The notes under the pieces are model-generated. The model was not told the origin of the DNA. It was given only the letters and a program-made list of their open reading frames with translations, and ran no database searches. From Thraustochytrium sp. TN22 (taxonomy: Eukaryota > Sar > Bigyra > Thraustochytrida > Thraustochytriidae): a DNA stretch of 64,000 bases. The DNA is taken from NCBI GenBank assembly GCA_013306675.1, contig JABLUY010000022.1:124001-188000 (forward strand). Direction: 5' to 3'. Below are positions 1 through 64,000 of the stretch, one piece after another (position 1 is the first letter of the stretch; every line of letters begins with the position of its first letter). A program made the position numbers and the translations under genes.

Positions 1-90
1 GGAGGACAAGGTCTCGACGGTGTGGATCATAGTCTATACACATATACTTGCACTGCCACGTTAACCTGACACAGTGGCGAGCTGTAGCTC

Positions 91-2946
91 TCACTTCAGC
101 GCGTATGGCGCGAGGATCGCCTTCCACTCCTCGCGGGTCCCGTCGAACGTCAGCTCGCGCGGCTTGAAGTTGACGCTGGGGCGGCGCGCGTAGTCCTTCC
201 AGGGGTACCTGTTGTCGAACAGGTCGACGATCCAGTCCGCGAGCTCGTCAGCGCTGTGACAGGCGGCCAAGGATGACGACTTGGCGTCCGTCTGGTTGGA
301 CTTGCGGCCGTTGCGGCCCTTGTTCGCGGCGACGCGCTTCTTGGCGGGCTCCTGGGCGGCGCCCCGCTCCCGAAGACGGCTCCGGGCGGCCTCGAGAAAG
401 GTTCGCATCGACTTCACGGGCGCCGTGGCGCCCCCCGACAGATACAGCGTCTCGGCGCGCTGCAGATACTTGACGGCGGGCTCGTACTGCTCACGGGCGT
501 GCAGGAGGCGACCGATGTTGTCGTAGGCCATGGCCAGGGAGGGGTGGTCCGGACCAAGTTTGTGCGCCTTGAGGGCGAGGGCGACCTGGTAGCCCATGTG
601 CGCATCGTCTCGGTTTGTTTGTGTGTGAAAGACCACGGCAATGTCCTCGAAGAGATCGGAGACGTCGATGGAGTCCTTGCCATGGACAACGACACTCAGG
701 CGCAGGGACTCGAGGAAATAGGCGATGGCCGGCTCGCAGACGCCCTGCGAGAAGTAGGTGCGCGCCACGTTGCCAAGAATCTCGGCAACGTACATGTGGG
801 AGGCGCCGAAGACGGACTCGTGGATATCGAGCGCCTCGTCGAGGTGCTCAAGCGCGTCCTCGTGGCGGCCCATCGTCTTGAGCACGCGCGCAATGTGGAC
901 CATGGTCTTGCCCACATGAGGATCGCGCGGGCCGCTCGCGCGGATTCGCGCGTCCGTCGAGGCCTGCAGGAGGGCCAGGGCCGCCTCGTGGCGCTCCAGG
1001 TGGCCGTAGGACACGGCGAGGAGATCGAGGACCTCGGCCATGACCTCGTCGCCCACCTTGGCCTCGCGCGCCCGGAAGACCGCCTCCTCCAGTGTTCGCG
1101 AGGCGCGCTCATTCAGGTCAAGCGCCTGCTCCTGTGAGCCGACCATCTTGAGGCAGTCCACCAGAGTGGCCGGGCTCGCGGTGGGCGAGCTGCGGCAGAG
1201 CGCCGTCGCGTGTCGCGCGCAAAGCAGCGCGTCCTCCAAGCGCTTGCTCGAGCGATAAACTCGGCTCATGCGCAGCAGAATCTCAATGGACCTCTGGTGA
1301 CCCGCGCCGACCGAGCGGGCGGCCGCCTCCATGGCCTGCTCGAAGCTCCGCAGCGCGTCGTTGTGGCGCTTGTCATTGCCCAGGTAAACGCCGAGGAACA
1401 TGAGCGCCTCAGCCATGTCCTCGCCGCGGACGACACCCTGGTTCTGTTGCAGTTGCATGATCTCGACCGCCGCCGCCTGTCGCTTGGCCGCGTCCGCGAA
1501 CTCGCCGTACGAGTCCACGACGGAGGCGGCCTCCGCAAAGGTCTGGGCGAGCTCCAGGTCGTCCTCGGCGTATGCTTGCACGTGAAGCTCCACGAGGGTC
1601 TCCGTCGTCTTCTGCAAGTCCATGTAGCGCTTCTCGAGGCGGCACTTGGCAATTGCCTCGCGGAGGGCCGTGGTGCACTGGGCGAGCAACTTTAGCCCCT
1701 GCTCGGCGGCGCCCACGGCCAATGGGCCCGAGGCGGCCTTGTTGGCGATCACCGATCGGAGCTTGGCCACCTTGCACCCGCCCAAGCCGGAGCGCGCGCG
1801 CTGCACGAGCACTTCGAGCGGGGGCGTGGGCGTGGGAGCCTTGGCCTTGCCCGGGTCCATCCGCTTCGCCTTGACGGACTTCCAGCCGAGATCCTTGAGC
1901 CAGGTATCCATAATCTTCGCCAGGATAGCGTCAGCACCATCGACCCCACCGACCACGTAGCGCTCAAAGGCAGCGTTGAGCAGCACGACATCGTCGGACG
2001 ATTTGGAGGCGTCTTTCCAGTCTTCCACGGGAAAGCCGAGCCTGTCGATCACATGTTTGAGGTCAAACCGGGAAATTAGCCTGACCAGCTCCTGCGCGAC
2101 GTCGGGGCTCACAGCCAGACGCGGCATGCGGCCGGCGCGGATTTCGCCCATGAGCTCCCACACGCACCACGTGCGCTGCAGGGTCGCCGCGTCGTACGAT
2201 GCATCCAGGACACACATCATCGAGTCGAAGCGCGCGATGGCCTCATGCAGGCCGTCCTGCACAAAACGACGCCACACCGCGTAAGACGTGGGTGAGGTCC
2301 ACTTCGCAAAGCGATGCTTATCGAGCCGTGCCAGGTCCGCGCACATAAAGTCCAGCCACACGAAGACGTCGTCCTCCGGATCAGGCTCCTTCGCGCCGGC
2401 CCCTTGGTTCGGGAGCAGCGTGGCCTCGAGAGCGTTCACGAGGTCCGCGAAGCGCATAGAGTGCGCGTGGCTCACGAAGATGCCTTGAAAGGGCTGGCCC
2501 ATGTCCCTCGACTGGAGCCAATACGTGTATGGCATGCTTCGATCCAGGCTGCCGTCCGCCATGAAGCGCGAGGCGGTCGGCTTGATCACCACCTCCATCA
2601 CCTCAAACGTCGTGTAGTCCTCCGGCGGGACCGGGTCGCCGACCTGCCCCAGCGAGAAGGTCACCTTCTCGTTCGAGTCCAGCACGCGGCCCACGACCGT
2701 CTTGCTGTCCGCGCGGCCCACGTTGTCGATATCCCTCACGAGCAGCACCGCGCCACACTCCACGCCCGGCACCCTATCTGCGTCGTACACGCTCACGCCC
2801 TTGCCCACCACCCCGCGCCGCAGGTCGTCCAGCAGCCGCCGCAGGCTGCGCAAGCTGACGCCGCGCCAGTCCACGAGGTCCTCCTCCGCGGCCGCATATT
2901 CCTCGTCAGACACCTGCGGCCGCGGCACGGACAGCACGCACGGCAT
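91..2946 (-). CDS. TIR-like domain plus kinesin-light-chain-type TPR protein
   Basis: The protein has 951 residues. Residues about 155-290 form a TIR-like module: FVSHA at 157-161, a VFVWLDF strand near 194-200 and WCVWE at 260-264. This resembles the TIR-like domains that protists and algae attach to repeat proteins. Residues about 470-880 are tandem TPRs of kinesin-light-chain style, with spaced pairs such as DALRSFEQAM and DALEHLDEALDI. The first 150 residues and a short W-containing C-terminus match nothing I recognise. The frame stays open upstream to 3156, but that extension is Arg/Ala-rich, so the ATG at 2946 (MPCVLSV) was chosen. Known TIR-TPR proteins act in self/non-self or NAD-linked signalling. 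Enzyme activity here is not shown, because I could not locate a clear catalytic Glu. It is likely a cytosolic scaffold or sensor. Confidence 0.8.
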   Translation of the reverse strand: MPCVLSVPRPQVSDEEYAAAEEDLVDWRGVSLRSLRRLLDDLRRGVVGKGVSVYDADRVPGVECGAVLLVRDIDNVGRADSKTVVGRVLDSNEKVTFSLGQVGDPVPPEDYTTFEVMEVVIKPTASRFMADGSLDRSMPYTYWLQSRDMGQPFQGIFVSHAHSMRFADLVNALEATLLPNQGAGAKEPDPEDDVFVWLDFMCADLARLDKHRFAKWTSPTSYAVWRRFVQDGLHEAIARFDSMMCVLDASYDAATLQRTWCVWELMGEIRAGRMPRLAVSPDVAQELVRLISRFDLKHVIDRLGFPVEDWKDASKSSDDVVLLNAAFERYVVGGVDGADAILAKIMDTWLKDLGWKSVKAKRMDPGKAKAPTPTPPLEVLVQRARSGLGGCKVAKLRSVIANKAASGPLAVGAAEQGLKLLAQCTTALREAIAKCRLEKRYMDLQKTTETLVELHVQAYAEDDLELAQTFAEAASVVDSYGEFADAAKRQAAAVEIMQLQQNQGVVRGEDMAEALMFLGVYLGNDKRHNDALRSFEQAMEAAARSVGAGHQRSIEILLRMSRVYRSSKRLEDALLCARHATALCRSSPTASPATLVDCLKMVGSQEQALDLNERASRTLEEAVFRAREAKVGDEVMAEVLDLLAVSYGHLERHEAALALLQASTDARIRASGPRDPHVGKTMVHIARVLKTMGRHEDALEHLDEALDIHESVFGASHMYVAEILGNVARTYFSQGVCEPAIAYFLESLRLSVVVHGKDSIDVSDLFEDIAVVFHTQTNRDDAHMGYQVALALKAHKLGPDHPSLAMAYDNIGRLLHAREQYEPAVKYLQRAETLYLSGGATAPVKSMRTFLEAARSRLRERGAAQEPAKKRVAANKGRNGRKSNQTDAKSSSLAACHSADELADWIVDLFDNRYPWKDYARRPSVNFKPRELTFDGTREEWKAILAPYALK

Positions 2947-3421
2947 GTCGCGCGGCCCGCCGGGCCTGCGCCGCCCGCGCGCCGCCTGCGCGCCGCTCGC
3001 GCGCCGCCGCGCTGCGCGCCGCCCGCGCCACGCGCACGCGCGAGCGAGTTTAGTTTGGACTTTGCTTGCTCTTGTTTGCTCTTGTTTGCTCCGAGTGGTC
3101 GGCGGCGCGCCAGGACTCCCAGCACGCGGCGGCGCGCGCGCACGGGCGCTGCGCAACGCAAATCAACTGCCAAGATGAGCACCCGCGACTCCGAGCGAGC
3201 GAGCGACCGAGCGAGCGAGTAAGAAGGCAAGCGGACAAGGCGCGAGGCGAGACAAGCAGGGCACACACGACGAGCCACAACAGGACGAGTCGCAGCCCGT
3301 GGACATGGCTAGCTCCGGCCAGATTTGTTCATTCGGATTTCAAGTTCTTGTTCGTACACGTCGTGCGGTCGGTCGTTGTCCTCTGAGCCAGACGCAAAGG
3401 CTCGTTGGCTGGTCGAGCACG
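2947..3421. other. Intergenic region, 5' flank of TIR-TPR gene
   Basis: No gene is supported here. It holds the Arg/Ala-coding open extension of the upstream minus-strand gene, repeated TTGCTC/TTTGCTC words near 3061-3090, and an imperfect (GAGC)n tract at about 3193-3219. Confidence 0.6.
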
Positions 3422-4104
3422 TCAGTCGTCGAGAGGATTGTAGATGCAACGCACGAGCTCGCCGTGTTGCGTGTTGACCTGGACGACCATCTTGACCTCG
3501 GCGAGGACGTGCTCTGAGGCGTCGCGCAGACTGCAAATGAGGAGGCCGGCGTTGGAGAGCTGGGACGGCTTGATGTGGCTCACGTCGACCTCGTCGACGC
3601 GGAAGCTCATGGTGCTCGTGCCTGTGTAGTTGGCCGGATCAGTGCGGCCCAGCACGATGATGTTGCGCTTCGCGACGCAGTCCACCAGGTACTGCGCGCA
3701 TTGCGTTGGTGCACCACGGGTTTGTGAGTCTGATTATCCAACCGCCGCGCGGAGACCCTTTCCTCAAACCTGGCGGTACCTGACCGACTTACCTTGATCT
3801 CCCAGGTGGCGCCCTTGAGCGGGCGCAGCGCCTTGAACTTGAGCGAAAAGGCGAGCGGCGCCGACACCGGCTGCAGGTCGCTGCCGTCCTCGAAGTCCAC
3901 CTTCTTGAGCGTGATCACCTCCTCCTCTTCCTCTTCCTCCCCATCCTCCTCCTCCTCCTCCTCCTCCTCCATGTTCCTGCTGCCGCCGTCCTCGTCGCGC
4001 TTCGTGGCGGCCGCCGCCAGCCGCTCAACGTCCCTCTCGGGCGCGGTCTTGGACTCGGCAGCGTCCGAGTCCGCCAGCTTCGCCTCGGCGAGCTTGGACT
4101 CCAT
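3422..4104 (-). CDS. Small acidic beta-rich protein, two exons
   Basis: This gene is split by one intron. Exon 1 is 4104-3793 and exon 2 is 3691-3422, giving 193 residues. The intron (3692-3792, 101 bp) starts GTAAGT and ends GCAG, and the phase is 0 after ...TWEIK. The join restores a continuous sheet-like pattern (FSLKFKAL, WEIKYLVD, NIIVLGRT, FRVDEVDV, KMVVQV). The first 65 residues are charged, with two runs of Glu. The remaining 120 or so residues look like a compact beta sandwich. The order of strands is faintly like ASF1-type immunoglobulin folds, but I do not recognise the family with confidence. The start (MESKLAE) follows a (CCG)n tract. Its start codon lies 166 bp from that of the divergent ATP synthase-like gene. 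Confidence 0.75.
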
Positions 4105-4146
4105 GGCGCGCGCGTCGAGGGGAGGCGCCGCCGAGGCCGTCGCGCC

Positions 4147-4181
<35 letters not shown>

Positions 4182-4270
4182 CAGGCGGGTTGGAGCTCTG
4201 GTCGGGCCGGGTCGGGCCTCGCGGCGGCGCGCCTGTCTTGCACGGCAATCAATCAATTCGAAAATCGAGG
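4105..4270. promoter_or_regulatory. Short bidirectional promoter region
   Basis: Only 166 bp separate the start codons of two divergent genes. The gap holds a (CCG/CGG)n run at about 4150-4180 and an AT-richer patch (AATCAATCAATTCGAAAAT) at 4249-4267, just upstream of the plus-strand ATG. Both genes must share this segment or have promoters inside each other's leader. Confidence 0.55.
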
Positions 4271-5911
4271 ATGCTGGCGCGGGCGGCGGCGCGCGCGCGC
4301 GGCGCGCGCGGCGCGGGCTGGCGCGGGCTGGCGCGGGACACGCGGCGCGGCGCGGCGCGGGGCGACGAGCGCGAGTTCGCGCTGGAAGAGCAGATCCTGG
4401 GCGCGCGCAAGGCGCTGCGCGGGGACGAGGGCGAGGTGGTGGACGTGGAGCGCGGCGTCGTCTCGGTGCTGGGCCTGGACGACGCGCACGTGAACAGCGT
4501 GGTGGAGATGGGCGATGCGGGCCTGCGCGGGTACGTGCTGCGCCTGGACGAGCGCGTGGCCAAGGTGGCGGCGCTGGGCGCCACGAGCGCTGACGCGGTG
4601 CGCACGGGCGCGCCCGCGCGCCTGCTCGCCGGCGAGGAGGCGCAGCTGCGCGTGCCACAGCTGCAGGCCGGCGAGGTGCGGTCGCCGCTGGGCCACGAGC
4701 TGTGGACCGGCGAGCCGGGCCAGCCGGCGCTGCGGGCGGCCATGGACCCCAAGTCCGGCGCCGCCACCTTTGGCGAGCGCGACTCGGTGCGCACGCAGCT
4801 CTGGACCGGCCACCTGGCCATCGACGCGCTGTACCCGCTCGGACTCGGCACGCGCAACCTCGTGCTGGGCCGCAACCCGACCGGCTTGCGCCGGCTGGCC
4901 GAGGACCTTGTGGCGCGCCAGGCGCGGCTGGCGCCGGAGGCGCGCCAGGTCGACTTTTGCGTCTGGCTCAGCGCCGGCCACGACCAGGCCGGCGTGCGCC
5001 GCAGCTTCGCGGCGCTCGACGCTGTGGGCGCCACGGCCTTCACCGGCATGGTCGCCGCCACGGCGAACGACCCGTGGCCCGTGCAGGCGCTGGCGCCCGC
5101 CGCCGCCTGCGCCATGGCCGAGGCGCGCGCGCGCGCCGGCGAGCGCGTGCTCCTCGTCATTGACAGCCTCGGCCCGGTCGGCGCGGCGCAGGCCGAGGCC
5201 GAGGCTGTGCGCAACGGCGCGCGCGTCACGCCTCTCTTCCAGCCGCACCGCTACCTGGAGCGCCTCGGCCCACTGCGCGACGCGGGCTCCGTCACGACGC
5301 TGGCGCTTTTGTGCGAAGACGACTCGGCGCAGGCCGACCAGGCGCGCGACCGTCTCGCTGGCCAGGTCGATAACCTCATCCCAACGCAGGGCATGAGCGA
5401 GGTGCAGGTTGTCGGGGCGCGCCTGCCTGGCGTGCGCTCCTTCCAGGATCCGGCCATGCGCGAGCTCTCCTGGCGTCTGCACGTGCTCCTCACCGAGGCT
5501 GCCACCATCGAGTCCGCCAGCGTTGTCGCGCAGCGCCTCGGCATTGACCCCGAGGCCGAGGAGAACCTGCAGACCGGCCTTGCGCATGCCAAGAACCTGC
5601 GCGCGCTCTTCGAGGCGCCCGACGCCCGTCGGGTCGCCAGCGTTAGCACCGACGCACCCGCCGTCGATCGCGTTGCCGAGCTCGTCACGCTCTACGTCGC
5701 CGCCGAGGGGTTCTTGCAGATGCCTTCCGTCACGCCGGTCCGCGTGCGTCCCTGGATTGCCGAGGTCGTCCGTGCCGTCCAGGACTCTGGCCTCGCCGCG
5801 CGCCTCCATGACGAAGTTCTCCTTCCCGGCCGCCGCCTGCTGCACGACACGCCGGCGCTGGCTGACGAACTCAGCCGGCTCGTAATCCAGGCGCTCGCCA
5901 AGCTGCGATGA
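4271..5911 (+). CDS. F1-ATPase alpha-subunit-like protein lacking a P-loop
   Basis: The protein has 546 residues, close to mitochondrial ATP synthase alpha (about 550). Its order of blocks is the same: an N-terminal beta-barrel-like GEVVDVERGVVSVLGLD, then DSVRTQLWTGHLAIDALYPLGLGTRNLVLG, then VVAATAND-like ATANDPWPVQALAPAAACAMAE, then LLVIDSL (Walker B Asp at D298), then NLIPTQG and a helical C-terminus. The Walker A site, usually GDRQTGKT, reads GRNPTGLR at 200-207, so the Lys-Thr pair is gone. The alpha arginine-finger segment (SVSRVGSAAQ) is also replaced. The first 35 residues (MLARAAARARGARGAG) fit a mitochondrial presequence. In normal F1 the alpha sites bind ATP without catalysis. This copy probably binds nucleotide poorly or not at all. 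It may be a structural paralogue or an assembly factor. A canonical alpha gene is not in the window. The first ATG after the short promoter was used as start. Confidence 0.8.
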   Translation: MLARAAARARGARGAGWRGLARDTRRGAARGDEREFALEEQILGARKALRGDEGEVVDVERGVVSVLGLDDAHVNSVVEMGDAGLRGYVLRLDERVAKVAALGATSADAVRTGAPARLLAGEEAQLRVPQLQAGEVRSPLGHELWTGEPGQPALRAAMDPKSGAATFGERDSVRTQLWTGHLAIDALYPLGLGTRNLVLGRNPTGLRRLAEDLVARQARLAPEARQVDFCVWLSAGHDQAGVRRSFAALDAVGATAFTGMVAATANDPWPVQALAPAAACAMAEARARAGERVLLVIDSLGPVGAAQAEAEAVRNGARVTPLFQPHRYLERLGPLRDAGSVTTLALLCEDDSAQADQARDRLAGQVDNLIPTQGMSEVQVVGARLPGVRSFQDPAMRELSWRLHVLLTEAATIESASVVAQRLGIDPEAEENLQTGLAHAKNLRALFEAPDARRVASVSTDAPAVDRVAELVTLYVAAEGFLQMPSVTPVRVRPWIAEVVRAVQDSGLAARLHDEVLLPGRRLLHDTPALADELSRLVIQALAKLR

Positions 5912-6253
5912 GCCTGCCTCGTGGAGAGACGAAACTCCACATACGAGACGCACGCGAGACTGTAGGTCCGTCAACGAGCGAGCGAGTGAACAAGCAAACA
6001 ACGAATCAACCAACCAACCAACCAACGAACCAACCAACTGCGACTGATGTGGATAGGAAGGAGGACGAGAGCAATTCAATCAAGTACACGACCTCGCCTT
6101 TGATTTCGTAGAGTAAGTAGTAGAAAGAGCTAAGAAGTAGAGATGGATGAAGGGGAGCAGACGCCCAAAAGAGGCGAGTGACGATGGTCACCGAGAGTTA
6201 TCAAGGCCCCTCCCTCCACGCATCAGGATTCCTCACGCGAGCCGACCGACGCC
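5912..6253. other. Intergenic region between convergent genes
   Basis: This is the shared 3' flank of two convergent genes. It holds a (CCAA)n tetranucleotide tract at about 6008-6039 and a (GAGC) patch near 5977-5987. No gene is supported. Confidence 0.6.
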
Positions 6254-6643
6254 CTACATGACGTTGCCACCCAAATCCTCCGACAGGTCTGGCAGATCGC
6301 GCTTCGGGAAGGGCTTCATCTCCTCCGGCTTGCGCACGAGCGCCACGTACTGGTAGAGCGCCGCGAAGAAGCCGAGGCCGGCCAGCCAGCCGATGGCGCC
6401 CTGCGCGAAGGTGAAGTTGGGCGCGTCGAAGTCCAGCGTCGCCTCTGGCGCCACGCCGTCGTCCCAGATGAGGTCGTTGTGCTCGTGCAGCGGCTCCTGC
6501 GGCCGCGGCAGGCGCATGAAGGTCGGCGGCGGCGCGCCGCCGCCCGCGCCGCGCTGCACCGCCGCGCCGCGCGCGCGCGCCACCGCGCCCGCGCGCGCCG
6601 CCGCGCCCGCGCGCGCCAGCCCGCTCGTCACCCGCGCCGCCAT
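6254..6643 (-). CDS. NDUFB8: NDUFB8-like mitochondrial complex I subunit
   Basis: The protein has 129 residues. The first 37 or so are Ala/Arg-rich with no acidic residue, fitting a mitochondrial presequence. The motif EPLHEHNDLIWDDG at about 50-63 resembles the EPMHWHLD segment of animal NDUFB8. A single membrane helix follows (GAIGWLAGLGFFAALYQYVA, about 83-102). The short C-terminus ends in LPDLSEDLGG, as in the family's closing R/LGG element. NDUFB8 is an accessory subunit in the membrane arm of respiratory complex I. The match is by short motifs and layout only, so another small inner-membrane subunit is possible. Confidence 0.62.
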   Translation of the reverse strand: MAARVTSGLARAGAAARAGAVARARGAAVQRGAGGGAPPPTFMRLPRPQEPLHEHNDLIWDDGVAPEATLDFDAPNFTFAQGAIGWLAGLGFFAALYQYVALVRKPEEMKPFPKRDLPDLSEDLGGNVM

Positions 6644-7221
6644 CCTGCTCCGCCCGCCCCGCTCGCCGCGCCGCGCTCCTGCTCCTGCTCCCGCGCCCGC
6701 GCCCGCGCTGCTCGCCTCGGCTCGGCTCGGCTCGGCTCGGCTCTGCGCGCCGCCGCCGCCTTCCCGGTCTCCGCCTCCTGCTCCTGCTGCTCCTCCTCCT
6801 CGTACTACGCGTCAGTCAACAAGACGGCGCTGCAGCCGCCGCTTCGCCGCCACGCGCGCGGGCCTAGGATTTCCTCCGCTTCGTCGCCGCGTTCCGTCGT
6901 GTTCTGCTTAGGTTTAGAACACACCGTGACGCAGGGACAGGGAGGACGAGGAGCGACGAGGACGAGGACGCGGAGGAAGACTTGGAGGAGACCGGGGCCG
7001 TCGCGGTGAGCCTCTTGTGACGCCCGGCGGCGGCTGGTCGATGGAGCTGGGCGATGGCGAGATTGGGACATCGTGGGGGGCTTTACTGGACGGATGGCGC
7101 AGTCCGGCCGAGATCAATGGGAAGTCTGAACTGGGTGTCGAGATCAAGGCCATCTACGAAGTGCTTTGAGCCGCAATTTGAGCGGAGGGCGGAGCGGGAT
7201 GTTCGAGGTGGTTGTCGGGGA

Positions 7222-7299
7222 GAGCACGGCAAGAGAAGGCGCGGAGTCTGTTTGCATCATGAGCACGGCAGGAGAAGGCGCGGTGCCTGTATGCATCAT
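7222..7299. repeat. 39-bp tandem duplication
   Basis: Two head-to-tail 39-bp copies (7222-7260 and 7261-7299) start GAGCACGGCA and end GCATCAT. They differ at a handful of bases in the middle. It lies in intergenic DNA. Confidence 0.8.
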
Positions 7300-7451
7300 C
7301 ATCTCGGTTTGCACCATCACCTCTCGCCCGGGCCGCTCGAAGGCACATTTGGTCGCCGCAGAGCGTATCAATGGTCGCTCGAAGGCGCATTCGCAGCAAC
7401 ACCACATGAACCAAAAGGTACCACTTCAAGTTGCGGGTCGAAGCTCACCGC

Positions 7452-7520
7452 TTCACTGCGTCTTCACTGCGTCTTTACTGCGTCTTTACTTCATCTGTAC
7501 TGCGTCTTTACTGCGTCTGC
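7452..7520. repeat. 12-bp minisatellite (TACTGCGTCTTT)
   Basis: About six imperfect copies of a 12-bp unit related to TACTGCGTCTTT end just before the stop codon of the CinA/NMNAT-like gene. On that gene's strand they would sit in the 3' UTR. Confidence 0.75.
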
Positions 7521-7526
7521 CCTCTT

Positions 7527-9009
7527 TTACTGCTTGGCACGCTGCGCGCGGATTTCGGTGGAAGAAATGTCGAGGCGAAAGTCGTCCTCGGAGAGGCCGG
7601 AGAAGAGCGTGGAAAAGCCAGCGGGAATGGCGTCCAGCATGTTGTCAAGCGTCAGAAAAGAGCCGTCGTCGCCGACGCGACCGGCGACGAGAAAGTCGCA
7701 CCCAAGCTTGGCGATGGCGAGAAGGGCCTCGCACATCTTGGCATGTGAGTCCTGGTAGTACTTGGGGTTGACAATGCGCACGGCGGTGTCGTAGCCAACG
7801 ACAAAGGTGCTGCCGGGGAAGAGGCGCGCCTTGTCGAGAAAGATGGGGGCCTGAGTGACAACGACGGGCCAGGGTCCGTGCTGGACAGCGGCCGGGTGCG
7901 CGAACTGCTCCACGCGCGTGCGCACCTGGGCCATATCGATCTCGCCCTTGTCAGGATTCCGAATGGTGAGCTCGAAGGCAACCTGGCAGGCGCGTGGCGC
8001 GCCGCCGCGAGCCTCGGCCTCGAGCTTCTCCTGCTGCTCGTATTTGGCGCGCGCCGCGACGGCGAGCGTCTCGTGGCCTGGGTGCACTGGGTTGAAGGAG
8101 CCGCACAGAATCAAATACCGCACGGTGCGCTGCGTGAGGGTGGTGGAGCCGAGGTCGATGGCGCGGAGGCGGTCCTTGCCGGCGGGCCAGAACCAGGCGG
8201 CGGCGCCCGGCTGCGGGTGCACGGCGGCGCGCGCCAGCAGGCGGTCAAGCACCTTGTCGACGGCATCGTCGCAACCGGGCGGCGCGACCTCCTGCACGGT
8301 CTCCTCTAACACGAGGTCCTCGCCGAGCTGCACGGCGCCAAAGTTGCCCAGCGACCAGCGGCAGAGAGCGCGAACGAGCGCGGTGCTGGCGAGCGCATCC
8401 TGGTCAGCGCGCGTGCTCTGGCCCTTGGGGAACTTGACGGCGTGCACGAGCTCGTGGCCGTCGGACGAGAGGAGCACCACAAAGCACTTGTCCTCACCGC
8501 GGCGCTCACGTCCGGTGGCTAGAGCGCCGGCGTAGCCGACACCCACGATGCGCGCGCGCGCGGCGCTGTCCTTGCCCTCGGCGTTGGCGACGATACCGAG
8601 CGCGCGCCGGCGCGCGTGCCGCGCCAGGCGCCGCGCCATCTCTACCGATGCAAAGGACTCCTCTGGGTCCACATCGCCCTGCACGTAGTCCAGCAGGGCG
8701 CCGCGATGGTACGGGTACTGCACATCGAGCACGCAGCTGGATGCGCCGGGTGTCGCGAGAAGCCATCCGGCCGCTGTGTGAGTGGGTGAACGAGCGAGCG
8801 AGCGCCCGATCGCCGCGTCAGCCAGCCCGCTCGACTCAACTCGATCTGCGTGCCCTCTCTCCTCTCGACACAGCCCACGTACCTTGCGCCGCGCCGCCCG
8901 TGGCGCAGACGGCGACCTTGGGCGCCTCCGGGTCGGCATAGAGCGTCGCTAGCTGCTCACGCGCCTCCCGCGCGAGGCCGGCGAGGTCGAGGCCTCCGCC
9001 GCTGGCCAT
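7527..9009 (-). CDS. CinA-like plus nucleotidylyltransferase (NMNAT-type) protein
   Basis: There are two exons, 9009-8883 and 8773-7527. The intron is 8774-8882 (109 bp, GTACGT...ACAG, phase 1). The protein has 457 residues. Residues about 5-165 are CinA/PncC-like: ATGGAAQAAGWLLATPGASS at 36-55 spans the splice junction, and PYHRGALLDYVQG follows. Residues about 263-455 are a cytidylyltransferase-like Rossmann domain with GSFNPVHPGH (267-276) and a late ISSTEIR. The same domain order occurs in plant and protist proteins annotated as nucleotidylyl transferases. Bacterial CinA-C domains deamidate NMN and NMNAT domains adenylate it, so a pyridine nucleotide role is plausible. The bacterial SCTGG motif reads CATGG here, placing Cys35 where the family has its catalytic Ser. 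An upstream in-frame ATG at 9240 would add a presequence-like Arg/Ala/Ser-rich N-terminus, so mitochondrial targeting is possible. Confidence 0.82.
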
Positions 9010-9518
9010 GGGCGCGCCCGCGCCGGCCTTCGACCGCCGCGCTGCCGGGCTCGAGGACGACGCCGAAGACGACGAGGAGGTCGAGCGACACGAGGCTGCC
9101 CACCTCGCGGTCGACGCCGCGATCGCCGGCGGCGAGCGCGGTCTGCGGCGTGCGAGGACGGCGGGCGCGAGCGGACTGGGCCGCGCGGCGCGGAGCACGT
9201 GCGCGGAGCGCTGGAGGGCTGGCGCCAGCCGCGAGGCCATGCGCTTGCGCTCGCGCAAGCTGAGGTCGTCGATCCTGGTTTGTTTGCCGCCTTGATGTGG
9301 GACAAGTGCTAGCCAAAGACTCGGTGTCTGCGACTCGGACGGCCGCAGCAAGACGCGGCCGCGGGCAGGAATGACAGGCACGATAGAAAATGCAAAGCGA
9401 GAAGCATGATGTCTTGTTATAAATGACGTCAAGAGGCCGCGCTCGCGCGGCCTCTGTCGTGCACTTAGTGGGACCCCGCACCTCCCGAGACGGGCTGGGC
9501 TGTGTCAGAGGGATTTAC
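9010..9518. other. 5' flank of CinA/NMNAT gene and 3' flank of EF-Tu gene
   Basis: No separate gene is supported. On the minus strand the frame of the upstream gene stays open to 9432. The part from 9240 reads as a possible targeting peptide (MASRLAPALQRSAHVLRAAR). Confidence 0.5.
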
Positions 9519-10424
9519 TTACTCGAGGATCTTGCTGATGGCGCCGGCGCCGATGGTGCGGCCACCCTCGCGCATGGCGAAGCGGAGGCCCTCGCTCATC
9601 GGGGTGGGCGTCTTGAGGGTAACCTCGAGCAGGCAGTCATCGCCCGGCATGATCATCTCCTTGCCCTCTTCGGCGATCTTGACGGAGCCGGTGACATCGG
9701 CGGTGCGAATGAAGAACTGCGGCGAGTAGCCGTCGAAGCACGGCGAGTGGCGGCCGCCCTCCTTCTGGGTGAGGACGTAGACCTGGCACTGGAACTTGGT
9801 GTGCTGGGAGACGACGCCCGGGTGGGTCACGACCTGGCCGCGCGAGACGTCCTCGCGCTTGACGCCGCGCAGCAGGATGCCGACGTTGTCGCCGGCCTCG
9901 CCGCGGGAGAGCGTCTTGCGGTGCATCTCGACGCCGGTGCAGGTGGTGGTGATCTTGGCGCCGCGGCCGCCGACGACCTCGATCTCGTCGCCGGAGTTGA
10001 CGCAGCCGGTCTCAATGCGGCCGGTCACCACGGTGCCGCGGCCCGAGATGGAGAAGGTGTCCTCGATGGGCAGCAGGAAGGGCTTGTCCAGGTCGCGCTG
10101 CGGCTGCGGGATGAAGTCGTCCACGGCGTTCATGAGCTCGAGAACAGCGTTCTTGCCAATGTCGTCGTTGCGGCCCTCCACGGCGGCCAGCGCCGAGCCG
10201 CGGATGATGGGCGTGTCGTCGCCGGGGAAGTCGTGGCTGTCGAGCAGCTCGCGAATCTCCATCTCGACAATCTCCAGGAGCTCCTCGTCGTCGACCTGGT
10301 CCACCTTGTTGAGGAAGACCACGAGCGCCGGCACGCCGACCTGCTTGCTGAGCAGCAGGTGCTCGCGCGTCTGCGGCATGGGGCCGTCCGTGGCCGACAC
10401 CACGAGGATGCCGCCGTCCATGGT

Positions 10425-10457
<33 letters not shown>

Positions 10458-10787
10458 AGCATGGCCGGGGCAGTCGACGTGCGAGTAGTGGCGCTTCTCC
10501 GTCTGGTACTCGACGTGCGCCGTCGAGATGGTGATACCGCGCGCGCGCTCCTCGGGCGCCTTGTCGATGGACGCGTAGTCCACAAAGGTCGCCGCCGACG
10601 GGTTCGCGTCCGACAGCACCTTGGTGATTGCCGCCGTCAGCGTCGTCTTGCCGTGGTCGACGTGGCCGATCGTGCCCACGTTGCAGTGCGGCAGCGTCCG
10701 CACGAAGTCCGCCAGACCGCGCGACGCCACCGGCGCCGCCGCCGCGCGCGGCCGCACGGCCGCGCGCAGGCCCAGCACGCTGCGCAG

Positions 10788-10790
<3 letters not shown>
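9519..10790 (-). CDS. TUFM: Mitochondrial translation elongation factor Tu
   Basis: The protein has 423 residues. It delivers aminoacyl-tRNA to the mitochondrial ribosome using GTP. All G motifs are intact: GHVDHGKT (42-49), RGITI (84-88), DCPGH (106-110), NKVD (161-164) and GSAL. Domains II and III follow at full length and end in [10 protein letters not shown], as usual for bacterial-type EF-Tu. The N-terminus ([20 protein letters not shown]) is a mitochondrial presequence, and mature sequence begins near HCNVGTIGH. The start at 10790 was chosen because the open frame further upstream encodes only the translation of CCTG repeats. The gene is divergent from the IQ-motif gene. Confidence 0.97.
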
Positions 10791-10820
<30 letters not shown>

Positions 10821-11610
10821 GCTCTGCTCCACTCCGCTCCGCTGCGCTGCGCTCTGCTCCGCTGCGCCCGCTGCGCTCGCGCCGCCGCCGCCGCTCCGCT
10901 GCTCCTTCGCGCTCTGCGCGCAGATCGCCGCGCCCTCCTCGCCCTCCATTCAACTTGCCGCCGCCGCCGCCCGCCTTACCGCGCGCGGCGCGCCCGCGAA
11001 ACGCCGCCTCGCGCCGCGGTCGCCGCGCCGCCGCGTAAGGCGCCGCCCGCGGACGCGTCCGGATTCCCTTCCGGACGCGTCGCGGACGAACCGGACGCGG
11101 GCCGGCCTGCCGGGGCTTTTCTGCAGAGCATCTGCAAGTTGTCTTCTTGGCCGAAGCAGCAGGAGGAGGACCGCGAGCGGCAGGAGAACGTGCAGGCGCG
11201 GCGCGAGCTGGCTGATGCGCAGACGACGGGGAAGGTCACGTCGAAGGTGGCTGACTGAAGTGTCACTGACTTCGCAGGCGTCGCAGTCACACGATTTTGG
11301 GAGGAGCGGACGGCACGGGACGGCACGGCGTGGCGGACGCGACGGCGAAGAAAGAGAAGAAGATGTCTACTCTGTGCCGGGCCACGACGGCTCTGCCATG
11401 GCCCCGCCGGCGACCTGGCTCGCCGAGCCCGAGTGCGCATGTGACTGCCAGCGGTAGTAGCCTTGGCTACTGCCAGTGTGATGATGATGATGATAATGAA
11501 CATCAAGCCATGGTCAATGATGACGCGCAACTCAACGGCAAGTTCTTCAAGTTGGAGCTGCCTGCCAGTGCACGAGGGCAGGTTGACTTGGCCTCGCGGC
11601 CAGAGGCGCC
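10791..11610. promoter_or_regulatory. Intergenic region between EF-Tu and IQ-protein genes
   Basis: This is a divergent promoter region of 820 bp. A (CCTG)n run at 10794-10819 would lie in the EF-Tu 5' leader immediately before its ATG. A (GAT)n patch lies at about 11479-11492, upstream of the IQ gene. Open frames here are short, shift with the repeats and match nothing. Confidence 0.5.
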
Positions 11611-13869
11611 ATGGCGCGGCCGCCGCGGCGGCGAGGGCCGCGAGGGAGGCCAAGGGGTCCGGCATCGTCGTCAGTGCCGGCGACTGGTGCCGCTGCGGCG
11701 AGCGCCGAAGCAAGTGGAGCAGGGGCTACCGCGCAAGATGGCGCCGCCTCTGCTGGCGTCGAGGACGCCGCCTCCGCTGAAGCGGCGAGCGGACAGCGCA
11801 CGAGCTTGCTGCCGCGCGTGGGCAAGGCCGTGGTGAATGGGCGCAGCCGACGGCGACCGCGCGAGGAGCACTTGTTCGGCGAGATCTCGCTGACGCTGGA
11901 CAAAGAGACGGCCAAGTACATGCCGTACACCGCGGTGGCCTTTCCGCGCATCGATAACCAGACCGACACCTCGGTGGACACGCTGTGGATGGTGGGCTTC
12001 ATGGACTACGAAAAGAGGCGCGAGAAGGAGCTGACGCTGGCAGAGCTGGCACACTTCCGAGGGCTGCCGGGCGGTCAGGTGCCGCCGGCCGCCGCGGAGC
12101 ACCTGCGCAAGGCGTACGGCAAGGACCCGAGCGCGGGCCGCGAAGAAGACCAGGAGCGCGAGCGCGAGGCCGAGGCCGAGCCCAAGAGCAGGCTTGGGTC
12201 GCTGCGCAAGGCCAAAAAGCCGCCGCAGCGGCTGCGGCTCTCGGACGCGGACGCAATGCGGCTGCGCGAGCTGGAGCAGCGACTCGGACGGCGCGCGCCG
12301 AAGCGGCCGTGGGCCATTTACGGCGCGGAGAACCGGCGCATTCGCGCTGCGCTGCGTGACCGCAACCCGGGCCGCGCCACGGCCACGGTGATGCGCTCGC
12401 GCTCGCTGGAGACCATGTTCGAGCTGGAGCGCGAGCACCTGGAGGCCGTGCTGACGGTACAGCGCGCGTACCGGCGGTACCGCATGCACCTGCACTGGCA
12501 GGAGATCGTACGCAAGAGCAAGGCTGTCAAGGTGATCCAGCGGTACGTGCGCGGCATGCTGGCGCGGTCGCTCGTGAGGGTGTGGCTGCTGCGCAAGTCG
12601 TGGCTCGTGATCGTCGCGCAGTGCTGCGTGCGCGGCTACCTGTCGCGCAAACACACGCGTGAGCGCGTGGCCGAGATGCAGGCCAGTGTGGCGCGCCTGC
12701 AAGCTGTGGTGCGCGGCTATTTGGGCCGCCTGCGCGCAGACAGCCGGCGCAGCCACCGCGCCGCGGCACTCATTCAACGCGTCTGGCGCGGCAGCACGGC
12801 ACGTGTGCGGTGCGACCGCCTCTGGCTCGACCGCCAGGTGACCAGGATCCAGCAGCTCGTGCGCGGTCACCTTGGACGGCTCGACTTTCGCAGGCGCGCG
12901 GCGCACGCGCACGCTGGTGCGATCGTGCTACAGCGCGCCTTCCGGGGCCAGCGCGCGCGCTGGGAGCGCAATCGCCGGCTTTGGGACCGCGAGACAGCGC
13001 GCCAGCGCGACTTCATCCACGTGCTGCGTGCCGAAGACGAGTTCATCTGCGAAGAGATCGCCGCTCTGGAAGATCGCATGCGCTCCGTGCTGCGTCTCGA
13101 CGAGACTGTCCTCGAGGCGCAGACGCAGTACGACGACATGTTTCAGCTCGTGCGCGAGAAACAGTTCGACTTTGAGGCCATGCAGATCGAGCGCGCTCGC
13201 GTGGACCCACGCGCCATGCGCCAGGGCTGGGCCGAGGAACTCGACAAGTACGTCAAGGAGCACCGCCAATGGCTCACCAATGCCAAGCTCGAGTTCCTCT
13301 TTGTGGGCGCAACCTTTCACCGCCAGGTGCAGCTTGACAAGGCAGACCTTGAGGCCCAGCTCGACGCCCTCCGCAAACGCGCGTCGCGCGTCTGCACCAT
13401 CCGCCAGACTTTGGTGGAGAGCCTCTATCAGCGGGAGGCGCAGGCGCGCTGGGAGCGCCAGCGCCGCGACCGCCGCCGCCGCATCGCGGACCAGCGCCGC
13501 CGCTGGCAGGTCACCTGGTACACGGACGACGGCAAGGTGGATAAGAAGCGCCGTCATGGCTACCCTTGGGATCCCTCCGTCTTTGCGGGGCCCGAGCTCG
13601 ACACACTCAACCTCGGCACGGTCGACCTCCTTCCCGATGCCTCCACCGCCGCCACCTCGCTGGATCTCGTCCTCCAACAGGTCGCCCTTCAAAACGCGCA
13701 AAACGAGATTGTGCAGCACGGGGCTCTCATCGCGCCCGTCATGGACGGCATGGACGCGCTCACGGACAAAGTCGAGCGTCATCTTGCGATGCGTCAAGAA
13801 GAAGCGGACGCCGCCGCCGCCCTTTTGCCGCTCGAGGAGGACGAAAATGACGACGTCGAGGCCCCCTGA
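11611..13869 (+). CDS. IQ-motif protein with seven IQ repeats
   Basis: The protein has 752 residues. Seven IQ motifs lie in a row at about residues 280-450, for example VKVIQRYVRGMLARS, ARLQAVVRGYLGR, ALIQRVWRGSTAR and IVLQRAFRGQRAR. Each is a predicted calmodulin or myosin-light-chain binding helix. Before them is a charged stretch and a block LWMVGFMDYEKRREKELTLAELAHFRGL that resembles nothing I know. After them come long Arg/Glu/Gln-rich helices, probably coiled coil, and an acidic end. The first 60 residues are Ala/Ser-rich, so a start further downstream cannot be excluded. IQ arrays of this size are common in cytoskeletal, axonemal and centrosomal proteins. Flagellar or spindle placement is only a guess. 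Confidence 0.82.
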   Translation: MARPPRRRGPRGRPRGPASSSVPATGAAAASAEASGAGATAQDGAASAGVEDAASAEAASGQRTSLLPRVGKAVVNGRSRRRPREEHLFGEISLTLDKETAKYMPYTAVAFPRIDNQTDTSVDTLWMVGFMDYEKRREKELTLAELAHFRGLPGGQVPPAAAEHLRKAYGKDPSAGREEDQEREREAEAEPKSRLGSLRKAKKPPQRLRLSDADAMRLRELEQRLGRRAPKRPWAIYGAENRRIRAALRDRNPGRATATVMRSRSLETMFELEREHLEAVLTVQRAYRRYRMHLHWQEIVRKSKAVKVIQRYVRGMLARSLVRVWLLRKSWLVIVAQCCVRGYLSRKHTRERVAEMQASVARLQAVVRGYLGRLRADSRRSHRAAALIQRVWRGSTARVRCDRLWLDRQVTRIQQLVRGHLGRLDFRRRAAHAHAGAIVLQRAFRGQRARWERNRRLWDRETARQRDFIHVLRAEDEFICEEIAALEDRMRSVLRLDETVLEAQTQYDDMFQLVREKQFDFEAMQIERARVDPRAMRQGWAEELDKYVKEHRQWLTNAKLEFLFVGATFHRQVQLDKADLEAQLDALRKRASRVCTIRQTLVESLYQREAQARWERQRRDRRRRIADQRRRWQVTWYTDDGKVDKKRRHGYPWDPSVFAGPELDTLNLGTVDLLPDASTAATSLDLVLQQVALQNAQNEIVQHGALIAPVMDGMDALTDKVERHLAMRQEEADAAAALLPLEEDENDDVEAP

Positions 13870-14865
13870 CATGGGAGTTGTGGGCGGAACCCCCCCACAC
13901 AGCGCTGAGCGCAAACACAAGGACGAGGAGGAGGCCCCGTCGCATGCTATGCGGTCTCAAACCCTTGCTGCATACCCTCCTGTACCATAATCCACCATGT
14001 AGACCCGTTGTCTTCTTTTCGCCAAGCTGTCCACGCGGCTGAAACGCGAGTCGACTCGACATCTTGGCGGACGGACGGACGAAACACGTCGCCTGCAGGG
14101 GCAACAGCTTCGCATCTCTTGGCACCCGTCGCAATCAAGTAAAAAATCGCCCAGTCTTACCGCCTCATCCGTGCGCGGCCCGCCGGTCTGGCTGCCATTG
14201 ACAGTGAGAGTCAATCTGGTACCGGGTATCAGAGAGGAAAACAGCCTGTCCGTTGAAAAGTCCGTTGGAGAATGCAAGTGCGACTTGCGATTGATTGGCA
14301 ACTTGGACTGTTGCGGGACAAAGAGGGCAAGCGAGCGGGCGAACTTGACGGCGCGGAGAGCGTGGCGCGGAGCAGCACTTCGCGCGCACCCGCTGCTGCA
14401 TGCTGCAGCTTGAATGGAGAAGGAAGGGAAGTCCGCACACGTGCGCGGCCTTGCTCGTTCGCCTGCTCGTTCGCCTGCTCGCTCGCTAATTAACCGGATT
14501 GTCTGCTTGCCTGCGTGCTTGCTCGCGGCGTGGCGCGACAACCTCGCAACGCGCGCAGGCGCGCAGGGTTGCGACCCCTCGCTGGCGCGGCGCGCGGCGC
14601 TGCGCTGCGCAGCCCGCCCGCGCTCGACGCCTGCCTGAGCGAAGACGGCTTCGTTCGAAGTCGTCGTCGTGAAGGCCACTGGAGCGTCAGTGTTGGAGTT
14701 GGTTGTTGGTGGTGGTGGAGAACGCTCTGCTCGACTCCTCCAGTAAGGGCGTGAGCGAGCGCGCACGCGCTCGCTGAGGCGCTTGCTAAGGCGCTCGCTC
14801 GCTAGGTTCCTTGCTTCCTTGCGTGCGTGCGTGCGCGCGCGCGCGCAGGCGCGTCACGGAGCAAC
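13870..14865. other. Intergenic region upstream of the GRK-like kinase
   Basis: I see no supported gene. The base composition is more mixed than in neighbouring genes. (GCTC)n-type tracts sit at about 14452-14486 and 14745-14805, and a (GTGC)/(GC) tract directly precedes the kinase ATG. Confidence 0.5.
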
Positions 14866-16581
14866 ATGGACGACATTGCGGCATGCATCAAGGACCACCA
14901 GTACAATGAAGCGATCCGTAAGACGCTGGTGGACGACCCGGAGGAAGCCTTGGCAAGGGCTATCCTGGAAAAGATCCCGCTGCCACCCAAGAACTCGACG
15001 GCGGTGTTGCCGGCCGAGGAGTTCATCACCAAGGTGAGCTTGCGGGCCCTGAAAACGTCCAGCATCGGACGCTTTCTGATGTGCGACCTATTGACGGAGC
15101 GGGACGGGGACATGTGGACCGAGAAGCGCGCTGCCGAGTTCGAAGCCACCATGGACCTGCTGGACGAGTACGTATCGAGCCCCGCACCAAGCAGAACCGA
15201 AGCCGAGCACACGCTCTCGCGATTCGCCAAGCTCAGCAAGTGCTTCGCCAAGCTTGGGCTCGACGAGGTCATTGAGGCGGTGCGCAACGCCATCAAGGAG
15301 ACCAATTTTGCCGAGGAGAGCATCCCCATGCTGCACAGCCTCTTCACGCCCATCAGCGACCTCATCGATCGCCAGGTCTTCGAGCCCGCCTTCGAACTGT
15401 TCAAGAGGCATGAAACCTACCCGACGCGCTTCCAGCAGCTCCTCTGGTACCGGGACCGCGAGGTTTGCATGGATGACTTCGTCGTTTTCCGCGATTTGGG
15501 CCGCGGCGCCTTTGGCGTCGTCAGCGGCGCGCGCCACCGCGTCACAGGCCAAATGATCGCTCTCAAGGGCATGAACAGAAAGCTCATCAAGGGCAAAAAG
15601 GTGCTCAAGATGGTCAAGGGCGAATTCGAGATCCTCAAGACGCTCGGCGAGCGGCCTTCGCCATTTTGCGTCTCCCTCCAGTACTCCTTCATGGATGCCA
15701 CTGACCTCTACCTTGGCATGCCGCTCTGCACCGGTGGAGACCTCATGTTCCATCTGCGTGCCAACGCGCACGGCTACGGCATCGAGCGCGCGCGCTTCTT
15801 TGCCGCCGAGATCCTCCTCGCGCTTGAGCACCTGCACAACCTTGGCATCCTCTACCGCGACCTCAAGCCGGAGAATGTCCTCCTCGACGACACAGGCCAC
15901 ACCAAGATTTCCGACATGGGCCTCGCCGTACTCACCGGCCGCACCCCGCGCACCATCGGCGAAAAGCTCCTCACCGGCCGCGCCGGCACGCCGGGCTACT
16001 GGCCGCCCGAGATGCTCACAAAAAAGCCCTACGGCTTCGACGCCGACTGGTGGAGCTTTGGTGTCATGCTCTTTGAGTTCCTGACCGGCTACTGCTGCTT
16101 CTCCGAGACCTACAGTGGCTGCAAGGACCGCAACGAGGCCACGCTCGAATATACCATCAAGTTCCCCGAGAACGCAGGCGAGGACCCCTTCCCGGAGGAT
16201 GCCAAGGAGCTCATCCTCCAGCTGCTCGACCGCGATCGGTCGCAGCGCCTCGGCGCCAAGCCTAACGCCACCGAGATCCTCAAGGCGCATCCATTCTTTG
16301 CGTCGCTCGACTGGACCCAGGTCGCCGCCCGCAAGGTCAAGCCGCCCTGGACCCCGCCCGGCGATTCCATCAATGCCGCCTCGCAGGAGGAGCTGCAGGG
16401 TCGCAGCAAGGAGCACGAGTTCAAGAAGCTCAAGCTCACCGACGAAGACAACATCCCGGACATTAATTACCGCTCGCGCTACCATGAGCGTGACCTTGTC
16501 ACCGTCCTTCACCTCGAGAAGAAGGGTAAGCTAGCCCACCTCGAACCCTCTGTCACCAGCGGCGCCTGTACGATCCTCTAA
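14866..16581 (+). CDS. GRK-like AGC kinase with RGS-homology region and CaaX end
   Basis: The protein has 571 residues. Residues about 1-200 are helical and match the RGS-homology layout of G-protein-coupled receptor kinases (SIGRFLMCDLL, then FEPAFELFKRHE and FQQLLWYRDRE leading into the kinase). The kinase domain runs from 203 (DDFVVFRDLGRGAFGVV), with ALK, YRDLKPEN, SDMG in place of DFG (GRKs have DLG) and GTPGYWPPE in the GRK pattern. The C-terminus is CTIL, a CaaX box predicted to be geranylgeranylated because it ends in Leu. This parallels lipidated retinal GRK1/GRK7. It probably phosphorylates membrane receptors. The start at 14866 fits a good ATGG context, and upstream in-frame codons are Arg/Ala repeats. 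Confidence 0.9.
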   Translation: MDDIAACIKDHQYNEAIRKTLVDDPEEALARAILEKIPLPPKNSTAVLPAEEFITKVSLRALKTSSIGRFLMCDLLTERDGDMWTEKRAAEFEATMDLLDEYVSSPAPSRTEAEHTLSRFAKLSKCFAKLGLDEVIEAVRNAIKETNFAEESIPMLHSLFTPISDLIDRQVFEPAFELFKRHETYPTRFQQLLWYRDREVCMDDFVVFRDLGRGAFGVVSGARHRVTGQMIALKGMNRKLIKGKKVLKMVKGEFEILKTLGERPSPFCVSLQYSFMDATDLYLGMPLCTGGDLMFHLRANAHGYGIERARFFAAEILLALEHLHNLGILYRDLKPENVLLDDTGHTKISDMGLAVLTGRTPRTIGEKLLTGRAGTPGYWPPEMLTKKPYGFDADWWSFGVMLFEFLTGYCCFSETYSGCKDRNEATLEYTIKFPENAGEDPFPEDAKELILQLLDRDRSQRLGAKPNATEILKAHPFFASLDWTQVAARKVKPPWTPPGDSINAASQEELQGRSKEHEFKKLKLTDEDNIPDINYRSRYHERDLVTVLHLEKKGKLAHLEPSVTSGACTIL

Positions 16582-16820
16582 GTTAGTTGCCCTCGGCGGG
16601 CCCGCCCGCCGCGATCAGCGGGGCTGATCGGCTGGCCACCAGCGCGCCCCAATTTCGACAACAGCAACAACAACAAGCCCCCCAATCAACACCATGCCGT
16701 AACAGAGAAAGTGTGTGTTCTCCACGACGAGTCTTTTTTTTCCCGTGTTTCTTTATCATTGCATGCCATGAGGGAAGCCAGCGGCCAACACCGTCTCCCA
16801 GGCTCGGGACCGTCCTGGTT

Positions 16821-17497
16821 TTAGAATCGCACCGCCACCGCCGCCGCGTTCGCATACACGCGCTCGCCGTCTGGGGTCGGCTCGGCACTGAGCGACCGCA
16901 GCGGGTTCGGCTGTTCGACCGCAAGCATCGTCACGCCCAGGTCCTCCAGCACGCGCAGGTCCCGCGCGAAGTCCGCCTCGTTGAAGCTCGTGAACATCGC
17001 GAGTCGCCCTGACCCGCGAAGCGCCTTCAAGAGCTCCGTCCAATTACGAGATTCCTTCGCGTGCCCGATACCGCTGTTAAAGAACGCGTACATGTCCGGC
17101 GCCGGCGTCTCCAGAGCCTCCACGCGCCGCAAGTCTGTGCTAAAGCTCACGCGCCGCTGCGGCAGCGTCTCCAGCGCTTCGTGCACCGGCGGCCCGCGCG
17201 TTGACGCGTGCGGTCCCACGAAGCGCAGGTGCCATGAGGCGTCAGTCATGGCCGCCAGGTGCTCCCAATACAGGAGCGGGAGGGTTGACTCCGCACGGGC
17301 ACCCATCACGTCCACGCGCAGCTCGCGCGGCTCGAGTGACTCCGCGTGCTCCAGGAGCCCCGCGGAGCTCGCCAGTCGGCCCAGCGTCAGCGGGTACGAG
17401 AGCAGCTTCGTGAAGACCGCCACGCCGCCAGTGGATGCATGCTTCTCCACCCACTTTTCCAGGCCCACCTCCGTCACCACCGAGTCCCAGCACCGCA

Positions 17498-17568
<71 letters not shown>

Positions 17569-17663
17569 GCCAACGTCCTGTGCAGCCACGGCACGAGGTG
17601 CTCGCCTTCCAGGCTGCGCAACGCGCCTGCCAGCGCCGCAGCGCGCCCGCCCGCCGCACGCAT
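16821..17663 (-). CDS. MSS51 C-terminal-domain-like protein with polyglutamine
   Basis: The protein has 280 residues. After about 30 residues comes an uninterrupted run of 22 glutamines, then an alpha/beta domain. That domain carries the signature of the MSS51/ZMYND17 C-terminal region: LSYPLTLGRL, LRVDVMGARAEST, YWEHLAAM and LRFVGPH. In yeast Mss51 acts in COX1 expression, and its animal relative is mitochondrial. Both also carry a zinc-binding N-terminus, which is absent here. The later block AMFTSFNEADFARDL also fits the family. The start at 17663 leaves only 69 bp to the start codon of the divergent methyltransferase gene. A longer N-terminus would overlap that gene. Confidence 0.72.
17502..17567. 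repeat. (CTG)22 repeat, coding for glutamine on the minus strand
   Basis: Twenty-two pure CTG triplets without interruption read as CAG in the MSS51-C-like gene and encode its glutamine tract. Confidence 0.95.
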
Positions 17664-17732
17664 GGCCCCTCGCGCGCCCGCCGCCGCCCGACCTTCCCGC
17701 GCCCGCGCTGCTCCAGCAAGCGCAAACCTGGA
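17664..17732. promoter_or_regulatory. Minimal 69-bp divergent promoter
   Basis: The start codons of the MSS51-C-like gene (minus) and the methyltransferase gene (plus) are separated by 69 bp of GC-rich DNA. No TATA-like element is seen. Confidence 0.5.
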
Positions 17733-18677
17733 ATGCCCAAGGTCGTGGCGGCGGCGCTCGCGCTGCTGCTCATCGCCGTCGCCGTCGCGATGGCCGAGGC
17801 GAGCGACGTGGAGCGCCACGAGCAGGGACAGCAGACGCAACAGCAGCAACAGGAGCAGCAGCAGGAACAGGAGGAGCCGATGTCCAAGAGCTCGAGCTCA
17901 ACGTCGTCGTCGTCCTCCAGAATGCCCGCCAAGGCGGCGCCAGCGCCCAGTGCCGCGTCCAACGAGGCGCAGCCCGTGCTGCTGCTCGGGTGGCGCGAGT
18001 TTGCGGTCAACTGCGCGCGCGGCGAGCTTGTCGTGGGTGGCAAACCTGTTTACGTGGACGAAGTGGCCAACTCAGGCAAGGGCACGGGCCTGGTGGTCTG
18101 GGACGGCAGCGTCGTGCTGGCCAAGTACGTGGAACACGCCAGCCTGCTGGACGGCGAGAGCCGCGTCCTGGAACTCGGCTGCGGCACCGGCGTGGTGGGC
18201 CTCGCCTGTGCCGCGCTGGGCGCCGGCAACGTCTGGCTCACAGACCTCGAGTACACGCTCGAGAATGTGCGCGCCAACATCGATCGCAACAAGCTCACAC
18301 CGCGCGCCGAGGCCTTCGAGCTTGACTGGACCAGCGAAGACCTCGACGAACGCGTTGCCCACGACTCGCTCACGCACATTGTGGCCGCCGACGTCATCTG
18401 GGTGCCGGAACTCGTCGTGCCCTTTGCCAGCACGCTCGCTCGTCTGGCGCTTGCCAACAGAAGCGCCCTGCGCAAGATCCTCCTGGCGCACCAGACACGG
18501 GCGCTTCGCACGGACGAATTGCTCTGGGCCGAGCTCCGCGCACGCGGCTTTGCAATCGAGGAGGTACCCAAGGCCGCTTTTCACCCTGACTTTCGGTCCC
18601 AGCGCATTCGCATCTACGAGTTGCGCCTTGAATCGCCCGGCCTCGCGTGCCCCGCAACAGACAAGATCACCTCATAA
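17733..18677 (+). CDS. METTL21-type protein lysine methyltransferase with signal-like N-terminus
   Basis: The protein has 314 residues. The C-terminal 230 or so are a seven-beta-strand methyltransferase of the METTL21 (Methyltransf_16) family. They carry VVWDGSVVLAKYV, motif I LELGCGTGVVGLA, a DLEYTLENVRANI post-I region and ADVIW where the family has DxxY. This group trimethylates or monomethylates lysines of chaperones and elongation factors. Residues 1-25 (MPKVVAAALALLLIAVAVAM) form a hydrophobic helix like a signal peptide or anchor. Residues 30-75 are a Gln/Glu/Ser-rich linker. A later in-frame ATG would drop the signal, so localisation depends on start choice. The chosen ATG is the first one downstream of the divergent neighbour. 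Confidence 0.88.
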   Translation: MPKVVAAALALLLIAVAVAMAEASDVERHEQGQQTQQQQQEQQQEQEEPMSKSSSSTSSSSSRMPAKAAPAPSAASNEAQPVLLLGWREFAVNCARGELVVGGKPVYVDEVANSGKGTGLVVWDGSVVLAKYVEHASLLDGESRVLELGCGTGVVGLACAALGAGNVWLTDLEYTLENVRANIDRNKLTPRAEAFELDWTSEDLDERVAHDSLTHIVAADVIWVPELVVPFASTLARLALANRSALRKILLAHQTRALRTDELLWAELRARGFAIEEVPKAAFHPDFRSQRIRIYELRLESPGLACPATDKITS

Positions 18678-18895
18678 ACTATTTAGAATTGGCATGACAT
18701 TATTGATTTCCTGTGTGTCCACGGCGTGACACAGAATGCACGGTCTGCCGCCTGATATGCGCCCGAGCTGTCGGCGTCCAAGCCTGCTTCTCACGCGAAC
18801 TTTCGTTCCTTTTCAGAGTTAGGAGCGCATTCCCATCGCGGGAAGATTTGCGCGTCGTAGGACCACCATAGTATCCTGTCGCTCTTGGACCCCTT

Positions 18896-21800
18896 TCACT
18901 CTTGTGCACTGCGGCGTGGCGCGAAGCGCATCGGCTCGTCATCGTATTCGTCCTCGCTGCTCTCCTCGAGGCCGTCACGGTCCGTGTAGTCGGCGCCAAC
19001 GTGCGGGATGATGGACTGCGACACGCGCCGGTTCAGGACGTCCGTGCCGGCGCGCGGCCTGCTGCGGTACAACTTGGCTGCGAAAATGCCGGCTGTTGCG
19101 ACCACGAAGACGCATGCCACAACTCCAAGAATGGCGGCGACGCCTATGGAAGTGCCGCTGTCGGACCCGTCCGACAGCCCGTCGCCACCGGACCCACCGC
19201 TGCCGTCCGTCAGATTGACGTCCTGTGACTTGTCGCAGGCTTGGTCCGTGAGGATGGCCTCAAAGAGCGCCTCCTGCTCCGTGGTCACCTCGAGTGCCGC
19301 CAGCTGCAAGAGTTTGCGCGCAACGGGCACGAGGCAGTCCGCGCCGACTGTGCACGGGAGCACCAGCTGCCAGGAGCCCGGCTCGCCGGCCTGCGGCAGC
19401 GCTGCCGCTTTCTCGAAGCGCTCCGCGCAGGTATTCGTGGCAACCAGAGCGTCCACCGGGAGCCACAGGATGAGGCCGTCGAGGATGCCGCCTTCTTTGT
19501 AGAGCGCCTCGAGCATCTCCGCCGCCGACAGGCCAACGAGCTGGCACACGCTGCCGATCGCTTGCGGCGCGGTCGACGGGAAGAGCTGCCCGATCAAGGG
19601 CAGCTGCTCCTGATAAGCGCCGACCACCGCAGCGAGGCAGGCACCGTCGTTTGCACACGCGGTCTCCTGGGCCCTTAGTGTTGTTGAGCACGCCGCCTCG
19701 TCGCCCAGATCCACCATGTTCAGGACCAGCTCCATCAGGTCGCTCCAGTGCGTAGTCAGCGTGAGCCGCAGGACCTGCGTGTCGCTCAGCGACGCACCCT
19801 GCGTCGCCTTGTAGGCGCAGACGTCCTGGATCACGCTCGCCGTCGCAGCGGGCAAGAACGGGCCCCACAACGGCAACGTCGTGAGTCCATCCACCAACGT
19901 GCTCAAGCAATCGTCTTCAATGCGGCACAGGGCGTCAACCGTCACGGTCGAGTACCCATCCGCAGTCACCAGGTCCGCCGTCAGGCGCTCCAGCTGCGCA
20001 GCGCACACCGCATCGCCCGTGACGCTGTGCGCCACGACGAACATGAGCTGGCTCAGCGTGGTCTGCGCAAACTGCGTCCAGGTTACGCTGTGGGTTGTAA
20101 AGGAGCAAATGCCGTCCAAGAGCGGCGCCAGGCCCGTTGGCACGTAGTCGCCCACCAGCGGCAGGGTTTCGAGCCCCGTCACGAGCTGCGCCAGGCAGAC
20201 CGGGTCCTCGCACAGCTCCGCCACGCTCAGCTCTGACTTGGCTGCCAGCACGTCCACGCAAGTGTCGTCCACGCCAGCCATGTACGCGGCCAGCTGCAGC
20301 AACTTGGCACCCTCCTCGTCCAAGTACGTCTGGATAGAACGCCGCGTCGTCACGTTTGCCTCGATCATAAGCGCGCAGGACTCCGCGATGAGGACGTCCA
20401 GCTTCGCGGGCACGTACGGCCCGGCGAACGGTAGGTTGGCCAACTTGTTGCCCAGGTCCGCAAGACACGTCTTCTCCGGCACAGTCGCGCACAGCGAGCG
20501 GCCGTCCAGGGCGCCGCCGCGGCTCTTGAAAAGCGCCGCCGCCTCCTCCACCTGCGTCGCGCAGCTCGCGTCCAGGTCCAGGAGCGCCGCTGTGGAGGAC
20601 ATAAGTTGCGGGATGCGGCCCAGCGCCGCCTCGCGCGAGGTCGCGTTCATGATGGCGCAGGTCGTGCCCAGCACCTCGCCCGTACGCGGGTGCATGAACT
20701 CGTTGATGACGGGCAGCGTCGCCAGCTGCGAGCACGCGTATTGCACACACGCCGGCGTCACGTCCGCGCACAGCGCGCCCATGCGGAAGGCATCGCTGTG
20801 CGCGTCAGCGTAGGCTACCAGCATGGTTCCGCAGCCCGGGCTGGACGCAGAGGAGCCCGTCTCCTCGGCGAGCAGGCGTTCGTCGGTGCCTTGCTCACCC
20901 GGCGCGGGCGTATCCCCCAGAACGCGGCCCAGCAGGTCCAACACTTTGGGCAGGAGGCGCACAAAGGCGCTGCCGGCCTCCGGCGTGATTTCCAGGTAGT
21001 CGCTTCCCTCCGTGGCGGACTGCAGGACGCAGGCGTCTTCCAGGATGCTTACCGCCGTCCCCGGCACATATTTGCCCACGAGCGGCAGCTGCTGCAGCGA
21101 GTCAATGGCGTTCTGCGTGCACGTGCTGTCCAGGATACACAGGTTGCGGACCTTGACCTCGCCCGACCGAGGGTCCACCACGTAAGTACGGATCTGCGTC
21201 TGACAATCGTTGTCCAGGCCAAACTGGTCATCCAGGAAGATGCGCCCCAAAAGGTTCAGCAGCGTCGGAATATGCTCCATGAGCGAGGGCAACGAGTCTG
21301 CGTCCTTCATCACGGCGCACAGCGCGCCCACCAGCTGGTCCGTCCCGGTCGGCAGGTACTCGCCGATGAAGGGCAGCTTACTCAGCGTCTTGACGACCTC
21401 TGTTGTGCACTCGGACGTCAGGCCATAGCAAAAGTTCTCAGCGTTGAAGTCGTCCACGAATACGCTCTCCTTGAGCTGCGCCGCGCACGTGTCCGATGGA
21501 TAGCCAAGAACAAACGAGAGAATGTCCATGAGCGACCCGAGGTACGGAAGCACCGCTTCGATCGTGCCGTCCTCGGTCGCCAGGACCGAGCAGCCCGTGA
21601 CCAGCAGCTCGCCCATGCCGTCTGGTGTGATGCTCGGGAGGCTGTCCGCCAGAAGCTGCACGCACTCGGATCCGAGGCTGCTGCAGATCGCCGCCGGCGT
21701 GGCCGTGTCGATGTTCTTGGACGCGCACGTGTGATTGCCCAGGTTGTTGCTGTCAAACACCGACGCGATGATGGACTCCAGGTGCTTCTCGAGGAAGTAC

Positions 21801-24800
21801 GCAATCGTCGTTTCGCCGGACTGCAGCGCGCACAGGTCCACGAGGGCGTCCGAGGCCCAGGATGGAACAAACTTGCCCACAAGAGGCAGCGCAGACACCT
21901 TCGTGAAAAACTCCAGCACGCAGTCGTCGCTGAGCGTACAAATGTCCGTCTCAGCCTGCGGCAGTAGGCATGCGTCGGTCACCCCCGCGACGATACCTGC
22001 CGTGCGCATGAGAACTGGGACGTCGTCGCGCAGAAAGGCCTCCTGATCCACCTCGTCGCTGCTGAAGAGCTTGCAGCCCGAGTCAAGGCTAGCCAGAAAG
22101 GCGGCCACCACGCCATCCGGAATGTGCTCTCCAATGTAATCGACGGCCTCCAGCGCGTCGTTGAGTTCCTGCACGCAGTCTCGCACCTCCTGGGACGACT
22201 CGCACACGAAGCTGACACCGTCGATCTCGCTGGTGCGCTCCTCGCTCACCGGCACAACACTCTCCAGCTCGGTGAGACAGGTGTCGCTCACCTGCGGCGC
22301 AAGTGCGTTCACAAACGGCAGCGTCTTGACGGTGCGCAGGGCCGCGACAAAGTTCGGGATCTGAAAGACGAACTCGGCGAGGTTGAGGCCCTCCATGCCC
22401 GTAGCCACGTCCATCATGAGCCCACAGGCGTTTTCCAAGACGTCAAAGACCAGTGCGCGCACGTATGCCTCGATGGACGTGTACGCGGCGTTGGTGGCCA
22501 GAACGAACACCGTGCGCACCTCGGCGATCGTGTCGAGCTGGGCCGCAATGTACACCAGGCAGGCCTTCTCCTCGGGAGACAACTCACAAACCGTCGCCAC
22601 TGGGCTGGAGCCGCCCACGCCGAGGCCATCGGTGATCTTATCCACCGTGGCGAGGCAGCTGTCGCCAAGGGTCGGCACGTACTCGCCAATGACGGGGAAG
22701 GCGTTGAGCTCGTCCACAATGTGCAGAATGTCACTGATAGAGTACATGAGCGAATCGGCCGAGAGTTGAGCGATGTTGTCGAACAGCGAGCAGGCGTACT
22801 CGCGAATGTCAAAGGCGCTCTCCACCATGCCCGTCAAGGTGTAGTTGGGCGCCAGCGAGGCGGACACGCCGTCCAACAGCGGGATGGCCACGATGGCGTG
22901 CGACACGTCGCGGAAACACTGCGCCTCCTCTGCCGTGTACGCGCATAGAATGCCAGTAAGACCGGACAGGTCCAACGAGCCGACCAGATTCACGAGGCCG
23001 AGCGTCTTGGCTTCGGCAACACCGTTCTCCAGTTTGGTGGCAATGCTGCCCGCAAAGAGCGCCGCGCACTCGTCGCTGAAGACCGGCACGTAGGGCTCGA
23101 GAAAGGACATCTCGCGCAGCTGCTGGATAATCTCCACGAGCTGCGGCAGCGCCGTGACGAAGCCCAGGTAGTCCACGTCTTCGGATTCGGTAAGTAGCAG
23201 GCACGCGTGCGTCTCGAAAAGCGTAAAGACGTTGGCTAGCAGGCCACTCGCGAGCATGTCGCGCACAAAGGGAAGCTGCTCAATTGCAGTGGACGCCTTG
23301 CGCAGGCAGGTAAAGTCGGACGCCGGTGCGGCGCATAGTGTTGCAGGGAGCAGGCCGACCTCACTCTCGCTCAGGCGGGTCGCCAGGGCCTGCAGCGCGG
23401 TGTGACAGGTGGAACCGACCTCAGTCGAGTAGAACCCGAGGCCTCGCGCGACGACGTCGAGCTTCTCAAAAAGAACGAGTAGCTGCGGGAGTCGCTGCAG
23501 GACCGCCTCGACCTCGAGCGTGGTGGAGCCCAGCAGCTCGCACACCGTCGGAACGAGGCCCATGGCAGCCTCGAGCAGATCCTCGACGCCCGTGGTCAGG
23601 TTGGTTTGGTCCATGGAGGCGCCAAGCCCCACAACGCAGGCCGTCTCGGGATCAGTGAGCCCACAGACCGCGGCCAGCGGGTCGCTCTCGCCCTGCAGGC
23701 GTGCAACGAAGCCCTGGACGCTACTCAAGCACGTGTTGGGCACCCATGGCACGTAGGCGCGCAGTGCCGGATAGTCGTGCAGGCCGCGCAGTAGCGAAAA
23801 GGCGGCGGGGAGCGCCTCGATGACACCGCTGAAGTTGATGTCGCCCAGGTCATCCATGGCCAAGCAAAGCGTCTCAGGGAGGGCCTCCATAACGCGGCGC
23901 ACGAGCGATACGTTGGACGCTTTCACTTCGAGGTCGCCGTACAGGAGCTCGCGCAACAGGGGCGTCTCCTCGAGATTGTCCCCAAGTTGCGCCACGCACT
24001 CGCGATCCGCCGCGGCCATGAGGCAGAGCTTCTCGACGCGAAAGTCCTCGAAGAGCACGCTGATGCGCGGAAACGAAACTGCAGAGCAGTTGCCGCCCGG
24101 GATCTGCGGAAGGTAGTCCTCCAGGAAGCTTGGCCCGAGCGTGCGTGCCAGGTCGATGGAGTACAAGATGGTGTCAATATGGCCGAGGATGCTGGTGATG
24201 TCGACCCCGGTGTCGTAGGCGAGAGCGGCGCAGGCGGCGTCGAGCGGGTCGCCCAGAAGCTCGGTGATGAGACCCTCGCGGCCGAGCATGGCGCGCAAAA
24301 TGGATATCTCATCAAGCGTGGCGCCCAGGCTGCGCACGCAAGCACGCTCGTCCGTGCCGAGGCCGCCGCACAAGAGGCCGAGCACGTCGCCCTGGTCGAT
24401 GGCGGACGCCACGCTGCTCAGCACCGGCTGTGTGCACGTGTCGGAAGGGAAGGCCGGCAGCAATGCCGAGCCGGCGGCCTCTGCGGTGTCGGCATAGACC
24501 ATTGCAACCTCCGGGATGCTCAGGATGGCGCGCGTCACGTTGACGTTACCGCTCGCGTCCAGCACGTGGTCTATGATGCTGCAGACACGCGGCAGTACCT
24601 TGTCGATGAAGACTCGCAAAATGTCCTCAACCGGGAGGTCCACGTCGAGGCTGCCGAGGAGCGGGCTCGCGTCGATCTGGGCGCCAAGGTCCAGCAAGCA
24701 GTCACCGAGGACAGCGTCGTCCAGGACCACCCCGCAGATGGCGCTCGGGAGCAGTGCAAGGTTGTCCTCGTTCGCCAGCGTGGCATTGCGCACGCGGGCG

Positions 24801-27800
24801 AGGACCACGTGGTACTCGGAGGCGCAGGAATCGTCGACGACCGGGATGACGCTGGCGAAGACCTTAAACTCGCGCAGCTGCACGAGGACGTCGAGGAGGT
24901 CGTCGAGAGCGAGGAAGACGTTGTCCAGAACGTCGACGCCCTCGATGACCCCGCAGGCGCTCGGCAGCGAGGCAAAGAGCGCGCGTATCAGCACCTTGAG
25001 GCTCTCCGGGTCGTCCACCTGAAGCTGCGACCTGGCCAGATCTGCGATGAGCGAGATGTCCAGCACATTGTCGAGCAGCGCGTACACACAGGTCTGCTCG
25101 TCGCTTGTGATACCGCAGACGCCGGCGACGACGTCCTGGTCCACGAAGCGGGGCACCAGCGAGGTCTTGAAGACGGCCGTACAAGTCTCGTCGACGTCCG
25201 GGACGTAGGCGCTGAGTGCATCGATCTGGTTCAATTTCGCGAGCAGATCCAGCACGTGCGGGATGCTGACGAGGACCGAGTCGAGGTCGAGCTCACCGAG
25301 GTCGGTCGCCACCGCGCAGGCCGTGGGCAGCGTGTCAACGACCTGCGACACGAGGCCATCTGGGATCACGGCAGTCCAGGAGATCTCCCGGAAGCAAGTC
25401 TGCGTCTCGTCTGGCATGGCGCAGAGCACGGCCGGGACGCCGGTGACGCCAACCGGGGAGAGCTCTGCGGCCAGCGTGTGGTAGCGCGCCATGCAAGCGT
25501 CGTCGACCGTGGGCAGGTACGGCTGTACGAAGGAGACAGCGCGCAGCGAATCGAAGAGCGAGACGGCCGTGGGCAAAAAGGTGAGTACCTCGTCGGCTTG
25601 CACGGAAGCCGACTGGTCGTCGAGCAGCGCGCAGATGAGCGGGAGAAGCTTGAGTAGGTCAAGCGCGATGGCGTGCGTCTCTGGCACGATGCCGGCGATC
25701 CAGTCAACCTCCGCCAGGCTGTAGCCGAGATCCGCGAGGCAGGTCTTGGCGTCGTCCGAGACGGCGCACAGAACGCCTGCGACGGCCTCCTCAAGCGAGG
25801 TCCCGCTGTCCTCTTCTTCGGATTGCTCGACCGCCAGCGCGAGACTCGAGGACACTGCCGGAATTTGGTCCTCGCACGTGGTGGGCACATCCGGAATGTA
25901 CGGGTCGATGAGCGTGAAGTTGTTGAGGTGGTTCAGAATGGCGAGCGCGGTTGGAATTTGGTCGGCCAGCAATACGAGCTGAAAGTCCGTGAGGTGGTCC
26001 AAGGCGTCGCACGCCTCGGTGCGTACGACGGTGATGGCGTAGCGCACAAGACCGGAGCCACCAATGAGGTCGCGCAAGATGGTGACCTCATCGATGCTGT
26101 CGCCGAGGAGGCTTATGCATTCGGCCTCATCCGCCGACAGCTCGCAGACCGCGAGCGGTTGCAGGTTGGCGGCGAAGCGCGCCGAGGCGCTCACGTAGTG
26201 CGCGTCACAGGCCTCGTGCGGGATGACTGGAATGTACTGCGCAAGAAACTCGGGCGTGGTCTGCTTGAGGTTGGTGAGCAGGTGCAGGATCTCGGGAATC
26301 TTGGCAACCAGGTTGCTCAGGTCCACATTGCTCAGGTCGCTCCCGATGATGGAGCACGCGTTCGGGATGTCGGTCTCAAGGATGGAGCGCAGGAAGCCGT
26401 CGGGCAGGCCGAGCGCGGTCTTTAGCGCGTCCGCCTGGTCGATGCCGTCGCTGACGGAGAGCAGGCAATTGAGCTCCGCGCCCGCGAGCTGATCGCAGAG
26501 CACAGAGAGCGCCTGCGAGGGCTCACCGACGACGACTTGCAGGTGCGACTGCAAGCCAGCCAAAACGGCCGAGGAGCAGTTTTCCGAAGGGAAGGGTGGT
26601 AGGTACGACTTGATGAAGGTGGGCAGGAGCTCGTTGGGCTGCAGGCCGGCGTACCACTCGAGGATCTCTGGGAGCTTGTCAATGATGACGCTCGTGGAGT
26701 CCACGAGGGACTCGCCTGGCGCAAGGATGGCGCAGGCGCTCGGCAGAATCGTCTGCGGGATGGCCTGCACGACGCCCTGCGCGCCGAGGAGGTCCTGCAG
26801 CAGCGGCACCTGGTCAATCTCGTTGCCGAGCGCAACAAGACACTCGTAGTAGCCAGCCGCAGGCCAGGTGGTGCACATTTGTGTGACGAGCTGGGAGAAG
26901 GTGGCCTCCTCGTCATAGACAAAGGCAACGAGGTTGCTGGCAATGGTCTGAAAGCCAGCGCGGCACGTCTCGTTGCGTGGAATTTGCGGCAGGTACGCCT
27001 GGAGCGGGTAGACGGCGGTCGCCGCGTCCGCATCCTCACCCTCAACGGTCTGCTCGGTGAGGCGGTCGAGCGCTTGGAGCAAGGTGGGCAGAGACGTCAC
27101 GATAGTCTCGACCGAGAAGTCCTGCGCGCTACTGGTGAGCGCGGCACAGGCGTCCGGTACGAGCTCGTCGACGACGAGCTCGAGCGTCGCCTTGCCAATC
27201 TGCTCGCGCACGAAGTCGAACTGGTCCATGACGCGCGAGAGCTGGATGAGGCAGGCGCTGTCAGCGACGCCGGTGCAGATGTGGTTGACCGTGTCATCGT
27301 CCTGGCCCGCGACGATGTCGGCGATCCAGTTCAGGTCGGCCTGGAACTCTGCGGCGCAGACCTGGTCGGTGAGCAGCGCGTGGAGCGCCGGGAGCTCCTC
27401 GCGTAGGGGCACGATGTCGAGTGCGGTGACCGTGGCGAGCACGGTGGGCAGCGCGCGGATGAGGTCGTCGACCTCAAAGCTGACGCCGTCGATCGCCGTA
27501 CAGAGCTGCGGAAAGGCGTCCTCGAAGAGCGCCTTGAAGGTGGCGGCCGGCCCATCGCCGGCAACGGAGGAGACAAAGAGCGACTGCACAATGTCGCTTT
27601 CCTCAAGCGCCGCGCCGATGGCCAGCATGCAGGCCTGCGGGTCGCCGGATGCGAGCACGCATATGTTCTCTGGGAGCGTGCTGAGGCTGGCCACGGCCTC
27701 CTGCAGACTCACGGAGACGGTGTTGATGACGTTCTCGCTGCAAGCCTCGTCGGGCCACTCCGGTGCATAGGGTGCGAGCGCAGGGATGTCGCTGGTGGCA

Positions 27801-29584
27801 GCGTACCACTCGACCAGGCCGGGGAGGCGGGCCAGCACTGTGGCGACGTCAAGGGAGTCCGCCTCGAGCAGGTCGAGCGTGAGGTCGCAGGCGCCCGGCA
27901 GCGTGGAGGTGACGAGTGTCTTGAGCGTGCCCTGGCCGAGGGTATCAGCCGCAACGCCGAGCTGGTCGATGCCGTCGGAGAGCTTGACGAAGCACGCATT
28001 GCCGTTGACGTCAGCGCTGCAGATGAGCTGCATCATCTTGGTGGTGTCATCGAGCGTGGCCTCGATATTCTCCGCCAGCAGGGCAAAATCCTCGCCGCAG
28101 TCCACGAGCGCCTCGTGCACACCAGGCAGCACGGAGGAGAGCGCATCGAGGTCGAGGCTTTTGTAGACGCGGAGCAGCATAGGGAGCTGTTGCAGCACGG
28201 TGGTCGGCGTGACGGTCTGAACGTCCTCGAGCGCGTCGCAGAGCGAGGGTATGACGGTCTCGCCAAGCTCATGCAAGTGGCCGTTGCCCAGCGCAGACGC
28301 CATCCACTCGACGTCGTCGATGTTTTGAGCGATGAGCGTGATGCAGTCAATGACATGCGAGCCGCCGAGAGCCTCGCAGATGGCGGAGGGCACCTGGTCG
28401 GTGGCCACGGCGCTGTCGCCAAAGACGGACGCGTATGCCTGCTGGGCGGCACGGCCCAGCGGGGACGCGCAGCCCTCAGGAATGGACGGCAGGTAGTCGC
28501 TGATGAGATCCCAGGAGGTGACGACCGCGACAACGTTGAGGAGCATTTCGATGCGTGTTTTGGAGGAGCCCGGGACCAGCTCAAAGAGCGACTCCCAGTC
28601 TTCCAAAAAGCTGGTCACGGAGCCGTCGCCAAGGGCACCGATGGCCTTGAGGCCAGCGCAGACCGTGGGAATGTTCTGGTAGATGCTCGAAAGAAGCGAT
28701 TTGATCTGCTTGAGGATGTCGACCACGTCGTCGGTCAAGAAGCCCTGGATCTGATCCACGAGCGGAAAGGACACGACGACGATGAGCTCCACCATGCAGC
28801 CGCGAAATGCGTCCTTGCTGAGACAGATGCCTTTGGGGTAGTAAAAGACGGCGTCGTCGCCGTATGCAGAGTAGACGTCGAGTGCTGTGGCCGTCTTGGC
28901 GCAAGCCTTGGTGGAGATGATCCCAGCGATGCCGTCGAGGTCCTTGATGAGCCCAATGAAGCTCGGGATCTCGCTCAGCCAGTCGTCCAAGGTCCACGTC
29001 CCGTCCGCGATGGTCTGGATCTTTTCCAGCAGATTGCAGGTCTCCTCCATGCTGAGGCCGTCCAGCGCAAGCGAGATGGACCAGCACACCCACTCTGTCG
29101 TGCACTCGCCGGTGGTCTCGTCGCAGAGCACAGGAAACTCGAAGAGCTCGCGCCGCGAGGAGGTCGCCGAGGCCGGTTTCGCATCGGGCGCATTCATGGC
29201 CGGGTCGTAGCCCTCGGCGCGCAAGATGCGTGCCACATCGGGCGAGACAAAGTACGGAAGCACTCTGTACTCCTCCTCTGCGCTAACGTCAGGATCTGCG
29301 CGCTCCGGGTAGCGCGCGCGGAAGCTGTCTCGCAAGCGGCGCGCGAAGGCGGCCTTGGCGCGCTCCACGCGCACCTCGGTCTCCAGGTCCAGCGCCGGCT
29401 GGAACTTGGCTACGCCCTCCGTCAGGTGCCGCGCCCCCACGGCAAACTCGGCCAGCACCGCGCCAAAGTTCACGTAGCCGTCCGACGCGGACCACCTCCT
29501 CGTGGAAGGCGCCGCCAGCGCCTCCGTCGCCACCGCTGCAAGCGCCAGCACCAGCGCCGCCGCCAGCACCAGCGCCCGCGCCAT
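18896..29584 (-). CDS. Giant single-pass membrane protein with about 28 four-Cys repeats
   Basis: The protein has 3,562 residues in one uninterrupted exon. Residues 1-25 are a signal peptide (MARALVLAAALVLALAAVATEALA). The lumenal or extracellular part is made of about 28 divergent units of roughly 120 residues. Each has a four-cysteine skeleton: (I/L)C, about 10 residues later CLxxL, about 35 later ACxxL, about 47 later a Cys after a PxxP-like turn, then 26 or so to the next unit. Between them lie amphipathic helices with the words LPxxL, YxPxxP and ID. The last eight or so units have a shorter LPLVGxYVP variant. A Gly/Ser/Asp-rich stem precedes a membrane helix (about 3480-3503) and a 59-residue acidic cytoplasmic tail (EESSEDEYDDE). 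I do not recognise the family. Secreted helical repeat arrays suggest an adhesion, wall or ectoplasmic-net component, but that is inference. Upstream frame to 29677 adds a non-signal leader, so the ATG at 29584 was chosen. Confidence 0.9.
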   Translation of the reverse strand: MARALVLAAALVLALAAVATEALAAPSTRRWSASDGYVNFGAVLAEFAVGARHLTEGVAKFQPALDLETEVRVERAKAAFARRLRDSFRARYPERADPDVSAEEEYRVLPYFVSPDVARILRAEGYDPAMNAPDAKPASATSSRRELFEFPVLCDETTGECTTEWVCWSISLALDGLSMEETCNLLEKIQTIADGTWTLDDWLSEIPSFIGLIKDLDGIAGIISTKACAKTATALDVYSAYGDDAVFYYPKGICLSKDAFRGCMVELIVVVSFPLVDQIQGFLTDDVVDILKQIKSLLSSIYQNIPTVCAGLKAIGALGDGSVTSFLEDWESLFELVPGSSKTRIEMLLNVVAVVTSWDLISDYLPSIPEGCASPLGRAAQQAYASVFGDSAVATDQVPSAICEALGGSHVIDCITLIAQNIDDVEWMASALGNGHLHELGETVIPSLCDALEDVQTVTPTTVLQQLPMLLRVYKSLDLDALSSVLPGVHEALVDCGEDFALLAENIEATLDDTTKMMQLICSADVNGNACFVKLSDGIDQLGVAADTLGQGTLKTLVTSTLPGACDLTLDLLEADSLDVATVLARLPGLVEWYAATSDIPALAPYAPEWPDEACSENVINTVSVSLQEAVASLSTLPENICVLASGDPQACMLAIGAALEESDIVQSLFVSSVAGDGPAATFKALFEDAFPQLCTAIDGVSFEVDDLIRALPTVLATVTALDIVPLREELPALHALLTDQVCAAEFQADLNWIADIVAGQDDDTVNHICTGVADSACLIQLSRVMDQFDFVREQIGKATLELVVDELVPDACAALTSSAQDFSVETIVTSLPTLLQALDRLTEQTVEGEDADAATAVYPLQAYLPQIPRNETCRAGFQTIASNLVAFVYDEEATFSQLVTQMCTTWPAAGYYECLVALGNEIDQVPLLQDLLGAQGVVQAIPQTILPSACAILAPGESLVDSTSVIIDKLPEILEWYAGLQPNELLPTFIKSYLPPFPSENCSSAVLAGLQSHLQVVVGEPSQALSVLCDQLAGAELNCLLSVSDGIDQADALKTALGLPDGFLRSILETDIPNACSIIGSDLSNVDLSNLVAKIPEILHLLTNLKQTTPEFLAQYIPVIPHEACDAHYVSASARFAANLQPLAVCELSADEAECISLLGDSIDEVTILRDLIGGSGLVRYAITVVRTEACDALDHLTDFQLVLLADQIPTALAILNHLNNFTLIDPYIPDVPTTCEDQIPAVSSSLALAVEQSEEEDSGTSLEEAVAGVLCAVSDDAKTCLADLGYSLAEVDWIAGIVPETHAIALDLLKLLPLICALLDDQSASVQADEVLTFLPTAVSLFDSLRAVSFVQPYLPTVDDACMARYHTLAAELSPVGVTGVPAVLCAMPDETQTCFREISWTAVIPDGLVSQVVDTLPTACAVATDLGELDLDSVLVSIPHVLDLLAKLNQIDALSAYVPDVDETCTAVFKTSLVPRFVDQDVVAGVCGITSDEQTCVYALLDNVLDISLIADLARSQLQVDDPESLKVLIRALFASLPSACGVIEGVDVLDNVFLALDDLLDVLVQLREFKVFASVIPVVDDSCASEYHVVLARVRNATLANEDNLALLPSAICGVVLDDAVLGDCLLDLGAQIDASPLLGSLDVDLPVEDILRVFIDKVLPRVCSIIDHVLDASGNVNVTRAILSIPEVAMVYADTAEAAGSALLPAFPSDTCTQPVLSSVASAIDQGDVLGLLCGGLGTDERACVRSLGATLDEISILRAMLGREGLITELLGDPLDAACAALAYDTGVDITSILGHIDTILYSIDLARTLGPSFLEDYLPQIPGGNCSAVSFPRISVLFEDFRVEKLCLMAAADRECVAQLGDNLEETPLLRELLYGDLEVKASNVSLVRRVMEALPETLCLAMDDLGDINFSGVIEALPAAFSLLRGLHDYPALRAYVPWVPNTCLSSVQGFVARLQGESDPLAAVCGLTDPETACVVGLGASMDQTNLTTGVEDLLEAAMGLVPTVCELLGSTTLEVEAVLQRLPQLLVLFEKLDVVARGLGFYSTEVGSTCHTALQALATRLSESEVGLLPATLCAAPASDFTCLRKASTAIEQLPFVRDMLASGLLANVFTLFETHACLLLTESEDVDYLGFVTALPQLVEIIQQLREMSFLEPYVPVFSDECAALFAGSIATKLENGVAEAKTLGLVNLVGSLDLSGLTGILCAYTAEEAQCFRDVSHAIVAIPLLDGVSASLAPNYTLTGMVESAFDIREYACSLFDNIAQLSADSLMYSISDILHIVDELNAFPVIGEYVPTLGDSCLATVDKITDGLGVGGSSPVATVCELSPEEKACLVYIAAQLDTIAEVRTVFVLATNAAYTSIEAYVRALVFDVLENACGLMMDVATGMEGLNLAEFVFQIPNFVAALRTVKTLPFVNALAPQVSDTCLTELESVVPVSEERTSEIDGVSFVCESSQEVRDCVQELNDALEAVDYIGEHIPDGVVAAFLASLDSGCKLFSSDEVDQEAFLRDDVPVLMRTAGIVAGVTDACLLPQAETDICTLSDDCVLEFFTKVSALPLVGKFVPSWASDALVDLCALQSGETTIAYFLEKHLESIIASVFDSNNLGNHTCASKNIDTATPAAICSSLGSECVQLLADSLPSITPDGMGELLVTGCSVLATEDGTIEAVLPYLGSLMDILSFVLGYPSDTCAAQLKESVFVDDFNAENFCYGLTSECTTEVVKTLSKLPFIGEYLPTGTDQLVGALCAVMKDADSLPSLMEHIPTLLNLLGRIFLDDQFGLDNDCQTQIRTYVVDPRSGEVKVRNLCILDSTCTQNAIDSLQQLPLVGKYVPGTAVSILEDACVLQSATEGSDYLEITPEAGSAFVRLLPKVLDLLGRVLGDTPAPGEQGTDERLLAEETGSSASSPGCGTMLVAYADAHSDAFRMGALCADVTPACVQYACSQLATLPVINEFMHPRTGEVLGTTCAIMNATSREAALGRIPQLMSSTAALLDLDASCATQVEEAAALFKSRGGALDGRSLCATVPEKTCLADLGNKLANLPFAGPYVPAKLDVLIAESCALMIEANVTTRRSIQTYLDEEGAKLLQLAAYMAGVDDTCVDVLAAKSELSVAELCEDPVCLAQLVTGLETLPLVGDYVPTGLAPLLDGICSFTTHSVTWTQFAQTTLSQLMFVVAHSVTGDAVCAAQLERLTADLVTADGYSTVTVDALCRIEDDCLSTLVDGLTTLPLWGPFLPAATASVIQDVCAYKATQGASLSDTQVLRLTLTTHWSDLMELVLNMVDLGDEAACSTTLRAQETACANDGACLAAVVGAYQEQLPLIGQLFPSTAPQAIGSVCQLVGLSAAEMLEALYKEGGILDGLILWLPVDALVATNTCAERFEKAAALPQAGEPGSWQLVLPCTVGADCLVPVARKLLQLAALEVTTEQEALFEAILTDQACDKSQDVNLTDGSGGSGGDGLSDGSDSGTSIGVAAILGVVACVFVVATAGIFAAKLYRSRPRAGTDVLNRRVSQSIIPHVGADYTDRDGLEESSEDEYDDEPMRFAPRRSAQE

Positions 29585-30562
29585 CGTGCCAGCCCAAAGC
29601 AGCTCAGTCAGGACGTTTGCCTCTGATTTTCTGGGCTCGCACGCGGCGCCGGCGGCGACAAAGCTGATGCCCCGCACTGGGACTCGTCCTCGACCTTGAA
29701 CGACAACTCCATCCCATCAACGGCATCGAGCGCAACCCAGAATCAGGGGCGAATCCGGGGGCAAATCAGGGACTCACAGTTTGGCGCCGTGACCGACCAG
29801 AACAACTTGAAGAGGGAGCTCCGTCGGGGAGCAGCGTACGTGCCTTGGCATGCTGGCCATGCGGCGATTCTATCGTGCGCTGCGGTTGGCGCGCTGATGT
29901 GCGTGCGAAGGCCGTCGCACTCCGTTGGAGTCTTTCTTTGCAAGATGCCATTGCCATTATTGCAAAGAAGGCGAGCGAGCAAGAGAGAATATGCGCGCTC
30001 GCGCGCGCTCGCGCGCGCTCGCGCGCGACAGGGGCCGGCAGTGAAGCCGCATGTCGCTCGGCGGCGCCGCCCCGCGTCGCAAATTGCGAGGAAAAGGAAA
30101 GGACGCTGTCAGGCTGGCAGCGTCGCTGCATGACACAAGGCATGGACTTCAAGTTTGCATCCATGAGTTGGTGCCGCGAGACCCCGGTGACTCTGACTCC
30201 GCCTGCCCTGCGCGGTCCCGTGCGCATCGCGCGCAGCAGGAGACAGCAAGCAAGCAAGCCAGCGCGCGCGCACCACTTTGTGCGCTAGCACGAGCAAGTT
30301 GGATGCGCTCGCTTCTGATACCTGGGCGTCGGCGGCGTCAGGTTGGGACGCGACGCCGCCATGGCTGGGACGCGACGCCGCCATGGCTGGGACGGGACGC
30401 GCGAGCAGAGCAGCACGGGGCCAGGGCCAGGGACGAGCACGACGACGGCAGCAGCAAACCAGCAACAGCGAGCAAGAGCAAAGGCAAGGGAAGAAAAGAG
30501 CGGTCGAGGAATCGATCTCAAGCGCCTGCCTGAGGAATCTCAACTTCAACAAGCGAGGAAGA
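29585..30562. promoter_or_regulatory. Divergent promoter region with 22-bp tandem repeat
   Basis: This 978-bp gap lies between the giant gene and the P450 gene. It holds a (GCGC)-rich CGCTCG run at about 29997-30028 and the 22-bp repeat at 30341-30400. No gene is supported, although one frame is open across the end of the region into the P450. Confidence 0.5.
30341..30400. repeat. 22-bp tandem repeat
   Basis: Two complete copies (30341-30362 and 30363-30384) of a unit starting GGCTGGGACGCGACGCC, plus a partial third, lie in the 5' flank of the P450 gene. Confidence 0.85.
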
Positions 30563-32305
30563 ATGATTGCGATGCGCACGACCAAGCCTTCGGCAGTGAC
30601 GGCGCTGTGCGCCGGTGCGGCGGCCGTGGCGCTGTGGCGGCTCGTGGTGCGTCCTCTACTGCAGCTGCGGCGGCGCGCGATCATGTGCAACCGGCTGCCG
30701 GGCCTGGCGGAGGCGGCGAACGAGGGGTGGGTGCTGGGCACGCTGGTGGGTGAGGACGTGATCCCGCGCGGGCAGGCGATGACGCCGGATAACTTTCGCA
30801 AGGGCATTCTGGGCGCCATGCGGCGCGCTCTGCGGCGCAATGACGGTCTTCGGCGCAAGGGCGTGGTGGTGGCGCACTACCTGAGCGAGTGGCTGAGCCG
30901 GCTCGTGCCGTGGCACAATATGCATGTGGTGGTGGTGCACAAGATGGAGTACATTCGCGAGATTCTGGCGGCCAAGAACCAGCACAAGTTCGTCAAGGGG
31001 CGGAGCTATGAGGTGTTTGGCGCGCTGGTGGGCCAAGGCGCCCTGAGCTCGTCGGGCGCCAAGTGGCGCATGCAGCGCACTGCACTGGACCACGCCTTCA
31101 AGGATCGTGCCATGGCGCGCGTGGTGCCGCAGGCGAACGAGACGACGGACAAGCTGATCGCGAAGCTGGCGGCGGTCGGGCCGCACAAGGCCGTGGACAT
31201 GACGGAGGAGTTCATGAAGCTGGCCATGGACAGCCTGGGCCACTTCGCCATGTCGCACGCCTTTGGCAGCGTGGAGGCGAGTCGCCCCGAGGACGCGCCG
31301 CTGTACGAGGCGTTCGAGGTGATTTTGGGCACGCTCAACACGCGCGTGTTCTTGCCCATGGCGCACGAGACGCGGTGGGTGCCGCTGCCGGTGAACCGCG
31401 AGTTCAACGCGGCCATGACGACGGTGCGCGACACGTGCACGCGCATCATCGAATCGCGGCGGCGCGAGCTGGCGGAGCGCAGCGAGGCGCTGCGCGAGCC
31501 GCGCGACGTGGTGGACGTTCTGCTGACTGGCGCGGTGATGGACACGGAGCTGGGCGAAGAGCGGCCGTTCACGACGGAGGAGATCATGGACAACATGCTC
31601 ACGCTGACCTTTGCGGGCCACGACACGACGGCCAGCCTGCTCACGTTTGCGCTGTACCTGCTTGCCACCTGTGAAGCGGGCGTGATGAAGCGGCTGCGCG
31701 CCGAGCTTGACGCGGAACTTGGCAGCGACGGCGACCTCACGCTGCAGGATATGGAGCGCCTGCCGTACCTGGACGCCATTCTCACCGAGGCGCTCCGGCT
31801 GTACCCGTCGGCGCTCTTCACGCGGCGCGCGCTGGAAGACATCCGCCTGGGCGACGACATGGTCGTGCCGGCTGGCACGGAGATCTTCGTGTGGCCGCAG
31901 CTCACGCAGCGCGACCCGGACAACTTTGAGGACCCGGACGCCTTTTTGCCCGAGCGCTGGCTCGACCGCCTGCAGCGCGACGGCCGCCCGCTCAAGGTCG
32001 AGTTGGTCGTCCTAGGCCGCGAGCTGGCTTATCTGCCCTTCTCGCTCGGCCCCCGCAACTGCCTGGGCCGCTCGTTCGCGCTCACCTCCATCAAGTCGGT
32101 GCTCGTGCGCCTCGTGCGCGCCTTCGACTTCGTCCACGTCCCTGACGAGGACTTTTCCCCGGACCCTGCGCTCAACCTTACCTTCAACGCCACGCCCTGC
32201 CACATGCGCGCCCTCCCGCGCCGCTCGGCCGCCGCCACCGCCGGCTGCGTGGCCGAAGCAGCCGCCCGCCTCGCCCTGGGCCAAGGAGCCTCTGTCGCGG
32301 CGTAA
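30563..32305 (+). CDS. Cytochrome P450 monooxygenase (CYP4/CYP46-like clan)
   Basis: The protein has 580 residues. Residues about 10-28 form an N-terminal membrane anchor (AVTALCAGAAAVALWRLVV), so it is likely an ER enzyme facing the cytosol. The I-helix oxygen-binding motif is AGHDTT (351-356), the K-helix ExxR is EALR (409-412), PERW follows, and the heme-ligand loop is FSLGPRNCLGRSF with Cys500. The general sequence is closest in feel to the CYP4/CYP46/CYP3 group, whose members hydroxylate fatty acids or sterols. Substrate cannot be read from sequence. The C-terminus after the fold is Ala-rich. The start chosen is the ATG just before the anchor; a nearby Met five codons later is equivalent. 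Confidence 0.95.
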   Translation: MIAMRTTKPSAVTALCAGAAAVALWRLVVRPLLQLRRRAIMCNRLPGLAEAANEGWVLGTLVGEDVIPRGQAMTPDNFRKGILGAMRRALRRNDGLRRKGVVVAHYLSEWLSRLVPWHNMHVVVVHKMEYIREILAAKNQHKFVKGRSYEVFGALVGQGALSSSGAKWRMQRTALDHAFKDRAMARVVPQANETTDKLIAKLAAVGPHKAVDMTEEFMKLAMDSLGHFAMSHAFGSVEASRPEDAPLYEAFEVILGTLNTRVFLPMAHETRWVPLPVNREFNAAMTTVRDTCTRIIESRRRELAERSEALREPRDVVDVLLTGAVMDTELGEERPFTTEEIMDNMLTLTFAGHDTTASLLTFALYLLATCEAGVMKRLRAELDAELGSDGDLTLQDMERLPYLDAILTEALRLYPSALFTRRALEDIRLGDDMVVPAGTEIFVWPQLTQRDPDNFEDPDAFLPERWLDRLQRDGRPLKVELVVLGRELAYLPFSLGPRNCLGRSFALTSIKSVLVRLVRAFDFVHVPDEDFSPDPALNLTFNATPCHMRALPRRSAAATAGCVAEAAARLALGQGASVAA

Positions 32306-33539
32306 AGAAGATGAGAAGAGTCTGAGTCAAAAGATTTGCGCATTTCATCATGCCGTGAGGTCCGTGAGGTCCGTGAGGTGTGGGTGCACGGGCGTGCACG
32401 GCCACCTGGACGGGTTCTTGCCAGTGACGACGTCGCTGCACGTCGCGGCACTCGTCTTGTAGTAGTAGGCGCGGCCCCGCGCCCGGTACAGCGAGCAGCG
32501 CGCCATGTCGAGGGATTGTGACGTCGGTAACCACATTTCCTTGGCCCATCACATCAGCATCAGCGGCAGGCGGGCGTCCGGCATGCAACATGGCTCACTG
32601 TCAGCCCTGATCGATGGCCGGCGGCGGCCCAGGCCAAGCCCGCAGAAGCCTCTGAGCAGGAGGCCCTGCCTGCACTTCGGCCAAAGGCTCAGCCAGGGTC
32701 GCGACGCCAGCAGCCAGGTGATTGCGTCCTGGCACAGTGGCACTGGCAGCCTGAGCGTCCGTTAGTACAGCCCGATCAGCTGGTTATGGTAGGCTTTGCT
32801 TCCTGCAGCCGCCTGCAGCCGCCAGCGGTCAAGCTCAAGGCCGCGCGGCCCACGCGCAGCGGCAGTCGGCGCGAGAGTCGCGCACACCGCACTGCACTGC
32901 GCAGCACTGCACGGTGCAGCACGGCAGTCTCGCCGCGCTGATGGTGCGAGCGCGCAAGCCTCGACGGCGCGAGCTTCCCGGACAGCCAGCCAGCGCTTCA
33001 AGCGCGCGCAGTTCTGTGGATACATACATAGGTACAAGCAAGGGCAGAGCAAGGGCGGTGGCGGCCAGCCAGCTCCCGGCCCGCTTCCGCATTCACCGTA
33101 TGCGGCCAGGCGGGCGTGGCTGCGCGGCCAGGCGAGCCAGGCCGGCCCGCGACTGGAGCCGAGCGCAAGCCCCGGGCTTGACTCCGCCCCGTCACCGAGA
33201 GCGTGACCTGACTGGGCCCGGCGTGGCCAGTCGCAGGGCCTTCACTTGAAGGGCCTGCAGGACCGGAGTCAATAAGAGGCCCAGAACCCGGACTCGTCGA
33301 CGCGCCCTGCCGAGGCGAGCGAGGCTGCGCGAGGCTGCGCGCGGCGGCGGGCGGCGGCGGCGGGCGCGGGCGCGGCGGCGCGCGGCGGCGGGCGCGCGGC
33401 GGCGCGGCGGCGGCGCGGCGCGTCGGCGCGGCGGCGAGGGGCGGCGGCGGCGAGCTGGCCGAGACCCGCACTTCGTTGCGCCTATCCTTCCTTGCCTTGC
33501 CACCCTCTGGCAGAACCCGATCGCTCGCTCAGGCGTCGG

Positions 33540-33577
<38 letters not shown>

Positions 33578-33614
33578 GGCGCGGCGGCGGCGGCGGCCGG
33601 CGCGGCGGAGCGGC

Positions 33615-33651
<37 letters not shown>

Positions 33652-34798
33652 GCGGCGGTCCCTCCGCTCATCAGCAGCCGAGGCAAGGCCAGCCAGCCGT
33701 CCCCGTTTGAAAAGACAGGCGGCCAACAACTCCACTCCCCGGCGCCCGGCCGCTCGGCCGCTCGCGGCGGCGGCGGCGGCGCGGCGGCGGCGGCGGCGCG
33801 CGGCTCGACCCGCCCCCTCCCCCCGGCGCGGCGCGGCGCGGGCGGCGCGGCTCCGCGCGGGACCAGGACCGCCGCGGCGCGGGTCCCGCCGTTCATCCAT
33901 CCTGGTTACAGGCATCGGCGGCTGCATCCCATCGCTCCCGCATCGGGCGGGTCGCGCCGCGACTGGCGGCGGGGCCGCGGCGGCAGGAACCGGGCGCGCG
34001 GCGCGGAGGCGCGCGGCGCGGCGGCGCGCGGCGGCGGCCGGCAGCAGGCAGGCAGGCAGGAGGCGGCAGGAGGCGGCTGCGGCGGCGCGAACGGGAAGGG
34101 AGGCGCGGTGTGCAGCGTGGCGCGCGCAACCCGGCGAGGCGCGAGGCTTGCGAGCTAGCTGTTTTCCTCACCTCGCCTCGGCGGCGGGGCGAGGCGGTGG
34201 TGGACGCAGCGCGGCGCGGCGCGGCGCGGCGCGCCACGGCGGGCGGGCAGGCAGGCGAGCAGACAGCCAAGGCGTCGCGGGCGGGCGCAGGCGCGCCAGC
34301 CGGCCGGCCGAGGGCGAGCGCGGGTGGTCTGGCCTGGCCTGGCCTGGCCTGGCTGCAGCGCGCGCGGCGGAGGCACGGCGAGGCAGAGTCGGCGGTGGCG
34401 CAGAGCAAGCGGTCGACCGCTGGTCGGGTCGCTGGCGCTGCAGCGGCTCGAGGGCGAGGCGAACGGAAGATCAACTCGCCGCGGCGCGCGTAGGTAAGCG
34501 GGCGGCGAGGAGCTAGAACCGAAGTTGAGGCCGCTCGGGCGCGCCCTCTGCTCGCTGGCGAGCGGAGAGTTTTTTTGCGTGTCCCGCCCGGGCAGCCCCC
34601 CCAAGAACCCGTGCGGATCGTCGGCCGGAAGGTCGTGGCCCCGGGCTAGCAGAAGGAGCAGCAGACAGCAGCAAAGCAAAGCAAAGCAACGCAAAGCAAA
34701 GCAAAGGAGCGGAGCGGGGCGGGGCATCGTTGTTGTTGTACTCTGCCTCTCTCGCCCCGTTCAAAGACCTTTCGTCTCGCGCTCAAGTCCCCTCCAGC
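32306..34798. other. Gene-poor GC-rich spacer with simple repeats
   Basis: I find no supported gene in 2.5 kb. It holds three tandem CCGTGAGGT units at about 32353-32379, long (GGC)n-like stretches at about 33340-33440 and 33549-33656, CCTGG repeats at about 34326-34355, and an (AGCAA)n pentamer tract at about 34669-34707. Open frames here are Arg/Ala/Gly-only, change with strand and have no domain. Confidence 0.6.
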
Positions 34799-36499
34799 AT
34801 GATGACGACCAACAAGCGGCCTTTGCCGGCCTCGCTCACCTTCAACGGCGCGTCGCCGCTGAAGAAGGACACCTTCGTCCAAGACCACCTCGTGGACAAG
34901 AGCGAGGGCGAGTTGGGCAACAGTAGCGGTAGCAGCAGCGCGACAAGTGATGCTAGTGACGGCGCCGCGCCACCGCGCGCGCCCATGGCGTCGCCCTCGG
35001 GCCGCGGCGCGCGCGCGGGCCAGGCCGGTGCCGCGGCAGCCGGAACCGCAGACCCGCACGCGGCCGTGGCGGCGGCCTCGCGCAGCATGTCAATGCGCAA
35101 GGTGAGCAATCGCGACTTCAAACGCATCATGACGCTGGGTACCGGATCGTTCGCGCAGGTCATCCTTGTGCAGAGCAAGTTGCGCGCCGACAGCGGCAGC
35201 CTGTACGCCATGAAGGTGCTGGACACACAGAAAATTATCAAGCAGAAGCAGCAGGTGCACACCATGACGGAGCGCAGCGTGCTGGGCCAAACATCAAATC
35301 ACCCCTTCATCGTCTCGCTCAAGTACGCCTTTCGGACAGCCACCACGCTCAACCTGGTCATGGACTTTTGCAGCGGCGGTGAGCTGTACTTTCACCTCTC
35401 CCGCGTCGGCCGCTTCTCCGAGGCACGCGCCAAGTTCTACACGGTCGAGCTCGTGCTGGCGCTCGAGCATCTGCACTCATACGACATCGTCTACCGCGAC
35501 CTCAAGCCGGAGAACGTGCTCATTGCGGCCGACGGCCACATTATGCTGGCCGATTTCGGCCTCTCCAAGGAGGGCATTCGCGACTACACCAACGGCACCG
35601 ACACCTTTTGTGGCACGCCCGAGTACCTGGCGCCCGAGGTGCTCTTCCGCACCGGCCACGGAACGGCCGTCGACTGGTGGAGCCTCGGTATTCTGCTCTA
35701 CGAGATGCTCACCAGCCTGCCGCCTTGGTACTCGAAGAACCGCCACGAGATGTTCGACGGCATCTGCCGCCGTGACCTCGTCTTCCCCGACCCGGGCAAG
35801 CTGCACATGTCCTCTGAGTCCAAGAGCCTCATCCGCGGCCTGCTGCAAAAGGACCCGCGCATGCGCCTGGGCTCCGGCCCAGTCGAGGCCATCAAGTCGC
35901 ACGCTTTCTTCTCCGACATCGACCTGGACGCCGTCTTGGCCAAGGCCGTGCCTGCGCCCTGGAAGCCGGAGCACGGCAAGATCTATTTCGACGAGGTCTA
36001 CACGCAGCTGCCCTTTGACTCGGGCAACGCCAAGATGACGCGCGTCAGCCCGGGCTCGCGCCCGCCGCTCGCGCCAGGCTCTTCCACCTCGCCCGTCAGC
36101 ATGCGCGACGAGATGATGGCCGCCTCGCCGCTGTACCCGTCCAGCTTCATGGAGCGCGCCTTTAGCGGCTTCAGCTACACCGACCCGGACGCCATGCCGG
36201 CCGAATCGCCCCACAGCCTCCTAAGCGCCGGCCTCGGCAGCTACGGTAGTGCGCGCCATTCTCTCTCCCTCACGCGCTCCGCGCTGGACCGCCCGCCCGG
36301 CGGCATCAGCGCCGGCGTCGGCGCCGGCTCCGATGCCGCCGTGCATCACGCACACGCGCACCACCTCCACCTTCCTCACTACACGCACGGCGTGCAGGAC
36401 ACGCGCTCCGCGGAGGCGCAGGCAGCCGAGGACGCCGCTGCCGCCGCGCACGACGACGACTGTGGTGGCCAGTTCTCCCTCGAACTGGAGGACATGTGA
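34799..36499 (+). CDS. AKT/SGK/S6K-like AGC protein kinase
   Basis: The protein has 566 residues. The kinase domain starts at F107 (FKRIMTLGTGSFAQV). It has AMKVL, the catalytic loop YRDLKPENV, ADFGLS, and an activation loop TFCGTPEYLAPE with Thr269 as the PDK1 site. The C-terminal AGC tail follows with a turn-like TRVSPGS and a hydrophobic motif FSGFSY at 455-460, where Ser459 would be the TORC2- or TOR-type site. There is no PH domain. The N-terminal 100 residues are Ala/Ser-rich and low complexity. The last 80 or so residues are His/Ala-rich and acidic. Without PH or PX domain it is nearest SGK or Dictyostelium-type PKB-related kinases. Growth or nutrient signalling is the family's usual role. 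Confidence 0.92.
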   Translation: MMTTNKRPLPASLTFNGASPLKKDTFVQDHLVDKSEGELGNSSGSSSATSDASDGAAPPRAPMASPSGRGARAGQAGAAAAGTADPHAAVAAASRSMSMRKVSNRDFKRIMTLGTGSFAQVILVQSKLRADSGSLYAMKVLDTQKIIKQKQQVHTMTERSVLGQTSNHPFIVSLKYAFRTATTLNLVMDFCSGGELYFHLSRVGRFSEARAKFYTVELVLALEHLHSYDIVYRDLKPENVLIAADGHIMLADFGLSKEGIRDYTNGTDTFCGTPEYLAPEVLFRTGHGTAVDWWSLGILLYEMLTSLPPWYSKNRHEMFDGICRRDLVFPDPGKLHMSSESKSLIRGLLQKDPRMRLGSGPVEAIKSHAFFSDIDLDAVLAKAVPAPWKPEHGKIYFDEVYTQLPFDSGNAKMTRVSPGSRPPLAPGSSTSPVSMRDEMMAASPLYPSSFMERAFSGFSYTDPDAMPAESPHSLLSAGLGSYGSARHSLSLTRSALDRPPGGISAGVGAGSDAAVHHAHAHHLHLPHYTHGVQDTRSAEAQAAEDAAAAAHDDDCGGQFSLELEDM

Positions 36500-36796
36500 G
36501 GTGCGCCACGCGACCATTGCCGAGGCGACGAACTGGAGATCTGACTGTGAATTGCTGCTCGCTGCGTGTTGCACTGCTGCTGCTCATGGCCTGGCTGCTG
36601 CACAGCTGCGCGATGTGACGAATGAAATCTCGAATGAGCAAAGGCGCTGCAGCAGACTGATGACATGACACCAGTGGTTTTCCGAGAGAGAAGACCTGCG
36701 AGCGATAACGAGGCCAGCAAGCAGTGCAAGCAAAGTTGTGCAAGTCGTGCAAGCAAAGTGCATGGTGGGTGGGTGCTGGCCTCCTCTCTTCTGTTT

Positions 36797-36835
<39 letters not shown>

Positions 36836-37057
36836 CCCCCCACCTCTCCCTTTTCTGATGTCTTTTCCCATGAGCGCTGTCGCAATGTGCAGAAAACAGT
36901 AACAGTATCTCGTAGTCTCGTCTCCAACTGCTCGCTGGCTGCACGTCTCTGCCCCAGGAAGCCTTGGTCTCTTGAAGGTTCGTTTTGTTCTTTTAGAGTT
37001 AGGCTAGAGTACCTGTACCAGTTACTGTGCGAGGGCGCGCGGCACGGCGTCCTCTCC
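36500..37057. other. Intergenic region between convergent genes, with (CT)n tract
   Basis: No gene is supported. A pure (CT)15 microsatellite lies at about 36802-36831. The DNA here is less GC-rich than the flanking genes. Confidence 0.6.
36802..36831. repeat. (CT)n microsatellite
   Basis: About 15 uninterrupted CT dinucleotides lie in the gap between convergent genes. Confidence 0.8.
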
Positions 37058-39118
37058 TCATGGGCCTCGGCACGCCGCTGTGGCCGTCTCCGCGTTCTCG
37101 CCCCCCCCGGATGCCGCCGACGTGGCACGCGTGACGTGCGCCGGTGCAGGCGGCGCAGACGCGGCCTCGTTGGAGGTCGAGGAGGACGCAGGGCTAGAGG
37201 AGGAGGACGAGGAGGACGAGCTGGAGGACGAAGAGCTCGAAGAGGACGACGACGAGGAAGAGGACGACGACGAGGTGGTGGCGACGTCAGCAGCCGGAGG
37301 CCTCGCAGTTTGCAGAAAAGGCGCGCTGCGCACCGGCGCCGAGGAGACGAGCCCGCTCGAGTCGCGTACAAGCGAGACGACCGAAGTGACGGCAGGCTGC
37401 GACTGCGCCTGTGCCTGCGCCTGCTGCTGCTGCTGCGGCTGCTGCGATGCGGCGGAGGACGCAGCTGTGGGGGCGGCGTGAGGCTGGGCCGAAGCCACGC
37501 GGTTCGCGACGAGAAGCGGGGGCTGCGCCGGGCTGTGCAAGCCCTGCAGAAAGTGCAGGCGCGACGGGTTATGCCGTGCCGTGCGCGGGCGCTTCTTGGG
37601 CGGGTGGCTGAGGTCGACGACAGAGTCGAGGATCTCGCGCATGAGGTTTGCGTCGAGGCGCGCGTAGTCGTCCGAGACCTCCGAGATGACCTTGATGTTC
37701 TCAGAGATAAAGTGCAGCGCGTGGCGCTTAAGCTCGGGCGCGTGCGAGGCGTCGGCGATGCTGAGCACGCTTGCCGCATTGTGCACCGAGAGCCCTCGCG
37801 TGAGCGTGACGGTGCAGAGGCTCTTGAGGCTCTGCACGTCGTAACGGTTGGCCAGCACGAGCAAGTCGGACGCCAGATGGAGCTGAGAGGGCTCGATAGA
37901 GTCTGTGTACATAAAGTGCACGAAGGCGTGCAGGGCGTCCGGGTCGACCTCCTTGACGACAACGACGTTGTTGCGCGATTCGCGCAGACTCGAGCTGAAC
38001 ATGGCGTCGAAGACGACGCTGCGCGCAGCCAGGACCACACGGTGCACCTTGAAGACACGGCCCTCGCAGTGAAGCTCCACGTCCGTATACTTTTCGGACT
38101 GGTAGAGCGCGACCAGCGCGTTTGACAACTGCGGCTGGTACGACTTGAGCGCGAGGTCGCGCGCCTTGTGGTCCTGCCGGTTGATGTGCTCCAGCAAGAG
38201 GTCGCGGATCAGCTCCAGCCGCTTCGTGACGTCATTCGCGATGACCTCAGCGCCGCGCGTGATCTCGATGAATTGCAGCACGAGTCCCAGGGAGTCGTAG
38301 CCCTCCGGGAAGAACGACTTGGTCTTGCCGGCCGCCGTCTGCAGGTACCACTCGCCCTTGTATCGGCACACCTTCTCGATGTCCGCGCCATACTCGAGCA
38401 GCGTGGTGATGAAGTCCTTTACAAAGGCGGCCGTCTGGATGCCGTTGCGGCCCTCAGACCCCTTCCACGTCGGCATTTCCAGAATCGCAAGGTGCAGCGC
38501 CGTGCCGCCCTGCCGCTGCTCGCCGTCCATGTCGTACATGTTGATGTTGATGTCGCGGTGCTCCAGCAGGCACTTGACCGTGTCCAGATCACCCACCGTG
38601 ATGGCCTGCCAGAACGACTTTTGCGCCGGGCTCGCCTTGCCCGACGTCAGCACGGCGCTCGCGACCGCCTCGTGGTCCGGGTCCGCGGCGGCGGCGGCCG
38701 CAGCCGCAGCCGCCACTGCTGTCGCCGCAGCCTGCGGGTCCACCCCGTGCTGGCCTCCGCCCTGGTTCTGCTGCTGCTGCTGGTTCTGCTGGTTCTGCTG
38801 CTGCTGGTGGTTCTGCTGCTGCTGCGAGTTTGAAGGTTCCTGCGGCGCCGACGTGGTGGGGTGCAAGGCCAGCGAGCGCGCCCCGGGCACGTGCGGGTGC
38901 TGCGGCGGCTGCACGAGCTGTTGCTCGCTCGGCGCGTGCTGCGGGAGATGCAGCACTGTCTGCGTCTGTTGCGACGACGGTGGACCATGGCTCGCGTCAT
39001 CCTGCTGATGCTGCATCTGCGCCCGTGCCTGCGGCGGGTGCTCGGCCGTCTGCTGCACCTGCTGCGAGCCGGACTGCCGCGCCTGACGCGCGGACGGGAT
39101 GCTAAGGGCGCCGTTCAT
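37058..39118 (-). CDS. Ankyrin-BTB/POZ-BACK protein with Gln-rich and poly-Ser regions
   Basis: The protein has 686 residues. Residues 1-140 are Gln/Pro/His-rich with interrupted polyQ. Residues about 165-290 contain ankyrin-like repeats (FWQAITVGDLDTVKCLLEH, GTALHLAIL). A BTB/POZ domain follows at about 335-440 (YTDVELHCEGRVFKVHRVVLAARS, VFDAMFSSSL). It leads into a BACK-like helical part (LLVLANRYDVQSLKSLC). The C-terminus has a basic PPKKRPRTAR, a likely nuclear signal, and then a run of more than 25 serines. ANK-BTB proteins often recruit substrates to CUL3 ubiquitin ligases, a role that is plausible here. The ATG at 39118 was chosen; frame above it is Arg/Ala low complexity. Confidence 0.85.
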   Translation of the reverse strand: MNGALSIPSARQARQSGSQQVQQTAEHPPQARAQMQHQQDDASHGPPSSQQTQTVLHLPQHAPSEQQLVQPPQHPHVPGARSLALHPTTSAPQEPSNSQQQQNHQQQQNQQNQQQQQNQGGGQHGVDPQAAATAVAAAAAAAAAADPDHEAVASAVLTSGKASPAQKSFWQAITVGDLDTVKCLLEHRDININMYDMDGEQRQGGTALHLAILEMPTWKGSEGRNGIQTAAFVKDFITTLLEYGADIEKVCRYKGEWYLQTAAGKTKSFFPEGYDSLGLVLQFIEITRGAEVIANDVTKRLELIRDLLLEHINRQDHKARDLALKSYQPQLSNALVALYQSEKYTDVELHCEGRVFKVHRVVLAARSVVFDAMFSSSLRESRNNVVVVKEVDPDALHAFVHFMYTDSIEPSQLHLASDLLVLANRYDVQSLKSLCTVTLTRGLSVHNAASVLSIADASHAPELKRHALHFISENIKVISEVSDDYARLDANLMREILDSVVDLSHPPKKRPRTARHNPSRLHFLQGLHSPAQPPLLVANRVASAQPHAAPTAASSAASQQPQQQQQAQAQAQSQPAVTSVVSLVRDSSGLVSSAPVRSAPFLQTARPPAADVATTSSSSSSSSSSSSSSSSSSSSSSSSSSSPASSSTSNEAASAPPAPAHVTRATSAASGGGENAETATAACRGP

Positions 39119-39444
39119 GGAGTATGAGTACACGGCGCCGGCAGAGCAGGCGCTGCACGCGCCGCCGCCACCCTTGCGACCGCCCCACGTGGAGTCTCGT
39201 CCAAGGCTGGGACTGCCGGCGCTGGGGGCGCGCCCTTGTGCGCGCGGGGCCCTCTCCGCGTCGCGCGCGTCGCGCGCGCCGCCGTTGCCGCCGCCTTCGC
39301 GCCGCCGCGGTGCTTCGCGGGCGGCGGGCGCGTGCGCGGTCTCCTCGCGGTCCCGCTCGTGAACTCTCGCCGCGCGTCGCGCAGGAGCCGCGGCCCCGTC
39401 GTCGTCCACCGCTGCTCGCCGCTGCTGCCTCCGCTGCCGCCGCT

Positions 39445-39476
<32 letters not shown>

Positions 39477-39658
39477 GCTCCTCGCCGTCGCCGCGCCGCG
39501 CTCCTCGCGCGACCGGGTTTGCCGCCCTGCGCCGCGGCCCGCCTTCCGCCATGCCGGGCCGCCCCCCTGCCGCCCGCCTCCGCGCCCGCGCGGCGCGCGC
39601 GGCCGCGTGCCGAGGCGGACGCGCCGCGGCCTCCGCTCCGCGCCGCCCGCGCGCCCCG

Positions 39659-39690
<32 letters not shown>

Positions 39691-39769
39691 GCCGGGACGG
39701 GCTCGCGGCGGCCAGCAGGCGGCCAAGCGCGCGGGCGCCGCCGCCGCCGCGAGGCGCGAAGACGCGGAG

Positions 39770-39960
39770 AACGAGCGGGACGAGGACGACGAGGACGGCG
39801 AGGACGACGAGCAGGACGAACAGCACGGCGAAGAGCACGAGCAGGACGAGCAGGAACAGCAGGACGAGCAGGACGAGCAGGACGACGAGGACAAGAAGGG
39901 CGAGGAAGAGGACGAGGACGAGGAAGAGGAAGAGGAAGAGCAGGACGACGAGGAGCTGAC
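39770..39960. repeat. Imperfect (GACGAG)n hexamer tract
   Basis: About 190 bp of purine-rich repeats are built from GACGAG, GAGCAG and GAGGAC words. On the plus strand they read as Asp/Glu/Gln in a long low-complexity frame. Confidence 0.75.
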
Positions 39961-40114
39961 GGCCGGGCGAAGAGCTGAGAAGGCTGCAGGCGATGGAGGA
40001 GACGGACTCGACGGTGTCAATTGACTTGCCGAGGCCTCGACGTCACGATGTGACTTGCAATGACAAGCGACGATGCCTTGCGACGACGAGCGACTTGCAC
40101 TGGTGAACAACTAG

Positions 40115-40184
40115 CCTTGCGGCGCTCTTAGAGCGTTGAAGATGCGCGTCCTTGCGGCGCTCTTAGAGCTTTGAAGATGCTCGT
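40115..40184. repeat. 35-bp tandem duplication
   Basis: Two adjacent 35-bp copies (40115-40149 and 40150-40184) start CCTTGCGGCGCTCTTAGAGC and match at 33 of 35 positions. Confidence 0.9.
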
Positions 40185-40556
40185 CCTGCTCCAGCCTTGA
40201 CGCCCTTTGACCTGCAACAGCTTCTTCTCTATCTCGTCATTTACTCCGAGGCCATGCTTATTTCGCTCTTGCACAAGGTCTCCATTTCACGCTCGGGCAT
40301 CTGCTCCTCACTCCTCATGCACATGCTCGTGTTCGCGCTCGCGTCGGTGGCTGTTCTATTTGTCACGCAGGAAAGCTGCCGGCTTGTAGAGGTCGCAAAA
40401 GAGCCTTTGCATCGTTTTCACTTCCCGATCGCCTCGTTACTTTTGGAGTGCTTTGGAGTGCCGTGAGGGATGGCGGCGGCAACGCTTCGGCCTTTCATTC
40501 AAGTTGGCATTGACTGTGAGATCGATCGAGTTCAGAAGGTGTGCACAAATGGTTCA

Positions 40557-42263
40557 TCATGGAGTTTCGTCCTGAGCGAGTGAGAGAAAGACAGCGCCGA
40601 GACGGAGGTCTTCATCGGCCGCGGGCTGATGACACTGGACCTGTGCGACCGCACCGTGCTTAAGGGCGCCGAGCTTGACCCAAGTCTCCGGCACGGCGAG
40701 CAGGTCAGCGGCAGGCAGGGACTTGGAAAAGATGGTAATGTCGTCGCCGCGCGAGCGGCGCACGACCATCTTGAGCATGAGGGAGTCGGCGAGCGGGAGG
40801 GCAACGTCGAGCGCCGCGGCGCTGGCGTTGGCTGCCTTGTTCTCCTGGTCAAAAGGCACCATTTGGAAGCGGAGAAAACGGCCCTTGGAGGTGGCCTGGT
40901 CCGTGCCCTGGTCCGCGAGCGGGGCGAGGCGCAGCTCCAGGCCAGACTGAAGCTCGAGAACGGCCTCGCGAGGCGCGATGGCCTTGGGCGCCGCGGGCGG
41001 CTGCGCGGCATCTGTAGCAGCCTCGTCGGCCGGCGCGCCCGTCTCGGCGTCGATGTCCTCTGTGAGGAGGCGGTGGGTGAGGAGGTCCTCGACAGCGTCC
41101 TCGTTGTAGAGGCCAGCGAGACGGCGCACGAGCGGGTCCTCGTGGGACTCCTTGCCAGCGAATACGTTGTCGAGGGCGTGGCGTACCTGCGCAGCCCAGT
41201 CGGTGCGGGATAGGAGGCGCTCGCGCACCTCGGCGACCTGCTCGAGCACGAGCGAGCCGGCAGAGGTAGCGGGCGGCGCGTCCATGATGGTGAGCTCGTC
41301 AAAGGTGCGCTGCAGGTCGGCAAGCACGGGGAGCTGGTCGAGCAGCGTCTGGTTGAGGTACTTGCGCACGCGCAGCAGCGAGTCCTTGCGGAAGGAGTGG
41401 AAGTGGTAGCGCTTGCGCACCTCGCCCTCGCAGAGCAGGTTGAAGAGAACGAGCCAGGGCTGCGCCTCGAGCGGCGTGAGCAGGAGGAGGTCCTGTGGGT
41501 CAACGCGCGCCCACTGGTGGTCCTTGAGCTTCTCCCACTGGCCCTGGCTGTTGCGGCGCGTCCAGGGCGGGTTCTCGATGAGCGGCACGATGAGGCAGGG
41601 CACGTCGTGGGTGTCGAGCAGGCGCGACATGGCGCTGAGCGGGAGCTGCACGACATGCTCGCAGATGTAGCGCAGCACGGCGACGGCGGCCACGGCGCAG
41701 CGCCAGGCCACCTCACGCAGCTGGCGCTCAAAGTCGCGCAGACGGCCCTCGGGGGACTCCACGTCCACCGGCGCCGCGTCGAGGTCCGCCCCCGCGGCCT
41801 CGGCGCCGTCCTCGCGCAGCGCCTCCTCGCACAGCCAGCGCACGCGCCGGCAGCAATAGTCGATGAGCTCCAAAATGAGGTCGCCGCAGGCCTGCGCCGC
41901 GTAGTCGTGGTAGAGCACCACCTCGAGCAGGTTGCACAGCGTCGCCTCGTGAAAGGCCACGTGGTAGCCGCGGATGGCGTGGTCCTCGGCCAGCCGCCGG
42001 CGCACCTTGTCGTCCGCCAGCACGCGCTCGCGCCACGCCTCCACCACCACGAGCTCGTGCACCAGCACGCGCAGCTTATCGTGCGTCACCAGCCCCTCCA
42101 GCACGAAGTTCTCCTCGTTGCGCTGCACGCTCGCGTGCGCCTGCAGGTTGAGCTGCTGCAGGCGCACGTGCTGCGCCATCCACGCGGCGCCGCCCACGTC
42201 CTCCAGGCCCAGCTCCTGCAGCGCCTCGATCTCGCGCTCCGCGTCCGCCGCCGCCAGCACCAT
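40557..42263 (-). CDS. ZMYND10: ZMYND10-like dynein arm assembly factor without MYND finger
   Basis: The protein has 568 residues. Residues about 5-420 follow animal ZMYND10 closely in block order: WMAQHVRLQQLNLQA, LVTHDKLRVLVHELVVVEAWRE, HEATLCNLLEVVLYH, LIDYCCRR, AVLRYICEHV, LSAMSRLLDTHDVPCLIVPLIE, LNQTLLDQLPVLADLQ and LVLEQVAEVRERL. ZMYND10 works with chaperones and LRRC6 in the cytoplasm to assemble axonemal dynein heavy chains. The C-terminal MYND zinc finger, a row of Cys and His in animals, is missing. In its place are about 130 residues of beta-like sequence (LELQSGLELRLAPL, RFLRFQMVPF, AQVQCHQ) with almost no Cys. The gene implies a motile flagellate stage. The start at 42263 is the first ATG after an 11-bp minisatellite. 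Confidence 0.9.
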   Translation of the reverse strand: MVLAAADAEREIEALQELGLEDVGGAAWMAQHVRLQQLNLQAHASVQRNEENFVLEGLVTHDKLRVLVHELVVVEAWRERVLADDKVRRRLAEDHAIRGYHVAFHEATLCNLLEVVLYHDYAAQACGDLILELIDYCCRRVRWLCEEALREDGAEAAGADLDAAPVDVESPEGRLRDFERQLREVAWRCAVAAVAVLRYICEHVVQLPLSAMSRLLDTHDVPCLIVPLIENPPWTRRNSQGQWEKLKDHQWARVDPQDLLLLTPLEAQPWLVLFNLLCEGEVRKRYHFHSFRKDSLLRVRKYLNQTLLDQLPVLADLQRTFDELTIMDAPPATSAGSLVLEQVAEVRERLLSRTDWAAQVRHALDNVFAGKESHEDPLVRRLAGLYNEDAVEDLLTHRLLTEDIDAETGAPADEAATDAAQPPAAPKAIAPREAVLELQSGLELRLAPLADQGTDQATSKGRFLRFQMVPFDQENKAANASAAALDVALPLADSLMLKMVVRRSRGDDITIFSKSLPAADLLAVPETWVKLGALKHGAVAQVQCHQPAADEDLRLGAVFLSLAQDETP

Positions 42264-45200
42264 GCTGCCGCCGCGCGCGCGCGCGCCGCCCCTCGCCGCG
42301 TCCTCGCCGCGTCCTCGCCGCGTCCTCGCCGCGTCCTCGCCGCGTCCGGCCTCTCCGGTCTGTCTGCCGCGCGCGTTGCTCGTGTTGGAGCGACTCGGAG
42401 ACAGCGACGGAGTCCGAGACGGCGGAGCGCGCCAAGCCCAGTGCCGTTCAACGGTTGCTGTCCGAGTACACATGCGACGAGCTGGCCTTGCTCGCTCAAA
42501 CTTTACGAATTAGCTAGCTAGCAAGTCAGCGGGCGCGGGCGCGGACGCGGGCGCGGGCGTGGGCGAGCAAAAGTAATGTGCCAGCCTCGGCCTGCCGGTG
42601 CGGGCAAGGATTTGCGCGTGTTGCAAGATGAAGGCGGAGAGACAAGACTTGGCTAAAGAAAGCGAGACGGCAGGCCGCGGCGAACCGTGATGCAAGGAAA
42701 GAAGAGCGAAGACATGTGTCTCTCATCATCTGGGCGCGAAGAAAAGGTGGGCACGAAGCATTGTTCCCCTTGAAGCAGGTGTTTCCCTTGTGTAACGGAG
42801 CAAGAGCAAGAGCGTGACTCTTGAACAAGAGCCTCGCCTCGCATTCGAATTTGAAAAGGTGTATTTCGCGCGGCGAAGTTCTGATCAGAGAGGCTTGTCG
42901 TTGAGTTTGCGTTTCGCGAGCCAGAGGATGTCCACTGTCCAAGAGATCTCTGACTGGCTTGAGAGATCTCAACACACCAAGGCACACCAAACGAAGCCTG
43001 ATCTCGCTGATCTCGTGAGCTGGAGAGTCATATGAGCTAGTCAGATGAGTGGCTGAGCCTGAGCCTGAGCCACAGTCAGAGCGTGCGATGAGTGGCTCCC
43101 GGGCGTGTCATCACTCGAACACCAACACCATCGAACTTCGCGGGCCCGCACTCTCGGGTCCAGCGTTGCTCCAAGGTGTTGGAGCCACACGGCAAGGTGT
43201 TGAGGCCACTCGTGCCACTCATGCCAGACGGAGGCCAGTCACTGCAGCCAGGTGAACCACACTGGCAGCCCCGGGTGTTTGGCAGCAGCCTCAGACAACT
43301 TCCACACAAGCCTACTGTAGTCAAGGAACCGCTGGCTCAAGCCGCCCTGGCCGGCTAGCCTAGCCGCAGCCTGCGTGGCGCAGCCGCTGCACGTCACCCA
43401 GGTCGGCCGCGAACGGCCAGCGAGCCGCCTCATGCTGAGCTCGCCAAGGGCTTCACCGCCGACCCCGCGGCTGCGCTGGCCTGCGCTACACGCGTCTTCA
43501 CGGTTTTCTCACCCTCGACACCCTCGGTTCTCCCGTCCGTCTCAAGACTCTCACATCCTCGCAGCCACTGCCAGCTAACCTGAGCCAACCAGCCAGCTGA
43601 GCCAGCTGATGACGCACCCTTTGCTCTTGCATGGGTCATGCCTCTGATGACAGCGAACGTGTGGCGGCCAGCCAGCCACTCGGCTCCGGCGCTGCCGTGG
43701 CTGGGTGGCGGCCGCCCAGCAGCGCGGAGCTCCTCCCGCCGCCGGCCGCCCGCCGCCGCGCGTCGCCGCGGCCAGCTCAGCCCGGGCGTCTCCTCCCCGG
43801 GCTCGTCGGCGCTGTGCAGTCGGCTGCTCCGCCTCCGAGTCGGCTGCAGCGCTCGCCCGATCTTGATCGCGTGCGGCGTGCTGCCGGCCTTGACTTCGCC
43901 GCGCAACACGCGAGCTGAGGCGACCCTTGCCAGGGTCGCCGGCGCACGTGGACGCCGCATGGGCGGTGCCAGTGCGCGTGGCGCAGGCGTCAGCGCGGCT
44001 CAGCGCCGGCCTCGCGGGCGGTTGGCGGCCGCCCCGCCTCGCCCCGCCCGGCCTCGCCTCGCCTCGCCTCGCCCCGCCTCGCTGGCTGCGGCTCCGGCCG
44101 GCGAGGAGCGGCGGGAAGCGGCGAGAAGCCGCGGGAAAGCGGCGCGACTGTCTGTACGCGGCGCGGCGCGGGGGAGGGTGGCGAACCGGCGGAGCCCGCC
44201 ACGACGGAGCAAAACACATGCGACCGTTGCGGGCGGCGCGCACAACTGCGTCGGTCAGTCCGGAAAACAGCGGCGGGCGGAAGCCCGACTTGGCCGCGGC
44301 GCATTCTTCACTTGCCCACGGGTTCATTCCCTCCCAGCTCGCTCTCTCTGCCCCCCTGCCTGCCTCCCTTCGCCGCCTGACCGTGAGAGACCTGGCCGCG
44401 GGCCGCGGCGGCGACGCCGGCGAGAGACGCGGGCTAGGCTAGTTTCCGGCCGCCCTCGCCGCCCACCCGCGACGCGACGCCCTCCCTCTCGCGCTCGAGC
44501 TCGGGCTCGGCGCGATGTGGGCGCGGAGATGACACGACGTTAGATTCAATCGCAGCCGGCCGACCCGCAGCGCGCGCACTGCGGGCGCGGGACCGGAGGG
44601 CCGGCGCCGGCTGCGGGGGAACCCGCGCGCGGCGGCGCCCACCCGTTCAAATGCGGCGGGCAGGCCAAAGGCAGGGCACGGCAGTCGCCTTCGCCGCCAG
44701 CGCAGCCCAGGCGCGGCAGGACCCGAGGCAGGCAGACGCCAATCGACCGCCGCGCGGCGACCGGCCGCAGCGCGACCCCAGCGCCAGCGGGAGGGGCGCG
44801 ACACCGAACTGGCCCGCGCGCCAGGCGGTTCGGCAGCGGGCATCGCGCGCCGCGACGCGCCGCGACGCGACGCTCGGGCCTGACGCAGCGAGACATCCCT
44901 GGCAAGAGCTCGCGACGCGTGCTCGCGCGGCGACGCGCGACGGCGAGGAGGCAGGCGGCGCACGCGCGCGACAGGCAGCGCGCTCGCGCGGCGGCGGCGG
45001 CGGCGGCGGCGGCGGCATCCCCAGCGCAGGACAGCGGCCAGCAAGGCGGCCTCCCGGTTTTGCCATCTGGGCCCGTGCCCAACTCGGGGCGTCTCCGACG
45101 CTCGCGACGTCGCAGGCGCGCAGACCCGAACTCGGCGGCCTTGCGCTCGCGCGTGCGCGTGCGCTTGCGCGCGGCAGACCGCGACCGGCCAAGCGCGGCG

Positions 45201-45451
45201 GCCTCGGGCTGCACGGAGACGGCCGGCGCGGCGGACGGCGACGGGGGGCCTGGGAACCGGCCTCCGCACCGAGCTGCGAGACGAGGCAGACGAGACGAGA
45301 CGAGACGAGACGCGGCTCGGCGGGTCCGGCTGCCGGCCGAGGTGCTGCGCGTTGCGCCAAGCGAGGGCGACGACGACCTGGGCAGCGGCGGCAGGCGCGA
45401 GTGCGTCTAGGCTAGCGAGGGGACGGGCGGGAGAGCGAGAGGAGCGGCAGG
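42264..45451. other. 3.2-kb gene-poor spacer
   Basis: I see no supported gene. Left of 42350 is an 11-bp minisatellite in the ZMYND10 leader. 42500-43600 is of lower GC and shows no domain in any frame. 43650-45450 is GC-rich, with (GCGGCG)n at 44988-45014 and frames made only of Arg/Ala/Ser/Pro. Confidence 0.55.
42291..42344. repeat. 11-bp minisatellite (TCCTCGCCGCG) x5
   Basis: Five near-perfect head-to-tail copies lie in the 5' leader of the ZMYND10-like gene. Confidence 0.9.
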
Positions 45452-45805
45452 ATGATCGCGGCCCGCGCAAGCTCGCACTGCAGGCGGCCGTCGTGGGAGA
45501 CGCTGCGAGTGGCGCGCGTCTGGGCCGCGGCCGGGCCGGCCGAGGCGGCCGTGGCGCCGCTCTGCGCCGGCGCGCGGCGCTACATCCAGCAGGCAGCCGT
45601 GCAGGACCCGGTGGCGGGCCAGGACAAGCTGTCCTCGCTGCCCGGGATGGACTTTAGCAAGCTCGAGGAGCCCTTCGTGGTGCTCGACCGCCGCGGAGAG
45701 TTCTACTACGAGCCCGTGCCCTGCGTGGAGAGCAGGCACCCGAGCACCGCCGATGCGCGGAACAACAGCACCCCCGACGAGATCGAGGACCTGCTGTACC
45801 TGTAG
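45452..45805 (+). CDS. Small protein, possibly mitochondrial, unknown function
   Basis: The protein has 117 residues. The first 45 or so residues have Arg but almost no acidic residue (MIAARASSHCRRPSWETLRVAR), as in a mitochondrial presequence. The rest is a compact acidic domain with FSKLEEPFVVLDRRGEFYYEP and a closing TPDEIEDLLYL. This switch from Arg/Ala-rich leader to an ordered hydrophilic end in one frame argues for a true gene. I do not recognise the family. Base usage fits neighbours. It could be a small respiratory or ribosomal accessory subunit. Confidence 0.62.
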   Translation: MIAARASSHCRRPSWETLRVARVWAAAGPAEAAVAPLCAGARRYIQQAAVQDPVAGQDKLSSLPGMDFSKLEEPFVVLDRRGEFYYEPVPCVESRHPSTADARNNSTPDEIEDLLYL

Positions 45806-46269
45806 CTACCCTAATTGGCTCCTCCAGCCTGGGCCATGGGCCGCCTCGTCTCGTCTCGCTGCGTCGCGTCGCGTCGCGTCGCGTCGTCGAACGAGCGAGT
45901 GAGCGAGCGAGCGAGCAAGTGGGCGGGCGGGTGACAGCCCGCCTCGGCGGCACCCTGAGCTGTATTCTACCTCATACCACCTCTAAGAAGCGGAAGGCGC
46001 ATCATGTCATGGCAGGTTCCCTTTTCTTTGCTCTCGGTCGCGGCGGCACGGTGGCCGTCTCCCTTGGCCTGGCTGCTCACAGTCAAGCTCACTGGCACGT
46101 CGCACTTGGTCGTGACATTGCACTTGGTCGCGACATGCCTCTTGATCTTGGCCAGTCCCTCTCGCCCTGGGGCCTGGCTGGCCACCGCCAAGACCAGCGG
46201 CAGCTCGGCTCTCGTGCTTCTGCGGGCAGACAGACAGACCTCTGCAAGCAAAGCCCCCACCAAGCCAAG
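45806..46269. other. Intergenic region with GTCGC and GAGC repeats
   Basis: No gene is supported. It has a CGTCG(C) repeat at about 45860-45890, (GAGC)n at about 45891-45915, and a less GC-rich leader of the PSMG4-like gene. Confidence 0.55.
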
Positions 46270-46830
46270 ATGGCCTCGGAGAGCGCGGCGATGGACGCGG
46301 CGACGGGCACGGCGGATGCGGCGGCCGCAGCGGCGCAGGCCGCGGAGCCGCCCGCTGCGGCGCCGGTCCCAGAGAAAGCGGCGGCGGCGGCGGCGGCGGC
46401 GGCGGGCGATGAGGATGCCATGGAGCGCGGCGACGAAGAGGCCAACGAGCCGCGCGTGGGCGTGGAGCGCTTCACGGTGGACGACCCGGACGAGGAGGGC
46501 AAGCGCGCGAATGTGATGCTTTGGCGCCTGGACCAGAGCTTCTTCGTGTGGGCTGGGCCGTCGTCGGCGCGGCCGGTGCTGCCGCACCTGGTGGCCGGTC
46601 TAGTGGGTAGGCGCAAGGGCGCCGAGCCCTTCGCGTCCACCGTCACGGACATGGGCGGTGTGGCTGCGCAGGGCTCGCATGGCATGGCGACGCGGCTCGC
46701 CAAGCGCATGGCGGCCAGTGGCACCGGCATGGTCATTCATGTATCGTGCGCGCTGCCGGACGGCGAGCAGGGGCTGCGCCGCGCTGTGGAGCACGAGGTG
46801 GCACGCCGCATCGCGACGCCGCGCGTATGA
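46270..46830 (+). CDS. PSMG4: Proteasome assembly chaperone 4 homologue
   Basis: The protein has 186 residues. The first 65 or so residues are an Ala/Glu-rich extension. The remaining 120 match PSMG4/PAC4 in length and pattern: VMLWRLDQSFFVWAG, like RLTDSLFLWVG, then GSHGMATRLAKRMA, like TGLAQRLARK, then MVIHVSCAL and a closing helix VEHEVARRI. PAC4 pairs with PAC3 to guide assembly of the 20S alpha ring. The N-terminal extension is unusual for the family. An in-frame Met at about codon 49 would remove most of it. Confidence 0.82.
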   Translation: MASESAAMDAATGTADAAAAAAQAAEPPAAAPVPEKAAAAAAAAAGDEDAMERGDEEANEPRVGVERFTVDDPDEEGKRANVMLWRLDQSFFVWAGPSSARPVLPHLVAGLVGRRKGAEPFASTVTDMGGVAAQGSHGMATRLAKRMAASGTGMVIHVSCALPDGEQGLRRAVEHEVARRIATPRV

Positions 46831-47052
46831 GCATCGTACGGGCTGACTTGCAAGGCGAGGTGACAAGGCTCAACCAACCAACCAACAAACCAACCAACAA
46901 ATCAACAAACAAACAGTACGTAAGCTAGCTAGCTAGAGAGCGGCGCGCATGGAGCGTAGCACAAGTCGTTCTCTTTGCTTTAGGCCTAGGCGCGCTCATC
47001 TCAGGGGCACAAGTCAGAATATCTATCTTCAACGTCACAGACTCTCTCAATT

Positions 47053-47112
<60 letters not shown>

Positions 47113-47134
47113 CGGGCACAGGCTCAGTCTCTCG
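46831..47134. other. Convergent 3' flanks with (CCAA)n and (CAG)18
   Basis: No gene is supported. It holds an (ACCA)n/(AACA)n tract at about 46870-46915 after the PSMG4-like gene, and the (CAG)18 array at 47057-47110. Confidence 0.6.
47057..47110. repeat. (CAG)18 repeat in the 3' flank of the AF4-like gene
   Basis: Eighteen pure CAG triplets end 24 bp past the stop codon of the minus-strand AF4-like gene. Its transcript would carry (CUG)18 in the 3' UTR. Confidence 0.92.
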
Positions 47135-48091
47135 CTATGGCCTTTGCTCGAGGGCCTGCGCAGCGCGGTCCGATGCGAGCATGAGGTCAAAGGCGCCCTC
47201 CATGAGCTCCAGGTGCGGGAGATTCTGCAGCAAGTCGCGAAAGACGTCCGGCGCGCTCTCCCGCACGGTGGTTTCCAGGAGGTCCGCCTGTTGCCAGTGG
47301 GACATGCCCAGAACCGAGTCGCGACCCTCCTCCAGGACGAAGTTGCTGTGCTGCTGGAAGTTCTGCTGCTCCTCTGGCGACACGTAAAAGGCGGCACTAT
47401 GATGCGCCGACACCAGGGCGCCCGTGGCGCGCACGCGCTCGGCCTTGACCAGCTTCTTGCGCGTGGCCTCCACGGCCGCCCAGATCTTATTAAGCTTCTC
47501 GGACTTGACGCGGAATCGCGCCATGCGCACGGTGGCAGCCAGACGGCCGGCCAGCAGCGCCGCCAGCACGTACTGCCGCAGCGTCGACTCGTCGCGCTTC
47601 TTCAAGGCGGCTTCACACACCGGCCACGTCTTCTTGACCACGAACTCGAGCAGCTCCGCCGTGCGGTTCAGGAGCGCCACCTGCTCCTCCACTGGCTTGG
47701 ACTCGATGAAGATCTGGCACAGGTCCATGAACTTGAGGCTTGACCGAACGTACAGCACGTACTTGTCCTCCTCAGCCGCCTTGTCAGCGCGGTGCTTGAG
47801 GTCGCTCGCGTGCGCCTTGATGCGCTCCGCATCCATAGCCGACAGCTTGCGCGCCGGCGGTGCAGGCCGCGGCGCCGGCGGCGCCGGCCGCCGCCCCGGG
47901 CCGCCGTCGCTGTCGTCCTTGCCGCCGTCGACGCCGGGGCGATCACCGTCCGACTCGGACCCGGGCCTTGGCCGCTTATTGGGCGTGGCTGGCTCCAGCT
48001 CCGCCTCGTTCACGCCCGCCAGCCCGAGCAGCAGTGTCTCCAGCTCCTTGGACAGCTGCGGCGCCTTGTGCCCGGCCTTCTTCGACCCCAT
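47135..48091 (-). CDS. AF4/FMR2 C-terminal-homology-domain-like protein
   Basis: The protein has 318 residues. Residues 1-80 are charged and disordered, with NKRPRPGSES, a probable nuclear signal, and Pro/Ala repeats. Residues about 85-310 resemble the C-terminal homology domain of animal AFF proteins. The matching blocks are IKAHASDLKHRADKA (compare KLKHKADA), YVRSSLKFMDLCQIFIES (compare AALSFIECG), a helical LAALLAGRLAATVRMARFRVKSEKLNKIW (compare LALLYWRMFRLK), and a final MSHWQQADLL (compare YDYWEMADNL). In animals this TPR-like domain dimerises AFF scaffolds of the super elongation complex, which hands P-TEFb to RNA polymerase II. The other AFF segments are absent. The assignment rests on pattern, not on a search. 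Confidence 0.66.
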   Translation of the reverse strand: MGSKKAGHKAPQLSKELETLLLGLAGVNEAELEPATPNKRPRPGSESDGDRPGVDGGKDDSDGGPGRRPAPPAPRPAPPARKLSAMDAERIKAHASDLKHRADKAAEEDKYVLYVRSSLKFMDLCQIFIESKPVEEQVALLNRTAELLEFVVKKTWPVCEAALKKRDESTLRQYVLAALLAGRLAATVRMARFRVKSEKLNKIWAAVEATRKKLVKAERVRATGALVSAHHSAAFYVSPEEQQNFQQHSNFVLEEGRDSVLGMSHWQQADLLETTVRESAPDVFRDLLQNLPHLELMEGAFDLMLASDRAAQALEQRP

Positions 48092-49474
48092 GGTGCCGCC
48101 TCGCCGCCGCCGCTGCCGCCGCCGCCGCCGCTACCGCCGCCGCTGCCGCCGCTCCCCCCGCCGCCGCCGCCGCCTACCGCGCCCGCGCCGCCGCCGCCGC
48201 GCCGCCGCCGTCCGCGCCGCGCGCGAGGACTATGCCCGTTTGCGCGCTTACAGCGAGGCCGTCGTCGTCTTCGCCGTCAAGCCCGCTCCACGGTCACAGC
48301 AGTAGTAAGTCAGTGTCATGATCAGTCACCGCGATCCACGATCAGGCTCGCGAGCCTGGGCGAGCCCACCCGGCCCGCCAGCTGACGACCAACCCGACCG
48401 GCGGGCCAGCACGTCGCCGTGACCACGGTCTGGCGTTGCCCAGCTCAGGGCGGCCGCGGGGCGCGCTTGCTCGGCCTTGGGCTAGGGGGTGAAGTTGTTG
48501 GTGAGCGCTTTGACGAACTTGCTGAGAGCTTCGTGACCGCGCTGTGCCCGTGCAGATCGTGACCAAAGACGAGGCTCGCTCAGGCTGCAGTGCTTGATGA
48601 GTCGGACGTTCAGGCTGTGGAGCGAGCGCTGAGCAGTGAGCGCGACAGCAGTCAGGCCCAGTTGGGCTGCACGCGCCAGTTCTCCACCTACCTTTGCACC
48701 GCTCTCGGCCCAGTTTTCCCTCTACTAGTAGCTAGTAGCTAGCTCTGGAGCTAAGAGCTAGCCACCTTGACGATCTTTCACGAGCCACCCCTTTGCGCTC
48801 TCGCCGCTCTCCGGCGTGGTTTCCTGGCCGCTCTCCGATCACGATGCGCTCTCCAAGTCATCTTCGTGTCCAAGTCCGCCCAGATTTCGAGCTCTTCAGG
48901 TTTCTTCAAGCCGCAGCTTCGCCACGGCCGCCGCGCCAGCAAACCGCAAAGCGAGCTCGCGAGCTCGCGAGCTCGAGCCGAGCGAGCTCCCGTGGCCGTC
49001 GCGCCGCCACCGCTTGCCTGCTCGTTTCCCTGGACGTCGTTCGTCCGGAGGGTTACGGTCGCCTGCTCGTCGTAGGGCGCGGTGGCGCGGTGCTGTGTGG
49101 CGGCGACGGCGGCGACGAGGCGGAGCGAGCGAGGGCGCCCGCGGCAGAGCCGAGTCGCGGCTGCGCGCGGGCGGCGGCGGCGGCGGCGGGCGGCGGCGGT
49201 GCGGCGCGGCGCAGCGCGGGCCGCCTCGGCGGCGCGCGCGCGGACGCAGGTCGCCAGGACGGGGAACGCGGGCGGAAAGCGCGCGCGGCATGCGCAGGGG
49301 GGCCGGCGCAGGAGCCTTCGAGGAGAGCGCAGCGGCGCGCGCGCGGACGAGCAGCAGCAGCAGGACACGCGCGAGCGCGCCGTGGAGGGGCCCTCCGGGG
49401 AGAGGAAGAGCAGCAGCGGCAGCAGCAGCAGCAGCGGCAGCAGCAGCAAGCGCAACGAGGAACACGCCGCGGCC
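48092..49474. promoter_or_regulatory. Divergent promoter region, 1.4 kb
   Basis: No gene is supported. It has (GCC)n stretches directly upstream of the AF4-like ATG (48100-48210). A palindromic GAGCTCGC repeat lies at about 48951-48985, and AGCT-rich DNA at 48727-48765. A Gly/Ala/Arg open frame extends upstream of the phosphatase start but looks like leader sequence. Confidence 0.5.
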
Positions 49475-50662
49475 ATGAGCGGCGAGGTGGACGTGGATGC
49501 GCACACCGCAGGCGGCGGCGCGGGCGCGGGCGCGGGCGCGGGCGTGGGCGGGAACGGGGGCAGCCCCTCCGTCGCAACGGCGCTCGGCCTGCTACCGGCG
49601 GCCGCGGAAGTGCGGCGCGCCGTGAACGTGGACGGCTTCCGCGAGCACGCGGAGACGCTGGCGCGCATTACGGACGGCTTCAAGCAGGAGTACCACGCGG
49701 CGCGGCGCCAGGTCGAGGGCGACCCCGCGTACCGCGAGCGCATCACCAGTTCGGTGCCGCACGTGCGCGCGGCCAACCGGTACGCCGACATCGTCTGTCT
49801 GGACGACACACGCGTGCGTCTCGCCACGCAGGCAGGCCATGACTACATCAACGCGAGCTGGGTCCGCCTCGAGGGCGTCGGCGGCCGCCAGTACGTCGCA
49901 GCGCAAGCGCCTATTCCAGACACCTTTGAGTCCTTTTGGCGCATGGTCTGGGAGTCCAGCGCCCCGCTCGTGCTCATGCTCACGCCCTGGCAGGAGGAGG
50001 CGCACGGTCGGGTCCGCGTCAAGGCCGACCCGTACCTGCCTCTGCGCGAAGGCGACGCCGAGCGCCACGGTCCCTTTAGCGTGCGCTGCGAGACGCTCGA
50101 CCTTTCCGAGCATGCGCAGGGCATCGACGTGCGCAAGCTCGCCATCGCCAACGCCGACGAGGCCGATAGCCCGGAGCGCGTCGTGTACCACGTGCACTTC
50201 ACCAACTGGCCCGACTTTGGCAGCGTCAGGGATCACGGCCCGTACCTCCAGTTGCACGCCACTGTGCACCGCTGGGAGGCGCGCGCCCGCGCCGAGAACC
50301 CGGATGGCGGCGCGGGTGCCCTGTTCGCGCCCACCATCAACCACTGCAGCGCTGGCATCGGCCGAACCGGAACCTACATCGCCATCGACGCCATTCTGGC
50401 CTGGATCACCGAGACGACCAAGAACAGCCCACGGCGGCCCGCCGAGCTCAGCGTCTCGGACTTCTTCATGCAGCTCCGCAACGCGCGTCCAGGTATGGTC
50501 GTCACGCTCGACCAGTACATCATGGTGTACCAGGTTATTTATTTCGCGCTCTTCGGCCGTGCACTCGGCGACGAGGATGATGAGGCGGAGTCTGCCGAGT
50601 CCTATGAAGGCATGGACGATGCCGACATTTACAAGGCGAAGCTGGGCGGCGGCCCCAAGTGA
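49475..50662 (+). CDS. Classical protein tyrosine phosphatase
   Basis: The protein has 395 residues. The whole catalytic domain of a classical, PTP1B-type phosphatase is present. NRYADIVCLDDTRVRL is the substrate-recognition segment, though KNRY reads ANRY. DYINASWV, FWRMVWE, and the WPD loop WPDFG with Asp247 follow. The signature HCSAGIGRTGTY has nucleophile Cys291, and the Q-loop is LDQYIMVYQV. It should dephosphorylate phosphotyrosine proteins in the cytosol. The N-terminus is a Gly/Ala linker, and the C-terminus is a short acidic tail with Tyr. The ATG at 49475 follows a Ser/Gly/Gln-coding leader. Confidence 0.93.
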   Translation: MSGEVDVDAHTAGGGAGAGAGAGVGGNGGSPSVATALGLLPAAAEVRRAVNVDGFREHAETLARITDGFKQEYHAARRQVEGDPAYRERITSSVPHVRAANRYADIVCLDDTRVRLATQAGHDYINASWVRLEGVGGRQYVAAQAPIPDTFESFWRMVWESSAPLVLMLTPWQEEAHGRVRVKADPYLPLREGDAERHGPFSVRCETLDLSEHAQGIDVRKLAIANADEADSPERVVYHVHFTNWPDFGSVRDHGPYLQLHATVHRWEARARAENPDGGAGALFAPTINHCSAGIGRTGTYIAIDAILAWITETTKNSPRRPAELSVSDFFMQLRNARPGMVVTLDQYIMVYQVIYFALFGRALGDEDDEAESAESYEGMDDADIYKAKLGGGPK

Positions 50663-51309
50663 ACAAGTGTGTGCAAGCGACCAAACGACCGAGCGAGCAA
50701 GCGAGGAGCAAGCGAGGAGCATGTGAAGTTGGGTGGAGAAAACGAAGGGAAGAACGGGGCAGGGGTAGGGAGGGAAACACAAGGCGCGGCGCTGATTGCA
50801 GATCGATCTTTGGCGACGAGCATGCCCTGCGAGCGCCACGGCTCGAGGACCACGGCTGCTCGCCAGCGACGCCTGAATGGGCGTGGCGAAGAAATGAGGA
50901 CGAGGCTGACGGAGGGAGCGTCGCAAGAACAAGAATGAGCAAGAACAAGAATGATCGACGCAACGCTTGATAGCACCGCGTCAGAACCCTTTCTTTGCTT
51001 ATCGCATCGTATCGCATCGCTGCCAGCCTGCCCACCTATATGTGATCGAGGTGACGAACGTACGTAACTGGCAAGGAGCTTGCTTCTGCTACTGGGTTGG
51101 AACGATGTTTTAGCGATGGCTCCATCGCAACGGCCTTGACAGTGAGACAATGGCTGACGCAATGTCAGGACCGAGTTTGGGTGCGCGTTGCCTGCCTGCC
51201 TGCCTTCCTGTGCGAGACCGAAAACCACGTTCATACAAGGCGAACGAAACTGGCAAGGAGATTCACCTTCGTTGCTGGGTTGGAACATTGTTTACTCTTA
51301 CTTGTCTTG
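50663..51309. other. Intergenic region between convergent genes
   Basis: I see no supported gene. The DNA is AT-richer than the coding parts. A similar short sentence (TTGGAACGATG/TTGGAACATTG, with AACT GGCAAGGAG upstream) appears twice, near 51063-51106 and 51248-51292, and looks like a degenerate duplication. Confidence 0.5.
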
Positions 51310-53181
51310 TTAGTCGCTCGTGTAGCGGTACGGGACGCGCACGAGAGGACAGAGGTCGTGCGCCTCGATCTGCTCGCGCACAAGACCGCAGCCCAGCGCG
51401 AGCAGCTCGCGCATCTGCTTGCTACGCAGGATGCTCGCCTCCATTGCCTGGCGCTCCAGCATCTTGTTGCGCAGCCGCAGAAAGTTGCCCGAAGTGCACT
51501 TGTAGAGCGCTTTGCGCGTCTCGGGCGCCAGCGCACCAGCTGCCATTGTGGGCCGCCAGAAAGGGTTCACGCGCAGGCAGAGCGCCTCGAGCCGCGTCTG
51601 TGACGTCTTCGCGTCGCGCGCCCATTGCTGCGAGAGCGCGTCCAGGAGCACCTTGTGCGTCTGGCTGTGCTCGATTTCAAACCTGCGCGCCAGGTCCAGG
51701 CGCTCGGCGCGCTGCAGCTCCACCTGCGCCTCGAGCGTCGCGTGCAGGCCGCGCGAGGTGCCGACGCGCGGGCGCCGCGTCGCGTTCGCCGCGCTGCCGC
51801 GTTCGCCGCCCAGGACGGCTGTCTCGCGCGTCAATGGCTCGTACCGCGCGTCCTGGACAATCTTGGCCACGGCGTCCTCCACCGCATGCAGAGGCTCGTG
51901 CCGCGACCGCCGGATGGACCGCAGACTCGTGCTCGTCGTGTTGCTGTTGCTGCTGTTGCTGCTGTTGCTGCTGCTGCCGGCGGGCACTTGCTCGGCCTGG
52001 CTCACCTTGGGCGCGGGCGCCGGCGTGGCTTTGGGCGCCTCCACCACGCGCGCGCGCTTCTGTGCCGCTGCTGTCGGCGACGGCGAAGGCGACTTGCGCT
52101 TGGGCGTAGTGACCGTCGGCGCCGGTGCCGCCGTCGGCGCCGGCGCGGGTGCCTCCAATGCAGCCTTCTGAGCCTTTTGTTGCTCCTGCGGCTTCTCTGC
52201 CGTGGGCGACACGGGCAGCTCCGGGGCTGCGGCGCTGCTCAGCGTGCGCTTGGGAACCTCGCGCGAGGCCACGGCCATGGGCTTGGCCTCGCTGCCCTCG
52301 GGCTGCGGCGTCAGCGAGCGCGCGTTCTCGTCGTGGTCGGCTGGCGCCCGCCGGATGGGCGTCGTGGTCGCCGAAACCTTCGCCGGCGCCGGCGTCGGGG
52401 CGGGCGCCGGCGAGGCAGGCGAGGCCGGCGAAGCCGGTGAGGTGGGCGACGAGCTGGCCTTGCGCACCGTCTTCACCTTGGGCCGAGGCTTCTCTTCGTC
52501 CTTGACCTGTTCCGACGCTTGCTGCTGCGACGAGATCGTGCGCACGCGCGAGGGCGAGGACGCCTTGCGGCTCAGCACAGAGCGCAGCGAGGCGGACTCG
52601 CCGCTCGCCACGCTGCTAGCGTCGTCGTCGCCGCCCTTGTTGCGGCGAGGGCGCTGCTGGTAGTTCATGAAGAAGTCGCGCTCCTTGACCTCACGCTGCG
52701 CCTGAAAAAGAATGTTCGCGGAGCTGTGAATGTATTTGGGCTGCACGCGCTTCTCGCTGCCGCCTAGCACGTAGCTGATCGCGAACGAGCCGTCCATGTT
52801 GCACCGCACAATCTTGCCCACGCCGCCGGGCTTGTTGATGCCGGGCCACGTGCGCGACTCCACGTGCACCACGTCGCCCACAACGAACTTGGGCGGCCGC
52901 GGCGCTGGCGCCGGCGCCGGCGCCGGTGCCGGCGGCGCGTGCGCCTGCTGCTTGACCGGCGCCGCCGCAGGCGCGAGCGCGGGCGCGGGCGCCGCCTTCA
53001 TCGTCGGCGCCTGCGCCTGCGCCTCCGCCTGCTGCTTGAGCGTCGGCGACAGGGTCGCGCGCGCCTGATCCTCGCCGCCGTCGCGCCGCGGCGGCGTCGC
53101 GCACGCGAAGCCGCGGCTCAGGGCGCCCGGCGGCTCCGCCACCACGCGCCGCGCGTTCCCGCGCACCGGCGTCGCCACCAT
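51310..53181 (-). CDS. Tudor/PWWP-like domain protein with long disordered middle
   Basis: The protein has 623 residues. Residues 99-152 form a small barrel: FVVGDVVHVESRTWPGINKPGG, then GKIV, FAISYVLGG and KRVQPKYI. This combines Tudor or PWWP spacing with a WPGxNKxGGxGxI phrase. Such domains read methylated histone marks or bind DNA. The middle (about 170-470) is Ser/Pro/Ala/Lys-rich with KRKSPSPSP, RKASSSP and other phospho-type motifs and nuclear signals. The C-terminal 140 residues are helical (LHATLEAQVELQRAERLDLARRF, LRLRNKMLERQAMEASILRSKQ). It is probably a chromatin protein. No enzyme domain is seen. Confidence 0.78.
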   Translation of the reverse strand: MVATPVRGNARRVVAEPPGALSRGFACATPPRRDGGEDQARATLSPTLKQQAEAQAQAPTMKAAPAPALAPAAAPVKQQAHAPPAPAPAPAPAPRPPKFVVGDVVHVESRTWPGINKPGGVGKIVRCNMDGSFAISYVLGGSEKRVQPKYIHSSANILFQAQREVKERDFFMNYQQRPRRNKGGDDDASSVASGESASLRSVLSRKASSPSRVRTISSQQQASEQVKDEEKPRPKVKTVRKASSSPTSPASPASPASPAPAPTPAPAKVSATTTPIRRAPADHDENARSLTPQPEGSEAKPMAVASREVPKRTLSSAAAPELPVSPTAEKPQEQQKAQKAALEAPAPAPTAAPAPTVTTPKRKSPSPSPTAAAQKRARVVEAPKATPAPAPKVSQAEQVPAGSSSNSSNSSNSNTTSTSLRSIRRSRHEPLHAVEDAVAKIVQDARYEPLTRETAVLGGERGSAANATRRPRVGTSRGLHATLEAQVELQRAERLDLARRFEIEHSQTHKVLLDALSQQWARDAKTSQTRLEALCLRVNPFWRPTMAAGALAPETRKALYKCTSGNFLRLRNKMLERQAMEASILRSKQMRELLALGCGLVREQIEAHDLCPLVRVPYRYTSD

Positions 53182-54156
53182 CCTCCCGCGCCGCGCCGCG
53201 CTGCCCCGCTGCCTCCGCCGCGCCTCCGCCGCGCCTCCGCCGCGCCGCCTGCCGCGCCGCTCGCTGCTGGTCTGCCGCCGCGCCGGCCGCCGGTTTTTCC
53301 CTCCGGTTTTTCCCAGCCCGCCCGCCACCGCGGCCGCCTGGCCGCGCGCGGTGGTTAGGTCGCGAGGTCGCGGCGCGCGTCGCCACGAGCCGCTGTGACG
53401 AGCGGCGCCGCGCTCGGCCGGCGCTGGCCTGCGCGCTGTGCAGCGGAAGGCCGGTGGCGCGGCGCGGGCGGCGGCAGACCTGCCTTTCTTTCTGTCTCTG
53501 TCTGTCTCCGTGTCTGTCTCGGCGTGCGCCGTGGTGGCGGAGAAGAGGCTGCCAGTGACCGGCGGCAACCGGGCGAACGGCGGTTGAGGCGCGGGTCTCG
53601 AGGGAGGGAGGGAGGGAGGGAGGGTCGAGGCGGGAAGGGAGGGCAGCGCCTGTACGCTTGGCGAGCGCGAACGCAAGGAGGAGGAACGGACATGAGGTGT
53701 GTGGATCCAAGAAGTCTCTCTTCATTTCACTTCTCACTTCACTTCACTTCCCTTCGCATGATAATTTACTCAACGGCGGCCGCGGCGGAACGCGGGCGAG
53801 ATCGTCGCGAGCTGTCTAAGGCTATGTGCTCGCTCGAAGGAGCGTGCAGGCTGATCGGTCGGAGTCCGACTGGCACTGGCATGCATCGCGGGCGTGGTCA
53901 GCTCCGCCCGCGCGCACAAAGACGTTTGCTACGGCGGGGCAACCTCTACGTGGGCCCCTCCCCTGGTCGCCCCTCTGTCGTGGTGCCTCCTCTCTCTCCC
54001 TCTCTCTCCTTCCCTCCCTCCCTCCCTCCCTCGCTCCCTGAGCGATCCGTCCTGGCCGATCTCTGTGCGGGGTCAGTGAGCACGCTTGTGCAGGCACCCA
54101 CCCACGCATCATCATCATCCCCCGCCATTGGCGAAGTCGACAGTCAGCCAAACGCG
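53182..54156. other. Intergenic region with (GGGA)n and (TCCC)n tracts
   Basis: No gene is supported. It has a (GCCTCC)-like run at 53216-53245, (GGGA)n at about 53601-53623, (CACTT)n at about 53728-53750, and (TCCC)n at about 54010-54031. Confidence 0.6.
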
Positions 54157-55821
54157 CTATGAATGCGAGGACGCACTCCGCTGCAGACCATGGTGGTGGT
54201 GCTGCTGGTCCTCTTCGGTACGGAGCGGGACGGCCTCGGCCTGCTTGCAGGCGAGCTTGGTGGCATAGTTGGCGGCATCGGCGCGGTCGCGATGCGCGCG
54301 CCAGTCGAGGTAGCGCTGAATAGCAAGGTCGACGACGGGAGGCTTGAAGTTGGGCGCGAAGACGGTCTGGTAGAGCCGGTTGAAGCTCTCCCAGAGGCCG
54401 TGGTCGCTGAGGCGATCCTGCAGGACGTGGTTGACCTGGTTCCGCCGGAATTCCTCCATGCGCTTTTCGATGGGCTCGGTGAGCAGGAGGTGGGAGCCGG
54501 CGGTCTCGCTGGGACGCAGCGGGTTGAAGTGCGTCTTGGCGAGCACGAGCGTCTCGGACGGCACGGCCGGGAAGCGCATACGCGCCGGCGGCGCGAGCAG
54601 GACCTCGGCGAAGATGTCCGGGATGTCGCTCTGCAGCATGCAGACGGCCGTGCCGATGAGGTGGCGGATCTGGTTGATCATGAAGGAGTTGGCGGTGATC
54701 TCGAAGCGCACGGCGGGCTCGGCGTCAGGCGTGAGCTGCAGCGGGCCGACCACCTCAAAGGACTGGACGTGGCGGTAGTGCGCCGAGGTGATTTGGTCCG
54801 ACGGGACCTGGGCCTCGAGCCAGCGCAGCGTCGAGAGCTTCTGGCGGCGAGACTCGTCCTGCGGCTGGCCGCGCGCGCCCTCGGCTCCACTCCCTGCGTG
54901 GTGCAGCGCGCGCTCGTCATCCTCCTCCTCGTCATCGTCGTCGTCGAAGTCGTCGTCGTCCTCGTCGTGGTTCGCGTGCAGCGACTCGGCGTACTCGTCC
55001 GCGTCGTAGGCGCGAATCGTATGACGCAGGTGCGGCTGGACGTCAAGCGCCGGGGTGGCCGGGTCCTGCGCGGAGCGCGGGCGGCGCCAGGCGCGGCGAC
55101 TGCCATTGTGGTTCTGGTAAAAGGCCCGCTTGGTGAAGTTATGAAAGGTGCGGTTGCCGACGAACTTGTTGAGGATGGCCTGCAGGCGCTCGAGGCGCGC
55201 CGCGTCGGAGGCCGAGCCGGAGCCGTCCAGGCCGATCATCCAGCACGGCAGGTAGTAGTGGTAGGTGCGCGACTTGCAAAAGCCGCGCGCCTTGAAGGAC
55301 TTGGTGACGCGCTGGACGGAGAAGACGCGCACGTCGTCCGGCAGGAAAAGATTGAGCTTGTCGGCCAGCTCGAGGCCGAGCGGGTCCGCCTTCCACGGGT
55401 TGTCGCTGCGCAGCAGCACGTCGGAGCCGATCACGTTGCAGAGCGCGTGCGCGCCCTTGTCGGTCCTGCTGCTGCGCGTCCATCCGATCTTGTCCTGCTT
55501 GCGCATGTTGGCGCCGCTGATGCCGCCCGCGTCGTAAAGCGCGCTCATGAGGACCTCCTCCACGGTCTGCCCCCCAGCGCATCGCAGGTTCATCTGGCTG
55601 CCCCTGAACCGCGAGCCGACGTAGCCGTGGAAGATGGCCACGCGGCGCTTGCGCGGCGCCACCGCCACGTCGCCCGCCGGCAGCCCTGACCCGACGCCGC
55701 TCAGCTCCAAGGAGTCCTCATCATACCACGCGCTCAGCGCGCGCACGCCACGCTGCGACGCCCGCGGCATGCGCACGAACTGCACGGGCGCGCGCGCCGC
55801 GCCGCTGCACAGCCCGAGCAT
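54157..55821 (-). CDS. PUS1: PUS1/TruA-family tRNA pseudouridine synthase
   Basis: The protein has 554 residues. It isomerises uridine to pseudouridine in tRNA and possibly other RNAs. The TruA-fold motifs are present: VAIFHGYVGSRFRGSQ, the catalytic SRTDKGAHA with Asp121, ARGFCKSRTYHYYLP, GNRTFHNFTKR, and the late FMINQIRHLIGTAV. The C-terminal AKTHFNPLRPS block is as in eukaryotic Pus1. An Asp/Glu insert at about 285-305 and a disordered stretch after it divide the domain, as in nuclear Pus1 proteins. The first 30 residues (MLGLCSGAARAPVQFVRMPR) could be a mitochondrial presequence, so dual location as in animals is possible. Confidence 0.93.
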   Translation of the reverse strand: MLGLCSGAARAPVQFVRMPRASQRGVRALSAWYDEDSLELSGVGSGLPAGDVAVAPRKRRVAIFHGYVGSRFRGSQMNLRCAGGQTVEEVLMSALYDAGGISGANMRKQDKIGWTRSSRTDKGAHALCNVIGSDVLLRSDNPWKADPLGLELADKLNLFLPDDVRVFSVQRVTKSFKARGFCKSRTYHYYLPCWMIGLDGSGSASDAARLERLQAILNKFVGNRTFHNFTKRAFYQNHNGSRRAWRRPRSAQDPATPALDVQPHLRHTIRAYDADEYAESLHANHDEDDDDFDDDDDEEEDDERALHHAGSGAEGARGQPQDESRRQKLSTLRWLEAQVPSDQITSAHYRHVQSFEVVGPLQLTPDAEPAVRFEITANSFMINQIRHLIGTAVCMLQSDIPDIFAEVLLAPPARMRFPAVPSETLVLAKTHFNPLRPSETAGSHLLLTEPIEKRMEEFRRNQVNHVLQDRLSDHGLWESFNRLYQTVFAPNFKPPVVDLAIQRYLDWRAHRDRADAANYATKLACKQAEAVPLRTEEDQQHHHHGLQRSASSHS

Positions 55822-55870
55822 CCCTCCCGCCGCGCCGCGCCCCCGCGCGCCGCGCCGCGCCGCTCCCGCT

Positions 55871-55901
<31 letters not shown>

Positions 55902-56562
55902 GCGCCGCCGCCGCGAACTGCGCGGCGCGCGTGCGTGCGTGCGTGAGCGCAGCCGCGCTAGCGCCGCCGCCACTGCCGCACTAGCTCGCTCGCAGGCTCG
56001 CGCCGCCGCACCAGCGCCGCCCGCAGCCCGCCCGCAGCCCGCCGCGCCGCCGCGCGCGCGCTCCGCGCCGCGCCGCGCTGCCGCCGGGGCCTGACTGCCG
56101 CCGCGCGCCGCCGCGGCCGCCAGCGAGCAGCGCGGCAGCCAGGGCTGCCTGCCCGCCTGCTGCAGTGCTTGTCTGAGAGCCTGCAGTGCCACTGAAGGCT
56201 CGAGTCAGTCTACTGACAGTCAGAGTCCGCAAATGCCGCTGATGAGTCGATTAAAATATAAAAAGTCAGCTCTCGCTGACTGAGCCAGGGTCGGCCAGTG
56301 CTGACAGACAGCCAGGCAGGGTTTTAACTTTGAGTTGAGGCTACCGCGGCAACAGTGGGAAACAAAGATTGACCTAGTGACGGGAGTCGAGCCTACTGAC
56401 AGAGCCGAGGCGCGCTCGCAGCCGCAGGTCGCGCGCGCGCGGTAGCGCGGGTAAGCGCGGCAGCGGCGCGCGCGCCCGGATCCGGGGCGCCCGGAAGCGG
56501 GGCGGCCGCGCGGCTCCGCTTCGTGGCCGCGGCGCGGCGGCGCGGCGGGCAGAGAGCGAGGG

Positions 56563-56628
<66 letters not shown>

Positions 56629-56674
56629 GCGGCGGCGGCGCGCGCGACAGCGGGCGAGGGCGCGCCACGCCACG
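55822..56674. promoter_or_regulatory. Divergent promoter region between PUS1 and FHIP genes
   Basis: No gene is supported. The left part is Arg/Ala-coding GC repeats (CCCGCG at 55872-55900). 56200-56400 is AT-richer, with CTGAC/GTCAG words, and is the likeliest core promoter. A (GGC)n run at about 56565-56640 directly precedes the FHIP ATG. Confidence 0.5.
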
Positions 56675-57765
56675 ATGCTGGCCAAGCTGCGGCGCACCGT
56701 CAAGGACCTTGCGCGGCAAGTGGCGGCCGAGCGGCCGGCGGTGGAGGACTTCAAGGAGCTCTGGGCCGCGGTGCAGGAGGAACATGACAGGCTGCTGCAG
56801 CAGGCCGGCGTGCAGCTGGACGACCCGCGGCTGCTGTCGCGCACGCAGATTCCGGCGAATTTGGACGCCATGGTGACGCTGCTGGTGAGGGAGGACCTGG
56901 GGCTCATCCGAGACTCGAACCGCGCCAATGGGGGCGCTGGCGCCGGCGGCGACCAGGACGACCCGGGCGGCAGCCACGCCGGCCCGCTGCGCGCCTGCCT
57001 CGAGTACACGCTCGAGAACCGCGTCTTCATCGACCTGTGCGCCAAGGGGCTCGCTGACCGGCCACGCGGCATGATGGCGCTCATCATCATCACCCTGCAC
57101 CGGCTCATCGACAAGCTGCGGCACCCGCTCATCCCGTACAAGACGGCGCATGCGCCGCTGTGCCAGCTCATTCGCGTGGCGGCCGAGGTGGGCCAGGACG
57201 CTGCCCAGGAGCGCCTCGTGGCGCTGCTCAAGACGCTCTGGCTGCGCATGCGCAGCGACCCGTCGCAGCTGCAGTTCTTCTACGCCACCTCAGGCTCCTC
57301 CGGTAAGCTCGACCTCTTCACGGCGCTGCTGCCGCACGTCGTGGCGGACTCCGACACGGGTGAGCGCGCGCGCTACGCGGTGCTCTGCGTCTCCTCCATC
57401 TGCGATCCGGAGCTGCACGAGTACGTTGTGCGCCAGACCAAGTTCTGTGACATCCTCGCGCAGGGCCTTGTGGGCGCCTTTGAGGCGGTGCTCTCGGCGC
57501 ACCGCGCGCGCGACCTCGCGCTCGAGCAGGACGGCGGCGAGGGCGCCGTTGTGCTTGCGCACCCAGACCACCCGAAGCTGCGAACGCCGGCCGACGACGC
57601 GGTGGACGACGCCGAGCGCCTCCTGCGCCTGCGATGGAAGTTCGCGCTCGCGCTCTCTACGCCGGGCATTTTCGCCGGCATTGACGTTAGTGAACAGGAC
57701 CAAGACCAGGGCGCCGAGGCCAAGGCGGACGGCGACGCGGCCGACTCTGGCCCTGCCTCCGCGCT

Positions 57766-57798
<33 letters not shown>

Positions 57799-59296
57799 CG
57801 CACCGGCGCACGAGCTGCTCTCGCGTGCCGTGGTGGCGGCCGTGAGCACCGCGTTTTTGGAGGGCCCTCTTCGGGATGCCCTGCTGGAGACCCACGAAAC
57901 CTCGGCGCGGGACGCCATGCTGGCCGTGGTCGTCCTGCTCGAGGCCGCCGCGGAAGCCGCCTCGGGTGCCGCGCTGCACGGGCCGCTGCAGTGGCGCTTG
58001 GTGTCCATGCTCGTGTCCCCGGCACTAGAGCCGGACCTGCGCAGGCTGGACCAGGAAGACGACGACAAGCTGGGCGAGGGCGCGGCGCCCCAAGACGCGC
58101 GCCTGCGCACCGAGCTGCTCGTCCGCATCGACTCCATGTCGCCGCAGGTGTGCGCCGCGGCGCTCAAGCTCTTCTCGGCGCTCTTGGACCTCAACGACGC
58201 GCGCGTGCTGCACAGCCTCGTGCTGCGCCAGCTCTATGGCGGCGCGCACCTCGAGGCGACTGGCGAGCCTGCCGGGGACGGCCTCCGCACGCCCACGCGC
58301 GGCCGCCGCGCGCGCGGTTCCGGCTCGCGCACGCCTCGCGGCGCCTCGGCTGGCGGTGGCGCCGTGGACTTCCTCGACAAGTACCCCGGGTCGCCCAAGC
58401 CGCCCGTCATTGGCTCGGGCCGCAAGGTCTCGGCCATCTCTGACCAGGAGCAGCGCGACCTCGTCGCCTTCGAGTCCTACCTCACCGACGAGCAGGCCCA
58501 GGCCGCCGCGCGCCTCGCCGCCTACACCTCGCCTGTGTCCAGCGCGCACGCGCGAACCTGCTCGCCGCAGAAGCGCTCGCGCGCCACGCACCGCCTCGCC
58601 GACACCACGTCCAAGGTCCTTGCCGCGGGCGATGCGGAGGAGGAGACCGAGCCGGAGGCCAACGGGGAGGCCGCCGTGGACCAGGCGCAGGAGGAGGGCG
58701 CGCCTGCGCCCACCCCTGCGCTTGAGCCCGTCGAGGTCCCACAGCCCGCCAGCGGGCCCTTCGTCGAGGGCCTCTTTCTGGGCGTGATCCTCAACAAGCT
58801 AGAGCGCATGCTGGACAGCTCGCTCAAGGAGAATCTGCTCCTGACCGGCATTCTCGCCAAGCTCGCGCAGTGCCCGCACCGCGTCATCCACAGCTACCTC
58901 TTCGAGGAGGCCATCTCGGCGCGAGACTTTCGCGCGGCCTTTCAGGGCCGTCTGTGCGAGGCCTCGCCCTTTGACGGCACGCACTACGACGCCGCGCTCA
59001 CGGTCAAGAAGGACGTGCGCACGCTGTCCAACGTGCTGGCCGGCGTCTGGCGCGAGGCGCAGGAGCGCGCCGCCGACCTGCAGCCGGAGTTTGCTCTGCA
59101 GCACGCTCACACGCGCGCACAGCTCGGCGTCGACGCCGACCTCGAGGCGGCGCGCGCCGTGCTCGCCGACTTTGGGCCCTCGCGCCAGCGCTTCGTCCAG
59201 GCCTATGTTGTCGTCGAGGAGTTCCTCAAGGAGCTCGCCTCCGTGCTCCAGGCCAAGCAAAATCTCGCCGTCCTCCAACTCGATCTTCAGGAGTGA
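56675..59296 (+). CDS. FHIP (FHF complex HOOK-interacting protein) homologue
   Basis: The protein has 873 residues. The N-terminal helical region has PLRACLEYTLENRVFIDLCAKGL, RLIDKLRHPLIPYKTAHAPLCQLI and FFYATSG. These match the RAI16/FAM160 family, where LLEYLLENKV and HKPLLRPLL occur. Near the C-terminus, FLGVILNKLERMLDSSLKENLLLTGILAKLAQCPHRVIHSYLF is the conserved block. In animals FHIP joins FTS and HOOK to link early endosomes to dynein. A poly-Pro run (about 368-379) and an Arg/Ser/Ala linker with GSRTPRG lie between. It suggests dynein-driven vesicle transport, but HOOK and FTS are not in this window. Confidence 0.85.
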
Positions 59297-59905
59297 GGTG
59301 ATCAGAGAGAAGAAAAAAGAGAGAGAGAGACGACTCGGAAACGCTGCCAGTGCCTGTCTCGCTCTTCGGCCGGCCAGCGGCTCCGCTCTGGCGCGCTCTG
59401 GCTGCTCTGCTCGCTGGCAGGCTCGCAACTTCGCAACAGCGGCCAATCAGACATGATCGACTGGCCGGTCTGGCCACCACGTGGCAGTCTGGCACGGGAG
59501 CCCCGCCTCGGCCAGGGCCAGGCAGCCGCCAGCGCGCTGATCGCACGCCGCCCACTCGGACATCGTCGGCCGGGCGCGGGTCTCCGAGTCGGTGCGTAGG
59601 TTACATCCAGGCCTAATCCAAGGTCAATCCACTGCAAGGAAGAAGAAAGCCAGAGTCCGGCTCACGGCGGCCGACCTAGCTGGCTGGTCAGCGCCTGCGC
59701 GCGACGCGCGGACGGCGGCAGTCGCGCTGCCGCAGGCGAGCGCGCAGGCACAGACAGGGGCAGACGCGCGGGCAGCGCGGAGCGCGCGGAGCGCGGAGCG
59801 CGCGCGCGGGCGCGCACGCACGCTCGCACGGCCGCACGCCAACGCAACTCGAGAGCGCGCAAGGCAAGGTGGGAGCAGGCAGGCAGGCAGGCCTGCCGCC
59901 GCGCC
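59297..59905. other. Intergenic region
   Basis: No gene is supported. It has an (AG)n patch at 59312-59328, GCGC-rich DNA at about 59770-59815 and (GCAG)n at 59877-59892, just before the next ATG. Confidence 0.55.
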
Positions 59906-60592
59906 ATGGCTACGGGCTGCGACGTGTCCGCGGCCGGGTGGGCGTGCGACGACGAGGCGCAAGCGTGCTTCGCAGACGATGAATGCAGGGACGCCTTCGA
60001 GAGCTCGGACTTCTTGGAGAGCCTGAACTCCTACAAGGGCAGGGACCTGATGTGCTGCTTGTACAATTTCTCGCCCGAGTGCGCCGATCTTGTCGAGGAG
60101 CACTTGGACTACTACGAGGACGACGACCGAAAGGGCGTGATCGATCAGTTTGAGGAATCCTGCATCGATGACGACGACGGCGTTGGTATCGGTGTGATCG
60201 CAGGCTGTGCGGTCGCCGCTGCCTTCGTCGTCCTCGTCGTGTGCCTTTGCGTCTGCTGCTGCAAGCGCCGCAGCTCGCAAAAGCCACCCGTTCAAAAGCA
60301 TCAGGCGACCGCCGCCGCTGCGCAGCCGGAACCGCAACCGCAGCCGCAGCCGACGGTGCAGCAGCAGCAGTCGCGGCCCACGCCAACCCAGGCATACCCG
60401 ACGGTTGCCACGTCCACGAGCTACAACGAGATCCCCGTCGCCAGCGCCGTCCCTTACAACGCCAGCGACGTTGTGCACCACGCGCACGCCGTCCCTGTGC
60501 ATGACTCGCAAGGGCCGCCCACCTCAACGGCCCGTCGCTCGGGCTCCGACTCTGATCGCAACGACGCCGCCGGCGTCGTGACGGTCCTGTGA
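59906..60592 (+). CDS. Small Cys-rich single-pass membrane protein
   Basis: The protein has 228 residues. Residues 1-90 are acidic with eight cysteines (5, 14, 21, 27, 50, 51, 59 and 86), like a disulfide-bonded outer domain. One membrane helix follows (93-117, VIAGCAVAAAFVVLVVCLCVC), then CCCKRR, which has possible palmitoylation sites. The tail of about 105 residues is Gln/Pro/Thr/Ser-rich and has YNEIPVA and YPTVA tyrosines. No signal peptide is visible, so either it inserts by its helix alone (type III) or a short upstream exon with the signal was missed. The family is not recognised. Confidence 0.72.
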   Translation: MATGCDVSAAGWACDDEAQACFADDECRDAFESSDFLESLNSYKGRDLMCCLYNFSPECADLVEEHLDYYEDDDRKGVIDQFEESCIDDDDGVGIGVIAGCAVAAAFVVLVVCLCVCCCKRRSSQKPPVQKHQATAAAAQPEPQPQPQPTVQQQQSRPTPTQAYPTVATSTSYNEIPVASAVPYNASDVVHHAHAVPVHDSQGPPTSTARRSGSDSDRNDAAGVVTVL

Positions 60593-61306
60593 GACCCACC
60601 AACGCCTTCGAGCCTCTTCACGTTGTAGCCTAGCCTTCGTAGCCCAAGTGGGAAAGTAGGTGGGCCGTCCCTGCCCACCGCCCCGCCAACCAACCTAACG
60701 TTACCTTTCACCGACTCCAGACACTTGAGAAGAGAAGAGACCTCGACGATGAACGAGTGCCTCCGGGGCCGGGCACTGGCCCAGGCCACTGGCCCGGCCA
60801 CTGCAGCGTCCAGCCCACACAAGCGTGCAAGCAGGCGCACACCCGAATGCACACCCGGTCCCGCACGACCCTGAGCACACCATAGCCGGGTGGCCCGCCG
60901 GGGCGCGCTCGGCGCGGCGCTCCAGAGCGCCAAGGGCTGCGCTGCGCGGCGGCGCGCGGGCGGGCGGCGCGCCGGCGGCGGGCGCGCGCGGCGCTGCACT
61001 GCGCTGCGCGCGGCGCGGCGCGGCGCGGCTGGCTGGCTGGCTGGCTGGCCGGCGCGCGGGCGGCGCGCGCGCGTGGGCGCGGCGGGCGCGGCGCGGCGCG
61101 GCGCGGCGCGGCGGCTGGTCGTAGATCCGCCGCGGTCGCGCCTTCTTCGCTCGCTCGCTCCTAGCCTCGGCGCGGTACGGCGCGGCGCGGCGGCGCGGCG
61201 CGGCGAGGCGAGGCGAGGCACGGGCGCGGCTTCGCTCTCGTGCGCGCTCCCGTGCTCGTGCTCGTGCTCGCTTGCTCGCTTGCTCGCTAGCGCGCGCAAG
61301 GCGCGC
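60593..61306. other. Intergenic GC-rich leader region
   Basis: No gene is supported. It has GGCTGGCT repeats at about 61029-61050, (GCGCG) runs at 61078-61115 and 61168-61205, and (GCTC)n at about 61260-61290. An open Arg/Ala frame runs from 60890 into the next gene but looks like leader. Confidence 0.55.
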
Positions 61307-63436
61307 ATGGCTGGCGTGGCCACCATGCAGCCGCCGCAGCAGCAGGCGCCGGCCGTGGGCAAGGCGGCGCGCAAGCGCAAGAAGGTCAAGACGGACTACT
61401 TCGGGTACGACCCGAGCATCGTGGTGATGGAGGGCGACCCGCGGCTGTCGCCGCCGCCGAGCTGGTTCGGCGTGAACTATCACCCGTCGCAACCCATCAG
61501 CAACTCGTGGCAGGAGTGGTCCGGGGCGGACGTGGCCATGTTTGACATCTCCAAGAACAAGGCCATACCACTGCCGGCGGAGAGCTCACTGGCGCAGGAC
61601 TCGCTCAAGCGCCGCAGGAATCACCACCAGCGGCTGGGCGCGCCTACCGCGCCCGGCGCAGCCGGCCCTGTCGTGAAGAGGTCCAAGAAGCCAATTAGCA
61701 ATATGACGCTGCACCCGTTCCAGCCCACACGCAACGAGTGGACCGACTGGTACTCTTCGGTGGACTACGACCCGGACGCCACGCCACCGCGCGAGCTCAC
61801 GCCTGTGCCGCCGCATCAACGGAGCGCGCCAGCCGCCGCCGGCGCCGCCGGGCGCTGCGTCGCCGCCGGAGCGCCCGGCGCCTGGGCTACGCCTAGCACG
61901 GCGCCTTCCTCAGGAACCGCCAGCACGGCTGCTGCCGCCGCGGCGGCGCCCCCTTATGGCGGTGGCACGGCTACTCCGGCTCCCGGCGGGCCCCATCAAC
62001 ACCAGGATGTCATGGCGCCCGTGCCGGAGCTCCGTCCTCTGCACATGGCGCCGCAGCCACCAGCGGCGACTCCGTCAACAGTACCTGGACCACCACGCGC
62101 CCCGCCGGCGCTCCACGTGCACGCGGCGGCGGTCTCGAGCAGCGCGTCGCCGTCGACGACGACGTCGCCGGCGTCCGTCGCGACGAGCCGGTCTGCGCAA
62201 CCGTCCGCGGCGCGAACGCAGTCCTCGTCGCCCAGGTCGGCCTCCTCCTCGCTCTCCAGGGCGAGCTCTGTGGTGTCGGAGCCCATGCGATCGCCACCGG
62301 CGCCGCCGCGCGGTGCCATGCGCGGCGTCACGGGGGGCGTGACGGCGGCGGGTACTGTGGCGGGTGCGTCTCCGGCCGGGGCGAACGGAGGCGGCGCGCA
62401 GCAGGGAGCCGTGCGCGCCCTCATCCCAGTGCCGCCGCCGGCGAGCCGCAACGGCAACAGGGACATGGAGGAGGAGGAGGACCTGGTGTCGGCGCTCAAG
62501 GAGGCGTGGGACGCGAACGAGCTGAAGCGGTCCTGGGCCATGTCCGGGGAAGACATGGACCAGCCCATCGAGGTGCGCAACAAGATCCTGGCCAAGCTGA
62601 ACCGCATGCGCAAGGGCATGTACCAGTTCCAGATCGAGCAGCACCGCAGCCACCTTTTGGAGCTCATGCGCGTGCTCAGCACGCGCAAGGAGACGTATAG
62701 CGCCCACGAGCGCGCCCTCATTGGGCTCGCGCTCGCGGGCGACAGCACCGACGGCCACGCGATCTCGCACGAGCACTGCGAGCACCGCCACAAGGACGAG
62801 AAACTGCGCGCCGGAACGATCGGCACGCCTGCCGCGACGGACGGCTTCGACCCGGAGAAGGCGCGCGCCAAGCTCATGGAGGAGCTCGCCACCAAGATGC
62901 ACGTGCGCCGCATGCTGGTGTTTTTGCAGCAGGACGCCAAGACGCGCGTCGGCATCGCTGATCGCGCCTTCCACCAGATCCAGGTCGCCACGCGCGAGCT
63001 CCTGCACGCCTCGCTGGCCGCGCTGCTGCTTGCGGTGCCCCCGGGCGACGTTGGCGCGCCCGCGCCGCTCGGCACGGCGCACGCCGTGCAAGCTGCCGTT
63101 GGCCTCTCCGCGCAGCAGCGCCACAGCGCAGCGCAGGCCGCCGCGCCCGGCGCCGCGGACGTGCGCGCCGACTACGTGCGCGCGCTCGCCTTGCACCGGG
63201 TGGTGGTGTTTTTGCGCCGTCGCCTCTTCCCGCCCGAGGCCGCCGCCACCAACGCGAGGATCACCGACACGCTCAGCGACAAGCAGGTGCACAAGCTTCT
63301 GGCGCGCGTTGCCTCGCGCGAGGTCTTTGTGGACTCCACCGACCCGATGGAGAACCTGCTCGACCAGATTCGCCGTCTGTCACTTCTTGCAGCGCCCGGC
63401 GCCCGTCCTGCTGCAAACGAGGCGAACGCGTCCTGA
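61307..63436 (+). CDS. Unrecognised nuclear-type protein with disordered middle
   Basis: The protein has 709 residues. A basic KAARKRKKVKTDYFGYDP near residue 18 is a likely nuclear signal. Two similar short phrases, WFGVNYHPSQPISNSWQEW at about 52-70 and LHPFQPTRNEWTDWYSSVDYDP at about 136-157, suggest a repeated Trp motif. Residues about 165-390 are Ala/Pro/Ser low complexity. Residues about 390-700 are helical: EEEEDLVSALKEAWDANELKRSW, NKILAKLNRMRKGMYQFQIEQHRSHLLELM, an HEHCEHRHKDE patch and LALHRVVVFLRRRLFP. No enzyme motif is seen. A chromatin or transcription role is possible but not shown. Confidence 0.8.
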   Translation: MAGVATMQPPQQQAPAVGKAARKRKKVKTDYFGYDPSIVVMEGDPRLSPPPSWFGVNYHPSQPISNSWQEWSGADVAMFDISKNKAIPLPAESSLAQDSLKRRRNHHQRLGAPTAPGAAGPVVKRSKKPISNMTLHPFQPTRNEWTDWYSSVDYDPDATPPRELTPVPPHQRSAPAAAGAAGRCVAAGAPGAWATPSTAPSSGTASTAAAAAAAPPYGGGTATPAPGGPHQHQDVMAPVPELRPLHMAPQPPAATPSTVPGPPRAPPALHVHAAAVSSSASPSTTTSPASVATSRSAQPSAARTQSSSPRSASSSLSRASSVVSEPMRSPPAPPRGAMRGVTGGVTAAGTVAGASPAGANGGGAQQGAVRALIPVPPPASRNGNRDMEEEEDLVSALKEAWDANELKRSWAMSGEDMDQPIEVRNKILAKLNRMRKGMYQFQIEQHRSHLLELMRVLSTRKETYSAHERALIGLALAGDSTDGHAISHEHCEHRHKDEKLRAGTIGTPAATDGFDPEKARAKLMEELATKMHVRRMLVFLQQDAKTRVGIADRAFHQIQVATRELLHASLAALLLAVPPGDVGAPAPLGTAHAVQAAVGLSAQQRHSAAQAAAPGAADVRADYVRALALHRVVVFLRRRLFPPEAAATNARITDTLSDKQVHKLLARVASREVFVDSTDPMENLLDQIRRLSLLAAPGARPAANEANAS

Positions 63437-64000
63437 CAGTGAGGTCGCCGTCCGCCGCCTGTAGACTATGATTTGGCTCCTTTCTGGGCTGTCGCTTTTT
63501 TGGACGGCCAAAAGGAGGGCGCGTACGTAGCCGAGGAACCCATGAAACAAAACTTATACAAACTATGATTCTTTGGGCCGCCGCCGCAACGCAAGGCAAA
63601 TCGCAATCGTCATCATCAATTTCATTGTCACATTGGCGAGTGAGCACACAACGGTGCCACGCAAATACGTACGTACGGGGAGGAGAACACGAGTGACGAG
63701 CACGAGTGACGAGGAGAATGAGGAGAATGACAGCTGGAGCAGGAGCGGGGAAAATGTGCTAGAAGGCGCAAGGGCAGGTAGGCAGGCAGGCAGGCAGACG
63801 CGCATGCCAACCAGGCAGGCACACAGAGTGCCGGAAGTCGGTCGCTCACTCACGCCCGTTCGCACTCTCTGAGCTCTCGCTCTCTCTCTTCCACTCTCTT
63901 CCACTCTCTTCCACTCTCTAACTCTCTCTCTCTCTCTGCGCTCTTGATCTCTTTTGCTTGCTCCGAGCCGACTCATTTTAATTGGTGGAGCTCTTGGCAA
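63437..64000. other. 3' flank with simple repeats to the window edge
   Basis: No gene is supported. It has (GCAG)n at about 63777-63798, TTCCACTCTC repeats at about 63888-63917, and (CT)n at about 63920-63937. A minus-strand frame running off the end consists mostly of the translation of these repeats. Confidence 0.55.

Follow-up and report, generated by a model that had tools for sequence, protein, structure and literature searches.

A giant, apparently single-exon gene of Thraustochytrium sp. TN22 encodes a protein of 29 four-cysteine modules predicted to be helical

The stretch of Thraustochytrium sp. TN22 DNA analysed here (64,000 nucleotides, hereafter the window) carries on its minus strand a single frame (18896-29584) that stays open through 3,562 codons to its stop, and the putative ectodomain of the encoded protein is made of 29 modules (D01 to D29) with four cysteines apiece. 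At the sequence level, the protein combines a continuous frame, the module array, hydrophobic ends and an acidic tail. The reading we favour, with confidence slightly short of even, is that of a chain of helical modules, locked by disulfides and anchored in the membrane, which most likely stands on the cell surface as an extended stalk and serves in attachment or scaffolding.

The gene starts with an ATG at 29584 and ends with a stop codon at 18896-18898, and its product of 3,562 residues has a mass of about 377 kDa, contains 122 cysteines and is rich in Leu, Ala and Val. GC3 stays between 0.81 and 0.88 across 12 consecutive 300-codon blocks (the last block being shorter), an evenness along the frame which is as expected of one coding exon. 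A preliminary description of this DNA had proposed one exon of 3,562 residues at 18896-29584, and these coordinates are exact. The features of the gene, all on the minus strand, are the following.

18896..29584, minus strand: single-exon gene (by its open frame and GC3 of 0.81-0.88)
29513..29584, minus strand: signal-peptide-like N-terminus, residues 1-24 (hydropathy and reading)
29129..29512, minus strand: Cys-free N-terminal region, residues 25-152 (sequence)
29009..29128, minus strand: residues 153-192, probably a degenerate module, D00 (four leftover Cys before D01: C154, C161, C167, C183)
22046..29008, minus strand: D01-D19, 19 long four-Cys modules, residues 193-2513 (register and profile; D01 fails leave-one-out)
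24926..25288, minus strand: D11, modelled with AlphaFold2 (pLDDT 87.8, pTM 0.70)
19208..22045, minus strand: D20-D29, 10 short four-Cys modules of the LPLVGxYVP type, residues 2514-3459 (register and profile; D21, D28 and D29 fail leave-one-out)
19148..19207, minus strand: Gly/Ser/Asp-rich stalk, residues 3460-3479 (sequence)
19076..19147, minus strand: membrane helix, residues about 3480-3503 (top 19-residue hydropathy of the protein)
18899..19075, minus strand: tail of 59 residues, 3504-3562 (sequence)
18935..18967, minus strand: acidic cluster EESSEDEYDDE in the tail, residues 3540-3550 (sequence)

The definition of the module rests on the position of its cysteines. Long modules (D01-D19) follow the register a-x25-b-x8-c-x35-d and short ones (D20-D29) a-x19-b-x5-c-x29-d (median spacings in both cases), and we place the module boundary about 9 residues past Cys d, which is the third Cys in the preliminary scheme. 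That scheme started each unit at (I/L)C...CLxxL; such a cut also yields 29 units, but the last one lacks its fourth Cys and the N-terminus keeps one Cys too many, so we abandoned it. In the corrected register, the array opens with an a-type Cys and closes with a d-type Cys, and this completeness of the Cys sets at both ends is the main reason for preferring it. Complete end sets also point to disulfides that close within each module, as does the short list of cysteines outside the 116 module Cys, namely the four of D00, C2951 and C3491, the last of which sits within the membrane segment. The D00 cysteines have a spacing unlike that of the other modules and lie outside the profile, and their assignment to a degenerate module is a probable one. 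The preliminary description was thus right about a four-Cys repeat and low on its count, with about 28 copies announced for 29 found plus the probable D00. Its unit of about 120 residues holds for the long modules (median of 121 aa for D03-D19) and not for the short ones (median of 91 aa for D20-D28), and the shorter LPLVGxYVP variant that it had noticed in the last units corresponds to D20-D29.

Three details of the register work should be mentioned. In the preliminary register, 17 long units align with four invariant Cys and 9 short units with three, as aligned. An early definition by Cys pairs set aside three close pairs by judgment (first Cys at 2539, 2946 and 3299); two of them turn out to be a-b pairs once the register is corrected, and the other contains the extra C2951. 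Finally, an alignment of overlapping four-unit blocks was left out, being out of register. The extra cysteine itself belongs to D24 (C2951, window 20732-20734), which is preceded by the longest d-to-a stretch of the array (65 residues); given these two features, D24 may hold the one free-thiol site of the protein.

Alignment and shuffling support the array. The four Cys columns are identical in 29 of the 29 modules, and the next best column is a Pro (20 of 29). Modules are otherwise strongly diverged, as previously described, with a pairwise identity of 26% on average and a maximum of 0.37. The four-Cys spacing occurs 28 times, whereas 2,000 shuffles averaged 2.9 occurrences and never exceeded 10 (with spacing limits drawn from the data itself). 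When each of the 29 modules was scored with a leave-one-out profile, 25 beat all 2,900 shuffled modules, the exceptions being D01, D21, D28 and D29; in the preliminary register, where units 1, 19 and 29 were omitted, the 26 units scored (17 long and 9 short) all did better than 2,600 shuffled ones. A profile built from the 29 modules recovers all 29 at a domain E <= 0.01, a result circular by construction. When the long and short profiles are aligned with one another, their four Cys coincide (E 3.7e-6, probability 87). The underlying alignments contained 17 units for the long profile, 9 for the short one and 27 of the 29 for the module set.

Two kinds of higher-order structure were considered. 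Duplication of a six-module block was rejected: offset 6 gives the top mean similarity among long modules, yet a value as high turned up at one or other of the offsets 1 to 10 in 1,661 of 5,000 permutations (at offset 6 alone, 206 of 5,000 permutations of D03-D19 reached the observed similarity). Within modules, a two-part profile comparison gave a probability of 32.8 over 16 columns, against at most 1.5 in 30 column-shuffled controls, which is suggestive of an internal two-fold repeat in each module, 16 columns being too short to claim one.

AlphaFold2 predicts an all-helical module, in agreement with the helical units proposed beforehand. The D11 model, based on an alignment of 27 of the 29 modules, contains helices only (pLDDT 87.8, pTM 0.70), and a two-unit block in the preliminary register, modelled from 9 rows, reached a pLDDT of 74.8 and a pTM of 0.61. 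As both alignment depth (27 versus 9 rows) and length differ, the comparison lends weak support to the corrected register. In the two-unit model, confidence drops at the loop behind the Cys-d helix, which allows flexible beads as well as a rod.

The preliminary description knew of no named family with this skeleton, and our searches returned no convincing Pfam or PDB sequence match and fold matches at noise level. Against Pfam, the exact 3,562-residue frame matched no family at E<=1e-5 and the whole protein none at E<=10 (HMMER filters discard most matches above 0.1). Searched singly at E<=1, 27 of the 29 modules gave just four rows, VMAP-M8 (best, E 0.012), Pch2_N, DUF2209 and DUF5464, each in one module of the 27, which we take as chance. 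Neither the whole protein nor the 27-module profile matched a PDB sequence at E<=10; the whole-protein query of this search and of the Pfam search at E<=10 includes 31 residues read upstream of the ATG. The long-unit profile gave nine PDB rows (the best a leucine-rich repeat protein at E 0.069, the rest transportin-1) and the short-unit profile three RAP1 rows (best E 0.87), all of them dismissed as chance. Structure comparison of the D11 and two-unit models with the PDB produced noise-level matches only, and viral structure models gave no match above noise to the one-module model. In the open-licence PMC literature, no protein of this kind was found among the matches listed.

Both ends of the protein look like those of a single-pass surface protein. 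The signal-like start, the membrane segment and the acidic tail, called by hydropathy and reading only, had all three been noted in the preliminary description, and with the module array they make up the parts shared by giant single-pass modular surface proteins, a kind defined by architecture and not by homology. Proteins of this kind are known, and it is the module that is without convincing match in the libraries searched. Residues 24-3475 (window 19157-29515) are strongly acidic, with 487 D+E versus 158 K+R and a pI of 4.05. A dibasic RR, noticed by eye, lies just N-terminal of the first Cys (SSRRELFEFPVLC, residues 142-154, window 29123-29161) and is a possible processing site.

The gene appears to be alone in its genome. 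We searched the 37.9-Mb assembly with both protein halves and a third query taken from within one of them, scoring just the best candidates, and retrieved this gene only, bar one chance-level row. The latter (C331, E 0.114, with one internal stop) was rejected as a second copy, as it is absent from the best 30 rows listed for each of three module profiles. A loose LPLVGxYVP pattern occurs at 7 places in the genome, 5 of them in the giant gene, against 2 for a reversed control. Having turned up no further copy, these searches do not suggest a variable-antigen family. Exact-peptide scans, which reach close relatives only and here covered non-eukaryotic collections, gave no match in IMG/VR for 21146-24376 and 24377-28384, nor in GTDB genomes for 19361-21436.

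The giant gene lies head to head with a P450 frame (30278-32305, plus strand; PF00067, E 5.2e-76), the 5' part of which contains a 22-bp tandem repeat of 2.6 copies (30344-30400), and it is convergent with a 582-aa frame (16981-18729, plus strand) that has no Pfam match at E<=0.001. Elsewhere in the genome, contig C124:27000-45400 (L021, L034) carries a 3,044-aa frame for a PfaA-type omega-3 PUFA synthase, the 2,919-aa scanned part of which matches PfaA TIGR02813 with 2,411 bits. Its domains are KS, AT, ten tandem carrier domains (PF00550), KR and, weakly, DH; nine of the ten carrier rows share a score of 41.0 bits, which makes the carrier copies nearly alike. Divergent from it is a frame of 2,055 aa that contains two ketosynthase stretches plus an insert of the FabD type; we take this frame to be of the PfaB type. 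Three-polypeptide Pfa systems are described for thraustochytrids, and E. huxleyi is likewise named with a PUFA synthase, in PMC13311796. E. huxleyi is a haptophyte. Taken with the small genome and its long uninterrupted frames, the synthase makes a thraustochytrid the likely source of this DNA.

Several known helical modules resemble ours in part. Saposin modules, which occur in tandem in a secreted precursor (prosaposin), are likewise small, helical and disulfide-locked, but they contain six Cys in nested pairs, for four here in 29 of 29 modules; SapB is not among the Pfam families returned for the protein at E<=10 (none) or the four rows from 27 of the 29 modules at E<=1. Elicitins, which oomycetes (stramenopiles) secrete as helical domains about 100 aa long and rich in Cys, also differ by having six Cys. 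A further case is the plant pectin methylesterase/invertase inhibitor (PMEI), a helical protein with four Cys forming a four-helix bundle with an N-terminal hairpin, whose C-x8-C pair resembles the b-c pair of our modules; PMEI entry 1x8z is row 25 of a fold list in which all rows are at noise level. Neither elicitin nor PMEI was matched in Pfam by the whole protein or by 27 of the 29 modules.

In overall design, a parallel comes from bacteria. According to PMC7587433, Embp of Staphylococcus epidermidis is a 1-MDa adhesin with helical-bundle repeats that forms rigid rods, and the Embp/Ebh repeats combine low residue similarity with a conserved secondary structure, each one consisting of two triple-helix bundles and measuring about 7 nm in length. 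The likeness lies in a very large surface protein with dozens of helical repeats (F and FG repeats in Embp/Ebh) of low similarity; the differences are that Embp/Ebh is bacterial and that its repeat is a pair of triple-helix bundles. We found no sequence relation in the PDB at E<=10, in a copy that may lack the Embp entries, and, as to a triple-helix bundle, both of our models gave noise-level fold rows only. To our knowledge, Embp has no disulfide locking, unlike the modules proposed here. Embp may thus serve as a working parallel for the giant protein, not as a relative.

If these parts act together as we suggest, the single gene would encode a type I membrane protein directed into the secretory pathway by its signal peptide, the single helix near the C-terminus being the membrane anchor and the 59-residue tail being cytoplasmic. 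About 3,300 extracellular residues would form 29 (or 30) helical modules in series, with two disulfides each, and modules stacked end to end would make a long, stiff and acidic rod, whose length would come to roughly 100 nm at 3-4 nm per module (our own estimate). Such a rod would be placed on the plasma membrane or its extensions, and would either act as a fibre for attachment or provide the scaffold on which wall or scale material is laid down. Topology, within-module disulfides, rod shape, location and role are all inferred.

The same parts could also be those of a giant cargo or sorting receptor, with several ligands captured by its modules along the secretory or endocytic path and the acidic tail cluster recycling the receptor, an idea to which we give a modest chance. 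The cation-independent mannose-6-phosphate receptor, with its many domains, acts in this way, and the single-pass anchor, the short tail and its acidic cluster, with two Ser in an SxxD/E setting, would all be in keeping with it. The cluster may resemble sorting signals and furin-type clusters and would fit a sorting receptor too, and modules that differ from each other (mean identity 0.26) would suit different ligand sites. On the other hand, no tyrosine or dileucine sorting motif is visible by eye, and known sorting receptors of such kind use other folds. We rate as somewhat less probable a structural protein of the wall or matrix, which would be released from its anchor by cleavage and become part of the surface coat instead of being held in the membrane. 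Such cleavage would be permitted by the flexible Gly/Ser/Asp stalk that precedes the membrane helix, and by the dibasic sites seen by eye near the N-terminus, but if Cys pair within the modules and D00, the ectodomain retains just C2951, which leaves little scope for Cys cross-linking.

Saposins and elicitins, as small disulfide-locked helical modules holding a hydrophobic ligand, suggest yet another use, in which each module would hold such a ligand and an oil-rich cell would have a protein that gathers or stores lipid at its surface. The predicted all-helical modules of about 90-120 aa, the abundance of Leu, Ala and Val and the PUFA synthase of the organism agree with it; four Cys per module instead of six, and no match to a saposin or elicitin profile, do not, and we think such a lipid-binding chain slightly more doubtful even than the cleaved matrix protein. 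That there is no single protein at all, the frame being due to chance in GC-rich DNA or to several genes fused by reading, is very improbable: the GC-rich window does list 155 frames of at least 150 aa on both strands, but the even GC3, the unbroken module array and a four-Cys spacing far beyond shuffles all argue against it.

Returning to the surface stalk, a role in the ectoplasmic net is not safe to assume even for a thraustochytrid, since Thraustochytrium sp. ATCC 26185 is said to be without a net in the review PMC11642839. Few proteins of the thraustochytrid net are known. In Aurantiochytrium limacinum, PMC12221091 lists 18 ectoplasmic-net candidates, none tested by its own account, some with a signal peptide and/or membrane helix and without recognisable homologues outside the group. 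The giant protein resembles these candidates by description only, as a thraustochytrid protein without convincing match in the libraries searched, and differs from them in that section 9 of that paper names no four-Cys module array. A bolder proposal, which we consider rather unlikely, is that labyrinthulomycetes alone possess this module, as a new helical fold locked by disulfides, and that the protein is a fibre with a structural role at their distinctive cell surface, in the ectoplasmic net or the scale wall.

The molecular make-up of the labyrinthulomycete cell surface, ectoplasmic net and scale wall included, is still largely unknown. A 377-kDa protein, with one copy found in its genome and built of a well-predicted module without clear match, offers a concrete and testable surface candidate, and the definition of the module (register, spacings and profile) can be used for searching other labyrinthulomycete proteomes.
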